This document shows positions 1 through 64,000 of a stretch of DNA of 64,000 nucleotides, in pieces. The stretch is from Halomontanus rarus (GTDB taxonomy: Archaea > Halobacteriota > Halobacteria > Halobacteriales > Natrialbaceae). The notes beneath the pieces were generated by a model. The model was not told the DNA's origin, made no database searches, and saw only the letters and a program-made list of their open reading frames with translations. The translations under genes were made by a program, and so were the position numbers. Numbering within the stretch: the first letter of the stretch is position 1; each line of letters opens with the position of its first letter. The stretch lies in contig NZ_CP071597.1 in the NCBI RefSeq assembly GCF_017357405.1, positions 1,426,001-1,490,000 of the forward strand. The letters run 5' to 3'.

Positions 1-10
1 ACGCGCCAGT

Positions 11-739
11 ATGGCAACCCAGCCTCACCTGTTAGTCGACGACGGCGACGTCCACGATATCGCGCTCATTCCGGGCGATCCCGGACGCGTCGACCGCATC
101 GCCGGTCACTGCGACGAATCGGAGACGATCGCCGAGAACCGCGAGTACAAACTGGTCAACGCGACCTACGAGGGACGAGACCTGACGATCTGTTCGACCG
201 GTATCGGCTGTCCGTCGGCGGCGATCGCCGTCGAGGAACTCGCCAACGTCGGCGTCGAGACGTTCGTCCGCGTCGGGACGACCGGCGCGCTCCAGTCGAA
301 TATCGAGATCGGCGACATGATCGTCGCGACGGGCGCGGCGAAGAACGAGGGAACGACCGGACGCTACGAGGCCGTCGAGTATCCCGCGGTTCCGGACTAT
401 CACGTCCTCTCGGCGCTCGTCGATGCTTCGGAAGCCAACGACGAAGACGTTCACGTCGGCCCGATCGCCTCCGACGACGCCTTCTACGCCGAAACCGACG
501 AGTACGTCGACGACTGGGAGGCGGCGGGTCTGCTCGCGGTCGAGATGGAAGCCGCCGCCGTCTTCTCGCTGGCCCGGCGGAAGGGCCTTCGCGCCGGCGC
601 CATCTGTACCGTCGACGGGAATCTCGTCGAAGGAACGCAGAAGGGGACCGACACCGAAGACGACGAACTCCCCGAAAAGGCCAAGAACAACGTCGCCCGT
701 GCGATCGACATCTCGCTCGAGGCGACGACTCAACTGTAA
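11..739 (+). CDS. udp: Uridine phosphorylase-like nucleoside phosphorylase
   Basis: A 242-residue cytoplasmic enzyme of the PNP/UDP (NP-1) family, which cleaves a nucleoside with phosphate into ribose 1-phosphate and free base in nucleoside salvage. Visible family marks are the phosphate-binding GDPGR at residues 22-26, a RVGTTGALQ segment near 87-95, and the ribose-binding VEMEAAAVF followed by the base-recognition stretch ending in TVDGN near residue 203. Length is normal for the family. The ATG lies 10 bases from the window edge, so its promoter is not visible. Uridine is the likeliest substrate by overall resemblance, but purine specificity cannot be excluded from sequence alone. Confidence 0.9.
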   Translation: MATQPHLLVDDGDVHDIALIPGDPGRVDRIAGHCDESETIAENREYKLVNATYEGRDLTICSTGIGCPSAAIAVEELANVGVETFVRVGTTGALQSNIEIGDMIVATGAAKNEGTTGRYEAVEYPAVPDYHVLSALVDASEANDEDVHVGPIASDDAFYAETDEYVDDWEAAGLLAVEMEAAAVFSLARRKGLRAGAICTVDGNLVEGTQKGTDTEDDELPEKAKNNVARAIDISLEATTQL

Positions 740-786
740 GGCTTCGATAGCGGTCTTTTCTCCGAGACTGACCGAATTTCGATCGA

Positions 787-1728
787 TCACCTGACGAGCG
801 ACTCGGCGACGGCACTCGCCCTGTCGGTGAGTCGCTCGGTCGTCTTCGAAGCCGTCTGGAGCGTCCCGTTGATCGAGCCGAAGAGCGCGTCGAAGTCGAC
901 GTCGCCGGCCGAGTCGCGCCACTCGCTCGCGTCGGGCCCGGAGACGGCACACGTCCGGCACCGTCCGCCCGCTCCGACGGTACCGTCAGCGTCGCCGTTT
1001 CCGTCGGCGTCGACACCGCCTCCATCGACCGCCTCGAGACAGACGTGACAGCGATCGAGCGTCGCGGCGATCCGTTCGACCGTCGCAACGATTTCCCGGA
1101 GATCGGCCTGAAGCTGTCGGGCGTCCGTCCGAAACGCCTCGAACGCCGCCGGATCGACGGCGAAATCGGCGGGGTCGAGCGCCTCGAGGCTGGCGAGTTG
1201 TACCTTGAGGACGTCGAGGGTCACCGACAGTTCTCGCCGGGCCGCGGCGTAGGCCGCCGGGTCGTGTTCGCCCGCCTCGAGTGCGCTCGGCAGCGCGGTT
1301 GCGCGATCCGCGAACGCGACGACGTCGGAGATCGCCTCGCTCTGGGCGACGGTACAATCGCGGACGGTCTCGAAGAGCGCTCGATCGGTCACCGGCGACT
1401 CGGCGGCGGCGGTTCCCGCCAGTACCGACGCACAGTCCGCACAGATGGTGACGAGTGACGCCGGACGAGGGCCGTCGCCGGCCGGCGCCGGATCGACTGC
1501 GTACGAGTCGAGGTCGGGCGCGTCGAGCCGATCGTGACAGTGCTGGCAGGTGAAGTCGTCGCGTTCGAACACCGCGTCGTCGAGCTCGGATCGCGTATCC
1601 TCGGAGGCCACGAGCGAGCGAACGGAACGGGCCGAGAAAAACGCTCCGGCTGTTCGGTCGCTCGTAGCCCCCCGTTTCGTTCCCCGACCCCACTGCTCGC
1701 GCCACAGCAGCGCGTGCAACGACTGCAT
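787..1728 (-). CDS. HNH-like zinc-finger protein, degenerate
   Basis: A 313-residue protein with an HNH-endonuclease-like N-terminal module: RDDFTCQHC (Cys61 and Cys64), then a stretch ending SLVTICADC (Cys96 and Cys99). The zinc-binding Cys pairs survive, but the His residues of a canonical HNH core are absent: the place where a His pair is expected reads YAVDP. A helical middle (about 120-220) follows, then a second pair of CxxC motifs (CHVC at 227-230, CRTC at 257-260) split by a Gly/Asp loop. The start ATG at 1728 was chosen because the frame continues upstream only as the shadow of the opposite gene. It is divergent from the gene at 1762. It is probably DNA or RNA binding rather than an active nuclease. 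Confidence 0.75.
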   Translation of the reverse strand: MQSLHALLWREQWGRGTKRGATSDRTAGAFFSARSVRSLVASEDTRSELDDAVFERDDFTCQHCHDRLDAPDLDSYAVDPAPAGDGPRPASLVTICADCASVLAGTAAAESPVTDRALFETVRDCTVAQSEAISDVVAFADRATALPSALEAGEHDPAAYAAARRELSVTLDVLKVQLASLEALDPADFAVDPAAFEAFRTDARQLQADLREIVATVERIAATLDRCHVCLEAVDGGGVDADGNGDADGTVGAGGRCRTCAVSGPDASEWRDSAGDVDFDALFGSINGTLQTASKTTERLTDRASAVAESLVR

Positions 1729-1761
1729 ACCATTACCATCCTCGAGCGCGTGGTTCGAGGT

Positions 1762-2391
1762 ATGCCCGAGGAGATATTCGAACTCGAGCGGCCGTTCGAA
1801 CGGACCGAACTCGCCGCCCTCTTCCAGGGGTTCGCGTCGGCACTCACCGACGGCCAGCCGCTCACCGTCGAGACCGAGGACGGGGTCGTGTCGATGGACG
1901 TTCCCGAGCGGGTGAGTGCGGAACTCGAACTCGGACTCGAGTTCGAGTTCGAAGCTGAAGGGGAAGAAAACGGAGAAGAAAGAAAAGAAAACGACGACTC
2001 GTCCACCGTCGAGTTCGAGATCGAACTCGAGTGGGAGGACTCGAGCGGAACGTCGATTCGAACCGACGAGTTGGTCGGGGGGACCGGCGCGGACGAAACG
2101 AGCGACGAGGCGACGACGGAAGACGCGGCGAGCGAAGCGACGGGTGAGGAAGGGGACGAACCGGTCGAGGGTGGAGCAGACCAGTCGTCGGTGATGGACC
2201 AGCGACGGTCGCGCTTCGAAGTGTACCGCGACGAGGCCGACGAGTGGCGCTGGCGACTCGTCCACTGGAACGGCAACATCATCGCCGACAGCGGCGAAGG
2301 ATACACGACGCGCCGGAGCGCGGTCAACGGCCTCGAGAGCGTCAGACACAACGCGCCGGGTGCGACGGTCGACCACCGGGATCACACCTGA
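1762..2391 (+). CDS. Amphi-Trp domain plus DUF1508 (HVO_2922-type) protein
   Basis: A 209-residue acidic protein with two modules. Residues 1-95 look like an amphi-Trp domain: a conserved EEIFELERPFERTELAALF start and an amphipathic strand ending in ELEWED. An Asp/Glu/Thr-rich linker of about 50 residues leads to a C-terminal DUF1508/YegP-like unit at about 150-205, with FEVYRDEADEWRWRLVHWNG and the following GEGYTTRRSA. Both modules are common in haloarchaeal small proteins of unknown function. The ATG at 1762 fits the conserved amphi-Trp start; upstream in-frame sequence is the shadow of the divergent HNH-like gene. The 33-base spacer between the two starts must hold parts of both promoters. 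Confidence 0.85.
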   Translation: MPEEIFELERPFERTELAALFQGFASALTDGQPLTVETEDGVVSMDVPERVSAELELGLEFEFEAEGEENGEERKENDDSSTVEFEIELEWEDSSGTSIRTDELVGGTGADETSDEATTEDAASEATGEEGDEPVEGGADQSSVMDQRRSRFEVYRDEADEWRWRLVHWNGNIIADSGEGYTTRRSAVNGLESVRHNAPGATVDHRDHT

Positions 2392-2503
2392 TCGGGTGAA
2401 ACGGGACACGGTATCACGTGAGGTGAGCGAAGAACGGCATCGTGATCGTGATCGGAACTGAGATAGAGACAGAGACAGAGATCCAACTCTCCCGGTCGCG
2501 ACG

Positions 2504-3235
2504 CTACTCGAGTTCCTCGTCATCGTCATCCTCGTCTTTCCACTCTCCCGGGCGCACGCCGTGGATTTCACCCTTGGCTCGGCGGTCGGCCGGCCAGTAG
2601 GCGAGGACGACGACGCCGGCGAAAAACAGCGCGAGCGCACCCGCGATGACGGGACCGGAAATTCCGGGCAGTTCCGCAGCCTCCTGCCAATCGGCCTCCG
2701 GCGTAAACAGGGTTACCTTACACACCCACGCGATGCCGACAACGGTCAGGAGGAGCCCGTACACCCGTCGTATCCGGCGGGAGAGCGCCTCGAGTACCGA
2801 CACCTTGAACGTCGGATGCCGAAGGTCGTCGCTCATCTCCACGCGCCAGTCGTCGTGTTCGGGGCCGAGCGGATCGAACGCGTTCGCGAAGATATCCTCT
2901 TGCATCAGTCGCACGCGCGAGCGCCAGAGGTCGTAGAACCGATACCGGCGGACCTCGAACGCGAGAAACGTACAGAGCGCGACCAGACCGACGAGCAGCA
3001 GGTACGCCGGCATATCCGGACTCGAGAACACGACCGAGAGGATTGCGCCCATGAGCGCGATCGCCCAGTCGGTCGTTCGATCGATGCGATCTTGAGCCGC
3101 GTTCATCTGGGATACCTCGCCCCGGTAGAAGTGCGGTAAGAGCGAGAGAAAATCGTCGGGATCGGTCGCTGCCCGCTCACCGATCTCCCGCGCCTCGTCG
3201 CTCATGGGATCGAACCCGTCGTCGCCCTGACTCAT
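2504..3235 (-). CDS. DUF2270 membrane protein
   Basis: A 243-residue integral membrane protein of the DUF2270 family. The N-terminal half carries the FLSLLPHFYRGEVSQMNAAQ block followed by two close hydrophobic segments (about 60-100). The RRYRFYDLWRSRVRLMQEDI block follows, then a soluble loop, then a second pair of hydrophobic segments near 155-225 and an acidic tail ending in DDDDEELE. Function of the family is unknown. Met at 3235 begins MSQGDDGFDP; a slightly longer reading would overlap the next gene further. Its start is back to back with the AI-2E gene, so the two share a short divergent promoter region. Confidence 0.88.
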   Translation of the reverse strand: MSQGDDGFDPMSDEAREIGERAATDPDDFLSLLPHFYRGEVSQMNAAQDRIDRTTDWAIALMGAILSVVFSSPDMPAYLLLVGLVALCTFLAFEVRRYRFYDLWRSRVRLMQEDIFANAFDPLGPEHDDWRVEMSDDLRHPTFKVSVLEALSRRIRRVYGLLLTVVGIAWVCKVTLFTPEADWQEAAELPGISGPVIAGALALFFAGVVVLAYWPADRRAKGEIHGVRPGEWKDEDDDDEELE

Positions 3236-3329
3236 GACAGGTGCTCCACCGACGACCGTCATAGTACCCGGGCTAGCCGAACTGAAAGAGACGGCGGGGT
3301 TTATTCGTCTGCTCCTCGAACTGACACAT

Positions 3330-4355
3330 GTGAACCTGAGCAGGGGCTATCTACTGGCGCTCGTCGCAGTCTTCGGCGCGCTCTCACTGATACTCGTACT
3401 GCCATTTCTCCAGTACGTACTCGGTGCAATACTCATCGCGTACATCCTCTATCCGCTCCAGAAGTACCTCGAGCCGCGAACGTCACCGACGATCGCCGCG
3501 TTCGCACTCGTCTTGCTCGCGATCGCGGGCTTCGTCGTTCCGTTCCTCGTAGTCGTGATCGCGATCTCCGGCGATGCTGTCGCGATCCTCCAGGAGATCG
3601 ACCCCGAAACCCTCCAATTCAGCCAACTCGAGAACCGAATTCAGGAAACGATCGGAATCGAGGTCAACCTGGCCGAACAGGTCGCCGGCTCCGGCCAGGA
3701 GATCGGCAGAATAGTGCTCGAGCAGTCGACCAGCTGGTTCAGTACGCTCACGCACGCCCTCGTCGGACTCGGCGTCGCACTCTTTCTCGTCTACTACTTG
3801 CTCAGAGACGGTGACGAACTCCTCGCGTGGATGCGAGCGACGACGCCGCTTCCCGACGCCGTCCAGGACGACTTCTACGCGGAGCTGGACGACGTCATGT
3901 CGGCCGTCCTCGTCGGACACGTCCTGATCGCGGTCATTCAGGGGGCGCTCGCGGGGCTCGGACTCTTCGCGACCGGGATCCCGAACGCCGGATTCTGGAC
4001 GTTCGTGATGGTCATCCTCTCGTTGATTCCGCTGATCGGGTCCTTTCTCGTGTGGGCACCCGCCGTCGTCTACCTCTTCGCCATGGGTGACGTTCTGCTC
4101 GCAGTGGCGCTGTTCGCCTACAGCACGGTGATCGTCGGCATCTCCGACGACTACCTTCGACCGATCGTGGTCGATCGCTACGCCGAACTCAACCCGTCGG
4201 TCATCATTCTCGGCGTCCTCGGCGGCGTCTACGCATTCGGCATCATGGGTCTGTTCTTCGGACCGGTAGTTCTCGGCGCGTTCAAAGCTACGCTCAACGT
4301 CATGAACGAACACTACGACCGACTCGGGGACGAGTCTTCACGATCGAGTCGGTAA
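3330..4355 (+). CDS. AI-2E family transporter
   Basis: A 341-residue polytopic membrane protein of the AI-2E (PerM/YdiK) family. Hydrophobic segments lie near the start (LLALVAVFGALSLILVLPFL), around residues 40-85, then a periplasm-side amphipathic loop (LQEIDPETLQFSQLENRIQE), and a C-terminal set including FWTFVMVILSLIPLIGSFLV. The family includes autoinducer-2 exporters and Na+/H+ antiporters, so the substrate here is open. The GTG at 3330 is preferred because homology-like sequence begins at NLSRGYLLAL. A start at 3234 in the same frame is possible but would overlap the divergent DUF2270 start codon and add a 32-residue extension. Confidence 0.85.
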   Translation: MNLSRGYLLALVAVFGALSLILVLPFLQYVLGAILIAYILYPLQKYLEPRTSPTIAAFALVLLAIAGFVVPFLVVVIAISGDAVAILQEIDPETLQFSQLENRIQETIGIEVNLAEQVAGSGQEIGRIVLEQSTSWFSTLTHALVGLGVALFLVYYLLRDGDELLAWMRATTPLPDAVQDDFYAELDDVMSAVLVGHVLIAVIQGALAGLGLFATGIPNAGFWTFVMVILSLIPLIGSFLVWAPAVVYLFAMGDVLLAVALFAYSTVIVGISDDYLRPIVVDRYAELNPSVIILGVLGGVYAFGIMGLFFGPVVLGAFKATLNVMNEHYDRLGDESSRSSR

Positions 4356-4688
4356 GAACGGGCCGGACGGAGACAGCGAACGCGATTTACCGCGATCCTA
4401 GCCGCTACTACGCACGTTCGATCACGGACGGACCCGTGTATCTGTGGACGTGGGCGGTTCCACGGATCTGTACGTCCGTGTGAACAGTCCCGAGTGTCCC
4501 GAGTGTCCCGAGTGTCCCGAGCGTCCCGAGTGGAAGCCTCGGGCAGTCGGCTCGAGACGCACGTGCACGCGTTCGACCGGCGCGACTCACGAAAGTCGAA
4601 CGTCAGCACGCACGGCAACAAAGACGTATTCAGCGAACCGTTCAACGACTGATCAAATCGAGGAAAATCGAGTGAAAGGTGAACGCGA
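4356..4688. other. Gene-free spacer with tandem repeat
   Basis: This 333-base gap between convergent genes has no coding sequence I can support. It holds an imperfect inverted repeat (CACGGA near 4461, TCCGTG near 4475) and directly after it a five-copy 9-base tandem repeat, listed separately. Both flanking genes end here, so it probably contains their transcription ends, although no clean T-run stands out. Confidence 0.6.
4489..4533. repeat. 9-base tandem repeat, five copies
   Basis: The unit CCCGAGTGT occurs three times perfectly, then once as CCCGAGCGT and once as CCCGAGTGG, with no spacer. It would read as a Leu-Gly-Thr repeat on the minus strand or a Pro-Glu-Cys repeat on the plus strand, but neither frame has a believable gene around it. 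Confidence 0.9.
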
Positions 4689-6656
4689 TCAGGAGAACCG
4701 ACGGAACGCGACCGCACCGCCGACTACGGCGAGGACGGCGACTGCACCGATGGCGATACCGGTCGTTCCAACCGGCAACAGCGAATCGTCCTCCTCTTCC
4801 TCGAGGAACTCGCTGACGCTATCGACGTCGGTCTCGGGGAAGTCACGGTCGCCTTCACCGGGCATGTAGACGTCGGTGTCCTCGTCGACGTGTTCGCTCG
4901 CACGGACCTCGTCCTCGGACGGGTCCTCACCCACGAATTCCGAGACGGACACGTACATCGTCGTCGTGTTAGACTCGGTTTCACCGTGGACGGCAGTGAT
5001 CGTCAGGTTCTCGCTCTCGGGAGCCGAGAGGTTACCGAACTGCGCGGCCGACTCGACCGAGAACGTGGTCTCGCTGAGCGAGACGCCAACTTTCGCGGTT
5101 TCGAACTCGGTCTGCTTGAACGATTGAACGCTCTCGGTGAACTCGTCGTCGAGCGTCGGATCGTTTTCGGCCTGCTCGATCATGTCGTCGAGGTACATCT
5201 CGAGCATGCCCTCGTGTTCGACCTCGAAAGAGCCCGCGATCTCGAGGTCGTCGTCGACCGTTTCGATCTCGAGGTCGGTCGTCGTCTCGGTGAGATATTC
5301 ACCGAGGCCACGGTCCTGGGCTTCGTCGACGTAATCGGCCCAGTTGTCGGCGCTGGACTCACTCGAGAACTCGACGGTCGTCTCCCCGTCGTTCGTTTCG
5401 GCGGAGAACTCGATCGACGACTGCTGGACGAGGTCGGCCTCGTTCTGGGCCTCGAGCAAGTCGCGAGTCTCGTCGAGCTGGTCTGCCATCTGGTCGTCGA
5501 GTTCGTCGATCGACTCGGAAATCTCGAGCAGACCGAGGACGAACTCGTCGTAGTTGTCGATTTCGACGTCCCACTCGACGGATTCCTCGAGGCCGTCGGT
5601 TTCGGTCGAGAACTCCAGTTTCTCGACCTGCAACGCTGCGATGCTGTCGGCGATCGACTTCGCTTCGGCCTCGGAGAGGTCGAGTTCCTGGTCGTCGGCG
5701 AGTTCGTCGGCGAGCATCTCGGAGACCTGCTCCTTGACGCCGCTGAAGGTCACGTCGTACTCGACGGCGACGGAGTGCGTTTCGTTCTCTCCCTCGGCTT
5801 CCTCGAACTCGTAGGACTCGAGAGAGAAGTCCATCGTGCCGCCGAACTGCATCGCCATTCCGTTATAGCGGCTCTCGAGGGTTTCGGCTGCGTCTTCGCG
5901 CGTGTCCCAGCGGTCTTTCTGCCACTCGGTGATCGTCGTCTCCTCGGTCACCGAGAGGTCGTAGTCGCCGTCGGTCTCGGTGAGCGAGACGTCGAGCAGT
6001 TCCTCGTTGTCCGCGGCGGCACCGAACGTCGCGTTCTCGTCGGTGACGCTCGTCATCGTCCCCGAGGACTCGAGCGTCGAGGCCGACGTCGTGGTGTCCG
6101 CCTCAAACTCGACCGAGGAGTAGAGGCCGGCGGCACCGGCGGTACCAGCGGCGCCCATCTCGTCGGACTCGTTGTCCGCTTGGACGGTCATCGAGAAGTC
6201 AGTCGACGACTCGTAGGTCGAGTGGGTCTGCGTATGGTCGACCGTCGCCGAGAAGTCCTCGATCTCCTCGGGTGCGTCACCGGCGACGTCGACGTCACCG
6301 GAGACGAGATCCGGTGTCATCCGGGCCGTCGCGTCACCGGTCCACTCCGGTTCGTCCTCGCCGTCCTCGACGAGGTCGGCGAACTCACCTTCGTAAAAGA
6401 GGTGAATCAGGCCGGTACTGGTGTCGAAACCGAAGTCACCGGAGAGGGAGACGTTCTCCTCCTCGAAGTCTTCTTCGTGATTTTCTTCGTAGACGAGGAC
6501 GGCGTCACCGTTTTCCTCGACGTACACTTCGTCAGCGGTATCAGGGTCGTCCGCGGTGGCCTGACTGACGCCACCGCTCGAACCGAGTGCGGCTGCTCCG
6601 GAGCTCGTCACGAGCAGGAGGGCGAGCAGGGCCGCACAGATTTTTGTGGTTCTCAT
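4689..6656 (-). CDS. Large secreted, membrane-anchored acidic protein
   Basis: A 655-residue protein with a Sec-type signal peptide (MRTTKICAALLALLLVTSSG, cleavage after the Ala-rich stretch) and a C-terminal hydrophobic anchor (GIAIGAVAVLAVVGGAVAF) ending in RRFS. The ectodomain is very acidic and rich in Ser, Thr, Glu and beta-strand-like alternation. It has several NxT/NxS sites that could be N-glycosylated, and a Glu-rich helical part around 290-400. The stalk before the anchor is Asp/Glu-rich. No catalytic motif or PGF-CTERM tripeptide was recognised. I do not know its function; a surface or S-layer-associated role is inferred from topology. Its upstream region is AT-rich with several TATA-like runs. 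Confidence 0.85.
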   Translation of the reverse strand: MRTTKICAALLALLLVTSSGAAALGSSGGVSQATADDPDTADEVYVEENGDAVLVYEENHEEDFEEENVSLSGDFGFDTSTGLIHLFYEGEFADLVEDGEDEPEWTGDATARMTPDLVSGDVDVAGDAPEEIEDFSATVDHTQTHSTYESSTDFSMTVQADNESDEMGAAGTAGAAGLYSSVEFEADTTTSASTLESSGTMTSVTDENATFGAAADNEELLDVSLTETDGDYDLSVTEETTITEWQKDRWDTREDAAETLESRYNGMAMQFGGTMDFSLESYEFEEAEGENETHSVAVEYDVTFSGVKEQVSEMLADELADDQELDLSEAEAKSIADSIAALQVEKLEFSTETDGLEESVEWDVEIDNYDEFVLGLLEISESIDELDDQMADQLDETRDLLEAQNEADLVQQSSIEFSAETNDGETTVEFSSESSADNWADYVDEAQDRGLGEYLTETTTDLEIETVDDDLEIAGSFEVEHEGMLEMYLDDMIEQAENDPTLDDEFTESVQSFKQTEFETAKVGVSLSETTFSVESAAQFGNLSAPESENLTITAVHGETESNTTTMYVSVSEFVGEDPSEDEVRASEHVDEDTDVYMPGEGDRDFPETDVDSVSEFLEEEEDDSLLPVGTTGIAIGAVAVLAVVGGAVAFRRFS

Positions 6657-6821
6657 CGTAGGTGTTCGTAATTATTCGATCACCAAATACTTTGCTCAAT
6701 TGAAATGTTTGGTACCGCGTGACAAACGCCCTGATCGTCGGCGAGATCGATCGTGGGTTCGTCATCCACAGGCCAAATCCGTCGCGTTTTTGCCTGCCGA
6801 GGACGGATATCGATCACCCGA

Positions 6822-8069
6822 ATGGCTCGCTATCACATCGAGACGTACGGTTGTACGTCCAATCGCGGAGAAAGCCGGGAGATCGAGCGTCGCCTCCGCG
6901 ACGCGGGCCACCACCAGGTGGCGGAGGCGACGGCGGCGGACGTTGCGATCCTCAACACCTGCACTGTCGTCGAGAAGACCGAACGCAACATGCTTCGACG
7001 CGCCGAGGAACTCGCCGACGAAACCGCCGACCTGATCGTCACCGGCTGTATGGCCCTCGCTCAGGGCGAGGAGTTCGCCGAGATCGACGCGCAGGTCCGT
7101 CACTGGGACGAAGTCCCCGAGGCCGTGACCAACGGCGAGTGTCCGACGACGACGCCCGATTCGACGCCCATCCTCGACGGCGTCGTCGGCATCCTACCGA
7201 TCGCCCGCGGCTGCATGTCCGATTGCTCGTACTGCATCACGAAGCGTGCGACCGGCAAGATCGACTCGCCGCCGATCGAGGAGAACGTCGAGAAAGCTCG
7301 CGCGCTCGTCCACGCAGGCGCGAAAGAGCTCAGAATTACGGGCCAGGACACCGGCGTCTACGGCTGGGACACCGGCGAGCGGACGCTCCACGAGTTGCTC
7401 GAGCGAATCTGCGACATAGAGGGCGACTTTCGCGTGCGCGTGGGCATGGCAAACCCGAAGGGCGTCCACGGCATCCGCGAGGAGCTCGCTCGGGTGTTCG
7501 CCGACAACGAGAAACTCTACAACTTTCTGCACGCGCCGGTCCAATCGGGCAGCGACGACGTCCTCGGCGATATGCGCCGCCAACATCAGGTCGAAGAGTA
7601 CCTCGAGGTCGTCGACACGTTCGACGAGCACCTCGAGTACTGGACGCTCTCGACGGATTTCATCGTCGGCTTTCCGACGGAGACCGACCGCGACCACGAG
7701 CAGTCGATGGCCCTCCTCCGCGAGACCCGTCCCGAAAAGCTCAACGTGACCCGCTTCTCGAAGCGCCCGGGGACCGACGCCGCCGAGATGAAGGGACTGG
7801 GCGGCCAGCTCAAGAAGGACCGTTCGAAGGAAATGAGCGCCCTCAAACGCGAAATCGTCGGCGAGGTCTACGAGTCGATGGTCGGCGAGGTCCGCGAGGA
7901 CGTCCTCGTCGTCGAAGAAGGGACGGGCGACTCCGTGAAGTGTCGCGATTCGGCCTACCGGCAGCTCATCGTCCGAAACGCCGGCGAACACGACATCGAA
8001 CCCGGCGACTTCGTCGACCTCGCGGTTACGAGCCACGAGACGATGTACGCGTTCGGCGAGCCGATCTGA
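6822..8069 (+). CDS. tRNA t6A37 methylthiotransferase (e-MtaB/CDKAL1 type)
   Basis: A 415-residue radical-SAM enzyme that converts t6A at tRNA position 37 to ms2t6A. The N-terminal UPF0004 domain has its three cluster cysteines at 11 (YGCTSNRGES), 47 (LNTCTVVEKTERNM) and 76 (VTGCMA). The radical-SAM CxxxCxxC is complete at 131, 135 and 138 (GCMSDCSYC). The C-terminal TRAM domain follows residue 350. The NTCTVVEKTE form and archaeal context favour the e-MtaB branch over MiaB. The ATG at 6822 starts MARYHIETYGC, matching the family start; upstream in-frame codons are not conserved-looking. Confidence 0.95.
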   Translation: MARYHIETYGCTSNRGESREIERRLRDAGHHQVAEATAADVAILNTCTVVEKTERNMLRRAEELADETADLIVTGCMALAQGEEFAEIDAQVRHWDEVPEAVTNGECPTTTPDSTPILDGVVGILPIARGCMSDCSYCITKRATGKIDSPPIEENVEKARALVHAGAKELRITGQDTGVYGWDTGERTLHELLERICDIEGDFRVRVGMANPKGVHGIREELARVFADNEKLYNFLHAPVQSGSDDVLGDMRRQHQVEEYLEVVDTFDEHLEYWTLSTDFIVGFPTETDRDHEQSMALLRETRPEKLNVTRFSKRPGTDAAEMKGLGGQLKKDRSKEMSALKREIVGEVYESMVGEVREDVLVVEEGTGDSVKCRDSAYRQLIVRNAGEHDIEPGDFVDLAVTSHETMYAFGEPI

Positions 8070-8112
8070 GACGGACGTCGAGCTCGGCTCTCCGGACCGC
8101 TCTGATTCGCCC

Positions 8113-8988
8113 TCACTCCGATCCGCTCTCGTTTTCGTCGTCACCGTCCTTCGGAACCACGCCGATGTCTCCCTCGAGCGCCTGCGGGTTCGCTCGCCCG
8201 AGGTCGATCCCGGCGTCTTCGAATCGCTCGAGGACGGTGCGGGCGTACTCCGAGCGGATTCGTCCGTAGGCACCGCGATCCGGGTCGGCGATCCAGAACC
8301 GCCCCGCGAGCTGAACCGCCTCGCTCAACTCCGTGACGAGGACGACCGGGTCCGGGTTCTCGAGGATCTCCGGATGAGACTGAGCCGCCGTCCGGAGGAT
8401 GTAGAGCGCTTCCTCGACGTCGTCGTCGTAGTTGATCTCGAGAGTGACCTCGAGGCGCAACGACTCGTTGAGGACGGCGTTGGTGACGGCGGTCTGGGTG
8501 AGCGTCGAGTTGGGGACGGTGATGACCTCGTTGTCGAAGGTCCGTACGCGGGTCGCCCGGAAGCTGATGTCCTCGATCACGCCCTCTTGTTCTTCCCAGC
8601 GGATCCAGTCGCCGATGTTGAACTTCGAGTCGGTAACGATGAACGCGCCGCTGACGAGATTTCCGATCACGTTCTGGGCGGCGAACCCGAGCGCCACGGT
8701 CAGGGCGGCGACGAGGATCGCCGTCCGTTCGAGGACGAAATCCAGTCCGGCGATCGTCAGCGCGATCACGATCGCAGCGACGATCACCCCGACGGAGACG
8801 AGGCGCTCGATTCCCTGGCGGAGCGTTCGCTCGGTGCCGCGAAACTCCAGCGCGTAGCTGATCGGTGGCTTGACGACGTACCGGCCGAGGACGTACGCCA
8901 ACGCGAGCGTCAGCAGGAACGTCGCGGCGTTGTCGAGAAACGCGTAGTAGACCTCGAGCAGTTCTTCGAATCGAGTCAGCGCAGACAC
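8113..8988 (-). CDS. MscS family mechanosensitive channel
   Basis: A 291-residue small-conductance mechanosensitive channel. Three hydrophobic segments (about 15-40, 60-85, 90-125) end in the pore-lining helix ALGFAAQNVIGNLVSGAFIV. The MscS beta domain follows, with GDWIRWEEQEGVIEDI and VITVPNSTL, and then the alpha/beta C-terminal domain ending in an acidic tail. Channels of this family release solutes on hypo-osmotic shock, a plausible need in a halophile. The length is that of a minimal MscS. The gene converges on the end of the e-MtaB gene with a 43-base gap. Confidence 0.93.
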   Translation of the reverse strand: MSALTRFEELLEVYYAFLDNAATFLLTLALAYVLGRYVVKPPISYALEFRGTERTLRQGIERLVSVGVIVAAIVIALTIAGLDFVLERTAILVAALTVALGFAAQNVIGNLVSGAFIVTDSKFNIGDWIRWEEQEGVIEDISFRATRVRTFDNEVITVPNSTLTQTAVTNAVLNESLRLEVTLEINYDDDVEEALYILRTAAQSHPEILENPDPVVLVTELSEAVQLAGRFWIADPDRGAYGRIRSEYARTVLERFEDAGIDLGRANPQALEGDIGVVPKDGDDENESGSE

Positions 8989-9115
8989 ACGGGTTCAGAT
9001 GACGTCGCGAGGGACAAAGGTTCGCCACGCACGCGTCGGTTGTCGGTACTCTGACTGGGTGACGTGGCGAACTCGAGTCGTTCGACGATGACGAGATCGA
9101 CGACGGGCGGTCGAA

Positions 9116-10036
9116 TCACCTCTCGTCCGTGAATTCCGCCAGACGAGACGTCTCGTCGTCTTTCCACTCGCCGAGTTCCCTCGGGTCGACGTGGACGAAC
9201 ACGTCGTCGACCTCCGGAATTTCCTGGATGCGCTGGACGATATCGGATTCGATGTCGTGGGCCTCGAGGAGCGTGTGGTCGCCCTCGACTTCGACGTGAA
9301 GACTGACGTCGATCTCGGGGCCGACGTAGTGGGCGATGACGTCGTGGACGCCCTCTACCTCAGAGTGAGTGATCGCGCGACGGATGATCTCCCGACGGAG
9401 GTTCTCCGGCGGCGCACCGCCGACGAGGTACTCGATGTTGTCGCGGACGATGTCGACGCCGGAGTAAACGATACCGACGGCCACGGCCACCGCGGCGATC
9501 GGATCGAGGATCGGGAATCCAGCCTGTGCGCCGGCGACGCCGACGAGCGCCGCGCCGGCAGTGAGCACGTCGTTCCGGTTGTCCATCGCCGTCGCGACGA
9601 TCGAGGGCGAGTTGTGTACCTCCCCGATACGCAGGCAGTACCGGTACAGCAGGAACTTCGCTCCGCCGGTGAACGCGAGGATCAGGATCGCCCACGGCCC
9701 CGTCGCGACGGTGACGTCGCCGGTGGACAGCGACTCGAGAGCGCGCCAGAGAATGAGTCCGCCGGCGACGAAGATGGCGACGGCGACGAACAGCGAGACG
9801 AACGGTTCGATGCGTTCGTGGCCGTGGGGGTGCTGGCTGTCCGGCGGCTGGGTCGTCAGGTAGAGGCCGGCGACGATGACGACACTGTAGCCGACGTCGG
9901 TGAGGCTGTTGACGGCCTCGGAGCCGACTGCGAGGCTGCCGGACTGATACCAGACGAGTAGTTTGCCGACGACCAACAACAGGTTGACGCCGAGGACGAC
10001 CAGCCCGACCCGTCGCATCGCCCGCACTCGGTTCAT
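9116..10036 (-). CDS. Cation diffusion facilitator transporter
   Basis: A 306-residue CDF family metal/proton antiporter. Six hydrophobic segments span about residues 10-210. Metal-site motifs are visible in TM2 (SLTDVGYS) and TM5 (DNRNDVLTAG), and the cytoplasmic loop has HPHGHERIEPF. The C-terminal cytoplasmic ferredoxin-like domain is present (HDVIAHYVGPEIDVSLHVEV, EVDDVFVHVDP). In place of the HxxxD pair usual for Zn transporters, TM2 reads NSLTD, so specificity (Zn, Mn or Fe) is uncertain. The ATG at 10036 was preferred over a GTG one codon earlier. Confidence 0.92.
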   Translation of the reverse strand: MNRVRAMRRVGLVVLGVNLLLVVGKLLVWYQSGSLAVGSEAVNSLTDVGYSVVIVAGLYLTTQPPDSQHPHGHERIEPFVSLFVAVAIFVAGGLILWRALESLSTGDVTVATGPWAILILAFTGGAKFLLYRYCLRIGEVHNSPSIVATAMDNRNDVLTAGAALVGVAGAQAGFPILDPIAAVAVAVGIVYSGVDIVRDNIEYLVGGAPPENLRREIIRRAITHSEVEGVHDVIAHYVGPEIDVSLHVEVEGDHTLLEAHDIESDIVQRIQEIPEVDDVFVHVDPRELGEWKDDETSRLAEFTDER

Positions 10037-10137
10037 CACGCCGAGCTATGTGTGGGTGGGGTAAGGGCGTTCCGACGTTGGCGTGGATCTGCCGGCTCGT
10101 GGATTCGAGGGTCGTCTCTGGGGACGGTTCGGAGACC

Positions 10138-10725
10138 TCACTCGTGATCGGGCTCCAGATCTGGATCTGGATCGGAATCGGACTCCAAATCGAGGACGAC
10201 CGCCTCGTTCTCGTCGGAGACCGTCGCCCCGTCCTGACCTGCGAACGCCTCGTGGAGGTGATCGTAGGTCTCTTCGAGCGCTTCGACGATCACCTTGGTG
10301 TCGCCGACGACCGGCATGAAGTTGGTATCGCCCTGCCAGCGCGGGACCACGTGCGTGTGAAGGTGATCGTCGATCGATCCGCCGGCACCGTCGCCGAGGT
10401 TCAAGCCGGTGTTGAAGCCGGCCGGCTCGAAGGCCGACTCGAGCGCCGAGAGGGTCCGTTGTTTCAGGCGAGCGTGATCGAGCAGTCGTGCGTCGGAGAG
10501 GTCGGTATAGTCGCCGGTGTGAGCGTACGGAATCACCATGACGTGGCCCGGGTTGTACGGAGCGTTGTTCAGGAGGACGAACGCGTGGTCGCTTCGAGCG
10601 ACGATCCGGTTCTCCCGATCCGAGTCCCGACCGGGGAGTTCACAGAAGACACACGTCTTGTCGTCACCCTGATCGTCCTCTCGTCGGATCCACTCGATGC
10701 GCCACGGCGCGAATACCTGGTCCAT
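10138..10725 (-). CDS. HIT family protein
   Basis: A 195-residue histidine-triad nucleotide hydrolase or transferase. The triad reads HLHTHVVPR, upstream of which are the nucleotide-binding NNAPYNPGHVMVIPYAH segment and a CVFC zinc-type pair (Cys25, Cys28). The N-terminal FAPWRIEWIRR is typical of archaeal HIT proteins resembling Ap4A phosphorylases. The C-terminus carries an Asp/Ser/Pro-repeat tail encoded by hexanucleotide repeats that is not part of the HIT fold. The substrate is unknown beyond a dinucleoside polyphosphate or adenylylated compound being typical for the family. Confidence 0.92.
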   Translation of the reverse strand: MDQVFAPWRIEWIRREDDQGDDKTCVFCELPGRDSDRENRIVARSDHAFVLLNNAPYNPGHVMVIPYAHTGDYTDLSDARLLDHARLKQRTLSALESAFEPAGFNTGLNLGDGAGGSIDDHLHTHVVPRWQGDTNFMPVVGDTKVIVEALEETYDHLHEAFAGQDGATVSDENEAVVLDLESDSDPDPDLEPDHE

Positions 10726-11002
10726 GATCGATGGACTCGACCGGAGCCCAAAAGTGTTTGAGTGTGGTCGATGTACGCACTCTAGACGCGTGATACCGCA
10801 CCGCTCGAAGCCGGTAATACCAAATTAATTCGCTGTCATTAACCGATAGTTTTCCGTTCAAACGGCCGTATATCGCGTTCTGAACGATATAGAACGTTCT
10901 CGTGGCGTATCTCGCCGAAGTCGCCGCAGTCAGGCGTTTTTTGGGCACAATTCTCGAAATGAAGGATGGGTTTATGATCCCCCTAACGAAAGTAATCTCT
11001 CA
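10726..11002. other. Divergent promoter spacer
   Basis: This 277-base spacer between the divergent HIT and zinc-ribbon genes has no gene. It is AT-richer than its neighbours and holds a bulged palindrome at 10869-10891 and a TATA-like TTTATG at 10971-10976 for the downstream gene. Confidence 0.6.
10971..10976 (+). promoter_or_regulatory. TATA-like box for the zinc-ribbon gene
   Basis: TTTATG sits 27 bases before the ATG at 11003, the spacing expected for a leaderless or near-leaderless archaeal transcript. Confidence 0.55.
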
Positions 11003-11203
11003 ATGGCAACGACAGACAACTCATTTAACGGGATGACCGAACACTGTCCAGAGTGTGAACTGGACACGCTCCACGAAGTGTCCGTCCAGATCAGGACGGA
11101 GAGCCTGAAGAAAGAAAACGCGCAGTTCTCTCGCGAACCGTATCGCGTAACCGAGTGCCAGCAGTGTGGCCACCGCAAGAGTCAGCGGATGAACAACGCC
11201 TAA
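11003..11203 (+). CDS. DUF7835-type zinc beta-ribbon protein
   Basis: A 66-residue protein with two zinc-knuckle CxxC pairs: CPEC at about 15-18 and CQQC at about 53-56, the latter in VTECQQCGHRKSQRM. Such small zinc beta-ribbons are frequent and conserved in haloarchaea and resemble DUF7835. Some related tiny proteins act as transcription or translation factors, but no role is known here. A TATA-like box 27 bases upstream supports the ATG and expression as a separate transcript. Confidence 0.88.
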   Translation: MATTDNSFNGMTEHCPECELDTLHEVSVQIRTESLKKENAQFSREPYRVTECQQCGHRKSQRMNNA

Positions 11204-11363
11204 TACGGACTTACCAGCGTATCGCAGTTCCATATCTCGCACGACCTAAATCCGAGGAGAGCCTTCTGTCTCGGATCGACTCGCCACGGAACGTTTCGGT
11301 GATGCGAGGAAGCGGAAAAACAGGAATAGGAATAGAACTGAAAACAGACACCGACTCCAGGGG

Positions 11364-12257
11364 CTACTCGGTCGTCACTTCACAGCCGTCTTCGGTGATG
11401 ATGATCGTGTGCTCTTTCTGACTCACGAGAAAGCCGTCGTCCTCTTTGAGAACCGGATAGCCGTGGACCACACTGCTGGACTTCAGCCGGCGGAGCGCCA
11501 TCTCCGGTCGATCCGTCTCGAGCCACCGGGTCGCGAACGGCAGCGTTCGGAACTCCTCGGTGATCTGGGAGAGCGCCTCCCGCGCCTGTCGGTTGCGCAC
11601 CGACCGCTCGTGCTCGAGCGAGTAGATCTCCTCGGAACTGCCCTCCGTTACCTTGCCGCTTCCGTCGGTCGCGAACGGTTCGATCGCGACGACGTCACCC
11701 ACCTCCAGGGTCGTCCCCTGAGAGACGGCGCGATTCGGGATGTTCGGCGCAGTGTGCTGTTCCCAGTGGCCCAGCCCGTGGCCCGTGAGGTTCACGACGG
11801 GGTTGAAGCCGTAGCCGTCGATCACGCCCTCGATCTCGGCACCGATGTCTCCGGTGTTCACGCCGGGTTCGATGACGTCGATCGCGGCCTCGAGGGCCTG
11901 TTCGGAGGCTTCGGCGAGTTCGTCGTGGCCCGAGAGGTCGACGGTGATGGCAGTGTCCGCAAGCCAGCCGTCGACGTGGACCCCGATGTCGAGGTTGATC
12001 ATCTCCTCGCCGAACGTCGACTCGTCGTCGATCGACGGCGTGGCGTGAGCGGCCTCCTCGTCGATCGAAATGTTCACCGGAAACGCCGGTTGGCCTCCCA
12101 ACTCGCGGATACGATCTTCGGCGTACTCGGCGATCTCGAGGTGGCTCACGCCGACCTCGACACGATCCGCGGTTTCCTCGCGAACCTGCGAGAGGATCCG
12201 ACCCGCTTCGCGATGCTTCTCGTACTGCTCGGACTCGAGGTCGACCTCGCTACTCAT
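11364..12257 (-). CDS. map: Type II methionyl aminopeptidase
   Basis: A 297-residue metallo-aminopeptidase that removes N-terminal Met from nascent proteins. The two-metal site is complete: Asp in INLDIGVHVDG, Asp in LADTAITVD, His in GHGLGHWEQH, Glu in VAIEPF and Glu in QKEHTII. The insert between the last two ligands (about 60 residues with a short helical domain) marks the type II class used by archaea and eukaryotes. Full family length. The start MSSEVDLESEQYEK matches the typical archaeal beginning. Confidence 0.96.
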   Translation of the reverse strand: MSSEVDLESEQYEKHREAGRILSQVREETADRVEVGVSHLEIAEYAEDRIRELGGQPAFPVNISIDEEAAHATPSIDDESTFGEEMINLDIGVHVDGWLADTAITVDLSGHDELAEASEQALEAAIDVIEPGVNTGDIGAEIEGVIDGYGFNPVVNLTGHGLGHWEQHTAPNIPNRAVSQGTTLEVGDVVAIEPFATDGSGKVTEGSSEEIYSLEHERSVRNRQAREALSQITEEFRTLPFATRWLETDRPEMALRRLKSSSVVHGYPVLKEDDGFLVSQKEHTIIITEDGCEVTTE

Positions 12258-12353
12258 GGCCCCCCATTATACCGGTCAGCAAAAAGAGGTTGCGTCTCCC
12301 ACCCGTTCTGTCCGCCGAATATCTCGTCGACCGAACCCGTCGACTGACGGCTG

Positions 12354-12494
12354 TTAGCGGTCCCGGCGCACACCGTTCCCGGACGGTTCGTCGATCCACT
12401 CGCAGTCCGGACAGGCGTCGACCCCCTGAACGTTCGAGAGAATCGCCTTACAGTCCGGACATCGTCGCACGGTGTGCTGGGGCTGTCGAAGCAT
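12354..12494 (-). CDS. Small double-CPDC zinc-ribbon protein
   Basis: A 46-residue protein with two CPDC motifs, at residues 12-15 and 28-31, separated by 12 residues. This spacing is typical of the haloarchaeal small CPxCG zinc-finger proteins. The reading frame is closed by TAA at 12354 and starts at ATG 12494. It lies between the MetAP and isoaspartyl peptidase genes on the same strand. Function is unknown; roles in regulation, biofilm or swarming have been reported for some members of this broad group in Haloferax. Confidence 0.75.
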
Positions 12495-12600
12495 CGAACC
12501 GATCGACGGGATCGACGATATTAAAACCAACCGACGACGATTGTCGAAACAGTTGCGGGGCTGACTCGGCCGGTGTTCGTCCGAACGCTGGAACTACCGA

Positions 12601-13557
12601 TTACCGATTTTCGTGCGCGTACGCCGTCTGCATCGCGTCGCTGTTGAACGCCGAGCCGACCGTCCCGTCGGAGTCGACCGCGATGACGCCCGCACTCGAG
12701 CCGGTGTGTTCCGCGAACTCCTCGATCGCGAGGTCGCAGGCGGGTTGCGCCTCGAATCCGTCCTCGACGTGCCGGGCGGCCCGACGGGAGAGCGTCACAC
12801 GGGCGATGTCTTCGCCAGCGCCGGTCGCGCTCACCGCCGCGGCTGGACAGCAGTAGTACCCCGCCCCGACCTGTGGAACGTCGCCGACCCGTCCCGCGAG
12901 GGCGAGCCAGCGACCGCCCGTCGAGGTCGCCGCGGCCAGCCGTTCCCCGTCGAAGGCGACCGCGCCGACGGTGTCGTGGTCGAGGTCGGACGTGGAACCC
13001 CGTTCGTGGTCCGGGTCAGTGTCGCCGTCGCTATCGACACCCACCCCAACCCCATCCTCGCGTCCGCCGGGATCGGTCCGACCGAACCGATCTCGGATCC
13101 ACTCGAGGTGGCTCCGAGTATCGCCGCTCGGCGGCGTTAGCTCGTTCCAGCGCTCGCGGGTCCGATCGCTCCAGAGATCGGCGTCCGTCCGAACGCCGTA
13201 TGCGTCGGCGAGCGAAACGGCGTGCTCCCCGGAGACGAACACGTGCGGCGTCTCCGTCATAACCACGCGGGCCACCGAGACCGCGTGTTCGACGCCGGGC
13301 ATCGAACAGACCGCACCGACCTCGCGGTCGTCGGTCATGATCCCCGCATCGGTCCGGATCACGCCATCGCTCTGGACGGCGCTTCCGACGCCGGCGTTGA
13401 ACCGCGGCGACGCCTCGAGGTGGCGAACGGCCGTTTCGACGCCCTCGACCGGGGACTCGGCCGCCGAACCCGCCCGCGCCGCGTCCTCGAGGACGGCCTG
13501 TCTCGACTCCGGTTCGTCGGGGCTGCCACCGGCACCGCCGTGGACGAGTACGTTCAT
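12601..13557 (-). CDS. Isoaspartyl peptidase/L-asparaginase (Ntn hydrolase)
   Basis: A 318-residue plant-type asparaginase family protein that is expected to self-cleave into two chains. The HGGAGG motif stands at 6-11 and the new N-terminal nucleophile is the Thr in HDTVGAVAFD, with the downstream substrate site STGGR. Just before that Thr is a Gly/Val/Asp-rich linker of about 30 residues, which is the region lost or loosened on maturation. Such enzymes hydrolyse isoaspartyl dipeptides or Asn. Start at ATG 13557 (MNVLVHGGAGG) matches the family. It is 106 bases upstream of the small zinc-ribbon gene on the same strand. Confidence 0.93.
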   Translation of the reverse strand: MNVLVHGGAGGSPDEPESRQAVLEDAARAGSAAESPVEGVETAVRHLEASPRFNAGVGSAVQSDGVIRTDAGIMTDDREVGAVCSMPGVEHAVSVARVVMTETPHVFVSGEHAVSLADAYGVRTDADLWSDRTRERWNELTPPSGDTRSHLEWIRDRFGRTDPGGREDGVGVGVDSDGDTDPDHERGSTSDLDHDTVGAVAFDGERLAAATSTGGRWLALAGRVGDVPQVGAGYYCCPAAAVSATGAGEDIARVTLSRRAARHVEDGFEAQPACDLAIEEFAEHTGSSAGVIAVDSDGTVGSAFNSDAMQTAYAHENR

Positions 13558-13721
13558 AGAAGGGTCTCGATGTGGATCGGGGAATAGCTTCGGAAGGACG
13601 TACCGGAAGTTGCGGCTGTGACGCCGTCGAACTCAGGCGGGTGTAAAGCGCTCGAGAACTCGTTCGCTCGAGAGCGATCATCACTACCTTTACCACGGGT
13701 GCTCGAGTATCGGTGACGACG

Positions 13722-13973
13722 ATGACGCCAGTGCTGCTCGCCGGGTTCTGTACGTCGATGGCCGCGATAGCCCTCGGGAAACTGGCACTGGCGAACGATC
13801 GGGACGGCGTCGATATCGGAACGGCCGCGGTCGTGACCGGGATCGCTGCAGTGACACTCTGCTGGGCGGTCGTCGACGCCGCCGGTTCGATCACCGCCGT
13901 GGCGGTCGCACTCGCCGTCGTGGGCCTCGGTAGTATCGCCGTGGGACTCGGATTGATCACGAGAAACTGGTAG
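13722..13973 (+). CDS. Small membrane protein
   Basis: An 83-residue protein with three hydrophobic segments (about 3-22, 35-55 and 58-77) and short polar turns, ending RNW. No family was recognised. The ATG at 13722 is three codons after a possible GTG start at 13713. It sits alone, divergent from the asparaginase-type gene. An imperfect TATA-like TTTACC lies about 30 bases upstream. Confidence 0.6.
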   Translation: MTPVLLAGFCTSMAAIALGKLALANDRDGVDIGTAAVVTGIAAVTLCWAVVDAAGSITAVAVALAVVGLGSIAVGLGLITRNW

Positions 13974-14088
13974 CGGCCGATCCTTCCACGAAGTGTGATT
14001 GTGCATACCGGTACAGTCTCGAGTAACAACACAACACCCGTCCAGTGAGCGTGGCAGGGAGTACTTTCGTAGAAGCAAATGGTAGCCC

Positions 14089-14094
14089 TTTTAC
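14089..14094 (+). promoter_or_regulatory. TATA-like box for icd
   Basis: TTTTAC lies 26-31 bases before the ATG at 14120, which supports that start and a leaderless icd transcript. Confidence 0.5.
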
Positions 14095-14119
14095 CGCCCT
14101 CTGCAAATCATCAAACGAG

Positions 14120-15388
<1,269 letters not shown>

Positions 15389-15416
15389 ATCGGCCTCGAG
15401 CGGTATTCAGTTCGAT

Positions 15417-15432
15417 AGTTCGTTTTTTATCT
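15417..15432 (+). terminator. Probable T-rich terminator after icd
   Basis: Six consecutive T (15423-15428) stand 35 bases after the icd stop in otherwise GC-rich sequence. This matches the T-run type of archaeal terminator; no strong hairpin precedes it. Confidence 0.5.
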
Positions 15433-15620
15433 GCGATCCGGAGCACTGTCGAGTGGTCGCTGTCGAACCGAAGCGACGCTCGAGCGTCTCGGGAATAGAG
15501 TCACCCGAACGGTCACCACCTCGGCGGGGCGACCCCGAACGAGCGACGCGACGTCCGCCAATCGCATCCAGAAACGGTGGTGGGTTCGAACGCGAGAGTG
15601 CCTGTGGTATCGGCCGTCGA

Positions 15621-15788
15621 CTACCGGCCGACGTCGGGAATCCGACAGCCACAGGGACCGAAGGCCCGATCGGACGGCCCTCTCACGGTCACCTGGAATA
15701 CCGGGTCCCCGCAGTTCGGACACGTGTGAGTCGGAGCCTCGTCGGACGCCTCGAGATCGGGCCCGTCGTCCTCGGTCACGCGAACCAC
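15621..15788 (-). CDS. Small CPxCG-type zinc-ribbon protein
   Basis: A 55-residue protein beginning at GTG 15788. After an acidic N-terminal stretch it carries CPNCG at residues 23-27 and a second knuckle CGC at 46-48 in FGPCGCRIPD. The C-rich ends with a conserved-looking middle (GDPVFQVTVRG) look like a zinc beta-ribbon that keeps three or four ligands. No ATG is available in frame before a stop, so the GTG is the best start but not certain. The 440 bases upstream of it contain the structured element described below, which could belong to its leader on this strand. Confidence 0.6.
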   Translation of the reverse strand: MVRVTEDDGPDLEASDEAPTHTCPNCGDPVFQVTVRGPSDRAFGPCGCRIPDVGR

Positions 15789-16224
15789 CGGATCGCCCGC
15801 GGTGACTCTCGGTGAGCGATGGTTCTCGGTTGGGAGTGATACGCCGGTCGTGCGAGACGTTTATGTCTCGGGAGAAGCAATGTAATCATGGCTTCAAACC
15901 GCTCGTTTGGAAGCCACGTCTCGGGTGTTGGCGCACCCGGGGCATTTCAGCGCATGCCCCCTGCGTCCGTTTTGGATCGGTGGCTTCCACCTAAATGTTA
16001 CTCCTGTAGGGACATATACCTATTGGAACTAGTCACCATCGCCGGTGCGTCGAGAGACGCCTAGAAGTCTCGAGGCGACCGATCGAACCCCCTATCCGCA
16101 GTCGGTTCGTCGATCGTCGAGACTGGTCTCTCGTAACGAACGAAACGAGTCGAACAGGGAGCGAATCGACGACTCGAGCCCGTCTTTCTATCGTCACGGA
16201 ACGTCCTCCGACGCCTCCGTACTC
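15789..16224. other. Gene-free, hairpin-rich spacer
   Basis: No coding sequence is supported in this 436-base spacer. Its first half (15853-15989) is dense with perfect inverted repeats. The second half is an AT-poor stretch with scattered CGAG/CTCG repeats and no clear feature. Confidence 0.6.
15853..15989. ncRNA. Candidate structured RNA or cis-regulatory element
   Basis: Strand is undecided. Perfect stems: CGAGAC 15853-15858 with GTCTCG 15865-15870; TGGCTTC 15889-15895 with GAAGCCA 15910-15916; CGGGTG 15922-15927 with CACCCG 15934-15939; and GGGGCAT 15939-15945 with ATGCCCC 15954-15960 (sharing one base). A 10-base stem pairs TGGAAGCCAC 15908-15917 with GTGGCTTCCA 15980-15989 and encloses the two middle hairpins. 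This long stem excludes the second hairpin, so two alternative folds exist. No known RNA family was recognised. Read on the minus strand it lies upstream of the zinc-ribbon gene at 15621-15788; on the plus strand nothing follows it. Confidence 0.4.
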
Positions 16225-17115
16225 TCACTCCGGACTGCTTTCCGACGGGGGCGATTCCAGACTCCCGTCTCCGTCGCCGTTCCCGTTTCGCACCAGTCCA
16301 CCCGCCGGAACAGCGGGCGACGCCGACCGCGGCAGATACCGGTCGACCGCAGCGACGACCGTTTCGTCGACGGCCTCACTCTGACCCTCGAACGTCAGGT
16401 CGTCGCGCCACCCCGACGATCGAAGCAGGACGAGGTCCGGATCGTCACCATCCCCGACGTAGTACCCGCCGAACGCCGACCACTCGAGCAGCTTCGCCCC
16501 GAACCGCGACTCGAACAGGAGGCCGCGGTCGGTGAGGGTGACGGACCGCCGAGGCTCGAGGGCGACCGCGAGCGGGCCCAGTGCGACGAGCAGGTAGACG
16601 TACGTCGCGTCTCGGACGACGGCCACGATTCCCAACGCGAGCAGCGAGACGCCGAACGCGGCGTTGAGAGCGCGGAGCCGACGCGACACCGTCCGGTCGG
16701 CGATCTCCGGGAGCGAGGCGAGCCGTTCACAGCCGTCCTCGAGCGCTCGCCGCGCGTGACGCGTCTCTGCGCCGTGGCGGAGCCAGGTCCAGCCGAGGAA
16801 CGCGACGATCGAGAGGACGAGACCGGGTCCGAGTACGGTTCCGGACCGCTCAACCGCGACGGCGATCGTCGCGACGACACCCGCGGCCGGCAGGACGAGC
16901 AACGGGATCGCGCGTCGGCGGTGGCGGAAGCGTTCGACCTCGTGAGGGGCACCGGCGACCGCCAGCGCCGCGAGGACACCGAGCAGAAGGGCGGCCGACA
17001 CGACGATCGCCGGCGACGGCCGGTCGAACGCGACGGCGCTCAGGACGAGCCCCGTCGCACCGATCCCGCCAGCGTACGCGCCAGCACCGATGGCGGCGAT
17101 AGATCGACCGTACAT
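16225..17115 (-). CDS. Membrane protein with PH-like C-terminal region
   Basis: A 296-residue protein with four hydrophobic segments in two pairs at the N-terminus (about 3-52 and 68-110) and a third pair near 150-195. A soluble tail follows that looks like a bacterial-PH-type strand set (RRSVTLTDRGLLFESRFGAK, EWSAFGGYYVGDGDDP). I recognise no named family beyond this haloarchaeal membrane/PH pattern, which also appears in the 45903-46748 gene. Start ATG 17115 begins MYGRSIAAIG; further upstream the frame is only the shadow of its neighbour. It is convergent with nothing and stands 68 bases from the E1-alpha stop. Confidence 0.7.
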   Translation of the reverse strand: MYGRSIAAIGAGAYAGGIGATGLVLSAVAFDRPSPAIVVSAALLLGVLAALAVAGAPHEVERFRHRRRAIPLLVLPAAGVVATIAVAVERSGTVLGPGLVLSIVAFLGWTWLRHGAETRHARRALEDGCERLASLPEIADRTVSRRLRALNAAFGVSLLALGIVAVVRDATYVYLLVALGPLAVALEPRRSVTLTDRGLLFESRFGAKLLEWSAFGGYYVGDGDDPDLVLLRSSGWRDDLTFEGQSEAVDETVVAAVDRYLPRSASPAVPAGGLVRNGNGDGDGSLESPPSESSPE

Positions 17116-17183
17116 ACGCGCATAGATGTCAGGACAGAATAAAAAGATGGCGTCCGACCGACGTGACGCGACCGCTCGAGCGC

Positions 17184-18305
17184 TCACTCGTCTCGAGTCA
17201 ACGTTTCGTCGCCGTACCGCTCTCGCAGTTCCTCGAACCCAGTTCGTTGCTCCTCGAGTCGGTCGGTCGGCTCGTCGTAGACGTACTCGAACATCGCCTC
17301 GGGGTCGCTCTCGAACGATTCCGCGGCGTCGACCGCGTCCGCCACGCGCTCCTCGACTCGCGTCTCGATGGCGTCGATTCTCTCGTCGTCGAGCCGGCCG
17401 GTCTCTCGCAGGTACCGCTCGAGGCGGTCGATCGGGTCCTTTGCGCGCCACGCCTCGACCTCGCTCTCCTCCCGATAGACCGAGGGGTCGTCAGCGGTGG
17501 TGTGGGCCCCGTAGCGGTAGGTGAGCGTCTCGATCAGCGTCGGTCGTCGCTGCTCGTCGCTTGGCGCTCGAGCCTTCCGGACCGCCTGTCGGGTCACCTC
17601 GTAGACCGCGAGGGGGTCCATCCCGTCGACCTGTACGCCCGCGAAACCGTAGGCCGCCGCCTTGCCCGCGATCGTCGGACTGGCCGTCTGGAGCTCTCTG
17701 GGAACCGAGATGGCCCACCGGTTGTTGTGACAGACGAAGACCGTCGGCGTGTCGAAGACGCCGGCGAAGTTGAGCCCCTCGTGGAAGTCGCCCTCGCTGG
17801 TTGCCCCGTCGCCGAAGTGGCAGCAGAAGACTGCGTCGTCGCCGCGGTAGCGGGCGGCCATCCCCATTCCGGTGACGTGCGGGATGTGACTCCCGATGGA
17901 GATGTTCAGCGGGAAGACGTTGATATCGGCGAGGGCGGCGTTGCCCGCCTCGTGGCCCATCCAGTAGGTGAGGTAGGATTCGATCTCGCCCCGGGAGAGG
18001 ACCGCGCCGTGTTCGCGGTACTGGTAGGCGATCCAGTCGTCGGCGGCGAGGGCGTACGTCGAGCCCACCTGCGTCGCCTCCTGCCCGGCCAGCGAGGCGT
18101 AGGTCCCGATCCGTCCCTGCCGCTGCAGGCTGATCGCCCGCTCGTCGAAGCGGCGGTACAGTCGCATGTCGGCGTACATCCCGCGGAGCGTCTCGTCCGA
18201 AAGGTCCGGCTCGTAGCCGTCGATCGGTTGCCCGTCGACCGACAGTACCTGTACCGGCTCCTCCGGCACGTCGCTCGAGCGGTCCACGTTCCAACTACCC
18301 TCCAT
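17184..18305 (-). CDS. TPP-dependent dehydrogenase E1 alpha subunit, unpaired
   Basis: A 373-residue alpha subunit of a 2-oxoacid dehydrogenase (pyruvate or branched-chain type), which decarboxylates the 2-oxoacid on thiamine pyrophosphate. The TPP motif is complete: GDGATSEGDFHEGLNFAG followed by HNNRWAISV. Substrate-channel and phosphorylation-loop segments RYGAHTTADDPS are present. The partner beta subunit, E2 and E3 normally sit next to it, but no such gene lies anywhere in this window. ATG 18305 begins MEGSWNVDRSS; a GTG-like start five codons earlier is less likely. A winged-helix regulator lies 184 bases upstream on the same strand. Confidence 0.92.
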   Translation of the reverse strand: MEGSWNVDRSSDVPEEPVQVLSVDGQPIDGYEPDLSDETLRGMYADMRLYRRFDERAISLQRQGRIGTYASLAGQEATQVGSTYALAADDWIAYQYREHGAVLSRGEIESYLTYWMGHEAGNAALADINVFPLNISIGSHIPHVTGMGMAARYRGDDAVFCCHFGDGATSEGDFHEGLNFAGVFDTPTVFVCHNNRWAISVPRELQTASPTIAGKAAAYGFAGVQVDGMDPLAVYEVTRQAVRKARAPSDEQRRPTLIETLTYRYGAHTTADDPSVYREESEVEAWRAKDPIDRLERYLRETGRLDDERIDAIETRVEERVADAVDAAESFESDPEAMFEYVYDEPTDRLEEQRTGFEELRERYGDETLTRDE

Positions 18306-18489
18306 GGTGGCTCCACGCACGGCGGTCTCAAGAAGTGCGGGGTCGGTACGCCGAGACGCCGCGAGAATTCCCAGTGCTGTTCACGGTCCGCACTGCGAGG
18401 GAGACCAACATCGAGAGTCCGGTATTCCCCGGCAGTCGACGCTCGAAAGCGCACCCGGTGACGAACGCCGGTGCGTCGGGACCGACCGG

Positions 18490-18864
18490 CTATCCGTACG
18501 TCTCGAGCGACTCCCACTCCCGTCGAAGCAGTTCGCGACGTCCGTGCTCGAGGATCGCCTCTCCCATCGCGCTGGCTCGGTAGTACGAGTACAGCCCGCG
18601 GTTGCTCGGCGTCTTTCGGTTCCGATTCTCGACGAGACCGACGTCGATCAGCTCGTCGAGGTGGTAGCGAAGCGTATTTCCCCGAACGCCGAGTTCCTCG
18701 CGCAGTTCGGTCGCGCTCATGTCCCCCTCCTCGACGAGCGCATTCAGGATTCGAACGCGATGTTCGTTCCCGATCGCGCGTTGCATCTCGAGGTACGCCT
18801 CGAGCGGAAGGATGCTGTGCTCGGGAAGGAGTCCTCGCTCTTCATCGTCAGACGTACCAGCCAT
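18490..18864 (-). CDS. ArsR-like winged-helix regulator
   Basis: A 124-residue DNA-binding protein with one winged helix-turn-helix domain at about 35-100: QRAIGNEHRVRILNALVEEG, the recognition region SATELREELGVRGNTLRYHL, and a wing from NRNRKTPSNRGLYSYY. It resembles haloarchaeal helix-turn-helix domain-containing (ArsR/GntR-type) regulators without an obvious metal or ligand site. The ATG at 18864 was chosen as the first start before the HTH. It probably controls itself and perhaps the E1-alpha gene downstream. Confidence 0.85.
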   Translation of the reverse strand: MAGTSDDEERGLLPEHSILPLEAYLEMQRAIGNEHRVRILNALVEEGDMSATELREELGVRGNTLRYHLDELIDVGLVENRNRKTPSNRGLYSYYRASAMGEAILEHGRRELLRREWESLETYG

Positions 18865-18941
18865 ACGAGGATCCTGAACTCGGAGCACAGTAAGCACCCA
18901 CCTCAGCCCTTCCTGATATCGCGTGACTTTATCTAAATTGA

Positions 18942-19002
18942 GGTGCCAAGACCCCTTCCTCAGCGAGTGCCGACGGCACGAGCAGGAAGGGGATACGGCA
19001 CC
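18942..19002. repeat. Three-tier nested inverted repeat
   Basis: Three perfect stems nest inside each other: GGTGCC 18942-18947 with GGCACC 18997-19002; CCCCTTCCT 18952-18960 with AGGAAGGGG 18984-18992; GTGCC 18967-18971 with GGCAC 18975-18979. The layout (C-rich stem closing on a GCGAG-type loop) resembles the right-end stem after tnpB. It may be the left end of the element or a remnant of another one. Confidence 0.8.
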
Positions 19003-19090
19003 GCTCGTCTTTCATCCACTGTTCTACAGCTGGCCCACAGGCCTACGTAATCGGTAATATTTTACGTATAGAGTGTAATGTGTGCATGCT

Positions 19091-19213
19091 GTGAAGCGGA
19101 AGACTATCACCATTCGGGAGGACCAAGATGAGTGGATCGAGGAACAACACCTCAACCTCTCATCGTTCGTCCGTGAGAAACTCGATGATCTCATCGAAGA
19201 ACGATCTGAATGA
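19091..19213 (+). CDS. Small ribbon-helix-helix-like protein upstream of tnpB
   Basis: A 40-residue protein starting at GTG 19091 (another GTG three codons earlier is possible). It reads as an N-terminal strand (RKTITIREDQDEW) and two helices (IEEQHLNLSSFVREKLDDLI), the pattern of a minimal ribbon-helix-helix DNA-binding protein. Its stop overlaps the tnpB start as ATGA, so the two are translationally coupled. Small genes of this kind accompany many haloarchaeal tnpB genes and may repress expression of the element; this is inferred, not shown. Confidence 0.7.
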   Translation: MKRKTITIREDQDEWIEEQHLNLSSFVREKLDDLIEERSE

Positions 19214-20421
19214 ACTACAACTACCGGTACAGACTCGAGCTGTCCGATACTCTCCGTGAGACGTTGGACCGACATCGAGATCTGTATCGACAAGTGTACA
19301 ATCATTTCCTCTACCGTCTCAATCACAACGACGGAACGGCGAAGTACGACGAGATCAACCAACTCCCATCGATCAAAGAATGGTGGGACGAGCTCACCGC
19401 CCTGTATTCTCGAACGCTTCAGAATGTCGTCGAGCGATTGTACGACAACCTCTCGAGGCTAAAAGATCAGAAGGACAATGGTCGTGCGGTTGGTCTACTC
19501 AAGTGGAAAGCACTGAACGAGTACCGATCGTTCACATACCGACAGTCCAGCTTCGAGCTCAAGAGTACGAGCGGTCAGACTGTCCTGCGACTCTCGAAGA
19601 TCGGAGAAATACCCGTTCATTTCCACCGAGATCTTCCCGACGGCGCTACGATCAAACAGGTAACGGTGAAAAAGGAGCCTACGGGCGAGTGGTTCGCTGT
19701 TCTTGGCATCGAAACGCCTGACGACCCACCAGAGAAGCCGGAAGTCCCTGAGAAGTGTGTCGGTATCGACGTTGGAATTCTCAAGTACGCCCACGACACT
19801 GACGGGTGCGCGATCGAATCGATTGACCTCTCGGACGAACGTGACCGCCTTGAGCGCGAGCAACGAAAACTCTCGCGCAAAGAGCATAGCTCAAACAACT
19901 GGGAGAAACACCGCCGTCGCGTGGCCGAATGCCACGCCGATCTGAAGCGAAAGCGCCGAGACTTTCTACACAAGCTCTCGAACTACTACGCTCGAGAGTA
20001 CGATCTTGTCGCAGTCGAAGATCTCGACGCGAAAGGGTTGGTCGAACTTGACGGCAACTCACGGAACCGTGCCGGAGCAGCGTGGGGAACGTTCCTGCGG
20101 ATGCTTGAGTACAAATGCAAACGCGAAGGAACACACTTCGTCGCTGTAGATCCAGCAGGAACGACCAAAGAGTGTGCAGCCTGTGGTATCTCGACAGACA
20201 AGCCGTTGTGGATTCGCGAGCACTCGTGTCCTTCGTGCGGTTTCACAGCGGACCGGGACTGGAACGCAGCCTGGAACATTCTTTCTCGTGGTATCAAGCA
20301 GTTAGGAGCGGGACGCTCCGAATCAACGCCTGTGGAGACTGCGCTCCCTACGGGAACCCATTCGGTTCCTGCAAAGCGCGTCGTAGAAGCAGGAAGCCCC
20401 GCCCTCAAGGAGCGAGCGTAA
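19210..20421 (+). CDS. tnpB: RNA-guided endonuclease TnpB family
   Basis: A 403-residue IS1341/TnpB protein. The RuvC triad is present: Asp187 in CVGIDVG, Glu270 in VAVEDLD, and Asp350 (with Asp348) in ADRDWNAAWNIL. The zinc finger has CAACGIS and CPSCGF. Full family length, no frameshift, so it looks active. In characterised relatives TnpB cuts DNA guided by an RNA transcribed from the right end, which helps the element persist. The ATG overlaps the stop of the upstream small gene. The 3' end of the gene runs into the right-end RNA structure. Confidence 0.93.
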   Translation: MNYNYRYRLELSDTLRETLDRHRDLYRQVYNHFLYRLNHNDGTAKYDEINQLPSIKEWWDELTALYSRTLQNVVERLYDNLSRLKDQKDNGRAVGLLKWKALNEYRSFTYRQSSFELKSTSGQTVLRLSKIGEIPVHFHRDLPDGATIKQVTVKKEPTGEWFAVLGIETPDDPPEKPEVPEKCVGIDVGILKYAHDTDGCAIESIDLSDERDRLEREQRKLSRKEHSSNNWEKHRRRVAECHADLKRKRRDFLHKLSNYYAREYDLVAVEDLDAKGLVELDGNSRNRAGAAWGTFLRMLEYKCKREGTHFVAVDPAGTTKECAACGISTDKPLWIREHSCPSCGFTADRDWNAAWNILSRGIKQLGAGRSESTPVETALPTGTHSVPAKRVVEAGSPALKERA

Positions 20422-20450
20422 GCGAGCGAGTAGGGTGGGGTAGTTCACAT
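20290..20450 (+). ncRNA. Probable omega-RNA (right-end RNA) of the tnpB element
   Basis: In this family the guide-RNA scaffold overlaps the 3' end of tnpB and the right end. Here CCCCGCCCT 20397-20405 can pair with AGGGTGGGG 20432-20440 (one G-U), spanning the tnpB stop at 20419-20421, with a GAGCGAGCG-type loop. The region ends at TAGTTCACAT. The guide would be the bases directly after about 20450. The 5' boundary is a guess. Confidence 0.55.
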
Positions 20451-20477
20451 GTCCCGTTCGACGGGGAAATCGTCGCG

Positions 20478-20816
20478 TCACTCCTGCCAACTCGGATTCT
20501 CTCGAGGCGGGCTGAAGATATCCACACCCCTGACGGTCTCGTCGCCACGATTTTCCGCGGCGTGGGGTTCGTCGTCAGGAATCGCGTAGGAATCGCCGGG
20601 GCCACAGACGATCTCCTCGCTCCCGGTGAGGAAAGTGAGTTCGCCCTCGTAGACGATTCCCGTTTGCTCGTTCGGGTGGCTGTGCTCTTCGACGACCGCA
20701 CCGGGTTCGATTTCGAAGTGCTGGACGTTCATCGACTCCGTTCCCGCGAGCACCGCCAGGTGGACGCCGTCGACCGCTTCCGTCGAGTCGGTCTCGGATA
20801 GTGGAACGCGTTCCAT
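20478..20816 (-). CDS. Cupin domain protein
   Basis: A 112-residue single-domain cupin. Motif 1 reads VVEEHSHPNEQTGIVYEG with the metal-binding His and Glu residues, and motif 2 is GPGDSYAIPDDEPHAAEN. Cupins of this size are often sugar isomerases, dioxygenases or small-molecule sensors; nothing narrows this one. ATG 20816 begins MERVPLSETD. It lies just outside the right end of the tnpB element, so the insertion is close to but not inside its coding region. Confidence 0.9.
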   Translation of the reverse strand: MERVPLSETDSTEAVDGVHLAVLAGTESMNVQHFEIEPGAVVEEHSHPNEQTGIVYEGELTFLTGSEEIVCGPGDSYAIPDDEPHAAENRGDETVRGVDIFSPPRENPSWQE

Positions 20817-20954
20817 ACCGACGAGACACGCGCTGTGATCAAAAACCGCTGCCTTCCGCTCCCGTCTGCTCTTCTCCTCCGGACCCGCCATCGACCACTT
20901 TCGCTCCGCCCGGCAAAGGTTGAACTTCGAGGGCCACCCAATTGGGACCGAGAC

Positions 20955-21479
20955 ATGTACGCCGTCGTCGGCTGTAGCGAGTGTTCGAACCTCTGGCTCA
21001 TCGAGGGCCGGGCCGAGACGTCCCAGTGCCCCCGCTGTGGCTCCCGGCGCAAGTACGAGAAACGCAAGAAGTTCGTCGAGACCGACGACCGGGATCACGC
21101 CCGCGAGGTCCGCGCCTCGATGCTCGCGAACCGGCAGGGCCACGGCGACGCCTTCGCCGAACTCGAGTCGATTTCCGACCTCGAGTCCCGGGTCGAAGAC
21201 GGCGTCGTCAGCGACGACGAGTACCTCGAGGCGTCGGGCCTCGACGTCGACGATATCGAGGCCGCCGGCGACCGCGACCCGCGCCAGCCCGCCAGCAGCG
21301 GGAGTCGCAAGGAGATCGTCGAGTCGGCGCTCGAAGACCTCGATCGACCCACCGAACAAGAGGTGATCGAGTACGCCAGCGAGCGAGGCGTTCCCGCAGA
21401 GTACGTGCAGTCGGCGCTCGAGAAACTCGCCCGGCGGGGCGCGGTCAGCGAGAGTCGAGGGCGGTATCGGTTGCTCTAA
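20955..21479 (+). CDS. DUF5817-type zinc-ribbon protein
   Basis: A 174-residue protein with an N-terminal zinc ribbon (GCSECSNLW at about 6-14 and CPRCGSRRKYEKRK at 25-38), an acidic middle, and a C-terminal winged-helix-like segment from about 115 (REVIESALEDLDRP-like helices, then VQSALEKLARRGAVSESRGRYRLL). This arrangement fits DUF5817, an archaeal family of probable nucleic-acid binders with a zinc ribbon fused to a wHTH. ATG 20955 is the start used in the family; the frame is open further upstream without a good start. Confidence 0.85.
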   Translation: MYAVVGCSECSNLWLIEGRAETSQCPRCGSRRKYEKRKKFVETDDRDHAREVRASMLANRQGHGDAFAELESISDLESRVEDGVVSDDEYLEASGLDVDDIEAAGDRDPRQPASSGSRKEIVESALEDLDRPTEQEVIEYASERGVPAEYVQSALEKLARRGAVSESRGRYRLL

Positions 21480-21544
21480 CATCGTGACTCCCCACGGCGA
21501 CGAGCAACGGGAGTGTTTTGAACACCAGAGACGAAGAGCAGCCA

Positions 21545-21967
21545 ATGACAGCCGACGAGACGGTCGACTTGCAGGCGGTGACGATCGGCGTCGGTACGCT
21601 GCTGGCGATCGGATTTCTCGCCTACGGAACGGTCGTGAGCGGATCGGTGTTCGGCGTGTCGACGGCGACCGCCGCGGCGTGGGCGTTCGCGGCGACGTTC
21701 GCCGTCCTCGCCGCCCTCCACGCCGCAACCGGTCGGACGGACCTGGCCCTCGCCCACGGCGGTGCGGCCGTTGGCTGGGGGCTGGTCCTCGTCGGCTCGA
21801 CCGGCGTCCACGTCCTGATGGGTCTCTTCTTCCTCGCCGTCGGCGGCGGGTACATCGCCCGGACGACGATCAGGGCGCGTGCCGAACAGCAAACACGAGA
21901 GATGGAGCGAAACGGAGCGAACGAGGGAGTGAAAGACCCACCGGAGGAAACGGCCCCCTCAGAGTAG
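21545..21967 (+). CDS. Small polytopic membrane protein
   Basis: A 140-residue protein with four hydrophobic segments (about 10-32, 40-62, 68-88 and 92-108) and a polar, charged C-terminal tail rich in Glu and Arg. No family was recognised. ATG 21545 begins MTADETVDLQ. Its stop codon overlaps by a few bases the end of the minus-strand gene at 21959-22087, so the two converge tail to tail. Confidence 0.75.
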   Translation: MTADETVDLQAVTIGVGTLLAIGFLAYGTVVSGSVFGVSTATAAAWAFAATFAVLAALHAATGRTDLALAHGGAAVGWGLVLVGSTGVHVLMGLFFLAVGGGYIARTTIRARAEQQTREMERNGANEGVKDPPEETAPSE

Positions 21968-22087
21968 GCCCGTTCTCGCGGCGATCGTCAACGTCAGGAC
22001 GACGATGGTGAGGATCACCTCGATCAGCAGCAGGTATCGGTAGGTACGGTGCAACTCGAGGACGGAGTGTGGACGATCGGTGGACAT
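21959..22087 (-). CDS. Tiny single-pass membrane protein
   Basis: A 42-residue protein from ATG 22087: a polar N-terminus (MSTDRPHSVLELHRTYRYLL) followed by one hydrophobic helix (IEVILTIVVLTLTIAA) and a short RTGLL tail. Its reading frame is intact, with the composition of a genuine small membrane protein. It lies 115 bases downstream of the HMG-CoA reductase stop on the same strand, so co-transcription is possible. No homolog is known to me. Confidence 0.6.
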   Translation of the reverse strand: MSTDRPHSVLELHRTYRYLLLIEVILTIVVLTLTIAARTGLL

Positions 22088-22202
22088 GGTGTGAACGTGG
22101 AACGTCCGCCGGTGCTCGCCGGTCGGACGCAGTACCGACTACCGTCTCGTCGGAAAAATACCATTGCCAACAGCGCAGAGTGAAAGTGAAAGTAGAACCG
22201 CG

Positions 22203-23459
22203 TCACCGGCCGAGATCCTGATGGGCGCTCGAGAGGTGTCTCGAGGCCAGCGCCGCCAGAAGCGACAGTTCGCCGGCGAGCGCGCCGACGGCGATCACTT
22301 CCGCCAGCGCGTCGGCGTTGCTGCCGGGTGGATCGCCGCCGCCGCGCAGGCCGACGACGTCGAGCGCCTCGGACTGGGTCGGGAGTTTCGTTCCGCCGCC
22401 GACCGTTCCGACCTCGAGGCTCGCGAGGCTCACGCTCGCGTACAGATCCGTCGTCCCGTCCTCGCGTTCTCGGGCATCCATCGTGGTGATCGTATTGGCA
22501 CCCTCGACGACCTGCGCTTCGTCCTGGCCGGTCGCGAGGAACGCGGCGCCGACGACGTTGGCGGCGTGGGCGTTGAATCCCAAGCTTCCGGCCTTGGCGC
22601 TGCCGATCAGGTTCTTTCGGGTGTTGGCCTCGGCGATGGCGTCGGCGGTCGTGTGCAGGCGCTCCTCGACGAGTTCGCCGGGGACGACGACGTCCGCCGT
22701 CACCGAGCGGCCCCGACCCTCGACGGCGTTGATCGCCGCGGGTTTCTTGTCCGAACAGAGGTTCCCCGAGAGGGCGACGAGCGACGCCGGCGTCTCCCGC
22801 TCGACGATCTCGCAGGCCTCGCCGGTCGCGATCGTGGCCATGTTCATCCCCATCGCGTCCTTGGTGTCGTAGGCGAACCGAAGGTAGACGGAGTCGCCGA
22901 CGACGTAGGGTTCGATCCCCAGCAACTCGCCGTGGCTCGTCGTCGATTCGGCGGCCTCGCGCAGCGTCTCGAGGTTGTCCGCGTCTTCGATCCACTCGAC
23001 GGTCTCGGCGGCCTCGACGACGCCGTCGACGCGGAAGACCGGAGCTCTGGTCATCCCCGATTTCGTGACGCGTGCGTTCGACCCGCCCGCAGAACGGATC
23101 GCGGAGAGGCCGCGGTTGACGGAGGCCAGCAGTGCGCCTTCGGTGGTCGCGAGCGGAAGGTAATAATCGCCGCTAGCGGCGCCGCCATCTATCGGGACGG
23201 GACCGACGACGCCCATCGGCACCTGCGCCGCGCCGATCATGTTCTCGATGTTCGGGTCCGCCTCCTCGGCGGGAAACCCGTAGTCGCCGACCGTCTCGAG
23301 GTCGGCACCGGTTTCGGCCTCGAGCAGGTGACGGCGGGCCTCGGCGGCCGTGTCGGGATCGACGTGGTCCTCGAGTTCGTGTAAACGAAGCGTTCCCGTT
23401 CGGACCCGTTCGGCGAGCTCGGCGGGGTCGGAATCCGAGTCGAGATCGGAGTCGGTCAT
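22203..23459 (-). CDS. hmgA: Hydroxymethylglutaryl-CoA reductase (NADPH)
   Basis: A 418-residue class I HMG-CoA reductase making mevalonate, the committed step to archaeal isoprenoid lipids. The key blocks are present: ENMIGAAQVPMGVVGP, the NADPH-binding DAMGMNMAT, the catalytic Lys in NLCSDKKPAAIN, the HAANVV block, and the flap His after GTVGGGTKLPTQ. Start ATG 23459 begins MTDSDLDSDSDPAEL, an Asp-Ser-rich head of simple repeats not seen in typical homologs. In haloarchaea this enzyme is the target of statins such as lovastatin and mevinolin. It is divergent from the amidohydrolase at 23559. Confidence 0.97.
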   Translation of the reverse strand: MTDSDLDSDSDPAELAERVRTGTLRLHELEDHVDPDTAAEARRHLLEAETGADLETVGDYGFPAEEADPNIENMIGAAQVPMGVVGPVPIDGGAASGDYYLPLATTEGALLASVNRGLSAIRSAGGSNARVTKSGMTRAPVFRVDGVVEAAETVEWIEDADNLETLREAAESTTSHGELLGIEPYVVGDSVYLRFAYDTKDAMGMNMATIATGEACEIVERETPASLVALSGNLCSDKKPAAINAVEGRGRSVTADVVVPGELVEERLHTTADAIAEANTRKNLIGSAKAGSLGFNAHAANVVGAAFLATGQDEAQVVEGANTITTMDAREREDGTTDLYASVSLASLEVGTVGGGTKLPTQSEALDVVGLRGGGDPPGSNADALAEVIAVGALAGELSLLAALASRHLSSAHQDLGR

Positions 23460-23558
23460 GCGTTTGCTGTGGCGGTCCCCCCGTGTAACAGTTGCTGATT
23501 CGGTCCAGAACCGGACTCGGACCCAACCGTTTTGGCCCTCGCCGGCGCGCTCTCGAGC

Positions 23559-25199
23559 ATGACCGAGGCTGCAGACCGTCTCTTCGTCGGGGGAGAGGTG
23601 TACACGCTCGCCGATCCGGACGAGACTAACGACGGGCACAGTGATGACGATTCAGCGCCGGACGCCGAAGCGATCGCCGTCCGCGACGGCGAGATCGTCG
23701 GGATCGGGAAGACGAACGATATCGAGTTCCTCGCAGGCGTCGAAACCGAGGTGATCGACTGCGACGGCGAAGTCGTCCTGCCGGGATTCGTCGACGCGCA
23801 CACGCACGTGGAGACCCTCGGCCGCTACGAGGTCCACGCCGACCTCGCCGACGCCGGGAGCGCCGGTGAGTGCGTCGATCGACTCGAGGCGCAGGCCGAC
23901 GCCGAACCGGACCGGGAGTGGATCCTCGGCTTCGGCTACGACGAGAGCGACTGGGACGATGCCCACCACCTCACCCGCACGGACCTCGATCGGGTCAGCG
24001 ACGACCGACCGGTCGTCGCCGTTCGCGTCGACATGCACACCGCCTCGCTGAACTCGGTCGCACTCGAGCGACTGCGCGAGGACCTTCCCGAGGAAGACGT
24101 CGAAACCGCAGGTGGAGAACCGACCGGCGTCGTCGTCGAACGTGCGACCGACGCGGTCTGGGACGTCGTCGAACCCGACCTCGAGGAGACGCGAGAACTG
24201 CTCGACGCCGCGATCGAGTACGCGACTGCTCGCGGCGTCACGGGCGTCCACGACATGGTCCGCGACTCGCACGCACCCCGCGTGTATCGCGACCTCGCGG
24301 CCGACGGCGACCTCCCGATCCGCGTGCGATTGAACTACTGGAGCGACCACCTCGAGAGCGTCCTCGAGACCGGACTGGTGACGAACGCTGGAAGCGAGTT
24401 CGTCCGAGTAGGTGCGATCAAGACGTTCACGGACGGGAGCATCGGTGCCCGGACCGCGAAGGTGTCCGAGCCGTACGCGGACGCTGCGGATCGAGACGGG
24501 ACCGAGGACGGCGACGAATCCCGAGACGCGGACACCGAGACGGCGGCGGCGGACCGCGGCCAGTGGGTCGTCGAACCCGAGGAACTCCGCTCGCTGGTCG
24601 ACCGGGTCGACGACGCCGGACTCCAGTTGTCGATCCACGCGATCGGCGACGAAGCCATCGAAGAGGCGGTGCACGCACTCGAGTCGACCGCCGACCCGGA
24701 GGGCGCTCGCCATCGAATCGAACACGCGGAACTCGCGACCGACGACCAGATAGAGCGGATGGCGGCGGCGGGACTCGTCGCCTCGATGCAACCGAACTTC
24801 CACCGCTGGGCGGACGAGGGCGGCCTCTACGACCGCCGACTCGGCGCCGAGCGTCGAACTCGATCCAATCGGCTTCGGGACGTTCTCGAGACCGGCGTCC
24901 CCCTCGCGTTCGGTTCGGACTGCATGCCCCTCGATCCGCTTTTAGGAGTCCATCACGCGGTCACCGCCCCGGTCGAGGGTCAGCGGCTCACGGTGACCGA
25001 GGCCCTGCGATCCTACACCGCTGGCGGCGCCTACGCGGGGTTCGACGAGGATCGACTCGGAACGCTCGCGGTCGGAAAGCGGGCGGATCTGGTCGTTCTC
25101 GAGGAGTCCCCCTGGGAACGATCGAACCGGATCGACGAGATCGACGTCGCGATGACCGTCGTGAACGGTGACGTCGTCTTCGACAGCTGCGACGGCTGA
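23559..25199 (+). CDS. Amidohydrolase family protein (YtcJ type)
   Basis: A 546-residue Amidohydro_3 protein of the YtcJ group, hydrolysing an N-acyl or carbamoyl-type substrate. The metal site begins at GFVDAHTHVETLGR and continues with GVTGVHDMV, HAIGDEAI and EHAELA, closing with a metal Asp in FGSDCMPLDPLLG. Between the barrel strands lies an acidic insertion at about 310-345 that interrupts the otherwise regular fold. Start ATG 23559 begins MTEAADRLFVGGEVYTLAD. It is divergent from hmgA, with a 99-base shared spacer. The substrate is unknown. Confidence 0.9.
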   Translation: MTEAADRLFVGGEVYTLADPDETNDGHSDDDSAPDAEAIAVRDGEIVGIGKTNDIEFLAGVETEVIDCDGEVVLPGFVDAHTHVETLGRYEVHADLADAGSAGECVDRLEAQADAEPDREWILGFGYDESDWDDAHHLTRTDLDRVSDDRPVVAVRVDMHTASLNSVALERLREDLPEEDVETAGGEPTGVVVERATDAVWDVVEPDLEETRELLDAAIEYATARGVTGVHDMVRDSHAPRVYRDLAADGDLPIRVRLNYWSDHLESVLETGLVTNAGSEFVRVGAIKTFTDGSIGARTAKVSEPYADAADRDGTEDGDESRDADTETAAADRGQWVVEPEELRSLVDRVDDAGLQLSIHAIGDEAIEEAVHALESTADPEGARHRIEHAELATDDQIERMAAAGLVASMQPNFHRWADEGGLYDRRLGAERRTRSNRLRDVLETGVPLAFGSDCMPLDPLLGVHHAVTAPVEGQRLTVTEALRSYTAGGAYAGFDEDRLGTLAVGKRADLVVLEESPWERSNRIDEIDVAMTVVNGDVVFDSCDG

Positions 25200-25731
25200 C
25201 CGGCCACTAAGTAACGACACGTCAAGACGAACACGTTGTCAGCGCCGACGCGAACACACGAGAATAACCGCCCAGTTATTATGTTCTAGGTTATAGGAAA
25301 TCGAAAATAACAAATATAATGAATACAGAAGAAGCCAATTCGGACCGCCACCATCACGAGATCCCAAACAGCATATAGGGCACATAAAGGAGGGATTAGG
25401 CGCCGTTAAGCGACATTGACAGACCATCTCCGAGAACGGAACTATTCCGTTGGAACGAGTCCGATATTCACCCGATATATCCCGATAAAGCGCCCCAGGT
25501 ACACGAATAGTTCTCGAAGAGGGAGTTGATCCTTGAAAGGGGACCTAGAGCGTTTATAATAGATTAGTTATATACTACTGAATCTGGTAGCTTTGGGGGG
25601 CGACGGCGTGACGTGACCCTCCGTTCAGAGACAAGAATACGAACTCACCGCGTGGCCGCGACCGGAGTCAACCGGAACGAACCCTGGAACCCGACGACGT
25701 AATACGTCGACGACGCAGTGCCCCGACGCCG
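25200..25731. other. Gene-free AT-rich spacer
   Basis: This 532-base gap between convergent genes has no supported gene. It has an AT-rich core (25250-25330), unlike the GC-rich flanks, and a run of TATA-like sequence near 25555-25575 (TTTATAATAGATTAG) that points toward the 3' end of the transducer gene. It looks like a decayed insertion or a spacer with antisense-promoter potential. Confidence 0.5.
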
Positions 25732-28122
25732 TCACTCCCCGCTCGAGGAGTTCATCGTCGACGCATCTTCGTCCTCGGTCTCGGCGGTATCGTCTGTCTC
25801 GACGAACGAGAACGTTTCGTCGGCGTTTCGATCGTCGTCCGTCGAGGGTTCCGATTCGACACTGTCCCCGGTTCCGGTCTCGCCCTCGCCCTCTCCCTCG
25901 ATATCGGCATCCGTTTCGAACTGATCGAGTTCCGTCGACAGTCGCGAGGCCTGCTGTGCGAGGTCGACGACTGCCTGCGAGACTTCCGTCAGCGAACTGG
26001 TCTGTTCTTCGGCGGCGGCGGCGACGGTTTCGGCCTCGGCGGACGTCTCCTCCGAGACGGACGCGGCCTCGTCGACCATCGCGACGACCTCCTGGGTCGA
26101 GGCCGCCTGCTGTTCGGTCGCCGCGGAGATGTCCTGTACGCCGGTGTTGGTCTCCTGGGCGTACTCGGCGACCTGCTCTAGGGATTCGGCCGCGTTCTCG
26201 ACGGCGTCGCGATGCCGGGCGACTTCCTCGCTGGTCTGCTGGACTTCCGCTGCCGTCCGGTGGGTCTGGGACTTGATCTCCTCGATGAGATCCTCGATAT
26301 CCTCTGCGGCGTCTCTGGTCTCCGCGGCCAGATCCTTGACCTCGTTGGCGACGACGCCGAAGCCGTCGCCGCCGGTTTCCGAGGACCGAGCGGCTTCGAT
26401 GTTCGCGTTCAGTGCGAGCATGTTCGTCTGCTCGGCGACCTCGGAGATGAACTCGACGAGTTCGTCGATCTGGTCGATCTCCGCCTCGAGCGCCTCGATC
26501 TCCGCGACGGCTTGCTCGGATTCGGCTTCGATCTCGTCCATCCCCTCGATCGCAGCGTTGGCGGCCTCCCGACCGCCCTCGCCCGTCTGAGCCGTCCGTT
26601 CGGCGAGATCGGCGACCTCGTTCGAGGAGGAGGCGATCTCCTCGACGGTACTCGAGAGTCCGCCCATCTCGTGTTCGACGGCCTGTAAACTGTCGTTCTG
26701 TCGCTCGGCACCGCTCGAAATCGACTGGATGGACTCGGAGACTTGCGTACTGGCCGATCTAACCTCCTCCGTGCTGGCGGTTACCTGCTCGCTGGCGACG
26801 GCTACTTCGTCGGCGAACGCTTTGAGCCGCTCCGTCGTCCCCTCGATTTCGGCGACCATCTCGTTGAACTCCGTCGCGATGTCTGCCATCGCCTCGTTCT
26901 CGCTCTCGGGGTCCATCCGCCGGGTGAAATCACCGTCGGCGCAGGCCCGCATCACCGAACTGTACTCGGTCGCTTTCGTCTCGAGGTGTCGATTCGTGCG
27001 ATCGGCCTCGTTGCGGGCCGCCTCGACCTCCTCGATGCGGTTGCGCAACGAATTGCGCATACTATCGAACGCGCCGAAGAGCTGACCGATTTCGTCGGTC
27101 CGGTTCGTCTCGAGGTCGGCCTCGAGATCTCCGCCTTCCATCCGCTCGGCTTCGCGTCGGAGCCGAGCGAGCGGGAGCACGGTCTGACGGCCGAGGACGA
27201 CGCCGACGAGGGAGAGTGTCAGGAGACCGGCGGCAACGATGAATATGATGTTCCACCCGATGGCATCTCGGACGGCGAACGCGTCGTCAGCTGGGACGCT
27301 CGTGACGGCGACCCACTCCGTGCCTGGAACGGGCGCGTACGCCTGTAATACACCGCCGTGGTGGACGGAATCGACCGTCCCGTTCGCGACAGCACGATCG
27401 AGGGCTGTGCGGGCATCGCCGTTGTCGAGCACGTCGGTCTCCCGCTCCTCGTCTCCGAGGACGATTTCACTGTCGGTGTTCACGATCGTCGTCGAGTGGT
27501 TCACTCCTGGCTGGTGAAGTTGTTTGACACGCAGGTCGATTCGACCCTCGGTGACGAGTACCTTGTTCGGATCGTTCGGATCCCGAACGGCGAACGCCAT
27601 AACACGACTCCCGATGTCCGCCGAGTCGTACGCGATGTCCGACTTCCACACGGTTCGATCCGTGATCAGTTCCTCCCGAACGTCCGAATCGGCCCACGGT
27701 TGGTCGATCTCTTCGAGAGCCATTCCCTCCTCTCGAAAGTCACTGAGCGTGCTGGTAATCATCTCGCCCGACTCCGCGTCGAAGTAATGGATCGCCATGA
27801 CTTCGGAGTGATGGCGACTCTGCCGGGTGAGGCCGGTGTATATCTGGGCTTCGTCTTCCTGCTCGAGCGCTTCCGAGCTGGCGATCGATCTCGTCTGGCC
27901 GTCGATTCCGTTCGACCACGCAGAGAGTGAGTCGGCCTGCATCGTGGCGGACGATTCCAGATTGTCCGTCGCGTCCTGTTCGATCGTCGAGTCTACCTGT
28001 CCGTATCCGTAGGCACCGACAGAACCGATGACGACGAGAACGAACAGAAACGACACCACGAACTTTGTGCTGTAGCTTCGTTTGAGGGCCGACGGGACGA
28101 GTAGTGACGAGCTGTTCGACAT
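25732..28122 (-). CDS. Methyl-accepting chemotaxis (halobacterial transducer) protein
   Basis: A 796-residue membrane chemoreceptor. A TM segment at about 22-40 (FVVSFLFVLVVIGSVGAYGY) is followed by an extracellular sensor of about 250 residues (dCache-like: SHHSEVMAIHYFDAESG, GRIDLRVKQL), a second TM near 285-305, a HAMP domain (RREAERMEGGDLEADLETN), an extra HAMP-like repeat, and the methyl-accepting coiled coil with the signalling hairpin tip EVAEQTNMLALNANIEAARS. The C-terminus is a long acidic tail. It relays an unknown ligand to CheA/CheW. ATG 28122 begins MSNSSSLLVPSALKR; a start two codons earlier is possible. Confidence 0.93.
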   Translation of the reverse strand: MSNSSSLLVPSALKRSYSTKFVVSFLFVLVVIGSVGAYGYGQVDSTIEQDATDNLESSATMQADSLSAWSNGIDGQTRSIASSEALEQEDEAQIYTGLTRQSRHHSEVMAIHYFDAESGEMITSTLSDFREEGMALEEIDQPWADSDVREELITDRTVWKSDIAYDSADIGSRVMAFAVRDPNDPNKVLVTEGRIDLRVKQLHQPGVNHSTTIVNTDSEIVLGDEERETDVLDNGDARTALDRAVANGTVDSVHHGGVLQAYAPVPGTEWVAVTSVPADDAFAVRDAIGWNIIFIVAAGLLTLSLVGVVLGRQTVLPLARLRREAERMEGGDLEADLETNRTDEIGQLFGAFDSMRNSLRNRIEEVEAARNEADRTNRHLETKATEYSSVMRACADGDFTRRMDPESENEAMADIATEFNEMVAEIEGTTERLKAFADEVAVASEQVTASTEEVRSASTQVSESIQSISSGAERQNDSLQAVEHEMGGLSSTVEEIASSSNEVADLAERTAQTGEGGREAANAAIEGMDEIEAESEQAVAEIEALEAEIDQIDELVEFISEVAEQTNMLALNANIEAARSSETGGDGFGVVANEVKDLAAETRDAAEDIEDLIEEIKSQTHRTAAEVQQTSEEVARHRDAVENAAESLEQVAEYAQETNTGVQDISAATEQQAASTQEVVAMVDEAASVSEETSAEAETVAAAAEEQTSSLTEVSQAVVDLAQQASRLSTELDQFETDADIEGEGEGETGTGDSVESEPSTDDDRNADETFSFVETDDTAETEDEDASTMNSSSGE

Positions 28123-28520
28123 GATTACCACGTAAGTGACTTGTTCGACGACCGGTTGGCACGGTACATTTCAATAAACGACGTATTCAATCCGTATTAA
28201 ATGTATCGAACAATGAGGAACTATTTCGATAGCAGCCGTTTACAGGTTGTCGAGGCGAATGCCACGGGGCTTGACTCCGAGGCACATCACTACAGAACCC
28301 CTCAGTCGGATTATTTATTCCCCCAGTTAGAACGGATTCGAAAGGCGTCGGAGTACACGACCGTGAGGACCGAGACGCCAACGTCAGCCGGGTGATTTTT
28401 CCTGCACCTATCGCAACTGCAACCGAAACCGTCCTCTGGAAGGAGAGCACTGCCCTTTCCGTTTCGAGTGAATCTACGGAATCTCGATGGATTTTATACG
28501 GATGCCACTCGAGAACGGCT
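28123..28520. other. Gene-free spacer before leader ORF
   Basis: About 400 bases between the divergent transducer and a small membrane gene. No coding sequence is supported. It holds AT-rich runs near 28180-28200 (promoter side of the transducer) and a TATA-like box at 28492-28498 for the downstream unit. Confidence 0.5.
28492..28498 (+). promoter_or_regulatory. TATA-like box before the leader ORF
   Basis: TTTTATA is 23-29 bases before the ATG at 28521, which would make that ATG the leaderless start of the transcript. Confidence 0.55.
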
Positions 28521-28574
28521 ATGAATCGAGAATCGACCGGAAATCGCCGTCGCTGTCTTCACTGCCGACGATGA
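28521..28574 (+). CDS. Short leader ORF (17 codons) coupled to the next gene
   Basis: A 17-residue frame, MNRESTGNRRRCLHCRR, ends in TGA overlapping the ATG of the next gene as ATGA. It starts where a transcript from the TATA box at 28492 should begin. The CLHC is a bare zinc-knuckle-like pair. It may act as a translational leader for the downstream membrane protein. The evidence is positional only. Confidence 0.35.
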   Translation: MNRESTGNRRRCLHCRR

Positions 28575-28804
28575 ATACGGGCGACCGATTCTGGAAGTTG
28601 CTGTGTGATTACCGACAATTGCTCAGGTATCTCTTCGCGTTGGCCGTCGCTCTCGCCGTTCTCACGGTCATTTCGATCGCCGTGACAGAGCGAGGGACTG
28701 CCGAATACGTCATTTCAGTGTTCAATCTGAGCGTCCTCGCTCTGGTATTCGTTCTCGTCGGCTACTGTCTCCGGCGGTGCTCCAAGCGGAAAGAACGGAC
28801 CTGA
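28571..28804 (+). CDS. Small two-helix membrane protein
   Basis: A 77-residue protein with two hydrophobic segments (about 20-40, LRYLFALAVALAVLTVISIA; and 49-66, SVFNLSVLALVFVLVGY) and a basic, Cys-containing tail (CLRRCSKRKERT). No family was recognised. The ATG overlaps the stop of the short leader ORF, giving coupled translation. It precedes the HEAT-repeat gene by 71 bases, but that gene has its own TATA-like box. Confidence 0.6.
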   Translation: MNTGDRFWKLLCDYRQLLRYLFALAVALAVLTVISIAVTERGTAEYVISVFNLSVLALVFVLVGYCLRRCSKRKERT

Positions 28805-28843
28805 TACCCGTCATCTCTCGCCGATGATCTACGGAATCGGGAA

Positions 28844-28851
28844 TTATTTAA
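28844..28851 (+). promoter_or_regulatory. TATA-like box for the HEAT-repeat gene
   Basis: TTATTTAA lies 25-32 bases before the ATG at 28876, matching the usual archaeal spacing. Confidence 0.55.
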
Positions 28852-28875
28852 CGTTCACGTCGTAGAATAGGAGGT

Positions 28876-29787
28876 ATGAATCGAACGAAGGAGGTCCCGC
28901 TCCACCTCGTCGATACGGCGAAATCGGATCCCGACGCCATCGATCTCGAAGAGATCGAAGCACTTCTCGACGACGACTGGGAAGAGATGCGAAATACCGG
29001 ACTGAAGGTGTTAGTCGGGGTAGCCGTCGACGACCCCGATCGTGTCGTAGCGCTCGTCGACGACGTTATCGACTGTCTAGACGAATCGTACGGCATCGCA
29101 CGTAGCCACGCGGCACTGGTGCTCTCACTGCTCGCCGAAGATCACGCCGATCTCGTCGAACCGGCGATACCACAGCTCGTCGAGAACCTCACCGACGAAA
29201 CACCGATGTACCGATACCGTGCGGCACGAGCTGTCGCCATTCTGGCGGAGTCCACACCCGGCTCGTTCGTCGAACACACCGACGAACTGATCGAGTTGCT
29301 GGTCGACGGACCGACGGTATCGAAGCCGAACCCCCCCGACGATCCGTCGCGGCGAGCGGAGTTCCAGGAACAGATGAAGCAGTTAGAACCCGACTTCGCA
29401 CGGTCGGCCGCGACGAAAGAGGTCGCCGCGAACGTTCTCGTCGAAGTAGCGCGCGAAGACCCCGCTCTCTGTACCGAACGACTCGAAGCGTTGCTCCCTG
29501 TACTCCGAAACGACGACGAAGTTCCTCACGTCCGTGGTGCCGTGATCGACGTTATTCGGTACGTTGCGACCGCCGATTCCGACGCTTCGGACGTCGCGAT
29601 CGACGCGCTGCTCGAGCACCTCGAGGACGATACGACGCTCGTTCGTGCCCGGGCGATTCGAGCGCTCGGGTTCGCCGAAATCACCGATGCGATCGATCCC
29701 CTTCGAACGGTCGCCGAGTCGGATCCCGACGAGGACGTCCGCGACCTCGCGGCGGAAACGGCCGATTGGCTCGAGGCGAACGCGTGA
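28876..29787 (+). CDS. HEAT-repeat protein
   Basis: A 303-residue acidic, all-helical protein built of HEAT/armadillo-like repeats. Helical pairs recur about every 35-40 residues, for example SHAALVLSLLAEDHADLVEP, TPMYRYRAARAVAILAEST, and a final repeat VRARAIRALGFAEITDAIDP. Such proteins are scaffolds for protein-protein interactions; phycobilin-lyase-like HEAT proteins are another outcome in other taxa but unlikely here. No signal peptide or catalytic motif. Partner unknown. Confidence 0.85.
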   Translation: MNRTKEVPLHLVDTAKSDPDAIDLEEIEALLDDDWEEMRNTGLKVLVGVAVDDPDRVVALVDDVIDCLDESYGIARSHAALVLSLLAEDHADLVEPAIPQLVENLTDETPMYRYRAARAVAILAESTPGSFVEHTDELIELLVDGPTVSKPNPPDDPSRRAEFQEQMKQLEPDFARSAATKEVAANVLVEVAREDPALCTERLEALLPVLRNDDEVPHVRGAVIDVIRYVATADSDASDVAIDALLEHLEDDTTLVRARAIRALGFAEITDAIDPLRTVAESDPDEDVRDLAAETADWLEANA

Positions 29788-30202
29788 ACGACTTCCGTTT
29801 CACTCACTCGCTTGCGCTCGTCTCGTAAAGCGGATCTTCTGTTTTCAGGACGCGACCTGCAAACACGGAACCAGCGTCCGCAACGGTCGCAGTTTCCACG
29901 GGCGTCTGCTGGAGTGAACAAGTGCGGTCACAACAATTGATACCGTTCACACACCGATCAGATAGTCGTCGTGCGAAGTGTACTGCTGTTCAGTGCGACT
30001 ATTGGTGGCCGGTGCCGTCACGATTCGTATCAACCCTAGGAAATTATTCTCTCCGTCGATCCACTATCCGTTATAGCCATTTCTATTGGTGAAATAAGTC
30101 GCCGCAAACGTCGATTCCAATCAAAAAGTAGTTATTAACCCAAAAGGATCCCTATTGATCAAGGAATATTTATATACCATGAGCTTGGAACAGAATACTT
30201 GT
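29788..30202. other. Gene-free spacer before the ABC operon
   Basis: No gene is supported in 415 bases. The half nearest the operon is AT-rich and ends with the TATA box at 30169-30176. Near 29800-29920 there is GC-rich sequence without a good reading frame. It is probably the regulatory region of the sugar/peptide ABC operon. Confidence 0.5.
30169..30176 (+). promoter_or_regulatory. TATA box of the ABC transporter operon
   Basis: TTTATATA is centred about 30 bases before the ATG at 30203. This decides the start: an earlier in-frame ATG at 30179 lies too close to the box to be transcribed from it. Confidence 0.7.
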
Positions 30203-32029
30203 ATGGTTGATAGCCAATCGCATAAGGAATACGACGACGTAGTTTCGCGACGAAAGTTCGTAGCACTCACTGGTGTAACGGGTGCTGCAGCACTCGCCGG
30301 TTGTACCGGTGGGGACGACGAGGGGAACGGGGACAACAACAGCGACGATAACGGGGACAACAACAGCGACGATAACGGTGACGGCAACCAGGATTACGAC
30401 GTCTGGTTCGAGACGGGCAACTGGAACGATCCGACAAGCGTTCAGTTCAACCCCTACAATCCTGCAAGTCTTGGGGGACAGCTCGAGAACGCAGTCTGGG
30501 AAGAGTTCGCGAAGTACAACATCGAAACGGGGGAGTGGGTTTCCTGGGCTGCGGCCAACTGGGATATCGCCGAAGACAGCGTCACCCTCGAGATCCGCGA
30601 CGATCTCGTCTGGAACAACGGAGAGGACGTTACGGCAGAGGACGTCGTCACCGGAATGCGACTGCAGGAGTATCAGGACGGCGAGATCTGGGACTTCGCC
30701 GAATCCGTGGAGGCCCCCGACGACACGACCGTCGAAATCTCGCTCGAGGGATCCGCGAACTCGGAGATCGTTCGGTGGGTTCTGCTCACGGGTAACATCA
30801 ACGCCTCGCAAGAAGAGTACGGCGAGTACCTCGAGCGACTCGAAGACGGTGAGGACGAAGACGAGGTCATGTCCGAGTTGGCGTCGTGGAACAACCGCGA
30901 ACCGATCACCTGCGGTCCGTTCGAGTTCTCGGACGAGGATTCCACGAACCAGTACATGGCCGCACCGGCTTTCGACGATCACCCGGACGCGGACAACATC
31001 AACTTCAGCGGGTACCACATGTACCAGCGCAGTAGCAACGAAGCGTATCACTCCTCGCTGATCAACGGGGAGTTCGACGGGCTGCTGAGTCTGTTCGTTC
31101 CCGCCGAACTCATCGACGCCCAGTTCCCGGATACCGTCGACGAGATCCAGATCCCCGGCACGTTCGGCGCCGGGATCCACTTCAATCACGATCACGACGT
31201 CTTCGGCCAGCGGGAGGTCCGTCAGGCCATCGCGTTCGCGACCGACTGGGAACTCGCTGCACAGAACGCCGACCCATCCTCGAAACAGGTTCCGGAAGTG
31301 CCCTGTGGGATCACCACGGCAGCCATTCAGGATTACCTCGGCGACGATATCGACGACTTCGAGTCCTACGATCAGGACCAGGAGCGCGCAGCCGAGTTAC
31401 TCGAAGAAGCCGGATTCGAGCAGGACGGCGATACCTGGGTCGACGAGAACGGGGACCCGATCTCCGCGACGGTCATCTACCCGTCCGGGTGGAGTGACTT
31501 CGTCGCGGCGGCCGAGACCGTCGTGTCTCAGCTCAACGACTTCGGATTCGAACTCGAACTCGAAGGTCAAGAGCGCGGGACGCTGGAGGAGAACCTCGGG
31601 AACAGCGACTTCGAACTCGCTAACTTCGAGTGGAACGAAGGTGCCGTTCAGTTCAACCATCCGTACTACTCGCTGCGTCACAACCTGCAGAACAGGCAGC
31701 TGAACTCCGAGGAGTCGTTCTTCAAGTATCCGGAGAGCGTCGAGGTTCCGGCGCGAGACGGCGACGGAACCATGGAAGTAGACCTCGTCCAGCGCCTCAA
31801 CGACCTCGCGTCGGAAGCCGACGAAGACGCTGCAAACGAGATCATCAAGGAACTGGCGTGGGTCGTCAATCAGGATCTGCCGATCATGCCGGTCCAGAGC
31901 AAGTTCGAGCAGTCGTTCCTGTCCAACGACGGGTGGGAGTACCCCGACCCCGAGTCCGAAGAGATGCAGGCCCTGTGGCCGCTCTACTGGCAGGCGAAGC
32001 AGGGTAATCTGCAGGCGACCGGAGAATAG
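30203..32029 (+). CDS. ABC transporter solute-binding lipoprotein (peptide/oligosaccharide family)
   Basis: A 608-residue Tat-exported lipoprotein of the SBP family 5. The twin arginines stand in SRRKF (Arg16, Arg17) and the lipobox LAGC places the lipid on Cys34. An Asn/Asp/Gly-rich linker follows, then the two-lobed binding domain (PYNPASLGGQLENAVWEEF; WNNGEDVTAEDVVTGMRLQ; VPAELIDAQFPDTVDEI). It delivers solute to the permeases downstream. The family is annotated for peptides, but several archaeal and Thermotoga members bind oligosaccharides, and the GH3 neighbour suggests that here. The start was chosen from the TATA position. Confidence 0.92.
   Translation: MVDSQSHKEYDDVVSRRKFVALTGVTGAAALAGCTGGDDEGNGDNNSDDNGDNNSDDNGDGNQDYDVWFETGNWNDPTSVQFNPYNPASLGGQLENAVWEEFAKYNIETGEWVSWAAANWDIAEDSVTLEIRDDLVWNNGEDVTAEDVVTGMRLQEYQDGEIWDFAESVEAPDDTTVEISLEGSANSEIVRWVLLTGNINASQEEYGEYLERLEDGEDEDEVMSELASWNNREPITCGPFEFSDEDSTNQYMAAPAFDDHPDADNINFSGYHMYQRSSNEAYHSSLINGEFDGLLSLFVPAELIDAQFPDTVDEIQIPGTFGAGIHFNHDHDVFGQREVRQAIAFATDWELAAQNADPSSKQVPEVPCGITTAAIQDYLGDDIDDFESYDQDQERAAELLEEAGFEQDGDTWVDENGDPISATVIYPSGWSDFVAAAETVVSQLNDFGFELELEGQERGTLEENLGNSDFELANFEWNEGAVQFNHPYYSLRHNLQNRQLNSEESFFKYPESVEVPARDGDGTMEVDLVQRLNDLASEADEDAANEIIKELAWVVNQDLPIMPVQSKFEQSFLSNDGWEYPDPESEEMQALWPLYWQAKQGNLQATGE
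30329..30376. repeat. 24-base tandem duplication in the lipoprotein linker
   Basis: Two perfect adjacent 24-base copies (30329-30352 and 30353-30376) encode the Gly-Asp-Asn-Asn-Ser-Asp-Asp-Asn unit twice. It lengthens the flexible linker between the lipid anchor and binding domain. It is in frame and looks like a recent duplication. Confidence 0.85.
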
Positions 32030-32058
32030 CGCGGAGCCGTCACCACCTTATAATTTGT

Positions 32059-33069
32059 ATGAACTGGTTCATAAAGCGAATTGGACAGGGCGTCTTCACC
32101 ATCTTTACAGTAGCGTCGCTGACCTTCGTGTTGATTCGCGTGATGCCCGGAGGGCCAGCACAGCAGATGGTAGCAGACATGAGACAGCGCCAGCCGTCAC
32201 TCAGCACCGAACAGCTCAACGTGATGGCAGCACAGCGGATCGGTGTCGACCTCAATCGACCGATACACGAAGCGTACATCGATTACATGCTGAACCTGGC
32301 CGGGGGGAGTCTGGGACAATCGATCCAGTACCACCCGGAGACGGTCGCGGACATCATCGCCCGGTCACTGCCGTGGACGGCGTTCGTCATGTCCATCAGC
32401 CTCCTGTTCGTGTTCATTCTCGGAATCGGGCTCGGTGCGATTATGGCGTACAAGGAAGGGTCGAAGTTCGACGTCGGGTCGAGCATCATCGCGATCTTTC
32501 TCAGTTCGGTGCCGTACTACGTTGCCGGGGTCGTACTGATCTATGTGCTGGCGCTGGAGCTTTCGTTGTTCCCGCTGAACGGACGGTATCCGAAAGGCGT
32601 CGATCCGGGGTTCACCCTCGAGTTCATCGGGGGAGCACTGTATCACGTGATACTGCCGGCTGCCTCGTTCGTCATTACGACTTGGGGCGGGTTCGCACTC
32701 GGAATGCGTGGTAACAGCGTACAGGTGCTCGGACAGGACTACATCCGGGTCGCCAAGCTCCGTGGTCTCGCCGACCGGCGGATTGCACTGCGTTACGTCG
32801 GGCGAAACGCTATCCTTCCGATGTGGACGAGTTTCCTCATCCAGGTTGGCTTCATGTTCGGCGCATCGATCATCCTCGAAGAAATCTTCTCGTATCGTGG
32901 AATCGGGTACTACATGTTCGATTCGATCGACAACCGGGACTATCCGTTGATGATGGGAACGTTCCTCGTCATCACGGTCTGTGTGGTCATCGCGGTGCTC
33001 GTCGCCGACATGACCTACGGTAAGCTCGACCCACGCGTCGAGGCAGGAGGGAAAGATGAGTCGTACTGA
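32059..33069 (+). CDS. ABC transporter permease, DppB type
   Basis: A 336-residue inner-membrane permease with six hydrophobic segments: one at the N-terminus (FTIFTVASLTFVLIRVMPGG) and a core near 95-320. The ATPase-docking EAA loop is visible as VAKLRGLADRRIALRYVGRN. The family DppB/OppB signature FSYRGIGYYMFDSI is present. It forms the channel with the DppC-like partner that starts 14 bases before its stop. Spacing of 29 bases to the lipoprotein gene supports one operon. Confidence 0.94.
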   Translation: MNWFIKRIGQGVFTIFTVASLTFVLIRVMPGGPAQQMVADMRQRQPSLSTEQLNVMAAQRIGVDLNRPIHEAYIDYMLNLAGGSLGQSIQYHPETVADIIARSLPWTAFVMSISLLFVFILGIGLGAIMAYKEGSKFDVGSSIIAIFLSSVPYYVAGVVLIYVLALELSLFPLNGRYPKGVDPGFTLEFIGGALYHVILPAASFVITTWGGFALGMRGNSVQVLGQDYIRVAKLRGLADRRIALRYVGRNAILPMWTSFLIQVGFMFGASIILEEIFSYRGIGYYMFDSIDNRDYPLMMGTFLVITVCVVIAVLVADMTYGKLDPRVEAGGKDESY

Positions 33070-34138
33070 CAGCTCAGAAAAATCGACGGACGGCGGTACT
33101 GGCGACGTCTTCAGCTTCGAGGCGTCCGAAGAAATCTCCACGTCCCAACGGTACCGGGAGTTCTTCTACGAGGCGTTCTACCTGCCCGCACGAGAAGCGT
33201 GGCGCGACTGGCGGATGAAAGTCGGCCTCATCATCATCTTCGGATACGTACTGATGGGACTGGTCGCCTGGGTATCCTCGTCGGAGTTCGGTGTCTTAGC
33301 GGACGTAACCCTCGTCGAATTCCCGACCTCTAATCAGTTCGGTGGTTTCGAATATAACAATCAGGGACCGTTCCAGAGCTGGGACTATCCGCTCGGAACC
33401 GACTCGACGGGACGGAATATCATGGCCGCGATCGTTCACGCAACGCCGGACATGTTGAAGATGACGTTCGCCGGCGGCATCTACGTCGTCGTCGTCGCCA
33501 CCGTCGTCGGAACCGTCTCCGGTTACAAGGGCGGGCGGGTCGATTCCTTCCTGACGACGGTCTCAGACATCGTGATGACGATTCCCGGCCTGCCGCTGGT
33601 CATCGTCCTCGCGACGACGATCGATCCGCGAAACCCGTACCTCGTCGGTCCGCTACTCGTCATCGGCTGGTGGGCTGGTCTTTCTCGAACGATCCGCTCG
33701 CAGGTGCTATCGATCCGCGAGGAATCGTACGTCGAGGCCTCCCGGACGATGGGGATCTCGACGCCACGAATCATCCAGAAAGATATCTTGCCGAACCTGA
33801 TGCCGTACATCATGGTGAACTTCGTAATGTCCGCACGACAGGTCATCTTCAACGGTGTCGGATTGTACTTCCTCGGCGTTCTGGCCCACGGGTCCTACTC
33901 CGACAACTGGGGTGTGATGATGCAGTTCGCGTACACTCACGCGAGCGCGCTCCTCATTCCAGACCGATCCTACCAGCTGCTCATGCCGATGGCGGCGATC
34001 GTCGGACTGTCGTTCGGATTGATCCTGTTCTCACAGGGGACCGATCGACTGTTCAACCCCCGCGTCAGACAGCGAGGGACGGGATCGACCAAGCAGGAAG
34101 AGGATAGCGACGACGAAGTGACAACAACGATCACATAA
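33056..34138 (+). CDS. ABC transporter permease, DppC type
   Basis: A 360-residue permease with the usual long N-terminal arm, one N-terminal TM (IIIFGYVLMGLVAWVSSSEF), and a core of five. The EAA docking loop reads YVEASRTMGISTPRIIQKDI, directly after the RTIRSQVLSI helix. A periplasm-side loop holds DYPLGTDSTGRN, typical for this family. The stop TAA overlaps the next start as TAATG. It pairs with the DppB-type permease. Confidence 0.94.
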   Translation: MSRTDSSEKSTDGGTGDVFSFEASEEISTSQRYREFFYEAFYLPAREAWRDWRMKVGLIIIFGYVLMGLVAWVSSSEFGVLADVTLVEFPTSNQFGGFEYNNQGPFQSWDYPLGTDSTGRNIMAAIVHATPDMLKMTFAGGIYVVVVATVVGTVSGYKGGRVDSFLTTVSDIVMTIPGLPLVIVLATTIDPRNPYLVGPLLVIGWWAGLSRTIRSQVLSIREESYVEASRTMGISTPRIIQKDILPNLMPYIMVNFVMSARQVIFNGVGLYFLGVLAHGSYSDNWGVMMQFAYTHASALLIPDRSYQLLMPMAAIVGLSFGLILFSQGTDRLFNPRVRQRGTGSTKQEEDSDDEVTTTIT

Positions 34139-35223
34139 TGAGCACACACGAAACCACCCAGACGAATAGTACGAACGTTCCCGAGGTGACGGATCCGATC
34201 CTCGAGATTCGTGACGCCGAAGTCTACTTCGAGATGGACCGAGGGGTCTCTCGAGTACTCGACAACGTCTCGGTCGACATCGAACGGGGTGAAGTACTCG
34301 GGATCGTCGGCGAGAGCGGGAGCGGCAAGTCGATGCTCGCGTCCGCACTCCTCGACGCCGTCGTCGATCCGGGCGTTCTCTCGGGACAGGTCACCTATCG
34401 TCCCGGAGACGGATCGGCCATCGACGTACTCGGGTTAGAAAAAGAGGAACTCAGGCAACTGCGCTGGGAAGACATCTCGATGGTCTTTCAGGGTGCGATG
34501 AGTTCGTTCAATCCGACGATGAAAGTCGGCGGGCACTTCGAAGAGACGTTAGAAGCCCACGACTACGACATTGACGAAGGAATGGAACGGGCTCGAGAAC
34601 TCCTCGCAGACCTCTATCTCGAACCCGAGCGCGTCCTCGATTCCTTCCCGCACGAACTCAGCGGCGGGATGCAACAGCGCGCGCTGATCGCGCTCTCGGT
34701 CGTCCTCGAGCCGAACGTACTCGTGATGGACGAGCCGACGGCCGCACTCGACCTGCTGATGCAGCGGTCGATTCTCACACTGTTAGAGGATCTCAAAGAA
34801 AAGTACGATCTGACGCTCGTGTTCATCACGCACGACCTGCCGCTGATCGCCGAATTGGCGGACAGACTCGCCGTGATGTACGCGTTCGAACTCGTCGAAA
34901 TCGGAACGTCCGACGAGATCCTCAACGATGCGGCCCATCCGTACACTCGATCGCTGTTGAACGCGACACCGAATCTCGACGCACCGCTATCGGAGATGCA
35001 AGCGATCGAGGGCGCGGCACCGGATCCGGTAAACGTCCCGACAGGCTGTTCGTACCATCCGCGCTGTCCGCTCTCCGACGAGGAGTGTGTCGCGGAGGAC
35101 CCCGCGTTCCGACCGACGTTTACGGAAAGCCATCAGGTCGCATGCTTCCACTGGCAGGATTCGGCCGAGGTAATTCCGTTCAATATCGACCGCCCGGAAG
35201 CTCACGAGGTGGACGATGAGTAG
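34138..35223 (+). CDS. ABC transporter ATP-binding protein, DppD/OppD type
   Basis: A 361-residue cytoplasmic ATPase. Walker A is GESGSGKSM, the signature LSGGMQQRALIAL, and Walker B VLVMDEPTAALD, followed by the switch HDLPLIAELAD. The C-terminal oligopeptide/dipeptide extension has CSYHPRCPLSDEEC, a four-Cys motif that binds an Fe-S cluster in characterised relatives. It energises the permease pair. The gene starts in the stop of dppC and its end overlaps the next start. Confidence 0.95.
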   Translation: MSTHETTQTNSTNVPEVTDPILEIRDAEVYFEMDRGVSRVLDNVSVDIERGEVLGIVGESGSGKSMLASALLDAVVDPGVLSGQVTYRPGDGSAIDVLGLEKEELRQLRWEDISMVFQGAMSSFNPTMKVGGHFEETLEAHDYDIDEGMERARELLADLYLEPERVLDSFPHELSGGMQQRALIALSVVLEPNVLVMDEPTAALDLLMQRSILTLLEDLKEKYDLTLVFITHDLPLIAELADRLAVMYAFELVEIGTSDEILNDAAHPYTRSLLNATPNLDAPLSEMQAIEGAAPDPVNVPTGCSYHPRCPLSDEECVAEDPAFRPTFTESHQVACFHWQDSAEVIPFNIDRPEAHEVDDE

Positions 35224-36307
35224 CGACGAACCGCTGATCTCTCTGGAAAACGTGGAGGTACACTTCGAGGAACAGAAGGGGATGTTCGAGTTCTTCGGCG
35301 AACCGGATGTCGTCCGTGCCGTCGACGGCGTCTCACTGGACATCGAAGAGAACGATGTCGTCTGTCTCGTCGGGGAGTCCGGCTGTGGAAAAACGACGCT
35401 CGGAAAGACGTCGATCGGCCTCCAGCGTCCGACCGGCGGACGCGTCAAGTACAAGGGTCAGGACATCTGGGATGCGAAGGACAAGAAGGGGAACGTCGAA
35501 ATTCCGTACAAAGAAATCCGCCGATCACTGCAGATCATCCATCAGGACCCGGGGAGTTCGCTCAATCCCAACCGACGAGTGATGAAGATCCTGGAAGCGC
35601 CGCTCCGGCGCTGGCACAAGCAGATGAGCGCCGGGGACCGTCGCGAGCAGGTGCTCACGATGCTCGAGCGCGTCGGGATGACCCCGCCGGACGACTACGC
35701 AGGCAGGTATCCCCACCAGCTCTCCGGCGGTGAGAAACAGCGCGTTGCACTCGTTCGAGCGCTGTTGATGGACCCGGACGTCATTCTGGCCGACGAAGCG
35801 ATTTCGGCGCTCGACGTCTCGCTACGCGTCGAGATGATGGATCTCATGCTCGAACTACAGGACCAGTTCGACACTTCGTTCGTTGCGGTTTCCCACGACC
35901 TCTCGAACGCACGGTACTTCGCCGCCCACGGCGGCGGACGAATCGGCGTGATGTACCTCGGCCAGTTGGTCGAGGTCGGTCCGGCAGAAGAGATCATCAA
36001 TAATCCGAAACACCCCTACACCAAGGTACTCCGGTGGGCGACTCCGAACCTCAAGGACGAAGAGGCAGGCGAACCACCGGTTCGCAAAATCGACATTCCC
36101 GATCCCAAGAATCCACCGTCGGGATGTCGTTTCCACACACGCTGTCCGGAGGCTCGTGAGGCTTGCCGACAGGAAAAGCCCGCTCAGTACGAGATCGACG
36201 ACGATCACAAGGCCGCGTGTTTCCGCGAGGTTTCGGATCACGAGTACTGGGAGAGTCCAGAGATTACGGACGAAGAAGAAACGACGCCCGCCGCATCGTC
36301 TGACTGA
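35216..36307 (+). CDS. ABC transporter ATP-binding protein, DppF/OppF type
   Basis: A 363-residue second ATPase. Walker A is GESGCGKTT, the signature LSGGEKQRVALVRAL, and Walker B VILADEAISALD. The C-terminal extension holds the Cys motif CRFHTRCPEAREAC. An extra loop WDAKDKKGNVEIPYKEIRRS after Walker A is a feature of haloarchaeal members. Overlap of 8 bases with the previous gene shows translational coupling. It completes a standard five-gene SBP-permease-permease-ATPase-ATPase unit. Confidence 0.95.
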   Translation: MSSDEPLISLENVEVHFEEQKGMFEFFGEPDVVRAVDGVSLDIEENDVVCLVGESGCGKTTLGKTSIGLQRPTGGRVKYKGQDIWDAKDKKGNVEIPYKEIRRSLQIIHQDPGSSLNPNRRVMKILEAPLRRWHKQMSAGDRREQVLTMLERVGMTPPDDYAGRYPHQLSGGEKQRVALVRALLMDPDVILADEAISALDVSLRVEMMDLMLELQDQFDTSFVAVSHDLSNARYFAAHGGGRIGVMYLGQLVEVGPAEEIINNPKHPYTKVLRWATPNLKDEEAGEPPVRKIDIPDPKNPPSGCRFHTRCPEAREACRQEKPAQYEIDDDHKAACFREVSDHEYWESPEITDEEETTPAASSD

Positions 36308-36606
36308 CGGGGACAGTCACCGTTCGGCCCCAGCCCCCTTCTGAGTGCATTGACAATGTCAAACGAAGAGGATGAATTCTCGGTCAAAGGTCGTTTATAT
36401 TTGTTTTTATGCGCAGTATTCAATTGCCGAAGTGGAGAATGTTTCGTCTTCGGCAGTGTCGTGGCCGCACCGCGGTAAAACGATACCACCGATGCCGACG
36501 CGGGAATTGATAAAATCAAACAGATGCCGAAGATTCCAGGAACGCTGTATCAAATCGTCGGACGAAAGTCTCCAGTTTTAAGTACTATCCGACGAAGTAA
36601 TAAGGG
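36308..36606. other. Spacer between ATPase and glycosidase
   Basis: A 299-base gap with no gene. It is AT-rich (36385-36420, with TTATATTTG), and TTTTAA at 36576-36581 is placed as a TATA-like box for the glycosidase. The operon may read through, but the glycosidase can have its own start. Confidence 0.5.
36576..36581 (+). promoter_or_regulatory. TATA-like box for the GH3 gene
   Basis: TTTTAA is 26-31 bases before the ATG at 36607, giving this gene a promoter independent of the ABC operon. Confidence 0.5.
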
Positions 36607-38814
36607 ATGACTGTGCGAGAACGTTCTCCCGAAGGGGAACAGACCACTCGAGCAGCGGAACTGATCGAAGAGCTAACGCTGGCGGAGAAGGTCGGACAGC
36701 TCGTCGGAACGTACATCGGCTCGATGGACCGCGATATCAGTATCGAAGAGGCCAAAGAGCTCGTCGTCGACTCCCACGTCGGAACGGTCGCGGCGTTCGG
36801 AATCGGCGTCTCCCTCTATCACGACGCCGAGCGCGTGACCGAGCTCGCGAACGAACTGCAAGAGACTGCACTCGAGGAGACGCGCCACGGCATTCCGCTC
36901 CTGTTACCGGTCGACGCCGTTCACGGTCACGCCTACGTCAACCAGGCGACGGTGTTCCCCCACGGACTGGGGATGGCCGCGACTCGACGAGACGAGTTCG
37001 CCGAGACCGGCGGAGAGATTACGGCGGCCGAGATGCGCGCGACCGGTGCGAACCTCAACTACGGACCGACGTGTGACGTCGCGCGCGATCCCAGATGGGG
37101 TCGGACGTTCGAGACCTACGGCGAGAGTCCACTGCTCTGTGGTTCGTTCGCTTCCGCAGCGATCCGCGGGTTAGAGTCGTCGACGGACGGACCGCGGGTC
37201 GCGGCGACGGCCAAACACTTCCCGGCCTACAGCGAACCCGAGGCGGGCGAGGACGCCGCCGTCGTCGATCGCTCGACGAGTACCATCCATCAGCTGTTCG
37301 TCCCGCCGTTCGAGAAGGCCATCGACGCGGGCGCGTCGGTCGTGATGCCGTGTTACAACTCGATCGACGGGGAGCCGGCTCACGGATCGACCCGATACCT
37401 CACCGAACTCCTCCGCGAGCGTCTCGGCTTCGACGGGGCCGTGCTCTCGGATTGGGGCGGAATCGACATGCTCCACGAAGACCACCGTGTGACCGCCTCA
37501 CAGCGAGACTCCGGTCGGCAGGCGATTCAGGCCGGACTCGACCAGATCTCGATCGGACGAGAGGAGTACGCCGATCACCTCGTCTCACTGGTCGAAGACG
37601 GCGAACTGTCCGAAGAGCGGATCGACGAGGCAGCGCTTCGCATTCTCGAGTTGAAAGAGAGCCTCGGACTGTTCGAGGATCCGTTCGTCGACGTCGAGAC
37701 GGTGACCGAGGAGATCGGAACGCCGGAGCACCGAAACGTCGCACGGGAGGTCGCTCGGGAGTCACAAACGCTGTTGCAAAACGAGGACGACCTGTTGCCG
37801 CTCTCGCGCGATCTCGACTCGATTCTGGTGACGGGGCCGAACGCGGACTCGCTGCGCCACCAGTACGGCGGGTGGAGCGTCCAGCATCCCGAGAGGGATT
37901 CCGGCGTGACGGTCAAAGACGGGATCGAATCGGCCGTCGGCGACGAGACGACCGTCCGCTACGAGCAGGGGGCGACGATGACCGAGACGATCGATCTCGG
38001 GGCCGTCGAGGAGGCCGCAACAGAGTCGGACGTTGCCGTCGTCACCGTCGGCGAGAACTGGTACTTCCACGAGTTCGGTCCGCAAGACGTCGCCGGCGAG
38101 ACGGGAACGTATCCGACGCGATCGAAACTGTCCCTCTCGGACGCCCAGCAGGAACTGCTCGAGACGGTACACGCGACCGGAACGCCGGTCGTCCTCGCGG
38201 TGATCACGGGACGGCCGTTGGCGGTCGACTGGGCCGCCGAGAACGTTCCGGCGATTCTCTACTCGTACTATCCCGGCAGCGAAGGCGGCCGTGCGATCGC
38301 GGACGTGCTGTTCGGAGATCACAACCCGTCCGGACGACTCCCGATCAGTATCCCTCGCTCCGAGGGCGATCTGCCGACGCGGTTCAATCACTACGCGCAT
38401 CCGACTCCGATCGGCGACGACGAACATCCGGACACGTACGACCCGCTGTTCGCGTTCGGTGACGGCGAGAGCTACACCGAATTCGTCTGTGAGGAACTCG
38501 AGGTTTCGGCGTCGACGATCGGTCCCGCAGAGTCCGTCGAGGCGACGATCACCGTCGAAAACGTCGGCGACCGAACCGGTGCCCACGCACTCGATTTCTT
38601 CCTGACTGATCGGGTCAGTTCGCGCGTCCGTCCCGTCCGAGAACACGTCGCGTTCACGAAGGTCGAGCTCGAGCCGGGTGAGTCGACGACGGTGACGGCG
38701 ACGATTCCGAACGAGGCGATGGCGGTAACGGACTCCCGTGGCCGAACGACCGTCGAATCCGGCGAGTTCGAACTCACCTGCGAGGGCGAGTCGACGACGT
38801 TCGCGGTTCGATAA
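36607..38814 (+). CDS. GH3 family beta-glycosidase (beta-glucosidase/xylosidase type)
   Basis: A 735-residue glycoside hydrolase of family 3. The TIM-barrel N-terminal domain has LNYGPTCDVARDPRWGRTF and KHFPAYSEPEAGED. The nucleophile is Asp in VLSDWGGIDM. The alpha/beta sandwich follows (SILVTGPNADSLRHQYGGWS, PVVLAVITGRPLAVDWA), and a fibronectin-III-like domain closes the protein (VSASTIGPAESVEATITVEN). There is no signal peptide, so it should act in the cytoplasm on imported oligosaccharide. It sits directly after the ABC operon; the sugar is not determined by sequence. Confidence 0.93.
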   Translation: MTVRERSPEGEQTTRAAELIEELTLAEKVGQLVGTYIGSMDRDISIEEAKELVVDSHVGTVAAFGIGVSLYHDAERVTELANELQETALEETRHGIPLLLPVDAVHGHAYVNQATVFPHGLGMAATRRDEFAETGGEITAAEMRATGANLNYGPTCDVARDPRWGRTFETYGESPLLCGSFASAAIRGLESSTDGPRVAATAKHFPAYSEPEAGEDAAVVDRSTSTIHQLFVPPFEKAIDAGASVVMPCYNSIDGEPAHGSTRYLTELLRERLGFDGAVLSDWGGIDMLHEDHRVTASQRDSGRQAIQAGLDQISIGREEYADHLVSLVEDGELSEERIDEAALRILELKESLGLFEDPFVDVETVTEEIGTPEHRNVAREVARESQTLLQNEDDLLPLSRDLDSILVTGPNADSLRHQYGGWSVQHPERDSGVTVKDGIESAVGDETTVRYEQGATMTETIDLGAVEEAATESDVAVVTVGENWYFHEFGPQDVAGETGTYPTRSKLSLSDAQQELLETVHATGTPVVLAVITGRPLAVDWAAENVPAILYSYYPGSEGGRAIADVLFGDHNPSGRLPISIPRSEGDLPTRFNHYAHPTPIGDDEHPDTYDPLFAFGDGESYTEFVCEELEVSASTIGPAESVEATITVENVGDRTGAHALDFFLTDRVSSRVRPVREHVAFTKVELEPGESTTVTATIPNEAMAVTDSRGRTTVESGEFELTCEGESTTFAVR

Positions 38815-39603
38815 GGAATCCGCTGCCGTCTCGACGGTCGATACTGTGCGGATACGAACGCGAGTATTCTGAACCGGTGAACGGGCTAGTGGATAGCTCG
38901 ACGACGCAATTTCGGCAACGCGCATCGACCGTGATCAGATAGTTTATATCTACAAATATATTATGTATCTGTGAGTCTAAAACGATATTCAAAAATGAAA
39001 TCGATAGCAGCAGATAGCACCTCCATAATTATAGTATAAATAAAAAGAAGTCTGTTTTTAGAGTGGTTGGTCGGAGTTGGCAGTCGCGATCACGTACGGC
39101 CCAGTCGAACGGGACAGCACCGATCGGTCCGAAGACGCACAGAGAGAGGAGAACGCCCCGTTCTCAGGGTGGTGACCGGTGTGCTTCAGTGACGCCAGTC
39201 ACACGACGAGGACGGTGAATAGAGATTACAATCATACGTTTGTAATTGTGTGTGGCCCGCCGAGTCACAGGAACGGTCTGCGCCCCGATACCGGGAGTCG
39301 AAGTGACCCCGTCGATACCAATTATAGGCAGGTATAGTATATGAATGTATAAAATATGTTAACTCACCACTATTTGCGGAGGATTGGATACAGATATCTG
39401 GGATTTTTAGACGGAAAGATCCGTTAGGGGCCGATAAAAGGAATAGAACGAGTTTACGGGTGAATCGATCTGCTCTCGTCGAACGATGATCCAACGAGCG
39501 ACGTTCGATCGGGCTCTTGTCCGTATTTCGGTGTAATAGACGGTTCAAATGGCGACACTACAACGAAGTAGCCATCACAAACGAGTTGTATTAGATGCCC
39601 TCT

Positions 39604-39619
39604 AAATACATATGTATTT
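39604..39619. repeat. 16-base perfect palindrome
   Basis: AAATACATATGTATTT is a perfect palindrome, and the bases around it extend it almost perfectly (CTA on the left, TAG on the right after one extra T). It resembles an operator for a homodimeric regulator, with no gene on either side close enough to name the target. Confidence 0.6.
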
Positions 39620-39652
39620 TAGTAGAATCACCCATATATATTTTTTCTGTCT

Positions 39653-39696
39653 ATAATAGTGTGAACTCGTACAGATAATAGTGTGAACTCGTACAG
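39653..39696. repeat. 22-base perfect tandem duplication
   Basis: Two identical 22-base units, 39653-39674 and 39675-39696, sit directly adjacent. Each contains GTGTGAACTCGTACAG. The lack of any difference suggests a recent slippage event or a pair of regulator sites. Confidence 0.9.
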
Positions 39697-39843
39697 GAGA
39701 GCAAGGCAGATGCTAGGACAGGAGAGATCGAAACTGGAATTCGAACACGGGAGACAGTCGAGTGCAGTGACCGGACTCGAGGTCGCTGTCGAACGGTATC
39801 GCGTACTCGACGCACAACTGCCGTGCGATCGACGTGAATCGCT

Positions 39844-40995
39844 TCAGTCGGTACTCTCGTCGGGCGACCCCGGTGCAGTCGGGGAGAGGGCGCCGGACTC
39901 GACCATCGTCTCGAGCGGATTGTCGTCGGTCTCGAGGGGGAAGTCGACTCGTGCACGTCGACGAACCGATTCGTAGCCCCCGAAGATGATTTCGGCCGTC
40001 TTGAGGCCGTTGTGGCCGCTGAGTTGGGATTCTTCGCCGGTCCGAAGCGCATCGACGGCGTCTGCGATCGAGCGGTCCTGAAACGGTGACCCGAACCGCT
40101 CCTGGTCCGAGTCCGAGTCCGAGTCCGAGTCCGAGTCCGAGTCGGAGGGCGCCCAGTGCATGTTCTCCTCGCCGACGTCGATCGCTTCGCGCGTGCCGTC
40201 CTGGGATAGCTCGAGCATGGGTCCGTCCTCGACGTCGATACGGACCGTGCCGTCGGTGCCCCGGAGGACGAACGCGGCATCGGTCAGGGAGGCACCCTCG
40301 CCGGTCGCCATCACGCCGTGAACGCCGTTGTCGTAGCGCCACTGGGCCCACATCTGGTTCTCCTGGTGGGCACCGAAACGAAGGTCTTCCTCCCGGTAAT
40401 CGAGTTGGGCGATGACCCACTCGGCGGGGTGTTCGTCGTTGAACATCCCCGCGAGGTCGACGGTGTGTGCGCCCGTATCGTAGAAGTCGCCCCAGCCGAT
40501 CTCGATTCGCTCTAAGTCGCCGATCGCCCCCTCGTCGAGCAATCGGTTGGCCTCGGTGAACGGTCGGCCGAAGCGACGCTGGCGGTTGAACGTGAGCTGG
40601 ACGTCCCGCCCGTCACATGCTTCGACCATTCGCGTCGCACTCGCGAACGTGTGAGCCATCGGTTTCTCGCAGTGAACGGCGTCGACGACGCCGCTTTCGG
40701 CACAGCCAACGACGATGTCCTCGTGGATCGCCGGCGGGACAGTGACGCTGACGAGATCGGGTTCGACCGCCTCGAGCATCTCGGCGTAGTCCTCGAAGAC
40801 GGCGGCGTCGTCGATGTCGAACTCGTCGGCGAAGGCCTCGGCGTTCTCGCGGACGATGTCCGCACACGCGACGACGCGACAGTGATCGTTGTTCCGATAC
40901 GCTTCGGCGTGGCGATACCCCATCGCGAATCCCTCGACCGTGGGATTGGCCGGATCCGGTCCCGTACCGACGATTGCAACAGTAAATTGACTCAC
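39844..40995 (-). CDS. Gfo/Idh/MocA family oxidoreductase
   Basis: A 383-residue NAD(P)-dependent sugar or sugar-derivative dehydrogenase. The N-terminal Rossmann domain starts VAIVGTG and reads to the family's catalytic EKP segment (HCEKPMAHTFASA). The C-terminal beta domain holds GDFYDTGAHTVDLAGMF. In the middle of that domain lies an inserted Ser-Asp repeat (about seven pairs) from TCCGAG hexanucleotide repeats, just before the QERFGSPFQDR segment. It converges on the ABC/GH3 module and could use the released sugar. Start ATG 40995 is MSQFTVAIVG. Confidence 0.92.
   Translation of the reverse strand: MSQFTVAIVGTGPDPANPTVEGFAMGYRHAEAYRNNDHCRVVACADIVRENAEAFADEFDIDDAAVFEDYAEMLEAVEPDLVSVTVPPAIHEDIVVGCAESGVVDAVHCEKPMAHTFASATRMVEACDGRDVQLTFNRQRRFGRPFTEANRLLDEGAIGDLERIEIGWGDFYDTGAHTVDLAGMFNDEHPAEWVIAQLDYREEDLRFGAHQENQMWAQWRYDNGVHGVMATGEGASLTDAAFVLRGTDGTVRIDVEDGPMLELSQDGTREAIDVGEENMHWAPSDSDSDSDSDSDSDQERFGSPFQDRSIADAVDALRTGEESQLSGHNGLKTAEIIFGGYESVRRRARVDFPLETDDNPLETMVESGALSPTAPGSPDESTD
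40106..40141. repeat. Hexanucleotide microsatellite in the oxidoreductase
   Basis: Six perfect copies of TCCGAG, encoding a Ser-Asp repeat on the minus strand. It sits inside a surface region of an otherwise conserved enzyme. Confidence 0.9.
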
Positions 40996-41461
40996 GACGA
41001 AAGAGCAGTTGTATATCCAGTAAAATAGACGTGTCGCTCGCCGAGTTGTCCAGTGTCGCGGGATACACCGGCTTCCCGTTCAGCACAGGTCGTCCGCAGT
41101 GTCAGCGGAGCGCTGTTCGAGGTGAGCGCCACGGACCGTTACGCGTCAGTAGAATCTCACTCTTCTTCGATGACGCGGAGGTCGGTGACGCATCCGTCTT
41201 CCCAGTCACGTTCCGTAAACGCCACGAAGTAGTCCGCGAGCGCCATAGTCGGGCGTACGCTGGCCTGCAACAAATGGGTCGTACGTGGTGACGAGACAAT
41301 CACGATCACGTATACGAGGGGATTATCTTCAATAGCCTGTTCGACTAACGAAGACCACTCGATAGCGGATCAACACGATTGGGTACTACCGAACGGCCAG
41401 ATTGAAGGAAAAATCTTTTCAATATTGCCGTGTGACGTGGAAGTACCAACAGGTGACGTGA
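40996..41461. other. Spacer between the oxidoreductase and nadA
   Basis: A 466-base spacer between divergent genes. A possible 29-residue gene lies on the minus strand (41157-41246); otherwise nothing is supported. The end near nadA is AT-rich (41400-41425, AAAAATCTTTTCAATATTG) and is the likely promoter of the NAD operon. Confidence 0.5.
41157..41246 (-). CDS. Possible 29-residue acidic protein
   Basis: An ATG at 41246 opens a 29-residue frame beginning MALADYFVAFTERDWEDG and ending in IEEE, closed at 41157-41159. The composition is typical of haloarchaeal proteins, and its reverse frames are not. No homolog is known to me; it could be chance. Confidence 0.3.
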   Translation of the reverse strand: MALADYFVAFTERDWEDGCVTDLRVIEEE

Positions 41462-42595
41462 ATGGTCAAAATGGAAACTGCGGAGATCGAGACCGATTTG
41501 AGTCTCTTCAAGTACGACAACCTCGAGCAACTCCCGCCTCGGTATCGAAACCTCGAAGAGGAGGAGCGACGGGGACGGATCGAGTCGGCACTCGAGGACC
41601 TAGGCGAGGACGTCGTCGTACTGGGGCACAACTACCAGCGGCGGGAAATCGTCGAACACGCCGATTTCATCGGCGACTCCTACCAGCTTTCGAAGCAGGC
41701 CGCGGCGGCCGACGCGAAGTACGTAATCTTCGGCGGCGTGACGTTCATGGCCGAGTCGGCGGACATCATCACGGACGACGACCAGACGGTCATCTTGCCG
41801 TCGATGGAGGCGTCGTGTCCGATGGCCGGCATGGCCGAGGCGTTGCAGGTCGACGCCGCGTGGGCAGAGATCACCGCGGCCGCCCCCGACGCGAACATCG
41901 TTCCGATCACCTACATGAACTCCTACGCCGATCTGAAGGCCTTCTGTGCGAGTCAGGGCGGACTCGTCTGTACCTCCTCGAACGCCCACCGCGCCTTCGA
42001 GTGGGCCTTCGAGCGCGGCGACAAGGTGCTGTTCCTCCCCGACAAGCACCTCGGAGAGAACACCGCCTATCGGCTGGGGATGGAAGACGCCATCGCCGAG
42101 TGGGACCCGTGGGACCCCGAGGGAAAGGACGCTGACGAAGTCGCCGACTCGGACATCATCCTCTGGGACGGCTACTGTCAGGTTCACGAACGCTTCCGCG
42201 AGGATCACATCGAGCAGGTTCGCGAGTCGAACCCCGATGCGAAGGTCATCGTCCACCCCGAGTGCCGCCGCGAGGTCGTCGAGGCCGCGGACAAAGCCGG
42301 CTCGACGGCCGAGATCTGCCGGACCGTCGAGGAGGCTGACCCCGGAGACACCTGGGCGATCGGCACGGAGATCCACTTGACGAACCACCTCCAGCGCTGG
42401 CACCCCGACGTGAACGTCCTCCCGCTCTGTGGCGACGCCTGCATGGACTGCAACGCCATGCGACAGATCGATCCCAACTACCTCACGTGGGTCTTAGAGG
42501 AACTCGTCGCGGGACGCGAACGGAACGTCATCGAGGTCGCCCCCGAGGAGAAGGAACTGGCCGGCGTAGCCTTAGAGCGGATGCTGGAGGTCTGA
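41462..42595 (+). CDS. nadA: Quinolinate synthase
   Basis: A 377-residue [4Fe-4S] enzyme that joins iminoaspartate and dihydroxyacetone phosphate to quinolinate. The three cluster cysteines are visible in MEASCPMAGM, at VCTSSNAH and in the last CGDACMDCNAM. Active-site marks include VLGHNYQRREI at the start and ITYMNSYADLKA. Full length for the family. The next gene, nadB, begins one base after its stop, so the two are tightly coupled. Confidence 0.96.
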   Translation: MVKMETAEIETDLSLFKYDNLEQLPPRYRNLEEEERRGRIESALEDLGEDVVVLGHNYQRREIVEHADFIGDSYQLSKQAAAADAKYVIFGGVTFMAESADIITDDDQTVILPSMEASCPMAGMAEALQVDAAWAEITAAAPDANIVPITYMNSYADLKAFCASQGGLVCTSSNAHRAFEWAFERGDKVLFLPDKHLGENTAYRLGMEDAIAEWDPWDPEGKDADEVADSDIILWDGYCQVHERFREDHIEQVRESNPDAKVIVHPECRREVVEAADKAGSTAEICRTVEEADPGDTWAIGTEIHLTNHLQRWHPDVNVLPLCGDACMDCNAMRQIDPNYLTWVLEELVAGRERNVIEVAPEEKELAGVALERMLEV

Positions 42596-42596
42596 G

Positions 42597-44246
42597 ATGG
42601 GGGACCACGAAACCGCACGCGAGACCGAAACCGCCGACGTCCTCGTCGTCGGCAGCGGGATCGCCGGCTGTGCCGCGGCGCTGGGGGCCGCACGGAACGG
42701 TGCCCAGGTACTCGTCATCACGAAAGCCGAACGGCCTGACGGCGCCAGTACCGACTGGGCTCAGGGCGGAATCACGACGACCCGCGGCGATCCGGAGTCG
42801 CTCGAGCGGGATATCCTCGCGGCCAGCGACGGGACCGCCGACCCCGACGCCGTCGAGGTGCTGGTCGAGGACGCCGACGAGGCGGTCGAGGACGTGCTCG
42901 TCGACACGCTCGAGGTCGGGTTCGATTCGGTCGGCGAGGGTGCGACCGATACCGATACCGATACCGATACCGGTGACGATGACGACGCAGCGACCGCGAA
43001 CGCGGACTTCGACTACGCCCGCGAGGCCGCCCACTCCGAACCGAGAATCCTCCACGTCGACGCCTCGACGGGGACGCACATCTTACGGCCGTTCCTGAAC
43101 TACCTCGACGCACACGACCGGGTCGAGATCAGAGAGGATACCGCCGCCCTCGAGTTGCTCACCCACGAGGGGCGAGTCCACGGCGTGCTCTCGGACGAAG
43201 CGCCGCGAGGGCACCCGATCTACGCCGGAACGACGATCCTCGCGACCGGCGGGATCGGCGCGCTGTACACGCGCTCGACGAATCCCGAGAACGCGACCGG
43301 CGACGGGATCGCGATGGCCGCCCTCGCGGGTGCGGCCGTCGACGATATGGAGTACGTGCAGTTCCACCCGACCGCGTACGCTGGCGAGGCCCGACGCCCC
43401 TCGAAGCGAAGCGGCGAAGCTACCGAGGCCGGAGAGCCGTTCTTGCTGTCGGAAGCCCTCCGCGGCGAGGGTGCGCTGTTACGGAACGCCGACGGCGAGC
43501 GCTTCATGCCCGACTACCACGAGGACGCGGAACTCGCACCGCGGGACGTCGTCGCGCGCGCGGTCGCCAGCGAGCGCGACGCGACCGGCGAGGTCGTCCT
43601 CGACGTCTCCCCCCTCGAGTTCGAGGCCGAGTTCCCGGACCTCGCGGCGACGTGTCGCGACCGGGGGATCAACGGTGAGGAGATTCCGGTCGCACCCTGC
43701 GAACACTTCCTCTGTGGCGGGGTCGACGTCGACGAGTACGGCCGGACATCGCTGGATCGGCTCTACGCCGTCGGCGAGTGCTCCCGAACCGGCGTCCACG
43801 GCGCGAACCGCCTCGCGAGCACGAGCCTCCTCGAGGGACTCGTCTGGGGGCTGCGCGCGGGCGAACACGCCGTCACGACGGGTGCGGCCCCCGAGATCGT
43901 CGAGGCCCCGGAGCTGCGCAATAGCGACCCCGAGCTGCCCGAACGGTTCGCGACCGAAAAGGCGATCCGACTGAAACGGACGATGGACGAGTGCCTCGGA
44001 CTCGAGCGCGACCTCGACGAGGTCGCCCGGGCCGGCGGCGTCCTTCGCCGGCTCAAGGGCGAGGTCGACGCCTACGTTCGGACGCGGACGGCTCGAGACC
44101 TCTACGAACTCCGCAACGCCAGTGTCACCGCGTTGCTGATCGCTCGTGCGGCGAGCGAGAACCCCGAGTCGAAGGGGTGTCACTACGTGGTCGGCGGGGG
44201 ATCGGGCGAAACTGAACCGCCAAAAACGGGGCCGGCGGACGACTGA
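42597..44246 (+). CDS. nadB: L-aspartate oxidase
   Basis: A 549-residue FAD enzyme converting L-aspartate to iminoaspartate for NadA. The FAD dinucleotide fold starts VVGSGIAGCAAALGAA, the substrate loop DWAQGGITTTRG follows, and a late LYAVGECSRTGVHGANRL is present. A repeat of (Thr-Asp)n encoded by ACCGAT hexamers at about residue 117-124 is an insertion within the FAD domain. The C-terminal helical domain is present and complete. It is in one operon with nadA and nadC. Confidence 0.96.
   Translation: MGDHETARETETADVLVVGSGIAGCAAALGAARNGAQVLVITKAERPDGASTDWAQGGITTTRGDPESLERDILAASDGTADPDAVEVLVEDADEAVEDVLVDTLEVGFDSVGEGATDTDTDTDTGDDDDAATANADFDYAREAAHSEPRILHVDASTGTHILRPFLNYLDAHDRVEIREDTAALELLTHEGRVHGVLSDEAPRGHPIYAGTTILATGGIGALYTRSTNPENATGDGIAMAALAGAAVDDMEYVQFHPTAYAGEARRPSKRSGEATEAGEPFLLSEALRGEGALLRNADGERFMPDYHEDAELAPRDVVARAVASERDATGEVVLDVSPLEFEAEFPDLAATCRDRGINGEEIPVAPCEHFLCGGVDVDEYGRTSLDRLYAVGECSRTGVHGANRLASTSLLEGLVWGLRAGEHAVTTGAAPEIVEAPELRNSDPELPERFATEKAIRLKRTMDECLGLERDLDEVARAGGVLRRLKGEVDAYVRTRTARDLYELRNASVTALLIARAASENPESKGCHYVVGGGSGETEPPKTGPADD
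42945..42968. repeat. Hexanucleotide microsatellite in nadB
   Basis: Four perfect copies of ACCGAT encode a Thr-Asp run in NadB. The next bases ACCGGT continue the pattern with one change. Confidence 0.85.
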
Positions 44247-44264
44247 CCAGACACAGCAAACATC

Positions 44265-45119
44265 ATGATCACAGACGCCGACATCGAACGCTGGCTCCGC
44301 GAGGACGTCGGCCACCACGACGTCACCAATCAGGTTCCCGGCGAGACGACCGGTCGTCTCGTCGCCAAAGAGGGCGGGACCGTGGCCGGTCTCGAGGCCG
44401 CACACGCCGTTTTCGAGTACCTCAGCTGCGACGTGACCGACTCGGTCGAGGACGGCACTCGAGTCGAGCCCGGCGACCGAGTCCTCGAAGTCGAGGGCCC
44501 CGCTCGAGCGGTTCTTCGCGGGGAGCGCGTCGCGGTCAATCTCGCGGGACACGCCTCGGGTATCGCGACGCGAACGCGACGGGTCGTCGACGTTGCGCGA
44601 ACGAAATCCGACGACGTGCGAATCGCCGCCACGCGCAAGACGACGCCCGGTCTCCGCGGACTCGAGAAGCGCGCGGTCGTCGCGGGCGGCGGCGACACCC
44701 ACCGCCTCGATCTCTCGCACATGGTGATGGTGAAGGACAACCACGTCGCCGAGATGGGTCTCGAGGGATCGATTTCCCACTTCCGCGAGCGGGTGTCGTT
44801 CGCGACGAAGATCGACGTCGAAGTGGAAACGGTCGCCGACGCGTCGCGAGCGGCCGAGGCGGGCGCAGATATCGTTCTGCTGGACAATATGCGCCCGGCG
44901 GCGGTGCGAGACGCCGTCGAGGCGCTCGCGGACTATCCGCGCGTCCTCGCGGAGGCGAGCGGCGGGATCACGCTCGAGAACGTGTCCGAGTACGCGTCGA
45001 CGGGCGTCGACGTCGTCTCGATGGGGAGTCTGACTCACTCGGCGCCGTCGCTGGATCTCTCGTTTTACACGGGCTCGAGCGGAGACTCGAGTGCGGACGC
45101 CGGCGGCCCCGAACGCTGA
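44265..45119 (+). CDS. nadC: Nicotinate-nucleotide pyrophosphorylase (quinolinate phosphoribosyltransferase)
   Basis: A 284-residue enzyme turning quinolinate and PRPP into nicotinate mononucleotide. Substrate-binding residues are visible in ATRKTTPGLRGLEKRAVVAG, in the HRLDLSHMVMVKDNH segment, and in the phosphate-binding LAEASGGITLENVSEYA and VDVVSMGSLTHSA. The N-terminal lid domain (DVGHHDVTNQ) is normal. The ATG lies 18 bases after the nadB stop, so the three genes make the full aspartate-to-NaMN pathway. Confidence 0.96.
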   Translation: MITDADIERWLREDVGHHDVTNQVPGETTGRLVAKEGGTVAGLEAAHAVFEYLSCDVTDSVEDGTRVEPGDRVLEVEGPARAVLRGERVAVNLAGHASGIATRTRRVVDVARTKSDDVRIAATRKTTPGLRGLEKRAVVAGGGDTHRLDLSHMVMVKDNHVAEMGLEGSISHFRERVSFATKIDVEVETVADASRAAEAGADIVLLDNMRPAAVRDAVEALADYPRVLAEASGGITLENVSEYASTGVDVVSMGSLTHSAPSLDLSFYTGSSGDSSADAGGPER

Positions 45120-45186
45120 CGCAGGTCCAACCCAATCCAATCGCGGACGGGCGAGTTTTCCCGCTCGCAACCGAACGGGTCTACCG

Positions 45187-45861
45187 ATGGCGACCGAGAC
45201 GATCCGCACCTGCGACGAGCACGGCCCCTTCTCGGGCGACCGGTGTCCCGTCTGTGAGGAACCCGGTACGCACCTCCTGTCGGGTGAGCGACGACGCCAG
45301 CTCTCGAAATATATGAGCGGCGCGCTCAGGCACTTCCCCGAGGACGCCGGACTCGACCTCGACGAACGGGGCTGGACCGACGACGACGACCTCGTCGCGG
45401 CGGCCGACGAGAAATACGGGTGGGCGACCGAAGCTCACGTCGACGGGGTGGTCGCGACCGATCCGAAGGGTCGGTTCGAACGGACGGGAACGACCGGAGA
45501 CGACACCGAGAGCGGTCGGGTCAGGGCCGCGTACGGCCACTCCGTCGACGTCACGCTCGAGCCGACCGAGTCGCCGGTTCCCGACGAACTCTTTCACGGG
45601 ACCGCTCCGACGCACGTCGGCTCGATTCGGGAGGAAGGTTTGCGACCGATGTCACGCCAGCAGGTCCACCTCTCCGCGGACCGAGAGACGGCGGCGAGCG
45701 TCGGTCGTCGTCACTCGGACAACCCGGTCGTGTTCGCGGTCGACGCCGCGGCGATGCTCGCGGACGGCCACCGGATCGCGAAGCGGGGGACACAGACGTA
45801 CACGACCGATCGCGTGCCATCGGAGTTCCTCGAGCGGGTCACCGACGAGTCGGAGACGTGA
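45187..45861 (+). CDS. kptA: RNA 2'-phosphotransferase
   Basis: A 224-residue enzyme of the Tpt1/KptA family that removes a 2'-phosphate from spliced RNA by consuming NAD+. The first lobe has the LSKYMSGALRHFPEDAG motif and a middle DLVAAADEK segment; the second (ADP-ribosyltransferase-like) lobe has LFHGT and HLSADRETAASVG. An N-terminal zinc-ribbon-like extension (CDEHGPFSGDRCPVCEEPGT) precedes the core, as seen in haloarchaea. It follows nadC by 67 bases and may share transcription with the NAD operon. Confidence 0.93.
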   Translation: MATETIRTCDEHGPFSGDRCPVCEEPGTHLLSGERRRQLSKYMSGALRHFPEDAGLDLDERGWTDDDDLVAAADEKYGWATEAHVDGVVATDPKGRFERTGTTGDDTESGRVRAAYGHSVDVTLEPTESPVPDELFHGTAPTHVGSIREEGLRPMSRQQVHLSADRETAASVGRRHSDNPVVFAVDAAAMLADGHRIAKRGTQTYTTDRVPSEFLERVTDESET

Positions 45862-45902
45862 GACCGGGACTCGACTCGACTCGACACGACACGTGCAGCC
45901 GT

Positions 45903-46748
45903 TCAAAACAGCGCCGATCCGAGACGAACCGCCAGCGAGAACGCGCCCACGCCAAGACCGATTCCGACGAGCGAGACGGCGTACCGCGTCACGGCAATCC
46001 AGCCGGTGGCGAGGAGTCCATCGGCGTCGCCGTACTCGGGAAGGACACCCCTCGAGTCGAGGGTGAAGAGTCCGAACAGGCCCGAGAAGACGAACCCGAT
46101 GCCGCCGAGGAGCGTCGGGGAGACGTGACCGGCGACCACAAGGACGCCGATCGCGACCGCGGGGACGACGATCGTCAGCACTAGTCCGACGACGAGCAGC
46201 GTCCCTCGAACCCGCGTCGTCCGCGGATCCGCGAGCGCTCCCGACGCGTCCGTCGGCACGGACACGCCCGCCGCGGACAGCGCCGACCGGACGCGCGACC
46301 GATCGCCGTCGGGGACCGCTAGCCACGTCGGCGTCGTCTCGGTCCAGCCGCCGCCGGTGAGGACCACCGTGACGCCGAGTCCGGGAAGGGACACCGCACG
46401 GACGCGATCGAGCGTCGAGCAATCGATCTCGAGGGAGTCGTCTAGCGCGCGAGCGCTACCGGGAGCGTCGTCGACGGCGATCACTCGTCGGTCCGGATCG
46501 AGTTCGTACTCGATTCGGGCTCCGCCTCTCGCGGTGAGCCAGACGAAAAGCAGGGACAGCGACCAGCCGATCACCGCGAACTCGAGTGCAGTCGGACCGA
46601 TCGCGACGATCCCGGCGTAGCCGGCGAGCGGGAGGACGACGAACAGAAGCGAGAACAGCGAAACCGGCATTCCAGTGAGCGTAACCGCCACGCGGGAGGG
46701 GAACCGCATGAGGCCGCGGCGGTCGAGAGACCAGGAGGTCGGGGACAT
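45903..46748 (-). CDS. Membrane protein with internal PH-like region
   Basis: A 281-residue protein. Two hydrophobic segments near the start (VSLFSLLFVVLPLAGYAGIV, then LEFAVIGWSLSLLFVWL) are followed by a soluble strand-rich section of about 100 residues (ARIEYELDPDRRVIAVDDAP, TLDRVRAVSLPGLGVTVVLTG), and then three further hydrophobic segments to the end. The alternating TM/strand arrangement resembles the 16225-17115 protein. No named family was recognised. ATG 46748 begins MSPTSWSLDRRGLMRF. Confidence 0.7.
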   Translation of the reverse strand: MSPTSWSLDRRGLMRFPSRVAVTLTGMPVSLFSLLFVVLPLAGYAGIVAIGPTALEFAVIGWSLSLLFVWLTARGGARIEYELDPDRRVIAVDDAPGSARALDDSLEIDCSTLDRVRAVSLPGLGVTVVLTGGGWTETTPTWLAVPDGDRSRVRSALSAAGVSVPTDASGALADPRTTRVRGTLLVVGLVLTIVVPAVAIGVLVVAGHVSPTLLGGIGFVFSGLFGLFTLDSRGVLPEYGDADGLLATGWIAVTRYAVSLVGIGLGVGAFSLAVRLGSALF

Positions 46749-46932
46749 ACTGTCAAGTGAGGAGACAGTGTGTGAAGTACCTGTCGAGGTCGCCGTCGTC
46801 TGCCAGTCTGTGACTGACAAGGGGGCGGTCGATCGGTCGGTCCCGTCGAACGCGACCTGCCGCTGTCCCCCGAGAAGGGGCAACGCGGACCGCCAGGAAA
46901 AGGTCGAACTCCCCGCCGGTGGATATCACCCT

Positions 46933-47889
46933 ATGGCCACCCACGATCACGAGATTCTCGTCCCCCACCCCTACTCGGCGGAGACGAGAGCGAGCCTCGA
47001 GTCCGAACTCGCGGGCCTCGAGGACGCCACCCTGACGATCGCCGAGACGCCCGACGAGACGCTAGCTGGCTTCGAGACGGCGACGGTCGCGATTACGCCC
47101 CGACTTTCCGACGAGTGGCTCGAGCGCGCGGACGCCCTCGAGTGGATGCAGGCGTCCAGCGCCGGCGTCGACCACTACGACCTCGACGCGCTCTCCGAGC
47201 GGGGGATCGTCCTGACGAACGCGACGGGCGTCCACGCCCAGCCGATCGCCGAACAGGTCCTGGGGGCGATGCTGTCGTTCGAACGTGAGTTCCTCCGGGC
47301 TCGCGACCAGCAGCGCGAGGGGGTCTGGCTCCGCACGGAGGGCGGCGAACTCGCGAGCAAGACCGTGGGCGTCGTGGGCCTGGGTGCGATCGGCGGCCGG
47401 GTCGCGGAACTCGCTTCGGCGGTCGGCTCGCGGGTGATCGGGACCAAACGCGACCCCTCGAGTGCACCCGACGCGGCCGAGACGGTCTACCCGCCGGACG
47501 AACTGGACGAGGTACTTCGCCAGTCGGACTACCTCGTGCTCGCCTGCCCGCTCACCGAGGAGACCCGCGGCCTGATCGACGGCGCGGCGCTCGAAACGAT
47601 GCCCGAGGAGGCTGTCCTGGTGAACATCGCACGCGGCGAGGTCGCCGATCAGGAGGCGCTGGTAGAGGGGCTCCAGCAGGGTCGAATTTCGGGGGCGGCG
47701 CTGGACGTCTTCGAGGAAGAACCGCTCCCCAAAGCGTCGCCGCTGTGGGACCTGCCGAACGTGCTCCTCACGCCCCACATGGCCGGCTCGACGCCTCACT
47801 ACTTCGAGCGCATCGGCGAAATCTTCCGGGAGAACTTCGAGTGTTTCGTCGACGGAGAGCTCGAGGAGATGCGAAATCGAATCGTATGA
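46933..47889 (+). CDS. D-2-hydroxyacid dehydrogenase
   Basis: A 318-residue NAD-dependent dehydrogenase of the D-isomer family (glyoxylate, phosphoglycerate or lactate type). The nucleotide-binding VGLGAIGGRVAE stands near 145, NIARGEVADQEAL carries the catalytic Arg, DVFEEEPLP the Glu, and TPHMAGSTPH the His. Haloarchaeal relatives have been described for D-2-hydroxyacids with broad specificity. The start ATG 46933 (MATHDHEILVPHPYS) was chosen over longer readings that overlap the divergent membrane gene. Confidence 0.92.
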   Translation: MATHDHEILVPHPYSAETRASLESELAGLEDATLTIAETPDETLAGFETATVAITPRLSDEWLERADALEWMQASSAGVDHYDLDALSERGIVLTNATGVHAQPIAEQVLGAMLSFEREFLRARDQQREGVWLRTEGGELASKTVGVVGLGAIGGRVAELASAVGSRVIGTKRDPSSAPDAAETVYPPDELDEVLRQSDYLVLACPLTEETRGLIDGAALETMPEEAVLVNIARGEVADQEALVEGLQQGRISGAALDVFEEEPLPKASPLWDLPNVLLTPHMAGSTPHYFERIGEIFRENFECFVDGELEEMRNRIV

Positions 47890-47920
47890 AATTAAGGCGG
47901 CGGCGCGACCACCCGAGCGC

Positions 47921-48316
47921 ATGGAACGGCGTACCATCACCTCGGGAACCGAGTGGGAGTCGACCGTCGGCTACGCGCGAGCGGTCGTCGTCGACGGTCG
48001 GGTTCACGTCTCCGGGACCACCGCGACCGACGACTCGGGTGCGGTCGTCGGCGAGGGCGATCCGTACGAACAGACGCGAACGGCGCTCGAGAACGTCGCA
48101 TCGGCCCTCGAGCGGGCGGGAGCGAGTCTCGAGGACGTCGTGCGGACGCGGCTGTTCGTCACCGACATCGACGACTGGGAGGCGGTCGGCCGGGCCCACG
48201 AGGAGTGCTTCGGGGAGATCCGACCGGCGACGAGTATGCTCGAGGTGCGGCGACTCGTCGATCCGGCGATGATCGTCGAAGTGGAGGCGGAGGCGGTCGT
48301 TTCTGAGGAGGGGTGA
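47921..48316 (+). CDS. Rid family protein lacking the catalytic arginine
   Basis: A 131-residue YjgF/Rid-fold protein. The hallmark segments VHVSGTTATDDSG, NVASALERAGASLEDVVRTR and RPATSMLEVRRL are present. In active RidA (2-iminobutanoate deaminase) the last motif contains a catalytic Arg (PAR); here it reads PATSM, so residue 104 is Thr. Such members belong to Rid groups without the deaminase activity. It lies 31 bases after the dehydrogenase and could be co-expressed. Confidence 0.88.
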   Translation: MERRTITSGTEWESTVGYARAVVVDGRVHVSGTTATDDSGAVVGEGDPYEQTRTALENVASALERAGASLEDVVRTRLFVTDIDDWEAVGRAHEECFGEIRPATSMLEVRRLVDPAMIVEVEAEAVVSEEG

Positions 48317-48474
48317 GAGCGATCATGGTGAGAAGAGAAGAGCGAGTGATCGCCTCGGAGTCTGCCGTCTTGACCGGACCGTCTCAGTCGTCGACCGAAC
48401 CGTACCTCTCGATCAACGCGTTCTGTCAGTCCTCGTACCTTGACGCTCGGGAGACACGTATACTGGGATCGCAA

Positions 48475-48480
48475 TTTTAT
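48475..48480 (+). promoter_or_regulatory. TATA-like box for the aldolase gene
   Basis: TTTTAT lies 25-30 bases before the ATG at 48505, supporting that start as leaderless. Confidence 0.5.
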
Positions 48481-48504
48481 GCGAGCGTCGTGAAATAGGC
48501 GGAC

Positions 48505-49266
48505 ATGCTTTCTTCGAACGAGACGTTACGGAAACTCGAGTCCGGCAGTGCCGTCGACGGTGCGTGGCTTCTCTCGGGAAGCGCGCGCACGGCGGAGGTG
48601 ATCGCGCGAACGGGGGTCGACTGGATCGGAATCGATACCGAACATTCGCCTTACTCGCCCGAGCACGTCGAAGCGCTCGTCCGCGCGGTCGAACCCGATG
48701 CCACGCCGCTCGTGCGACTCCCGTCCGTCCAAACGGCCATCTCGGGCGGCGCGAAGCACGCGCTCGACTCTGGCGCGAGGGGCGTCATCGTCCCGAACGT
48801 CGAAACGGCCGCGGACGCGAGACGCGTCGTTCGGGCGACCTACGTGCCCCCGGATGGCGAACGCGGCATCGCCGGCACGACTCGAGCGAACGTGTACGGG
48901 GAGGCGTTCGACGAGTACGTCGCCGGAGTGAACGACGAGACGCTCGTCGCCGTCCAGATCGAGTCTCCTGCCGCGGTCGAACGGATCGAAGAGATCCTCG
49001 CGGTCGAGGGGATCGACGTGGTATTCGTGGGCGAAAACGATCTTTCGTCGGCGGTCGGACGACCGGGAGAGACGGATCACCCCGCGGTCACGACGGTTGT
49101 CGATCGGGTACTCGAGGTTGCTCGAGAAGCCGACGTATATCCGGGTATCGCCGGTCGAACGCCGGTGACTCGAGCCGAACGGGCCGAACGGGGGTTTCGA
49201 TTCTTTCTCATCGGCGCCGATCTGACGTTCGTCCGCAGGGGCGTCGCCGAGTTCCTCTCCGAATAG
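48505..49266 (+). CDS. HpcH/HpaI family aldolase
   Basis: A 253-residue class II aldolase of the HpcH/HpaI (2-keto-3-deoxy-acid) family. The metal and pyruvate sites show as WIGIDTEHSPYSPEHV, LVAVQIESPAAVERIEEI, and VFVGENDLSSA. The C-terminal loop RAERGFRFFLIGADLTFV closes the barrel. Substrate among 2-oxo-4-hydroxy acids is unknown. Full family length. It stands alone with a TATA-like box 25-30 bases upstream. Confidence 0.92.
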   Translation: MLSSNETLRKLESGSAVDGAWLLSGSARTAEVIARTGVDWIGIDTEHSPYSPEHVEALVRAVEPDATPLVRLPSVQTAISGGAKHALDSGARGVIVPNVETAADARRVVRATYVPPDGERGIAGTTRANVYGEAFDEYVAGVNDETLVAVQIESPAAVERIEEILAVEGIDVVFVGENDLSSAVGRPGETDHPAVTTVVDRVLEVAREADVYPGIAGRTPVTRAERAERGFRFFLIGADLTFVRRGVAEFLSE

Positions 49267-49341
49267 TTCGATCGGTTCGACAGTGATCTCACCGCGTTCA
49301 CGACCAGGTCTTCGACACCACCTGATGGACGATGCGGACCG

Positions 49342-50631
49342 TCAGGCCGCGTCGATCGCCCGCTCGAGGTCCGCGATCACGTCGTCGACGTCCTCGATGC
49401 CCACCGAAATGCGGACGAGGTCGTCGGTGACGCCGCTGGCGAGTTTCTCCTCGTCGGTCAACTGCTGGTGGGTCGTACTCGCCGGGTGGATGATCAGCGT
49501 CTTCGCGTCGCCGACGTTCGCCAGCAGGCTGGCGAGGTCGACCTCGTTGCACACCGTCTCGGCGGCCTCGTAGCCGCCATCGAGCCCGAACGTGATCATG
49601 CCGCCGAAGCCGCCCTCGAGGTACTTTTTGGCGTTTTCGTGGGTCTCGTGGCTCTCGAGGCCGGGGTAGTTGACCCACGACACCGCAGCGTGGTCCTCGA
49701 GGAACTCGGCCACCGCCATGGCGTTCTCGGCGTGTTTTTCCATCCGGAGGGGGAGCGACTCGAGTTTCTGGAGGGTGACCCAGGCGTCGAACGGCGACTG
49801 CTGGTTCCCGAGGTCGCGCAGGCCGCGGGTGCGGGCGGCGATCGAGAAGGCGATCTCGCCGAAGGTCTCGTGGAAGTTGATGCCGTGATACGCGGGGTTG
49901 GGTTCAGTGAGTTCGGGGTAGTCGCCCTCGTCCCAGGGGAAGGTGCCGCCGTCGACGAGGATGCCACCGACCGTCGACCCGGCGCCGTGGATCCACTTGG
50001 TCGTCGAGTTCCAGACGAGGTCCGCGCCGTGTTCGATCGGTCGGCAGAGGTACGGCGTCGCGAAGGTGTTGTCGACGAACAGCGGGACGTCGTTCTCGTG
50101 GGCGATGTCCGCGATCCGCTCGATGTCGGGCGTCACGAGGGCGGGGTTGCCGATCGTCTCGAGGTGGACGAAGGCGGTGTCGTCGTCGATCGCCTCCGCG
50201 TAGGCCTCGTAGTCGAGCGTGTCGACGAACTTCGTCTCGATCCCACGCTTCTCGACGGTGTGGGTGAGGTAGGTGTAGGTGCCACCGTACAGCGACGAGG
50301 CCGAGACGATGTTGTCGCCGACCTCCGCGAGGATGAACGTCGCCAGATCGAAGGCGGCCATCCCGCTGGCGGTCGCGAGCGCCCCGACACCGCCCTCGAG
50401 GTCGGCGATGCGCTCCTCGAGCATGGCGTTCGTCGGGTTCATGATCCGCGAGTAGATGTTGCCGAACTCCTCGAGACCGAACAGGTTCGCGGCGTGTTCG
50501 GTGTCCTCGAAGACGTAGGACGTGGTCTGGTAGATCGGCGGTGCCCGCGCACCCGTCGTCGGGTCGGGGTCCTGGCCGGCGTGGACGCTGCGCGTTGCGA
50601 ATCGGCGGTCGGCTGAATCGTCGTCTGCCAT
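49342..50631 (-). CDS. metY: O-acetylhomoserine sulfhydrylase (PLP)
   Basis: A 429-residue PLP-dependent gamma-elimination/replacement enzyme of the Cys/Met metabolism family, which adds sulfide to O-acetylhomoserine. Residues of the cofactor pocket are visible: SRIMNPTNAMLEERIADLEG, the phosphate grip NIVSASSLYGGTYTY, DNTFATPYLCRPI, and the Schiff-base Lys in NSTTKWIHGAGSTVGG. The C-terminal domain ends LVRISVGIEDVDDVIADL. Start ATG 50631 begins MADDDSADRRFATRSVHAGQ. Confidence 0.94.
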   Translation of the reverse strand: MADDDSADRRFATRSVHAGQDPDPTTGARAPPIYQTTSYVFEDTEHAANLFGLEEFGNIYSRIMNPTNAMLEERIADLEGGVGALATASGMAAFDLATFILAEVGDNIVSASSLYGGTYTYLTHTVEKRGIETKFVDTLDYEAYAEAIDDDTAFVHLETIGNPALVTPDIERIADIAHENDVPLFVDNTFATPYLCRPIEHGADLVWNSTTKWIHGAGSTVGGILVDGGTFPWDEGDYPELTEPNPAYHGINFHETFGEIAFSIAARTRGLRDLGNQQSPFDAWVTLQKLESLPLRMEKHAENAMAVAEFLEDHAAVSWVNYPGLESHETHENAKKYLEGGFGGMITFGLDGGYEAAETVCNEVDLASLLANVGDAKTLIIHPASTTHQQLTDEEKLASGVTDDLVRISVGIEDVDDVIADLERAIDAA

Positions 50632-50778
50632 GAGGGGTACACTGACTCGAGGGTATGTAAAACTGCAGTCGAACGGCGCGGTGATTCGGGTGACGGTTTC
50701 GGTCACTATGACTCGTCGTGACGACTCGCCGGAACGAACACCGGGAAACCTATCCCGCCGTCGATCCAGCCAGCGCAC

Positions 50779-51327
50779 ATGGAAACGACCCGCCACTTCA
50801 CCGCCACCGTCTACATCGTCAACGACGGGGCCACGGCACTGCACGACCACCGGCGGCTGGGAATCACGATCCCGCCCGGCGGTCACGTCGACCGCGACGA
50901 ACTTCCACACGAGACGGCGATCCGGGAGTGTCGCGAGGAGACCGGTCTCGAGGCGACGATCATCCCCGTACGGGAGTCACCCCCTTCAGAATCCGACGAC
51001 GCGGGCGACCGCGACCTCGCAGTCGAGACGGACACCGGCCGTCCGCTGCCCCAACCCAGACGCCAGATGCTCTACGACATCGACGTTCACGACGGCCGCG
51101 TCGCACACCAGCACGTCGATCACATCTACTACGCGACCGTCCCGAGCCGGGCGATCGACCCGGCCGACGGCGAAGTGAGTGCCGACGGGTGGACGTGGTA
51201 CGCTCCGGCGGCTCTCCGAGGGAGCGAGAACGAAACCCGAAACGAGACCGCGAACGAATCCGACCTCGAGGACGACGTCGTCGCGTTCGGACTCGAGGCG
51301 ATCGAGGCGGCACGACACGTGTCCTGA
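50779..51327 (+). CDS. NUDIX hydrolase
   Basis: A 182-residue NUDIX protein. The Nudix box is complete and in order: GGHVDRDELPHETAIREC continuing into the REETGLEA end. An acidic, Asn-rich tail is appended after the domain. Substrate is undetermined. The nearby ATG at 50779 begins METTRHFTATVYIVNDG. It is divergent from metY. Confidence 0.9.
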   Translation: METTRHFTATVYIVNDGATALHDHRRLGITIPPGGHVDRDELPHETAIRECREETGLEATIIPVRESPPSESDDAGDRDLAVETDTGRPLPQPRRQMLYDIDVHDGRVAHQHVDHIYYATVPSRAIDPADGEVSADGWTWYAPAALRGSENETRNETANESDLEDDVVAFGLEAIEAARHVS

Positions 51328-51385
51328 CGTCGGACTCGAGTGTCGTCTCCGACCCCGACGAGACGGGGAAGCCGACCGTGATCGA

Positions 51386-52159
51386 TCAGGTCCGGCGGAC
51401 GATCGCGGCGATCGCGGCGATCGCGGCGAGCGAAGCGAGTACGGCGGTGAAACCGGGGACCGAGTCCGTCCTGTCGTCCGAGTTCGACTCCGAGTCTGTG
51501 CCCGGATCCGACTCACTCTCGTCTGCACCCGCGTCGGTATCCGCGTCTGCATCCGTCTTCGAACCGTCGCCGACGGTCAGCGTCCCCGCCTCGAGACTCG
51601 GCTCGATCGGGCTACCGCCGTCGGCGTCCGCTTGGAGGTCCACGACGCGAAGGTCCGTCTCGCCGGCGTCGACGCCGGTTACGTCGATCCGCGCTAGCGT
51701 GACGTTCGACTTTCCGGCCGTGATTTCGTCGGCGAGATCGACCGCTTCGACGGCGATCGTCCGACCGTCCGAACCCACGGCCGGATCGGTCGTCATCCCG
51801 AAGTGATCCGGGTAGCTGGCACCCGTCACGGTCGCAACGTCCTCGGAGTCGAGTGCGAGCGTGATCTCGAAGCCCGCCAGGCCGTCCGGAACGTCGGTCA
51901 GAGCGACGCGGTGTGTCGCGCTGGCGTCGAGGTCGGTCGACGCGTCGGAGACGACGAGTGTACCTTCGGCCGCCGGACTCGAGTTATCGGCGACTGAAAC
52001 GCCATCCGCAGTCGATCCGCCGCCGGTAACCAGCCCGATCGGGGCCGACGCGAGGACGATCCCGACGATCAGGAGCGCCGCGATCGGTTGCCAGCGTCGG
52101 CTCGATCGTGCCAATCGGCCGCCGGACGCTGACGACTCGTCGGCAGTGTGACGGTGCAT
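51386..52159 (-). CDS. Cohesin-like surface protein with PGF-CTERM anchor
   Basis: A 257-residue surface protein. Residues 23-43 form an uncleaved or signal-anchor helix (WQPIAALLIVGIVLASAPIG), residues about 70-190 a beta domain resembling a cohesin (NSSPAAEGTLVVSDASTDLD; DVPDGLAGFEITLALDSEDV; ASYPDHFGMTTDPAVGSDG), followed by an Asp/Ser/Thr-rich stalk and the C-terminal SVPGFTAVLASLAAIAAIAA-RR tail, which is a PGF-CTERM sorting signal for archaeosortase A. It shares a clear sequence pattern with the cohesin-like region of the PhoX protein upstream, 17 bases away in one operon. Function as an anchored receptor is inferred. Confidence 0.75.
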   Translation of the reverse strand: MHRHTADESSASGGRLARSSRRWQPIAALLIVGIVLASAPIGLVTGGGSTADGVSVADNSSPAAEGTLVVSDASTDLDASATHRVALTDVPDGLAGFEITLALDSEDVATVTGASYPDHFGMTTDPAVGSDGRTIAVEAVDLADEITAGKSNVTLARIDVTGVDAGETDLRVVDLQADADGGSPIEPSLEAGTLTVGDGSKTDADADTDAGADESESDPGTDSESNSDDRTDSVPGFTAVLASLAAIAAIAAIVRRT

Positions 52160-52176
52160 CTGAGACCACCTCACAC

Positions 52177-54798
52177 TCACAGCTCGTCGGACAGTGCGAC
52201 GACGTCGTCGTAGTCGATGCGGCCGTTCTCGTTGAAGTCGAAGGCGCCGTCGTTCAACTGGACGGACTCGTCCTCGAGGTGCTCGAACAGGAGCACGACG
52301 TCGTCGTAGTCGAGTCGACCGTTGCCGTTGACGTCCTCGAACAGTCCGTCGCCGTCGACGTCGGTCGGAGCTCTGCCGGAACCGGAGCCGCCGCCGATCG
52401 ACGGCGGTCCGGTGACGACGATACCCGGACGGGGCTGTGGTTCGATCGGCGTTCCTGAATCGTCGTCCATCGCGTGGACGTCGATCGTGATGTCGGTCGT
52501 CCCCGTCCCGGTTCCCTCGAGTTCGAGCGTCGCCAGCGTCCCCTCCTCGAGGCCGGCCTCGAACTCGTCGTCGAGGTCGGCGAAGCGGAACGCGACGCTC
52601 GAGCCGTCGTCGCCGACGGCCGGGTCCGCAGTGAGTTCGAGCGCGTCGTGGTAGCTGGCGTCGACGATCTCGGCGACGTCGGCGTGTTCGACCGAGACGG
52701 TGACGCGGCCGCCCGCGAGGCCGTCGGGGATCCGTGAGAGCGTCAGGTCGACCTCGCCGGTCGCGTCGTGACTGACCGCCAGCGAGTCGACGCGAAGCGT
52801 CGCCGGCGGTTCGTAGACCCACATGGCGTCGTTGGGGTACGAACGGCCGAAGCTTCCCTTGTCCTCACAGAGGAGGACGCGGCCGTCGTCCATGACCATC
52901 ACGTTGTCGACGTTGATCAGCGACGCGTCCTTCAGGGACTCGGCGTCGCTCGCGTTCGGACCGACGACGACGGGCTCGAGACGGGAGACGTCGTAGTCGT
53001 CCTCGAGTTCCGCGCGGTAGACGACGCCGCTGTCGACCTCGTCGAACCGGAGGTCACCCCGGTCGTCGGTCATGTAGCCGCCGAGCGACGAGATACCGAA
53101 GTAGACGAAGTCGCCAGGTTCGGCCTCGTCGTGGGAGTCGATCCCCTCGGCTTTGTTGAACTCGACGCTGGCACCGATCTCCTTCGCCGCCGCGCGGGTC
53201 TCGAGGAAGGGAACGCGACGCAGGTCCTCGTCGACGCCGTCGGGACCGCGCTCGTCGTACTGGGCGGCCCACTCGACGATCTCCTCGTCGGTGATGTAGT
53301 CCCGGTTGCCGTCGATCGCCACCGTCTCGTCCGCTTCCATCAGGGCCCCCTCGAGGTCTTCCCGCCAGTCGGTCTCGGCGTGGGTCTCGAGGTAGTCGAC
53401 CTGCGTGACGTCGTCGTAGTCGGCGATCCAGGACTCGATCTCGGCGTTACTCGCCGTTCCCAACTCGAGCCACTCGACCTCGAGGTCCGTCTCGGCGACG
53501 GGCCCCTCGCCGACCTCCGTCGCTTTCATCGCGGACAGCGTACCGCGGACGTCCGCGCGGGTCTCGTACTCGGGGATCGGCTCGTCGGCGACGAACTTGT
53601 AGATCCCCTTCGCGCCGCCGTCGGAGGCGAGGTAGACGGTCTTCTCGTCGGCGAGGACCTCGGGACACTCCCAGGCGGCCCGGCCGAAGACGTGGTGCTT
53701 GACCGGGACCGGGTCGTCGCTCGCCGGCTCGGTGATCTCGACGATGTGGCCGTAGCGATAGCGGTTGGGGAACACGTCGCCGATCGGCTCCCGCGTGTTC
53801 TCACCCTCGACCCGATCGACGGGCTCCGCACCGAGGTAGTAGGCGAGCTTCTCGGTGCCGGTGTTCGCCCAGATACCCATCGGCGTCCAGGCGTCGTCGC
53901 CGAAGATGTCCTCGAGCGCGCTCGGGAGCTCGCCCACGTTGGGGCGGTTCCAGAACTCGTTGCCGCCGCGCAGCCCGACGCCGCTTCCGGCCTCGACGAT
54001 GTCGCTCACCGTCGCGAGGCCGCCTACACGCGGATGAGCGTAGTCTTCTTCGGCCGAGAGGGGCGTCTCCCACGGGCTCAGGTCCCCGTAGCAGTTGATC
54101 TTCGTCCCGCCGATCTCGCGGAACGCGTCGGTGTTCTCGAGTTCCATCGCGTTCTCGAGGTCGGCCTCCCAGCGTCCGTCCGCACGACCGATCGGCGTCC
54201 GGGTGATACAGCCGGGCGTGGTTTCGTTGTTCGTGAAGAGGTAGCCCTCGGTGCCGTCGTCGTTCGTCGAGACGAAGAAGTTCATGTCGGGGTTGTGTCC
54301 GACTCCCTCGTAGCTCTCGTCGACGACGTCGGCGACGTCCGTCCCGTCGGGGGTCTGCGGGTGGCCCCACCGCTCGGTGCCGCCGTTGATCGACTCGCCT
54401 TCCGCAGCGAGATAGCGGTACTCACCCGCCGAGGAGCGTACCCGGCCCCGTTCGCGCTCCGAACGCGGCGGTTCCAGTTCGTCGAACTCGTCGTTCGTCC
54501 CGTCGAACTCGAACTGGAATCCCTCGATGACGCCGACTCCCGCCCGGTCGAATGGCTCCGGGTTGTCCCGGCTCGGGTGTTGAACGCTGTAGAGGAGCTC
54601 ACCCGTCTCGAAGACGAACGGCCCCGTGACCTCCGCACCTCGAGCCGTCGTCAGGAACCGCTTGATGCTTCCGTTGACGTACGGAGCGGTCAGCGTATCG
54701 TGTTCGTCCTCCTGGGCACTCGTCGCGCCGAGCATTCCGGTCCCGACCGCCGCCGCCGCTGACGTCGCCATCAGCTTCCGCCTGGTAAATTCGACCAT
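52177..54798 (-). CDS. phoX: Tat-secreted PhoX-type phosphatase with cohesin-like and dockerin modules
   Basis: An 873-residue protein. A Tat signal (TRRKLMATSAAAAVGTGMLG) is followed by the PhoX (DUF839) alkaline-phosphatase domain at about 35-690, seen in EGVGHNPDMNFFVST, PRVGGLATVSDIVEAGSG, HHVFGRAAWECPEVLADEKT, and DFVYFGISSLGGYMTDDRGD. About 690-800 is a cohesin-like beta domain (IPDGLAGGRVTVSVEHADV; ASYHDALELTADPAVGDDGS). The end, about 812-873, has two dockerin EF-hand-like repeats: DVNGNGRLDYDDVVLLFEHL and DFNENGRIDYDDVVALSDEL. Ca2+-dependent phosphomonoesterase activity fits the family. This fusion is not something I recognise. Confidence 0.88.
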   Translation of the reverse strand: MVEFTRRKLMATSAAAAVGTGMLGATSAQEDEHDTLTAPYVNGSIKRFLTTARGAEVTGPFVFETGELLYSVQHPSRDNPEPFDRAGVGVIEGFQFEFDGTNDEFDELEPPRSERERGRVRSSAGEYRYLAAEGESINGGTERWGHPQTPDGTDVADVVDESYEGVGHNPDMNFFVSTNDDGTEGYLFTNNETTPGCITRTPIGRADGRWEADLENAMELENTDAFREIGGTKINCYGDLSPWETPLSAEEDYAHPRVGGLATVSDIVEAGSGVGLRGGNEFWNRPNVGELPSALEDIFGDDAWTPMGIWANTGTEKLAYYLGAEPVDRVEGENTREPIGDVFPNRYRYGHIVEITEPASDDPVPVKHHVFGRAAWECPEVLADEKTVYLASDGGAKGIYKFVADEPIPEYETRADVRGTLSAMKATEVGEGPVAETDLEVEWLELGTASNAEIESWIADYDDVTQVDYLETHAETDWREDLEGALMEADETVAIDGNRDYITDEEIVEWAAQYDERGPDGVDEDLRRVPFLETRAAAKEIGASVEFNKAEGIDSHDEAEPGDFVYFGISSLGGYMTDDRGDLRFDEVDSGVVYRAELEDDYDVSRLEPVVVGPNASDAESLKDASLINVDNVMVMDDGRVLLCEDKGSFGRSYPNDAMWVYEPPATLRVDSLAVSHDATGEVDLTLSRIPDGLAGGRVTVSVEHADVAEIVDASYHDALELTADPAVGDDGSSVAFRFADLDDEFEAGLEEGTLATLELEGTGTGTTDITIDVHAMDDDSGTPIEPQPRPGIVVTGPPSIGGGSGSGRAPTDVDGDGLFEDVNGNGRLDYDDVVLLFEHLEDESVQLNDGAFDFNENGRIDYDDVVALSDEL

Positions 54799-55094
54799 GC
54801 GATCGGATCGACTGGTGATTATTTAATGAGGTTTTATAATATATGTATTTATGACTGTGTAGGAATCGAACGTCTATTTCGACTATTGGCGGACACTGAT
54901 CGGTACACCGGCTATTGATCGATCCGTAGCCGTACGTACCGCTGTAACGGCACCTCGTTCGACCTGTCGCTCGCCGTTCACTGCGGACGGGTGTCACGGG
55001 ATCCGGAATTCCTGTCCGACGAGGGCATCTCCACCCATCGCTCTCGAGGAATGAACGAAAGGAAGTCCGCTCGCGGGGGCGACGTTTGGCGACG
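54799..55094. other. AT-rich promoter region upstream of phoX
   Basis: No gene in 296 bases. Reading on the minus strand, TTAAATAA (54821-54828) lies 24-31 bases before the phoX ATG, as for a leaderless start. A further very AT-rich run at 54834-54855 (TTTTATAATATATGTATTTA) suggests a strong or regulated promoter, which fits phosphate control, but no Pho-box-like sequence can be named. Confidence 0.5.
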
Positions 55095-55505
55095 CTACTC
55101 GAGTTGCTGGGCGTTCACTCTGGCCCGAATCTCCTCGGCGCGGTCGCGGACCCACGAGAGGTAGCGTTCGATCTCGGTCGGCGTCGCGCCGTAGAACGAG
55201 GCGACCCAGTTGACGTCGGCCCAGGGGAGCGTGACGAGATACGCGGCGAGGGTATCCTTGCCGGCCTGAACGACCTCCGGCGGGACGCCCCGCTCGCCGG
55301 TTCCGTCCTCGACGAAGCCGTTGACGTCGAAGTAGACGTCGGCGTACAACCGGGCGTCCGCGAGGTCGTCGAACGCGATTTCCGTGTGCTCGGGTGCTTC
55401 GAACCGGTAGCGATCGTCGACTCCGTCCTCGAGGATTCGAACGCCCAGAACGTACTCCTCGACGATCGAGTCGTCGGTTGCGGGGGTGGTATCGTGCGTG
55501 GACAT
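55095..55505 (-). CDS. Uncharacterised acidic protein
   Basis: A 136-residue cytoplasmic protein. A Ser/Thr/Asp-rich head is followed by a mixed alpha/beta section (VEEYVLGVRILEDGVDDRY, EAPEHTEIAFDDLADARLY, YLVTLPWADVNWVASFYG) and a helical end with EIERYLSWVRDRAEEIRARV. No family was recognised, but its conserved-looking aromatic core and regular codon use mark a real gene. Start ATG 55505 begins MSTHDTTPATDDSIVEE; longer readings run into repeat-like sequence. Confidence 0.7.
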   Translation of the reverse strand: MSTHDTTPATDDSIVEEYVLGVRILEDGVDDRYRFEAPEHTEIAFDDLADARLYADVYFDVNGFVEDGTGERGVPPEVVQAGKDTLAAYLVTLPWADVNWVASFYGATPTEIERYLSWVRDRAEEIRARVNAQQLE

Positions 55506-55829
55506 ATCGGTCGTTCCAAAAGGAACGGAGCGAGAACCGGTATTGAACGTTGATATGAGAGCTATAGTTCGCTCGTGAACGCACCGGAGCGCTATGGTCA
55601 CCACTAAAATCACTGCACAGCCGGTCGCACGACGAGAGTGTGGTTCGAAGCGCACTGTGAGCGAGCACCGCGGACCGTACGATAGGTGTTCGGCGTACAC
55701 TATGAGCGAACACTGCGTACCGTGCGATGAGTGTGTGAATCGTTTCAGTCGACACTCGATAGTCGATAGTCGCCCTTCGAACCACCCACTACCGAGGAGG
55801 AGAGAACGATCGACGAGCGATCGAGGCGC
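55506..55829. other. Spacer with imperfect direct repeats
   Basis: No supported gene in 324 bases. Two imperfect copies of a 37-base unit stand at 55653-55689 and 55698-55734 (30 of 37 positions match), each containing GAGCGA-CAC-GCG-CCGT-CGAT spaced alike. Confidence 0.5.
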
Positions 55830-55994
55830 TCAGAAGATCGGCAATCCGACGAGCGCGTCTCGAAATACGACGAGCGCGATCCCCGCCGCCACGACGACGA
55901 CCGTCCAGACCATCATGATGCGGATGATTTCGCGGGTGAACTCTTCGTCGTCGCTGGCCATGAGTGATTCACTGCCACTCGTATCGTGATCCAT
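55830..55994 (-). CDS. Small single-pass membrane protein
   Basis: A 54-residue protein from ATG 55994 (an internal ATG 11 codons later is an alternative). An acidic head is followed by an amphipathic helix (EEFTREIIRIMMVW) and one hydrophobic segment (TVVVVAAGIALVVF), ending RDALVGLPIF. The pattern is that of many short haloarchaeal membrane proteins; its function is unknown. Confidence 0.65.
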   Translation of the reverse strand: MDHDTSGSESLMASDDEEFTREIIRIMMVWTVVVVAAGIALVVFRDALVGLPIF

Positions 55995-56147
55995 ATCTCG
56001 AGGTTCCGACTCACGTATTATATACTCCTCGGTCAGTCACGTTTCCATGACTGTCATTCACACGCATTCAGAACCGTACGATCACGGCCGAACGTCGCAC
56101 GAGCACAGAGCGCAGAGCGCTCGATGGAGTGGCGACACCAGCCGGTT

Positions 56148-57662
56148 CTACTCGAGGAGCATCTCCCCGGTCATCTCCGGGGGCTGGCGAACGCCGATCA
56201 ACTCGAGCATCGTCGGCGCGATGTCCGCGAGCGTCCCGCCGTCGCGGACCGTCCTTCCGCCGCCGGTTCCGTCGGGGGCGAGATAGACGAACGGCACGTC
56301 GTTGTACGTGTGCGCCGTGTGCGGTTCCTCCTCAGTTCCCATATCGTCGGCGTTCCCGTGATCCGCGGTGACGAGGACGTGTGCGCCGGCGGCCTCGAGG
56401 GCCTCCACGAGCCGTCCGAGTTGCGTGTCGACGGCTTCCACCGCCTCGACGGCGGCCCGGTAATCGCCCGTGTGCCCGACCATATCGGGATTGGCGTAGT
56501 TGAGGACGAGCACGTCGGGATCGTCCGATTCGACGACCGAGATCGCAGTATCGGTCACCTCGGGCGCGCTCATCTCCGGTTGCAGGTCGTAGGTCGGGAC
56601 GTTCGGACTCTCGACGATCTCCCGGCGCTCGCCCTCGAAGGCGACCTCGCGGCCGCCGTTCAGGAAGTAGGTGACGTGGGCGTACTTCTCGGATTCGGCG
56701 ATCCGAAGCTGGGTCTTCCCCGCATCCGCGAGCACCTCGCCGAGCACCTGCGTCGGCTGATTCGGCGGGTAGGCGACCGGCAGGTCGAACGTCTTGTCGT
56801 ACTGGGTCATCATCACGATCTCCGTCTCCGGCGGCTCGAGGTCGAACTCCCACTCCGGACGGATGTTCGCCAGCATTCGGGTGAGCTGGCGAGCGCGGTC
56901 GGATCGGAAGTTGAACCAGACGACCGAGTCGCCGTCCTCGAGCGCCGGTCCGTCCGTAATTAGCGTCGGCTCGACGAACTCATCGGTCCCGCCGCGGTCG
57001 TAGGAGTTCTCGACGGCCGCCACGGCGGAGTCGGCGGTCCACTCGCCCTCCCGCTCGACGATCGCGTCGTAGGCTCGCTTCGTTCGCTCCCAGTTCTGGT
57101 CGCGGTCCATCGCGTAGTATCGGCCCGTAACCGTCGCGACGTCGCCCGTTCCCGCCGTCTCGACGACGTCCTCGAGCTCCGCGAGGTACTCCCGGCCGCC
57201 GGTCGGCGAGGTGTCCCGGCCGTCGGTGATCGCGTGAGTGACCGCCTCGACGTCGCGGTCGGCGGCCATTCCGATGAGCGAGTGGAGGTGGAGGTGGTCG
57301 GAGTGAACGCCGCCGTCGCTGACGAGTCCGAGGAAGTGTACCCTCCCGCCGTTCTCCTTGGCGTGATCGAAGGCGGCGTTGATCGCGTCGTTCTCCCGGA
57401 AGCTGCCGTCGGCCACGGAGTCCGAGATGCGGGTGTACTCCTGGTGGACGACCCGGCCGGCGCCGATGTTGAGGTGGCCCACTTCGCTGTTGCCCATCTG
57501 GCCGTCCGGCAGGCCGACGCGCCGTCCCTTGACGTCGAGTCTCCCCGAGGCACCTGCGGTGGTGAGCCGGTCGAACACCGGCGTGTGGGCTGCTTCGACC
57601 GCGTTCCTCCCATCGTGCTCGCCGAGTCCCCAGCCGTCGAGGACGATCAGTGCCGCGTCCAT
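56148..57662 (-). CDS. gpmI: 2,3-bisphosphoglycerate-independent phosphoglycerate mutase
   Basis: A 504-residue Mn-dependent phosphoglycerate mutase interconverting 3- and 2-phosphoglycerate in glycolysis/gluconeogenesis. The alkaline-phosphatase-type site is complete: IVLDGWGLGEHDGRNAV at the start, the phosphoserine loop MGNSEVGHLNIGAGRVVHQE, ITDGRDTSPTGGREYL, and the metal ligands VTADHGNADDM near the end. Full family length. It belongs to core carbon metabolism and stands alone on the minus strand. Confidence 0.97.
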   Translation of the reverse strand: MDAALIVLDGWGLGEHDGRNAVEAAHTPVFDRLTTAGASGRLDVKGRRVGLPDGQMGNSEVGHLNIGAGRVVHQEYTRISDSVADGSFRENDAINAAFDHAKENGGRVHFLGLVSDGGVHSDHLHLHSLIGMAADRDVEAVTHAITDGRDTSPTGGREYLAELEDVVETAGTGDVATVTGRYYAMDRDQNWERTKRAYDAIVEREGEWTADSAVAAVENSYDRGGTDEFVEPTLITDGPALEDGDSVVWFNFRSDRARQLTRMLANIRPEWEFDLEPPETEIVMMTQYDKTFDLPVAYPPNQPTQVLGEVLADAGKTQLRIAESEKYAHVTYFLNGGREVAFEGERREIVESPNVPTYDLQPEMSAPEVTDTAISVVESDDPDVLVLNYANPDMVGHTGDYRAAVEAVEAVDTQLGRLVEALEAAGAHVLVTADHGNADDMGTEEEPHTAHTYNDVPFVYLAPDGTGGGRTVRDGGTLADIAPTMLELIGVRQPPEMTGEMLLE

Positions 57663-57859
57663 GTGCGTGGCGTCGTCTGGGGAGCCTAATTAGCTGTCGC
57701 TCGACGGAGGACGCTCGGTCGAACGGTCGAGTGGTGTGTTCTACTCGAGGTCCGCAGTCGTGACTCGAGCCGGAAGCCACCGTCGTGAAAAACAGCCCGT
57801 CGCTCGAGCACAGAGGGGTCGACGCCGATACCAGAGCCGAAACTGACCCGCGACCGTCG

Positions 57860-58099
57860 CTACTCGAGACCCGCGGAGTCGTCGTGCGTTTCGGAACTCG
57901 AGCCGGTCTCGACGTCGTTCGACCCCTCCTCGTCCGAGGCCACGTCTTCTGCCTTCGATTTGACGAGCGCCTTCGCGCCTTTCTTCGCCACGACGACGCC
58001 GACGGCACCGCCGGTACCGGCGACGACCGCCCCAGGAACGCCGTATTTCTTGTACCCGTACGTGGCAGCCTTCTTGCCGGCCGAGAGTGCACCAAGCAT
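57860..58099 (-). CDS. Small Ala/Gly/Lys-rich protein
   Basis: A 79-residue protein from ATG 58099: MLGALSAGKKAATYGYKKYG, a hydrophobic Gly/Val-rich centre (VPGAVVAGTGGAVGVVVAKK), and an acidic Ser/Thr/Asp-rich tail. The N-terminal half is basic, unusual in this proteome. It may be a membrane-associated or DNA-associated protein. No family was recognised. A few bases upstream is the start of the divergent acetamidase-type gene, 115 bases away. Confidence 0.6.
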   Translation of the reverse strand: MLGALSAGKKAATYGYKKYGVPGAVVAGTGGAVGVVVAKKGAKALVKSKAEDVASDEEGSNDVETGSSSETHDDSAGLE

Positions 58100-58181
58100 A
58101 CGCTCACGTAGCGGTCCACGAGGGGAACGCACCGACCCTCCATGTTCAAGCGACTTATGAGTGTAGCGGTGCGAGGACCAC

Positions 58182-58187
58182 TTTATC
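58182..58187 (+). promoter_or_regulatory. TATA-like box for the acetamidase-type gene
   Basis: TTTATC stands 28-33 bases before the ATG at 58215, supporting that start instead of one five codons earlier. Confidence 0.5.
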
Positions 58188-58214
58188 TACCACGGTCGCG
58201 TGCATTGTTTGCAC

Positions 58215-59189
58215 ATGACGACGGAGTACGACGCGGTAGACCACCGAGTGACGGCCGACGACACGACAGTTCACAGCACCTGGAACAACGAACTCGAGCC
58301 GGTGTGTACGATCGAGCCCGGCGACGTCGTTCGGTTCGAGTGTCGAGACGCCACGAACGGGCAACTCGATCCGGATTCGGTGGCCGCGGACGTCGCCGAA
58401 CTGGACATCGATCCCGTCCATCCGTTGACCGGGCCGGTCGCGATCGACGGTGCCGATCCGGGCGACGTCCTCGAGATCGAACTCCTCGAACTCGAGCACC
58501 GTGGATGGGGATACACCCTCGTTCTTCCGGGAGAGATCGGCCACGGGTTGCTCGCCGATTCGTTTCCGGAGCCGGCGGTACACGTCTGGGAGCTCGACGA
58601 CGATGTCTGTCACTTCGTGAACGGAATCGAAGTCCCGCTGAACCCGTTTCCCGGCATCGTCGGCGTGGCACCCGCAGCGGCGGGTACTTACGACACGTTT
58701 CCGCCGCGGTCCGTCGGCGGGAATATAGATATCAAACACCTCACGGCGGGATCGAAGCTCTTTCTCCCCGTTGCAGTCGAGGACGCACTGTGTAGCGTCG
58801 GCGACGGTCACGCCGCCCAGGGAGACGGAGAGGTCTGTGGGACCGGGATCGAGGCCCCGATGTCGGTCACCTGCCGATTGGACGTGCGCTCGGACCGGAG
58901 AATCGAACAGCCACAGTTCGAAACGGACGGCCCGTTCACGCCGACCGGTCGCGACGAACCGACGTTCGGGACCACCGGAATCGACGAGACGCTCCGAGGC
59001 GCGACCGAGAACGCCGTTCGAGGGATGATCGATCACCTGCACGAGGAGCGCGAACTCACGCGCGAACAGGCCTACATCCTCTGTTCGGCGGCCGTCGACC
59101 TGAAGATCAACGAGGTGGTCAACGCACCGAACTGGGTCGTCTCGGCGTACCTTCCGGAAAGTATCTTCCCCGAGGAACGTCGCCGATGA
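58215..59189 (+). CDS. Acetamidase/formamidase family protein
   Basis: A 324-residue FmdA/AmdA family amide hydrolase. It shows the family run: GDVVRFECRDATNGQLDPDS, HPLTGPVAIDGADPGDVLEI, LNPFPGIVGVAPA and NIDIKHLTAGSKLFLPV, with the GDGHAAQGDGEVCGTGIEAP segment and the C-terminal EQAYILCSAAVDLKINEVVN. It would release ammonia from formamide or short amides. Length is near the normal range. The start at 58215 follows TATA-like spacing; an ATG five codons earlier is possible. Confidence 0.92.
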   Translation: MTTEYDAVDHRVTADDTTVHSTWNNELEPVCTIEPGDVVRFECRDATNGQLDPDSVAADVAELDIDPVHPLTGPVAIDGADPGDVLEIELLELEHRGWGYTLVLPGEIGHGLLADSFPEPAVHVWELDDDVCHFVNGIEVPLNPFPGIVGVAPAAAGTYDTFPPRSVGGNIDIKHLTAGSKLFLPVAVEDALCSVGDGHAAQGDGEVCGTGIEAPMSVTCRLDVRSDRRIEQPQFETDGPFTPTGRDEPTFGTTGIDETLRGATENAVRGMIDHLHEERELTREQAYILCSAAVDLKINEVVNAPNWVVSAYLPESIFPEERRR

Positions 59190-59230
59190 GATGCCGAGCG
59201 AGAGAATATAACTCACGCTCGAGCCTCTAG

Positions 59231-59237
59231 TTTAAAT
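59231..59237 (+). promoter_or_regulatory. TATA-like box for the 59262 gene
   Basis: TTTAAAT lies 25-31 bases before the ATG at 59262. Confidence 0.5.
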
Positions 59238-59261
59238 CGGAATACGAAGCGAAAGGCGTCT

Positions 59262-60242
59262 ATGGGACTTCACTTCAGGAAGGCGACGAGCATCTTCAGA
59301 AAAACGATACCGTTCGTTCTGCTACGGTTGGGCGTCGGTCTCCTACTCGGCGTTCTCACGGTCGTCTACTTCGGATTCATCGCCTGGCTCGGGTACACGC
59401 TCGTCGACGCAGGAACGATTTCCGGTGGAATCGCAATCGTCGGATTGCTCCTCTCGGTCGGCCTGTTCGTCTGGGGATGGCGACTGTTCAGCAAGTACGT
59501 CCTCTACCTGATCAAAGCGGGACACATCGCCGTGATCGCACACATCGTCGAGACCGGCGACGTCCCGCCGAATCAGATCCAGTACGGGAAGGATCAGGTG
59601 AAGGAACACTTCGTGGAAGCGAGTACGCTGTTCGCCGTGGATACAGTCGTCACAGCCGTCGTCAAACAGTTCAACGAAGGGGTAGTTTCGTTCTCGAAAC
59701 TCTTCAGTTTCGTCCCGAGTCTGAAGAAACTCGTCCGACTGCTCGGGAAGGCCGTCGCGCTCGCAGCGTCCTACATCGACGAGGCGATCATCGCCTACAT
59801 GTTCGTCGACGGCGAGCAGAACCGGTGGCAATCGGCCAGGGACGGCGTGATCCTCTACGGAAAGAACTGGAAGCCGGTCCTCGCATCGACGATGCTGATC
59901 GTGAGTGGGCTGTACGTGGCTTCCTTCCTGCTCTTTATCGCCTTCACGCCGATCGCAGGGGTTCTCGGGGATCTCTCGAGCGTGTTCGAGATCGCCGGCT
60001 GGGCAGTCGTCGGTGGGATCACGCTCACGGTGTACACCGGCTTCCTCAAACCCTGGGTGAAGACCGTCGTGATCACGACCTTCCTCGTGGAGATCGAGGG
60101 CGAGACGCCGGACAGCGAGACGGCAGACTGGATCGCGGGCAGATCGGACCGGTTCCAGGAACTCGCGAGCAAGGCCGAAACCGAAGAGTCGACGACGGGG
60201 ACCGGACCGGCGGGAGAGGAGCAGGTAGCGGTCACGCCGTGA
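59262..60242 (+). CDS. Membrane protein
   Basis: A 326-residue protein with several hydrophobic segments (about 20-45, 55-75, 80-100, and a C-terminal set near 210-260) and soluble loops, for example VETGDVPPNQIQYGKDQVKE with the following FVEASTLFAVDTVV. The C-terminal tail is acidic. The repeated aromatic and Lys-rich central part (FSFVPSLKKLVRLLGKAVAL) suggests pairing with a lipid or protein. I do not recognise a family with confidence; it could be a transport or stress membrane protein. Confidence 0.75.
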   Translation: MGLHFRKATSIFRKTIPFVLLRLGVGLLLGVLTVVYFGFIAWLGYTLVDAGTISGGIAIVGLLLSVGLFVWGWRLFSKYVLYLIKAGHIAVIAHIVETGDVPPNQIQYGKDQVKEHFVEASTLFAVDTVVTAVVKQFNEGVVSFSKLFSFVPSLKKLVRLLGKAVALAASYIDEAIIAYMFVDGEQNRWQSARDGVILYGKNWKPVLASTMLIVSGLYVASFLLFIAFTPIAGVLGDLSSVFEIAGWAVVGGITLTVYTGFLKPWVKTVVITTFLVEIEGETPDSETADWIAGRSDRFQELASKAETEESTTGTGPAGEEQVAVTP

Positions 60243-60273
60243 GACGGACGGTCGGACGAGAGCCGGACGACGC

Positions 60274-60783
60274 TCAGAGTTCCGTCCGCATCTCGACGAC
60301 GTCACCCTCGACGCCGGTGGACTCGTGGCTGGAAAACTCGTGGGAGTATCGCCCGACGCGCTCGTAGCCGAGCGACTCGTAGAACGGAACGGCGTTGAGC
60401 GACGCCGAGAGTTCGAGCGTCTCTGCGCCCCAACCCCGTGCTCGCCGTTCCAACGCCGCGTAGAGTTTCGATCCGACTCCCCGTCGAGCAACTGCCGGGT
60501 GGACGTACACGCCGGTAATCTCGGCAACCGCGTCCGTCCCGTCTCCGTCGGGGGTGTCGTACTCGAGCGAGGCGAATCCGGCGACGTCACCGTCGTCCTC
60601 GGCGACGACGAAGACGCTATCGTCCGCTTCGATGCTCGCGGTGTAGTCGGCCGACCGACACCCCGCCGCCCACGCGTCGACTTGCTCCTGCGCGTACGCC
60701 TCTCGACCGAGTTCGGTAATGGACTCGACGTGGACGTGTCGGATGGCGTCCGCGTCGGCTGGCACGGCTTCGCGAACCTCCAT
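60274..60783 (-). CDS. GNAT family N-acetyltransferase
   Basis: A 169-residue GNAT enzyme. The acetyl-CoA-binding motif is HPAVARRGVGSKLYAALERR; a later ELSASLNAVPFYESLGYERV is the other family block. N-terminal EVREAVPADADAIRHVHVES is the usual start. The acceptor is unknown. Its start at 60783 sits divergent from the nurA region. Confidence 0.93.
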   Translation of the reverse strand: MEVREAVPADADAIRHVHVESITELGREAYAQEQVDAWAAGCRSADYTASIEADDSVFVVAEDDGDVAGFASLEYDTPDGDGTDAVAEITGVYVHPAVARRGVGSKLYAALERRARGWGAETLELSASLNAVPFYESLGYERVGRYSHEFSSHESTGVEGDVVEMRTEL

Positions 60784-60835
60784 GGAGGGTCCTTCGTCTC
60801 GAGGGCAAAAAGAGCGGCCGGTCGGGCAGACGACG

Positions 60836-61003
60836 GTGTCAGACCGCTTCGCACTCGCCGCGCCGACTCTCGATCACTGGTACGTCGTCGACGACGGCGG
60901 CTGGACCACCGAACACACCGTCGCCTCGACCCGAGTCACGTGCCAACTGGACTGTCGGGATCACTGGGTTTTTCTCGATGCCCTCTGTTGGGGGCGGGTA
61001 TGA
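60836..61003 (+). CDS. Small protein translationally coupled to nurA
   Basis: A 55-residue protein from GTG 60836 (an ATG at 60782 would also be in frame). It reads VSDRFALAAPTLDHWYVVDD, then TTEHTVASTRVTCQLDCRDH, ending WVFLDALCWGRV. It has three Cys and a strand-rich look. Its stop overlaps the nurA ATG as ATGA, so both are made from one message. Unknown function; its coupling suggests a link to NurA and HerA. Confidence 0.7.
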   Translation: MSDRFALAAPTLDHWYVVDDGGWTTEHTVASTRVTCQLDCRDHWVFLDALCWGRV

Positions 61004-62301
61004 CACTCGATCCGGTCCACTTCGACGGCATCGCGCGACTCGCGCGACGGATCGACCACGGCGCCGACGAACGCGACCACCGGGAATTCGCCGAAACCGT
61101 CTGGGAGACGTTTCTCGATCCCCTCGAGGACAGACGCGGACGCATGGTCCTCGAGCCGGTCGACGACGTCTCGCGCCACCGAGTCGATCTCGAGTCCGTC
61201 GCCCTCTGTGAGACGCCCTTCGAGAGCCAGCACGGCCTCGACTCGGGGACGATCAACCCGACCACGTTCAAGAACGGACTGGTCATCGACATCGCGCAGG
61301 CGGCGATGAGTGCGACGCCGAGCGAACTGGACCTCCACCGCTCGCGGACGGTCGTCGCGACGGTCCACTCGAGCGACGAGACGGCGACGGTCGACGACCG
61401 GTGGGACCGGTTCGACGAGGGGTACAGTCGCAGTCGGGCGGTGAAGGTCCCCCCGCTCCCGCGGTTCGCCGAGGGCGTCGTCCACGCGCTGGCGCTCTAC
61501 CTCGCCGAGAGCGAACACGCGCTGGCCCACGCCGACGACGTCGCCGACCTGCTCGTCCTCGACGGCCCGCTGTATCCGCGCGGACTCTTGCGCTGGTCGG
61601 ACCAGCACCCCGATCTCGCGGACTTCCTCCTCGAGGATCCGCGGCCGACGACGGTACTGGAGAACTACGTCCGCCTCGTCGAGGACTTCGTCGACCGCGA
61701 GGTGCCGCTCGTGGGGTTCGTGAAGAACCCGGCGACGCGCGTGCTCACGCGGACGCTGAAGCGAAAGGAGGAGTCGATCGACGCCCCCTGGAACGACGAT
61801 TCGGCCTTCTTCACCCGGATCCTCGAGTGCGGCGAGTACGTCGACGACGTCGCCGGAGGTGGAGGTGGAGGCGGAGGCGGTGATCGCTGGGAACGGGACA
61901 CGGACGCGTTGACCCACACCGGCTGGTTCCGCTCGCGCGGCGGCGTCGACCGCCCGCTCTCGCCCGAGGGCGACGCGCTGGGCGTCGACCGCGAGTTGGC
62001 TCTCGAGAACTACGAGGTGACCTTCTGCGTGGTCTACGATCCGCGGGACGACCTCTGTTACCGGGTCGAGGCGCCGTACGCGTTCACGCGCGATCCGGAC
62101 GTTCGCGAGAATCTGACCCGCCAGCTGTTACAGGACATCGCGGTCGCCCACGGTCCGCCGACGATCGTCGAGAAGGCCGACGAACTCGCCCGGATCAGCA
62201 ACGCCGAGAAGTCCTCGCTCCGCGAGACGCTCGAGGAGCGATTCGACACCGCGCAGGATCGAACCTACGACGATCATCGGTGGGGTGAGGAGTTCGCCTG
62301 A
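61000..62301 (+). CDS. nurA: DNA double-strand-break repair nuclease NurA
   Basis: A 433-residue NurA-type 5'-3' nuclease that works with the HerA helicase in DNA end resection. The RNase H-like fold shows as VIDIAQAAMSATPSELDLHR, HADDVADLLVLDGPLYPRGL (catalytic Asp), and EDFVDREVPLVGFVKNPATR. A run of nine Gly at about residue 286-294 splits the domain where homologs have a loop. The ATG at 61000 overlaps the stop of the small upstream gene. HerA follows on the same strand after one intervening minus-strand gene. Confidence 0.9.
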   Translation: MTLDPVHFDGIARLARRIDHGADERDHREFAETVWETFLDPLEDRRGRMVLEPVDDVSRHRVDLESVALCETPFESQHGLDSGTINPTTFKNGLVIDIAQAAMSATPSELDLHRSRTVVATVHSSDETATVDDRWDRFDEGYSRSRAVKVPPLPRFAEGVVHALALYLAESEHALAHADDVADLLVLDGPLYPRGLLRWSDQHPDLADFLLEDPRPTTVLENYVRLVEDFVDREVPLVGFVKNPATRVLTRTLKRKEESIDAPWNDDSAFFTRILECGEYVDDVAGGGGGGGGGDRWERDTDALTHTGWFRSRGGVDRPLSPEGDALGVDRELALENYEVTFCVVYDPRDDLCYRVEAPYAFTRDPDVRENLTRQLLQDIAVAHGPPTIVEKADELARISNAEKSSLRETLEERFDTAQDRTYDDHRWGEEFA

Positions 62302-62427
62302 GATCGAGGGCGTGGTCGAGGTCGAAGTCGAGAACGAGAACGAGGGCGAGGGCGTACTCGTCACCGGCGACTCGAGTCGGCTCGAAGCGAGCGGCGACCG
62401 GGACCGGCGAAAGCGACCGCGTCGGTC

Positions 62428-62772
62428 TCAGGCCTCCGTCCCCGGTTCGTTCTTTTCGACCTCGAGTTCGACCCCCTCGGGATCGAGGCCGATCCGGGCG
62501 AACTGTGTCCGGACGTGATCCTTGGCGGCCTCGAGGGCCTGATCGCGCGTGTCGAAGCCGCGCGGCATCGGCGATTCGAAGGCGAGGTTGACGGTCCGGC
62601 CGTCGACGGTCTGGGTGCTCCCGCCGCTGTCGACCTCGTAGAATTCGTCGCAGACCCAGACGTACGCGGCGTCTTCGTCCGGTGCGCCGCGGAACGACGG
62701 CGACCGTTCGCCGCGCTCGTAGAGCGTCCCGGTGAGCTCGGTCCCACCTGCGCGACCGCGTACTAGGAGCAT
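62428..62772 (-). CDS. Uncharacterised haloarchaeal protein (DUF7113-like)
   Basis: A 114-residue acidic protein with an aromatic-rich beta section: MLLVRGRAGGTELTGTLYER, then DEDAAYVWVCDEFYEVDSGG and TVNLAFESPMPRGFDTRDQA. It resembles DUF7113-type haloarchaeal proteins of unknown role, though I am not certain of that name. ATG 62772 is preferred over a start 35 codons upstream because the conserved-looking part begins MLLVRG. It lies between nurA and herA on the opposite strand. Confidence 0.7.
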   Translation of the reverse strand: MLLVRGRAGGTELTGTLYERGERSPSFRGAPDEDAAYVWVCDEFYEVDSGGSTQTVDGRTVNLAFESPMPRGFDTRDQALEAAKDHVRTQFARIGLDPEGVELEVEKNEPGTEA

Positions 62773-63026
62773 ACCGATACCGTACGCGTCGCGGATCCAA
62801 AAGGCCACGGGGACGAGACGAACGTCGCCTCGGTTCGCGGGAGCGACCACTACTGGACTCTCGAGGTATGGCTGCACCCGGCACCGTCTCGCCCGACCCC
62901 GGACGGGGACGGACTCGATCGGTCCCGAATCGGACCCGTGCGTGCGTCGTCGTCGTGAGCCGACCGTCTCGAAGACGCCACCCGAAAGGGGAAACGGGTT
63001 TGTGGGTCGGGCCGGATGACGTGGGT

Positions 63027-64000
63027 ATGGCCGAACTGGGCGACTTCGGTGAGTTCAACGCCGACGACGAGGACGAGGACGAAACCGACCTCGACGGCGG
63101 GAGTGACGCGACGACGGCGTCGGAGAGCGCCGAGACGGAGACCGACGCGCCGAGTGTGGGCTCCGAAACGGAGACGGACGACGGCTTCGAGACGACCGCG
63201 GTCGAACCGCGCGGTGAGGACTCAGGAATCGGAGCACTGTGTGTCTCACAGGGGCTGCGCGTCAGCGAAGACGAGGACGAGACGAACCTTCGCGCGTACA
63301 TCACGAAGGGGAACCGGTCGTCGATCCGGATCGGGAAGTACCTTCTCGCCCCCTATCCGGACGGGGAATCGATGTTCTGTCGGATCGCCGGCCTCGAGTA
63401 CGCCCAGCAGTACCACGCCGACGACGCGACCGAGATCCACGCGCGCCGGGCGATGCGACAGAACGGCGTCGACGAATCCGACTACAAGTTCATGGCGACG
63501 CTCGAGCCGGTCGCGATCCTCTACGACGACAGTGCGGAGCAACGCTCGGCGAGCGGCCGGACACAGTCCGGCGCTGACCGTGAACTCAAACGGCGGATGA
63601 CCGACCGCGTTCCGAAACCGCAGACGATCGTCCGCGAGGCGACCGACACCGAGGAGATCAAGACGGGGCTGAAGATTCCCGAAGAGGGCGTCTTCCTCGG
63701 ACACCTCTCGGTCGGCGGCGAGAAGGTCAGGACCGCGGCGTCGCCGCCGACGATCGACTACCGGATCAAAGACGACTACGAGGCCGGCGATCCGCTGGTC
63801 TTTCGCCACTCTCTGATCGCCGGCGGGACGGGTTCGGGGAAGACCCACGGCGCCAAGAACATTCTGCGCCAGTACCTGAGCAAGGAACGGACTTACCCGA
63901 TGGAGGACGGTCGCTCGGTCCAGACCGCCGTCGTCCAGTTCGACCCCCAAGACGAGTACGCCCAGATGCACGACGACAATCCCGAGATGACCGACGACTT
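63027..64000 (+). CDS. herA: HerA-type ATPase (partial, runs off window)
   Basis: About 324 N-terminal residues of a HerA/FtsK-family ATPase are visible; the gene continues beyond the window. An acidic, low-complexity head of about 70 residues is followed by a HAS-barrel-like part (IGKYLLAPYPDGESMFCRIA), and the Walker A motif is GGTGSGKTHGAKN, with VQFDPQDEYAQMHD (Walker B region) nearby. HerA is the hexameric translocase that partners NurA in end resection. The head is longer and more acidic than usual. ATG 63027 begins MAELGDFGEF. Confidence 0.9.
   Translation, partial: MAELGDFGEFNADDEDEDETDLDGGSDATTASESAETETDAPSVGSETETDDGFETTAVEPRGEDSGIGALCVSQGLRVSEDEDETNLRAYITKGNRSSIRIGKYLLAPYPDGESMFCRIAGLEYAQQYHADDATEIHARRAMRQNGVDESDYKFMATLEPVAILYDDSAEQRSASGRTQSGADRELKRRMTDRVPKPQTIVREATDTEEIKTGLKIPEEGVFLGHLSVGGEKVRTAASPPTIDYRIKDDYEAGDPLVFRHSLIAGGTGSGKTHGAKNILRQYLSKERTYPMEDGRSVQTAVVQFDPQDEYAQMHDDNPEMTDD

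Follow-up and report, generated by a model that had tools for sequence, protein, structure and literature searches.

A PhoX phosphatase with cohesin and dockerin modules and its neighboring membrane-tailed cohesin protein: a candidate surface-display unit in haloarchaea

The window, a 64,000-nt stretch of the Halomontanus rarus genome, contains a gene for a PhoX phosphatase ending in both a cohesin and a dockerin module, and downstream of it a gene for a membrane-tailed protein with a single cohesin (Table 1). The two genes probably constitute a surface-display unit, which would form a calcium-dependent, surface-tethered phosphorus-scavenging complex. PhoX would be exported, apparently by the Tat pathway and without an anchor of its own, and its dockerin, in the presence of calcium, would plug into the cohesin of the downstream-encoded protein, with which it may be co-transcribed; the face of dockerin loop 1 is the likely grip for the anchor. 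The anchor would keep the enzyme on the cell surface, and phosphate that it frees from organic esters would be taken up there. The cohesin of PhoX itself could be an extra socket for the dockerin of a second PhoX, perhaps for its loop 2 face, or could accept PhoD, a 5′-nucleotidase or a choice-of-anchor I protein with the same cassette, and a single anchor would then hold a small phosphorus-scavenging complex.

Table 1. Features of the PhoX gene and of the adjoining anchor gene (window positions)
Feature	Position	Strand	Basis or remark
PhoX-cohesin-dockerin gene, 873 aa	52177..54798	-	ORF, Pfam and sequence
PhoX catalytic region, about residues 30-660	52819..54711	-	Pfam PF05787 and alignment
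Cohesin module, about residues 662-800	52399..52815	-	model, Foldseek against PDB, profile
Gly/Ser-rich linker, cohesin to dockerin	52363..52407	-	sequence
Type I-like dockerin, residues 813-873	52180..52362	-	PF00404 and PDB profile match
Calcium loop 1, DVNGNGRLDYDD, tyrosine 831 at presumed recognition position, then D832	52300..52335	-	alignment
Calcium loop 2, DFNENGRIDYDD, with Y-D (Y863, D864) as presumed recognition residues	52204..52239	-	alignment
Anchoring protein, 257 aa	51386..52159	-	17 bp after PhoX stop
Anchor cohesin module	51560..51976	-	sequence and profile
PGF-CTERM-like sorting/membrane tail, VPGF, hydrophobic stretch and RR	51392..51469	-	TIGR04126

The Pfam search of the window proteins matched residues 218-649 to PF05787 with 83.4 bits, against a cut-off of 24. 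This region contains NCYGDLSPWETPLSAEE, which corresponds to the PhoX metal-site Cys/Glu motif NC-G--(S/T)PW-T-L--EE, and its residues C236, E250 and E251 were invariant in an alignment of 15 PhoX proteins. By profile and metal-site motif the window protein is a PhoX phosphatase, its activity being predicted; a sequence search of the full-length protein against the PDB gave nothing at 1e-3. The N-terminus, as judged by eye, is a Tat-type signal (TRRKLMA), which is followed by the phosphatase, the cohesin, the Gly/Ser linker and the two-loop dockerin, and no membrane anchor was seen on inspection of the sequence. The first-pass annotation had described a phosphatase with both cohesin and dockerin at these coordinates, and this was confirmed, although the C-terminal cassette spans about 209 residues and not the 180 proposed. 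All nine haloarchaeal relatives from named genomes carry the whole cassette, which shows that the fusion occurs in other haloarchaea and is not due to chance. The accompanying view that PhoX normally ends after its catalytic domain holds for two bacterial relatives, in which the match stops at residue 666, and for 16 of the 60 PhoX genomes of the family, but within the family fusion is more common.

The cohesin module was recognized by its fold. Pfam Cohesin (PF00963) matched neither the PhoX cohesin nor the anchor cohesin, and found 3 of 81 related haloarchaeal modules with E values up to 0.01, while another cohesin of the same genome lies above its cut-off; the resemblance to bacterial modules in sequence is weak. 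Since the Pfam Cohesin search was negative for the window proteins, the fold was predicted instead. A first model, which covered the whole cassette and was built with 11 close sequences, had an overall pLDDT of 57.8, with the dockerin below 50, and its best PDB match reached an E value of only 2e-3. The model of the cohesin alone had a pLDDT of 85.5, and 49 of its 50 best Foldseek matches in the PDB were cohesins or chains that contain one, with 3kcp_A counted among them; E values went down to 7.4e-11, with a TMq of 0.78. In this model residues from about 662 to 800 adopt the cohesin jelly-roll fold. The first-pass annotation had named the lack of cohesin and dockerin HMM matches, together with a predicted structure unlike either fold, as evidence against its proposal; the sequence part of this was half borne out, by the missing cohesin match, while the structural part was not, the predicted fold being that of a cohesin. 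The PhoX cohesin is conserved at least as well as the anchor cohesin (mean entropy 0.73 bits for 30 sequences versus 0.96 bits for 29 sequences), and these values do not support a decayed PhoX cohesin that would offer no socket.

The dockerin was matched by Dockerin_1 (PF00404) on both sides of the cut-off of 22.9, with 20.3 bits for residues 821-870 in the search of window proteins and with 26.9 bits in the genome-wide search. Its PDB profile match was the CelS dockerin, with an E value of 0.006. It has a pair of F-hand calcium loops whose recognition residues are nearly symmetric, and both loops are near-invariant in an alignment of 11 cassettes. Hence, both module identities proposed at first are supported, the cohesin by fold and the dockerin by its genome-wide and PDB profile matches.

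The neighboring gene for an anchored cohesin had been overlooked in the first-pass annotation. Its product consists of an N-terminal hydrophobic signal, one cohesin, an acidic linker and a PGF-CTERM-like tail, and its cohesin shares 39% identity with the PhoX cohesin across 131 aa. The tail scored 20.4 bits with TIGR04126, for which the cut-off is 24.5. The sequence PG[FG] was present in 26 of the 29 anchors read, and several anchors outside the family have a plain hydrophobic tail without PGF. No phosphate regulon was seen next to the window PhoX locus, and PstB/PhoU-like neighbors were found only next to cassette-less PhoX copies.

The distribution of the two genes was surveyed in 125 genomes of the family, with the strongest candidates scored (up to 24 or up to 7 per genome). 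PhoX was found in 60 genomes and the cassette on PhoX in 44 of these; 42 of the 44 also showed a cohesin-only match at a distance of 129-327 bp on the downstream side of the cassette match, all among the matches listed. The two remaining cassette genomes were one without such a cohesin gene and one in which the gene is broken in two frames. Among the 16 genomes with cassette-less PhoX, 14 had no cassette-profile match at 1e-8, one (G087) had a cassette on PhoD, and one had a 671-aa frame with two cohesins; the eight cassette-less PhoX loci that were fetched contained no cohesin, in a check of all six frames from stop to stop. In G087 and one other genome, PhoX has the same upstream neighbors, is 82-83% identical, and ends right after the would-be start of the cassette. 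Thus, cassette and anchor are present or absent together in the family. In 35 genomes only the PhoX and anchor matches were present; the limits on listed and scored matches affected one of these, for which a fuller search gave the same result. Eight simple-looking genomes were inventoried: in four, only the PhoX and anchor cohesins and only the PhoX dockerin were found, and the other four had further dockerins.

The comparison of dockerin loops in 81 genomes across the order suggested which part of the dockerin faces the anchor. In the 76 genomes with the anchor gene, which is broken in one of them, all 77 cassettes have tyrosine at position 10 of loop 1, while none of the five genomes without it (G022, G348, G161, G176 and G330) does, as a raw count that ignores descent, G161 and G176 belonging to the same genus. 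The aromatic residue of loop 2 is present in all 83 cassettes counted, including those of the five anchor-less genomes. One of 83 loci, with loop 2 of its cassette outside the pattern, was excluded from the loop count, and a locus that ends before the anchor, a second look at one genome, was excluded from the genome count. The idea was drawn from three of the five anchor-less genomes, and 39 further loci were fetched as its test: 37 of 37 with the anchor have the tyrosine and 2 of 2 without it lack it. Because the tyrosine is kept with the anchor gene and lost without it, the dockerin probably grips the anchor cohesin with its loop 1 face, in a binding that is predicted. The anchor is not obligatory, as the five genomes keep the PhoX cassette with no anchor gene alongside.

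The cassette also occurs on PhoD, 5′-nucleotidase, choice-of-anchor I and nuclease-domain proteins. A PhoD with the cassette is present in the window's own genome, and the 5′-nucleotidase and choice-of-anchor I proteins are found in others. No second cohesin was present in the fetched stretch at any of seven PhoD and two choice-of-anchor I loci and at two of three 5′-nucleotidase loci, which suggests use of the cassette in trans; the third nucleotidase has its own neighboring cohesin and belongs to a separate cohesin clade. The cohesins of PhoX, PhoD, two nucleotidases and choice-of-anchor I proteins form one supported clade (97/87). PhoX plus anchor occur in six of the seven genomes with these typed non-PhoX cassettes; G087, which lacks both an anchor and a PhoX cassette, has a PhoD cassette whose loops carry Y-D. 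We draw no link between the aromatic-acidic recognition residues and phosphorus enzymes of other genomes: the search profile for those loci came from PhoX cassettes, and some sugar-related proteins that it picked up, at two loci, share these residues. The first-pass annotation had suggested a surface complex of a non-cellulosomal kind. In its favor are the membrane-tailed cohesin encoded alongside the cassette in 42 of the 44 family genomes that have it, recognition residues whose retention or loss goes with the anchor gene, and the same cassette on further phosphorus-releasing enzymes.

Head-to-tail chains of PhoX are possible. A tentative extension, to which we give somewhat less than an even chance, is a scaffold-less "phosphatasome", in which loop 1 would bind the anchor and loop 2 the cohesin of the next enzyme, and mixed head-to-tail surface chains of PhoX, PhoD, 5′-nucleotidase and choice-of-anchor I proteins would give phosphate from esters and nucleotides. 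In G022, G348, G161 and G176 the PhoX cohesin is the sole cohesin found in the genome and loop 2 is still aromatic, which speaks for self-association or for pairing in cis. In the latter case the PhoX cohesin would fold onto the adjacent dockerin or stabilize it like an X-module, serving as a cap or switch that allows at most a 1:1 tether to the anchor and no chains. Such an arrangement, which we consider unlikely, would fit the adjacency of cohesin and dockerin in the cassettes read, with a short flexible linker between them, and the X-modules that stand beside dockerins in known systems. A permanently capped dockerin is hard to reconcile with the retention of the anchored cohesin next to PhoX in those 42 of 44 genomes, among the matches listed, and with the way loop 1 follows the anchor, and the cassettes on enzymes without a neighboring cohesin gene likewise suggest binding in trans. 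A cis state may open, or may use loop 2 only.

It is very improbable that the modules are merely calcium-binding, salt-stabilizing or adhesive additions that do not pair, with the anchor an unrelated surface protein sharing the fold. The weak sequence similarity to bacterial modules would agree with this, but the fold match is specific to cohesins, the calcium loops are conserved, cassette and anchor are jointly present or absent in the family, and the presence of the loop 1 tyrosine follows that of the anchor gene.

The same genome also contains a cellulosome-like glycoside-hydrolase cluster, with a 2096-aa scaffoldin of 10 cohesins and 13 dockerin matches alongside, yet there is hardly any likelihood that the PhoX dockerin plugs into this scaffoldin and adds a phosphatase to that complex, given that close matches to the scaffoldin cohesins (over 190 bits) occur in only this genome and one other of the 125, the latter without PhoX, while the PhoX cassette occurs in 44, that the presumed recognition residues are Y-D twice in PhoX but aromatic in none of the 46 loops of 23 other dockerin proteins of the genome, and that scaffoldin and PhoX cohesins form separate supported clades. 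PhoX as a cellulosome member was rejected because of its recognition residues, cohesin clade and distribution; its unit comprises only one-cohesin proteins and a phosphatase, rather than a multi-cohesin scaffoldin with carbohydrate-degrading dockerin enzymes.

Cohesin-dockerin assembly is known chiefly from bacterial carbohydrate breakdown. The PhoX unit shares with bacterial cellulosomes (type I, Clostridium thermocellum) the cohesin fold, the two-loop dockerin, dockerins on secreted enzymes and an anchored cohesin protein. It differs in being archaeal, in lacking a multi-cohesin scaffoldin, in enzymes that also bear a cohesin and in its PGF-CTERM-like anchor, and in place of glycoside hydrolases the haloarchaeal systems have phosphatases, nucleotidases and nuclease-domain proteins. 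Secreted glycosidases of Clostridium perfringens are similar in their non-cellulosomal, enzyme-borne cohesins, and their cohesin-like modules were among the fold matches (PDB 2jh2, 2vo8, 2w1n), but there cohesin and dockerin are on different glycosidases, while PhoX has both on one phosphatase. The protein ScaH consists of a cohesin and a dockerin. Adaptor scaffoldins such as ScaH of Ruminococcus flavefaciens (available sections of PMC12484212) likewise combine socket and plug on one polypeptide, whereas the bivalent unit here is the enzyme itself. The modules of Archaeoglobus fulgidus, whose cohesin was a fold match (PDB 2xdh, E 3.8e-9), and of ANME archaea are also archaeal and free of cellulose; in ANME archaea (PMC9012536) the dockerins are on ABC-transporter binding and S-layer-domain proteins and the scaffoldin-like proteins have up to five cohesins, and the available sections of that source do not describe an enzyme complex that has its own dedicated anchor. 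The amylosome and mucinolysome also apply the cohesin-dockerin principle to other substrates, but these are carbohydrates, in gut bacteria and with scaffoldins (available sections of PMC12997984). No description of a phosphatase-anchor cohesin-dockerin unit was recognized among the papers listed in searches of an open-access library, which covers neither subscription papers nor preprints. The PhoX-anchor unit would be a cohesin-dockerin assembly of a new variety, with the enzyme itself bivalent.

The function of these modules outside the cellulosome has been called not known (in the sections available of PMC5244752), and the implications of non-cellulosomal modules not clear (likewise PMC9012536). 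A conserved two-gene unit of phosphatase and anchored partner makes this question directly testable, because four of the eight simple genomes inventoried show no other partner and the anchor-loss genomes point to the residues. Haloferax volcanii reportedly has no homologs of the common acid and alkaline phosphatases (PMC13318637). Pairing of PhoX with its anchor would extend the cohesin-dockerin principle to phosphorus scavenging, would demonstrate a scaffold-less route to enzyme clustering, and would provide protein engineers with a plug and socket that withstand salt. If the "phosphatasome" were true, a cohesin-dockerin complex would serve in phosphorus acquisition and need no scaffoldin. 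By analogy, the PhoX-anchor pair suggests that haloarchaea mount phosphate-scavenging enzymes on their surface as some bacteria mount cellulases.

The PhoX protein begins with a Tat-type signal (MVEFTRRKLMA..., judged by eye) and, as the first-pass annotation had proposed, contains a PhoX catalytic region and ends in a dockerin that has two calcium repeats. The Dockerin_1 match scored 20.3 bits when the protein was scanned alone (cut-off 22.9); searching the genome gave 26.9 bits. Compared with solved structures, a profile built from 11 cassettes (cohesin, linker and dockerin, about 209 residues) matched best to the dockerin of Endoglucanase SS/CelS (E 0.006), ahead of EF-hand proteins and further dockerins. 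In a plasmid collection, the best match of the cassette carries the annotation 'alkaline phosphatase PhoX' (Salarchaeum). The gene upstream of PhoX (window 55095-55700, minus strand) had no Pfam match; its relatives adjoin PhoX in many loci, with the cassette present or absent.

Features of the PhoX locus (gene positions in the window, domain positions in the PhoX protein)
Feature	Position	Strand	Remarks
PhoX-cohesin-dockerin gene	window 52177-54798	minus	873 residues
PhoX catalytic region	residues 218-649		Pfam PhoX, 83.4 bits
Middle module (predicted cohesin)	residues about 662-800
Gly/Ser linker	between PhoX cohesin and dockerin
Dockerin	PhoX C-terminus		two calcium loops
Anchor protein	window 51386-52159	minus	257 residues, begins 17 bases past PhoX stop

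The middle module had also been read as cohesin-like, a claim which found no support in Pfam Cohesin but was upheld by the fold. The Pfam scan of PhoX gave no Cohesin match for this module, and 3 of 81 related haloarchaeal modules matched that family. When a profile of the 81 modules was compared with PDB sequences, the three best matches were cellulosomal scaffoldin proteins (E 0.006-0.04; per domain 0.05-0.12), followed by two carbohydrate-binding domains of a glycanase (0.05-0.06). Among the 50 best PDB matches of a cohesin model built from 18 sequences (pLDDT 85.5, pTM 0.77), 49 were cohesins or cohesin-bearing chains, including 3kcp_A, which we take to be such a chain, while rank 50 was a venom-factor complex. 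The top match was 4fl4, a C. thermocellum scaffoldin complex (E 7.4e-11, TMq 0.78), and the archaeal A. fulgidus cohesin 2xdh was also matched (E 3.8e-9). With an earlier model, which covered the whole cassette and was of lower quality, cohesins took ranks 1-8 at E values of 2e-3 and weaker. By its predicted fold, which is the decisive evidence, the middle module is a cohesin.

The next gene, a neighbour absent from the first-pass annotation, encodes a protein, called here the anchor, in which a hydrophobic N-terminus, a cohesin and an acidic linker precede a VPGF-hydrophobic-RR tail. Over 131 residues, its cohesin and the PhoX cohesin share 39% identity, and the tail scored 20.4 bits against PGF_CTERM (cut-off 24.5); the tails of five anchors from named haloarchaea contain PGF in four cases and PGG in one. 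Because this gene specifies a cohesin with a PGF-CTERM-like tail, its product is the predicted anchored socket for the PhoX plug.

Eleven relatives were found by scanning named genomes, and all nine haloarchaeal ones (Haloterrigena, three Natrialba, two Natrinema, two Halopiger and Halobiforma) span the whole protein (residues 1-869 or 1-873), with a downstream cohesin at each locus. The two bacterial relatives (Aestuariibacter and Agaribacter) match the catalytic part only, up to residue 666. In the family Natrialbaceae the cassette profile at 1e-8 matched 57 of 125 genomes, and 49 PhoX-type cassettes were present in 44 genomes, both among the matches listed; order-wide, in the Halobacteriales, the profile at 1e-20 matched 108 of 392 genomes, again among the matches listed. 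In 42 of the 44 genomes a cohesin-only match follows on the same strand, 129-327 bp downstream; in G067 the downstream cohesin gene is broken across two frames, and in G022 none was found up to a metC-like gene. In 35 of the 44 the cassette-profile matches are PhoX cassettes and one anchor, nothing else, a figure that rests on this profile and is not a full dockerin inventory. The PhoX catalytic region occurs in 60 of the 125 genomes, all 44 included, and the remaining 16 have only PhoX without the cassette, an assignment based on frame length (about 680-770 aa) and, in seven cases, also on reading. The cassette profile has no match in 14 of these 16, the exceptions being G087, with a PhoD cassette, and G055, with a 671-residue frame containing two cohesins; the eight cassette-less PhoX loci fetched showed no cohesin. 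In G094 and G087, a PhoX (82-83% identical) that has the same upstream neighbours stops just past the would-be cassette start. Hence, the family-wide counts show that cassette and anchor come and go jointly. Cassette-less PhoX copies adjoin PstB-like and PhoU-like genes, named by eye, at L146:1038-5852 and L148:636-5473, which hints at phosphate regulation.

Dockerin specificity is presumably carried by loop positions 10 and 11. These are Y-D in both loops of PhoX, and Y-D and Y-G in a PhoD protein of the same genome, while position 10 is aromatic in none of the 46 loops of 23 other H. rarus dockerin proteins (the ones that lie in fetched stretches and match the loop pattern), T-T and V-T being commonest. 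The specificity positions are given as 10-11 and 11-12 in a passage of PMC5301203. A six-frame recheck of L099 (genome G022), L119 (G348) and L124 (G161) found no second cohesin next to PhoX; these hold the three of 16 PhoX cassettes without an aromatic residue at loop 1 position 10. The sample for the loop test comprised 83 PhoX loci, 39 of them fetched for it, with 83 cassettes found in 82 loci. A cohesin-only match lies downstream of 77 cassettes (76 genomes, the broken anchor of G067 counted in), and loop 1 position 10 is tyrosine in all 77, whereas it is tyrosine in none of the five genomes without an anchor, where the loop 1 residues are D-D (G022), H-H (G348), D-E (G161), D-E (G176) and D-D (G330). 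The tyrosine cassette without an anchor is the upstream G067 copy (L086), whose stretch stops short of the anchor. Among the 39 newly fetched loci, 37 have both anchor and tyrosine and two have neither. Loop 2 is aromatic in 83 of 83 cassettes. The difference (5/5 versus 0/76) has a one-sided probability of 4e-8 with descent disregarded; because G161 and G176 share a genus, independent anchor losses are fewer than five, perhaps two to four. Read plainly, this means that loop 1 would bind the anchor cohesin, being freed once the anchor is lost, and loop 2 would have another partner. Since the PhoX cohesin is the sole cohesin found in G022, G348, G161 and G176, loop 2 may bind it, in cis or on a neighbouring molecule; G330 has three further cohesins elsewhere.

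Possible partners were inventoried in 15 genomes (cohesins by the 81-module profile at 1e-3, dockerins by Pfam at 0.1). In four of eight simple-looking genomes (G017, G060, G063 and G077) the only cohesins were those of PhoX and the anchor, and no dockerin beyond that of PhoX was found by Pfam at 0.1; in G063 Pfam detects no dockerin, and the cassette-profile match spans the PhoX dockerin. The other four (G011, G041, G104 and G031) have additional dockerins, foremost G031 with 14 more, several in frames of >2000 aa; the cohesins found there are the two of the PhoX unit.

The same cassette is carried by the H. rarus PhoD phosphatase (L057:4054-6291, PhoD E 1.4e-106) and, in other genomes, by further PhoD proteins (four by domain scan, two more by BLAST, 60 and 89% identical), three 5'-nucleotidases, two choice-of-anchor I proteins and SNase-domain proteins (three scanned; a fourth, L098, assigned by likeness to L097). 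No second cohesin was found in the fetched stretch at 7/7 PhoD loci (in L101 the contig stops shortly after PhoD), 2/2 choice-of-anchor I and 2/3 nucleotidase loci; all four SNase loci hold one. Cassettes typed as PhoD, nucleotidase or choice-of-anchor I were present in seven genomes (G000, G408, G387, G287, G333, G260 and G087), and all of these except G087 have PhoX, by a match to its catalytic region, together with an anchor. Among the remoter profile matches are PKD-domain, GH5 and malectin proteins, so that the wider module family extends beyond phosphorus. At L058:3706-8246 a dockerin subtilase lies directly before a 508-aa protein that combines two cohesins with CARDB and a PGF-CTERM-like tail, apparently a protease version of the PhoX-anchor pairing. 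At L057:9626-11799 a DUF7350/iron-transport-like gene overlaps the start of a cohesin protein that scores above the Pfam cut-off and has a C-terminal hydrophobic tail. Two haloarchaeal proteins with five (L128:7101-10199) and three cohesins (L127:4139-5773), each with a C-terminal dockerin, resemble adaptor scaffoldins in combining both modules in one chain.

A tree was built from 98 cohesins on 139 columns, a small number for that many rows, and its bootstrap had not settled. In it the cohesins of PhoX, PhoD and choice-of-anchor I, with those of two nucleotidases out of three, formed one supported clade (97/87), and ten PhoX anchors clustered at 86/88, with the L118 anchor outside. The cohesins of the glycoside hydrolase scaffoldin and their anchor formed a separate clade (100/100). 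They belong to what looks like a haloarchaeal cellulosome in the H. rarus genome (C1:1620.9-1659.8 kb; L054:5881-L056:9797). This cluster encodes a 2096-aa GH5 scaffoldin with a Tat signal and ten tandem cohesins, on which no dockerin was found, a 261-residue cohesin anchor with a PGF-CTERM-like tail, and 13 dockerin matches in proteins whose domains include GH5, GH10 and GH81. The genus-mate G007, which has no PhoX match, has an 8-cohesin relative of the scaffoldin (G007:C23:286490-291295, frame of 1801 aa) with an anchor, and G085, of another genus, a 4-cohesin frame (G085:C23:327-2084, 1187 aa). A probably comparable Natronoglomus cluster appears in a table of PMC10963439, which gives a 1,755-residue GH5/CBM6 protein, a 258-residue 'S-layer glycoprotein' and dockerin proteins; the main text does not contain the words cohesin, cellulosome or scaffold. 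According to passages of PMC9012536, the scaffoldin-like proteins of ANME archaea bear as many as five cohesins, and large scaffoldins are absent from archaea (citing Peer et al. 2009). The word 'archaea' does not occur in PMC12484212, and further background is offered by PMC5244752, PMC12997984, PMC11557425, PMC10267330, PMC10301127 and PMC13318637. Among the open-access papers searched, most of them judged from titles and abstract openings, no phosphatase cohesin-dockerin complex or haloarchaeal cellulosome was recognised.

In the proposed mechanism, the PhoX dockerin would bind the anchor cohesin together with calcium, which this contact presumably needs, and the enzyme would be held at the surface, leaving the PhoX cohesin to accept another cassette. 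The PhoX cohesin is at least as conserved as the anchor cohesin (mean entropy 0.73 versus 0.96 bits). That PhoX cassettes link head-to-tail into chains is a tentative idea, somewhat less doubtful given the loop 1 result. The alternative that the PhoX cohesin caps its own dockerin is unlikely, and is kept up by the genomes without an anchor. The loop 1 result also slightly strengthened the preferred reading, which we consider probable: PhoX docked on its anchor, with its own cohesin free for another cassette, would form a surface-tethered phosphorus-scavenging unit.
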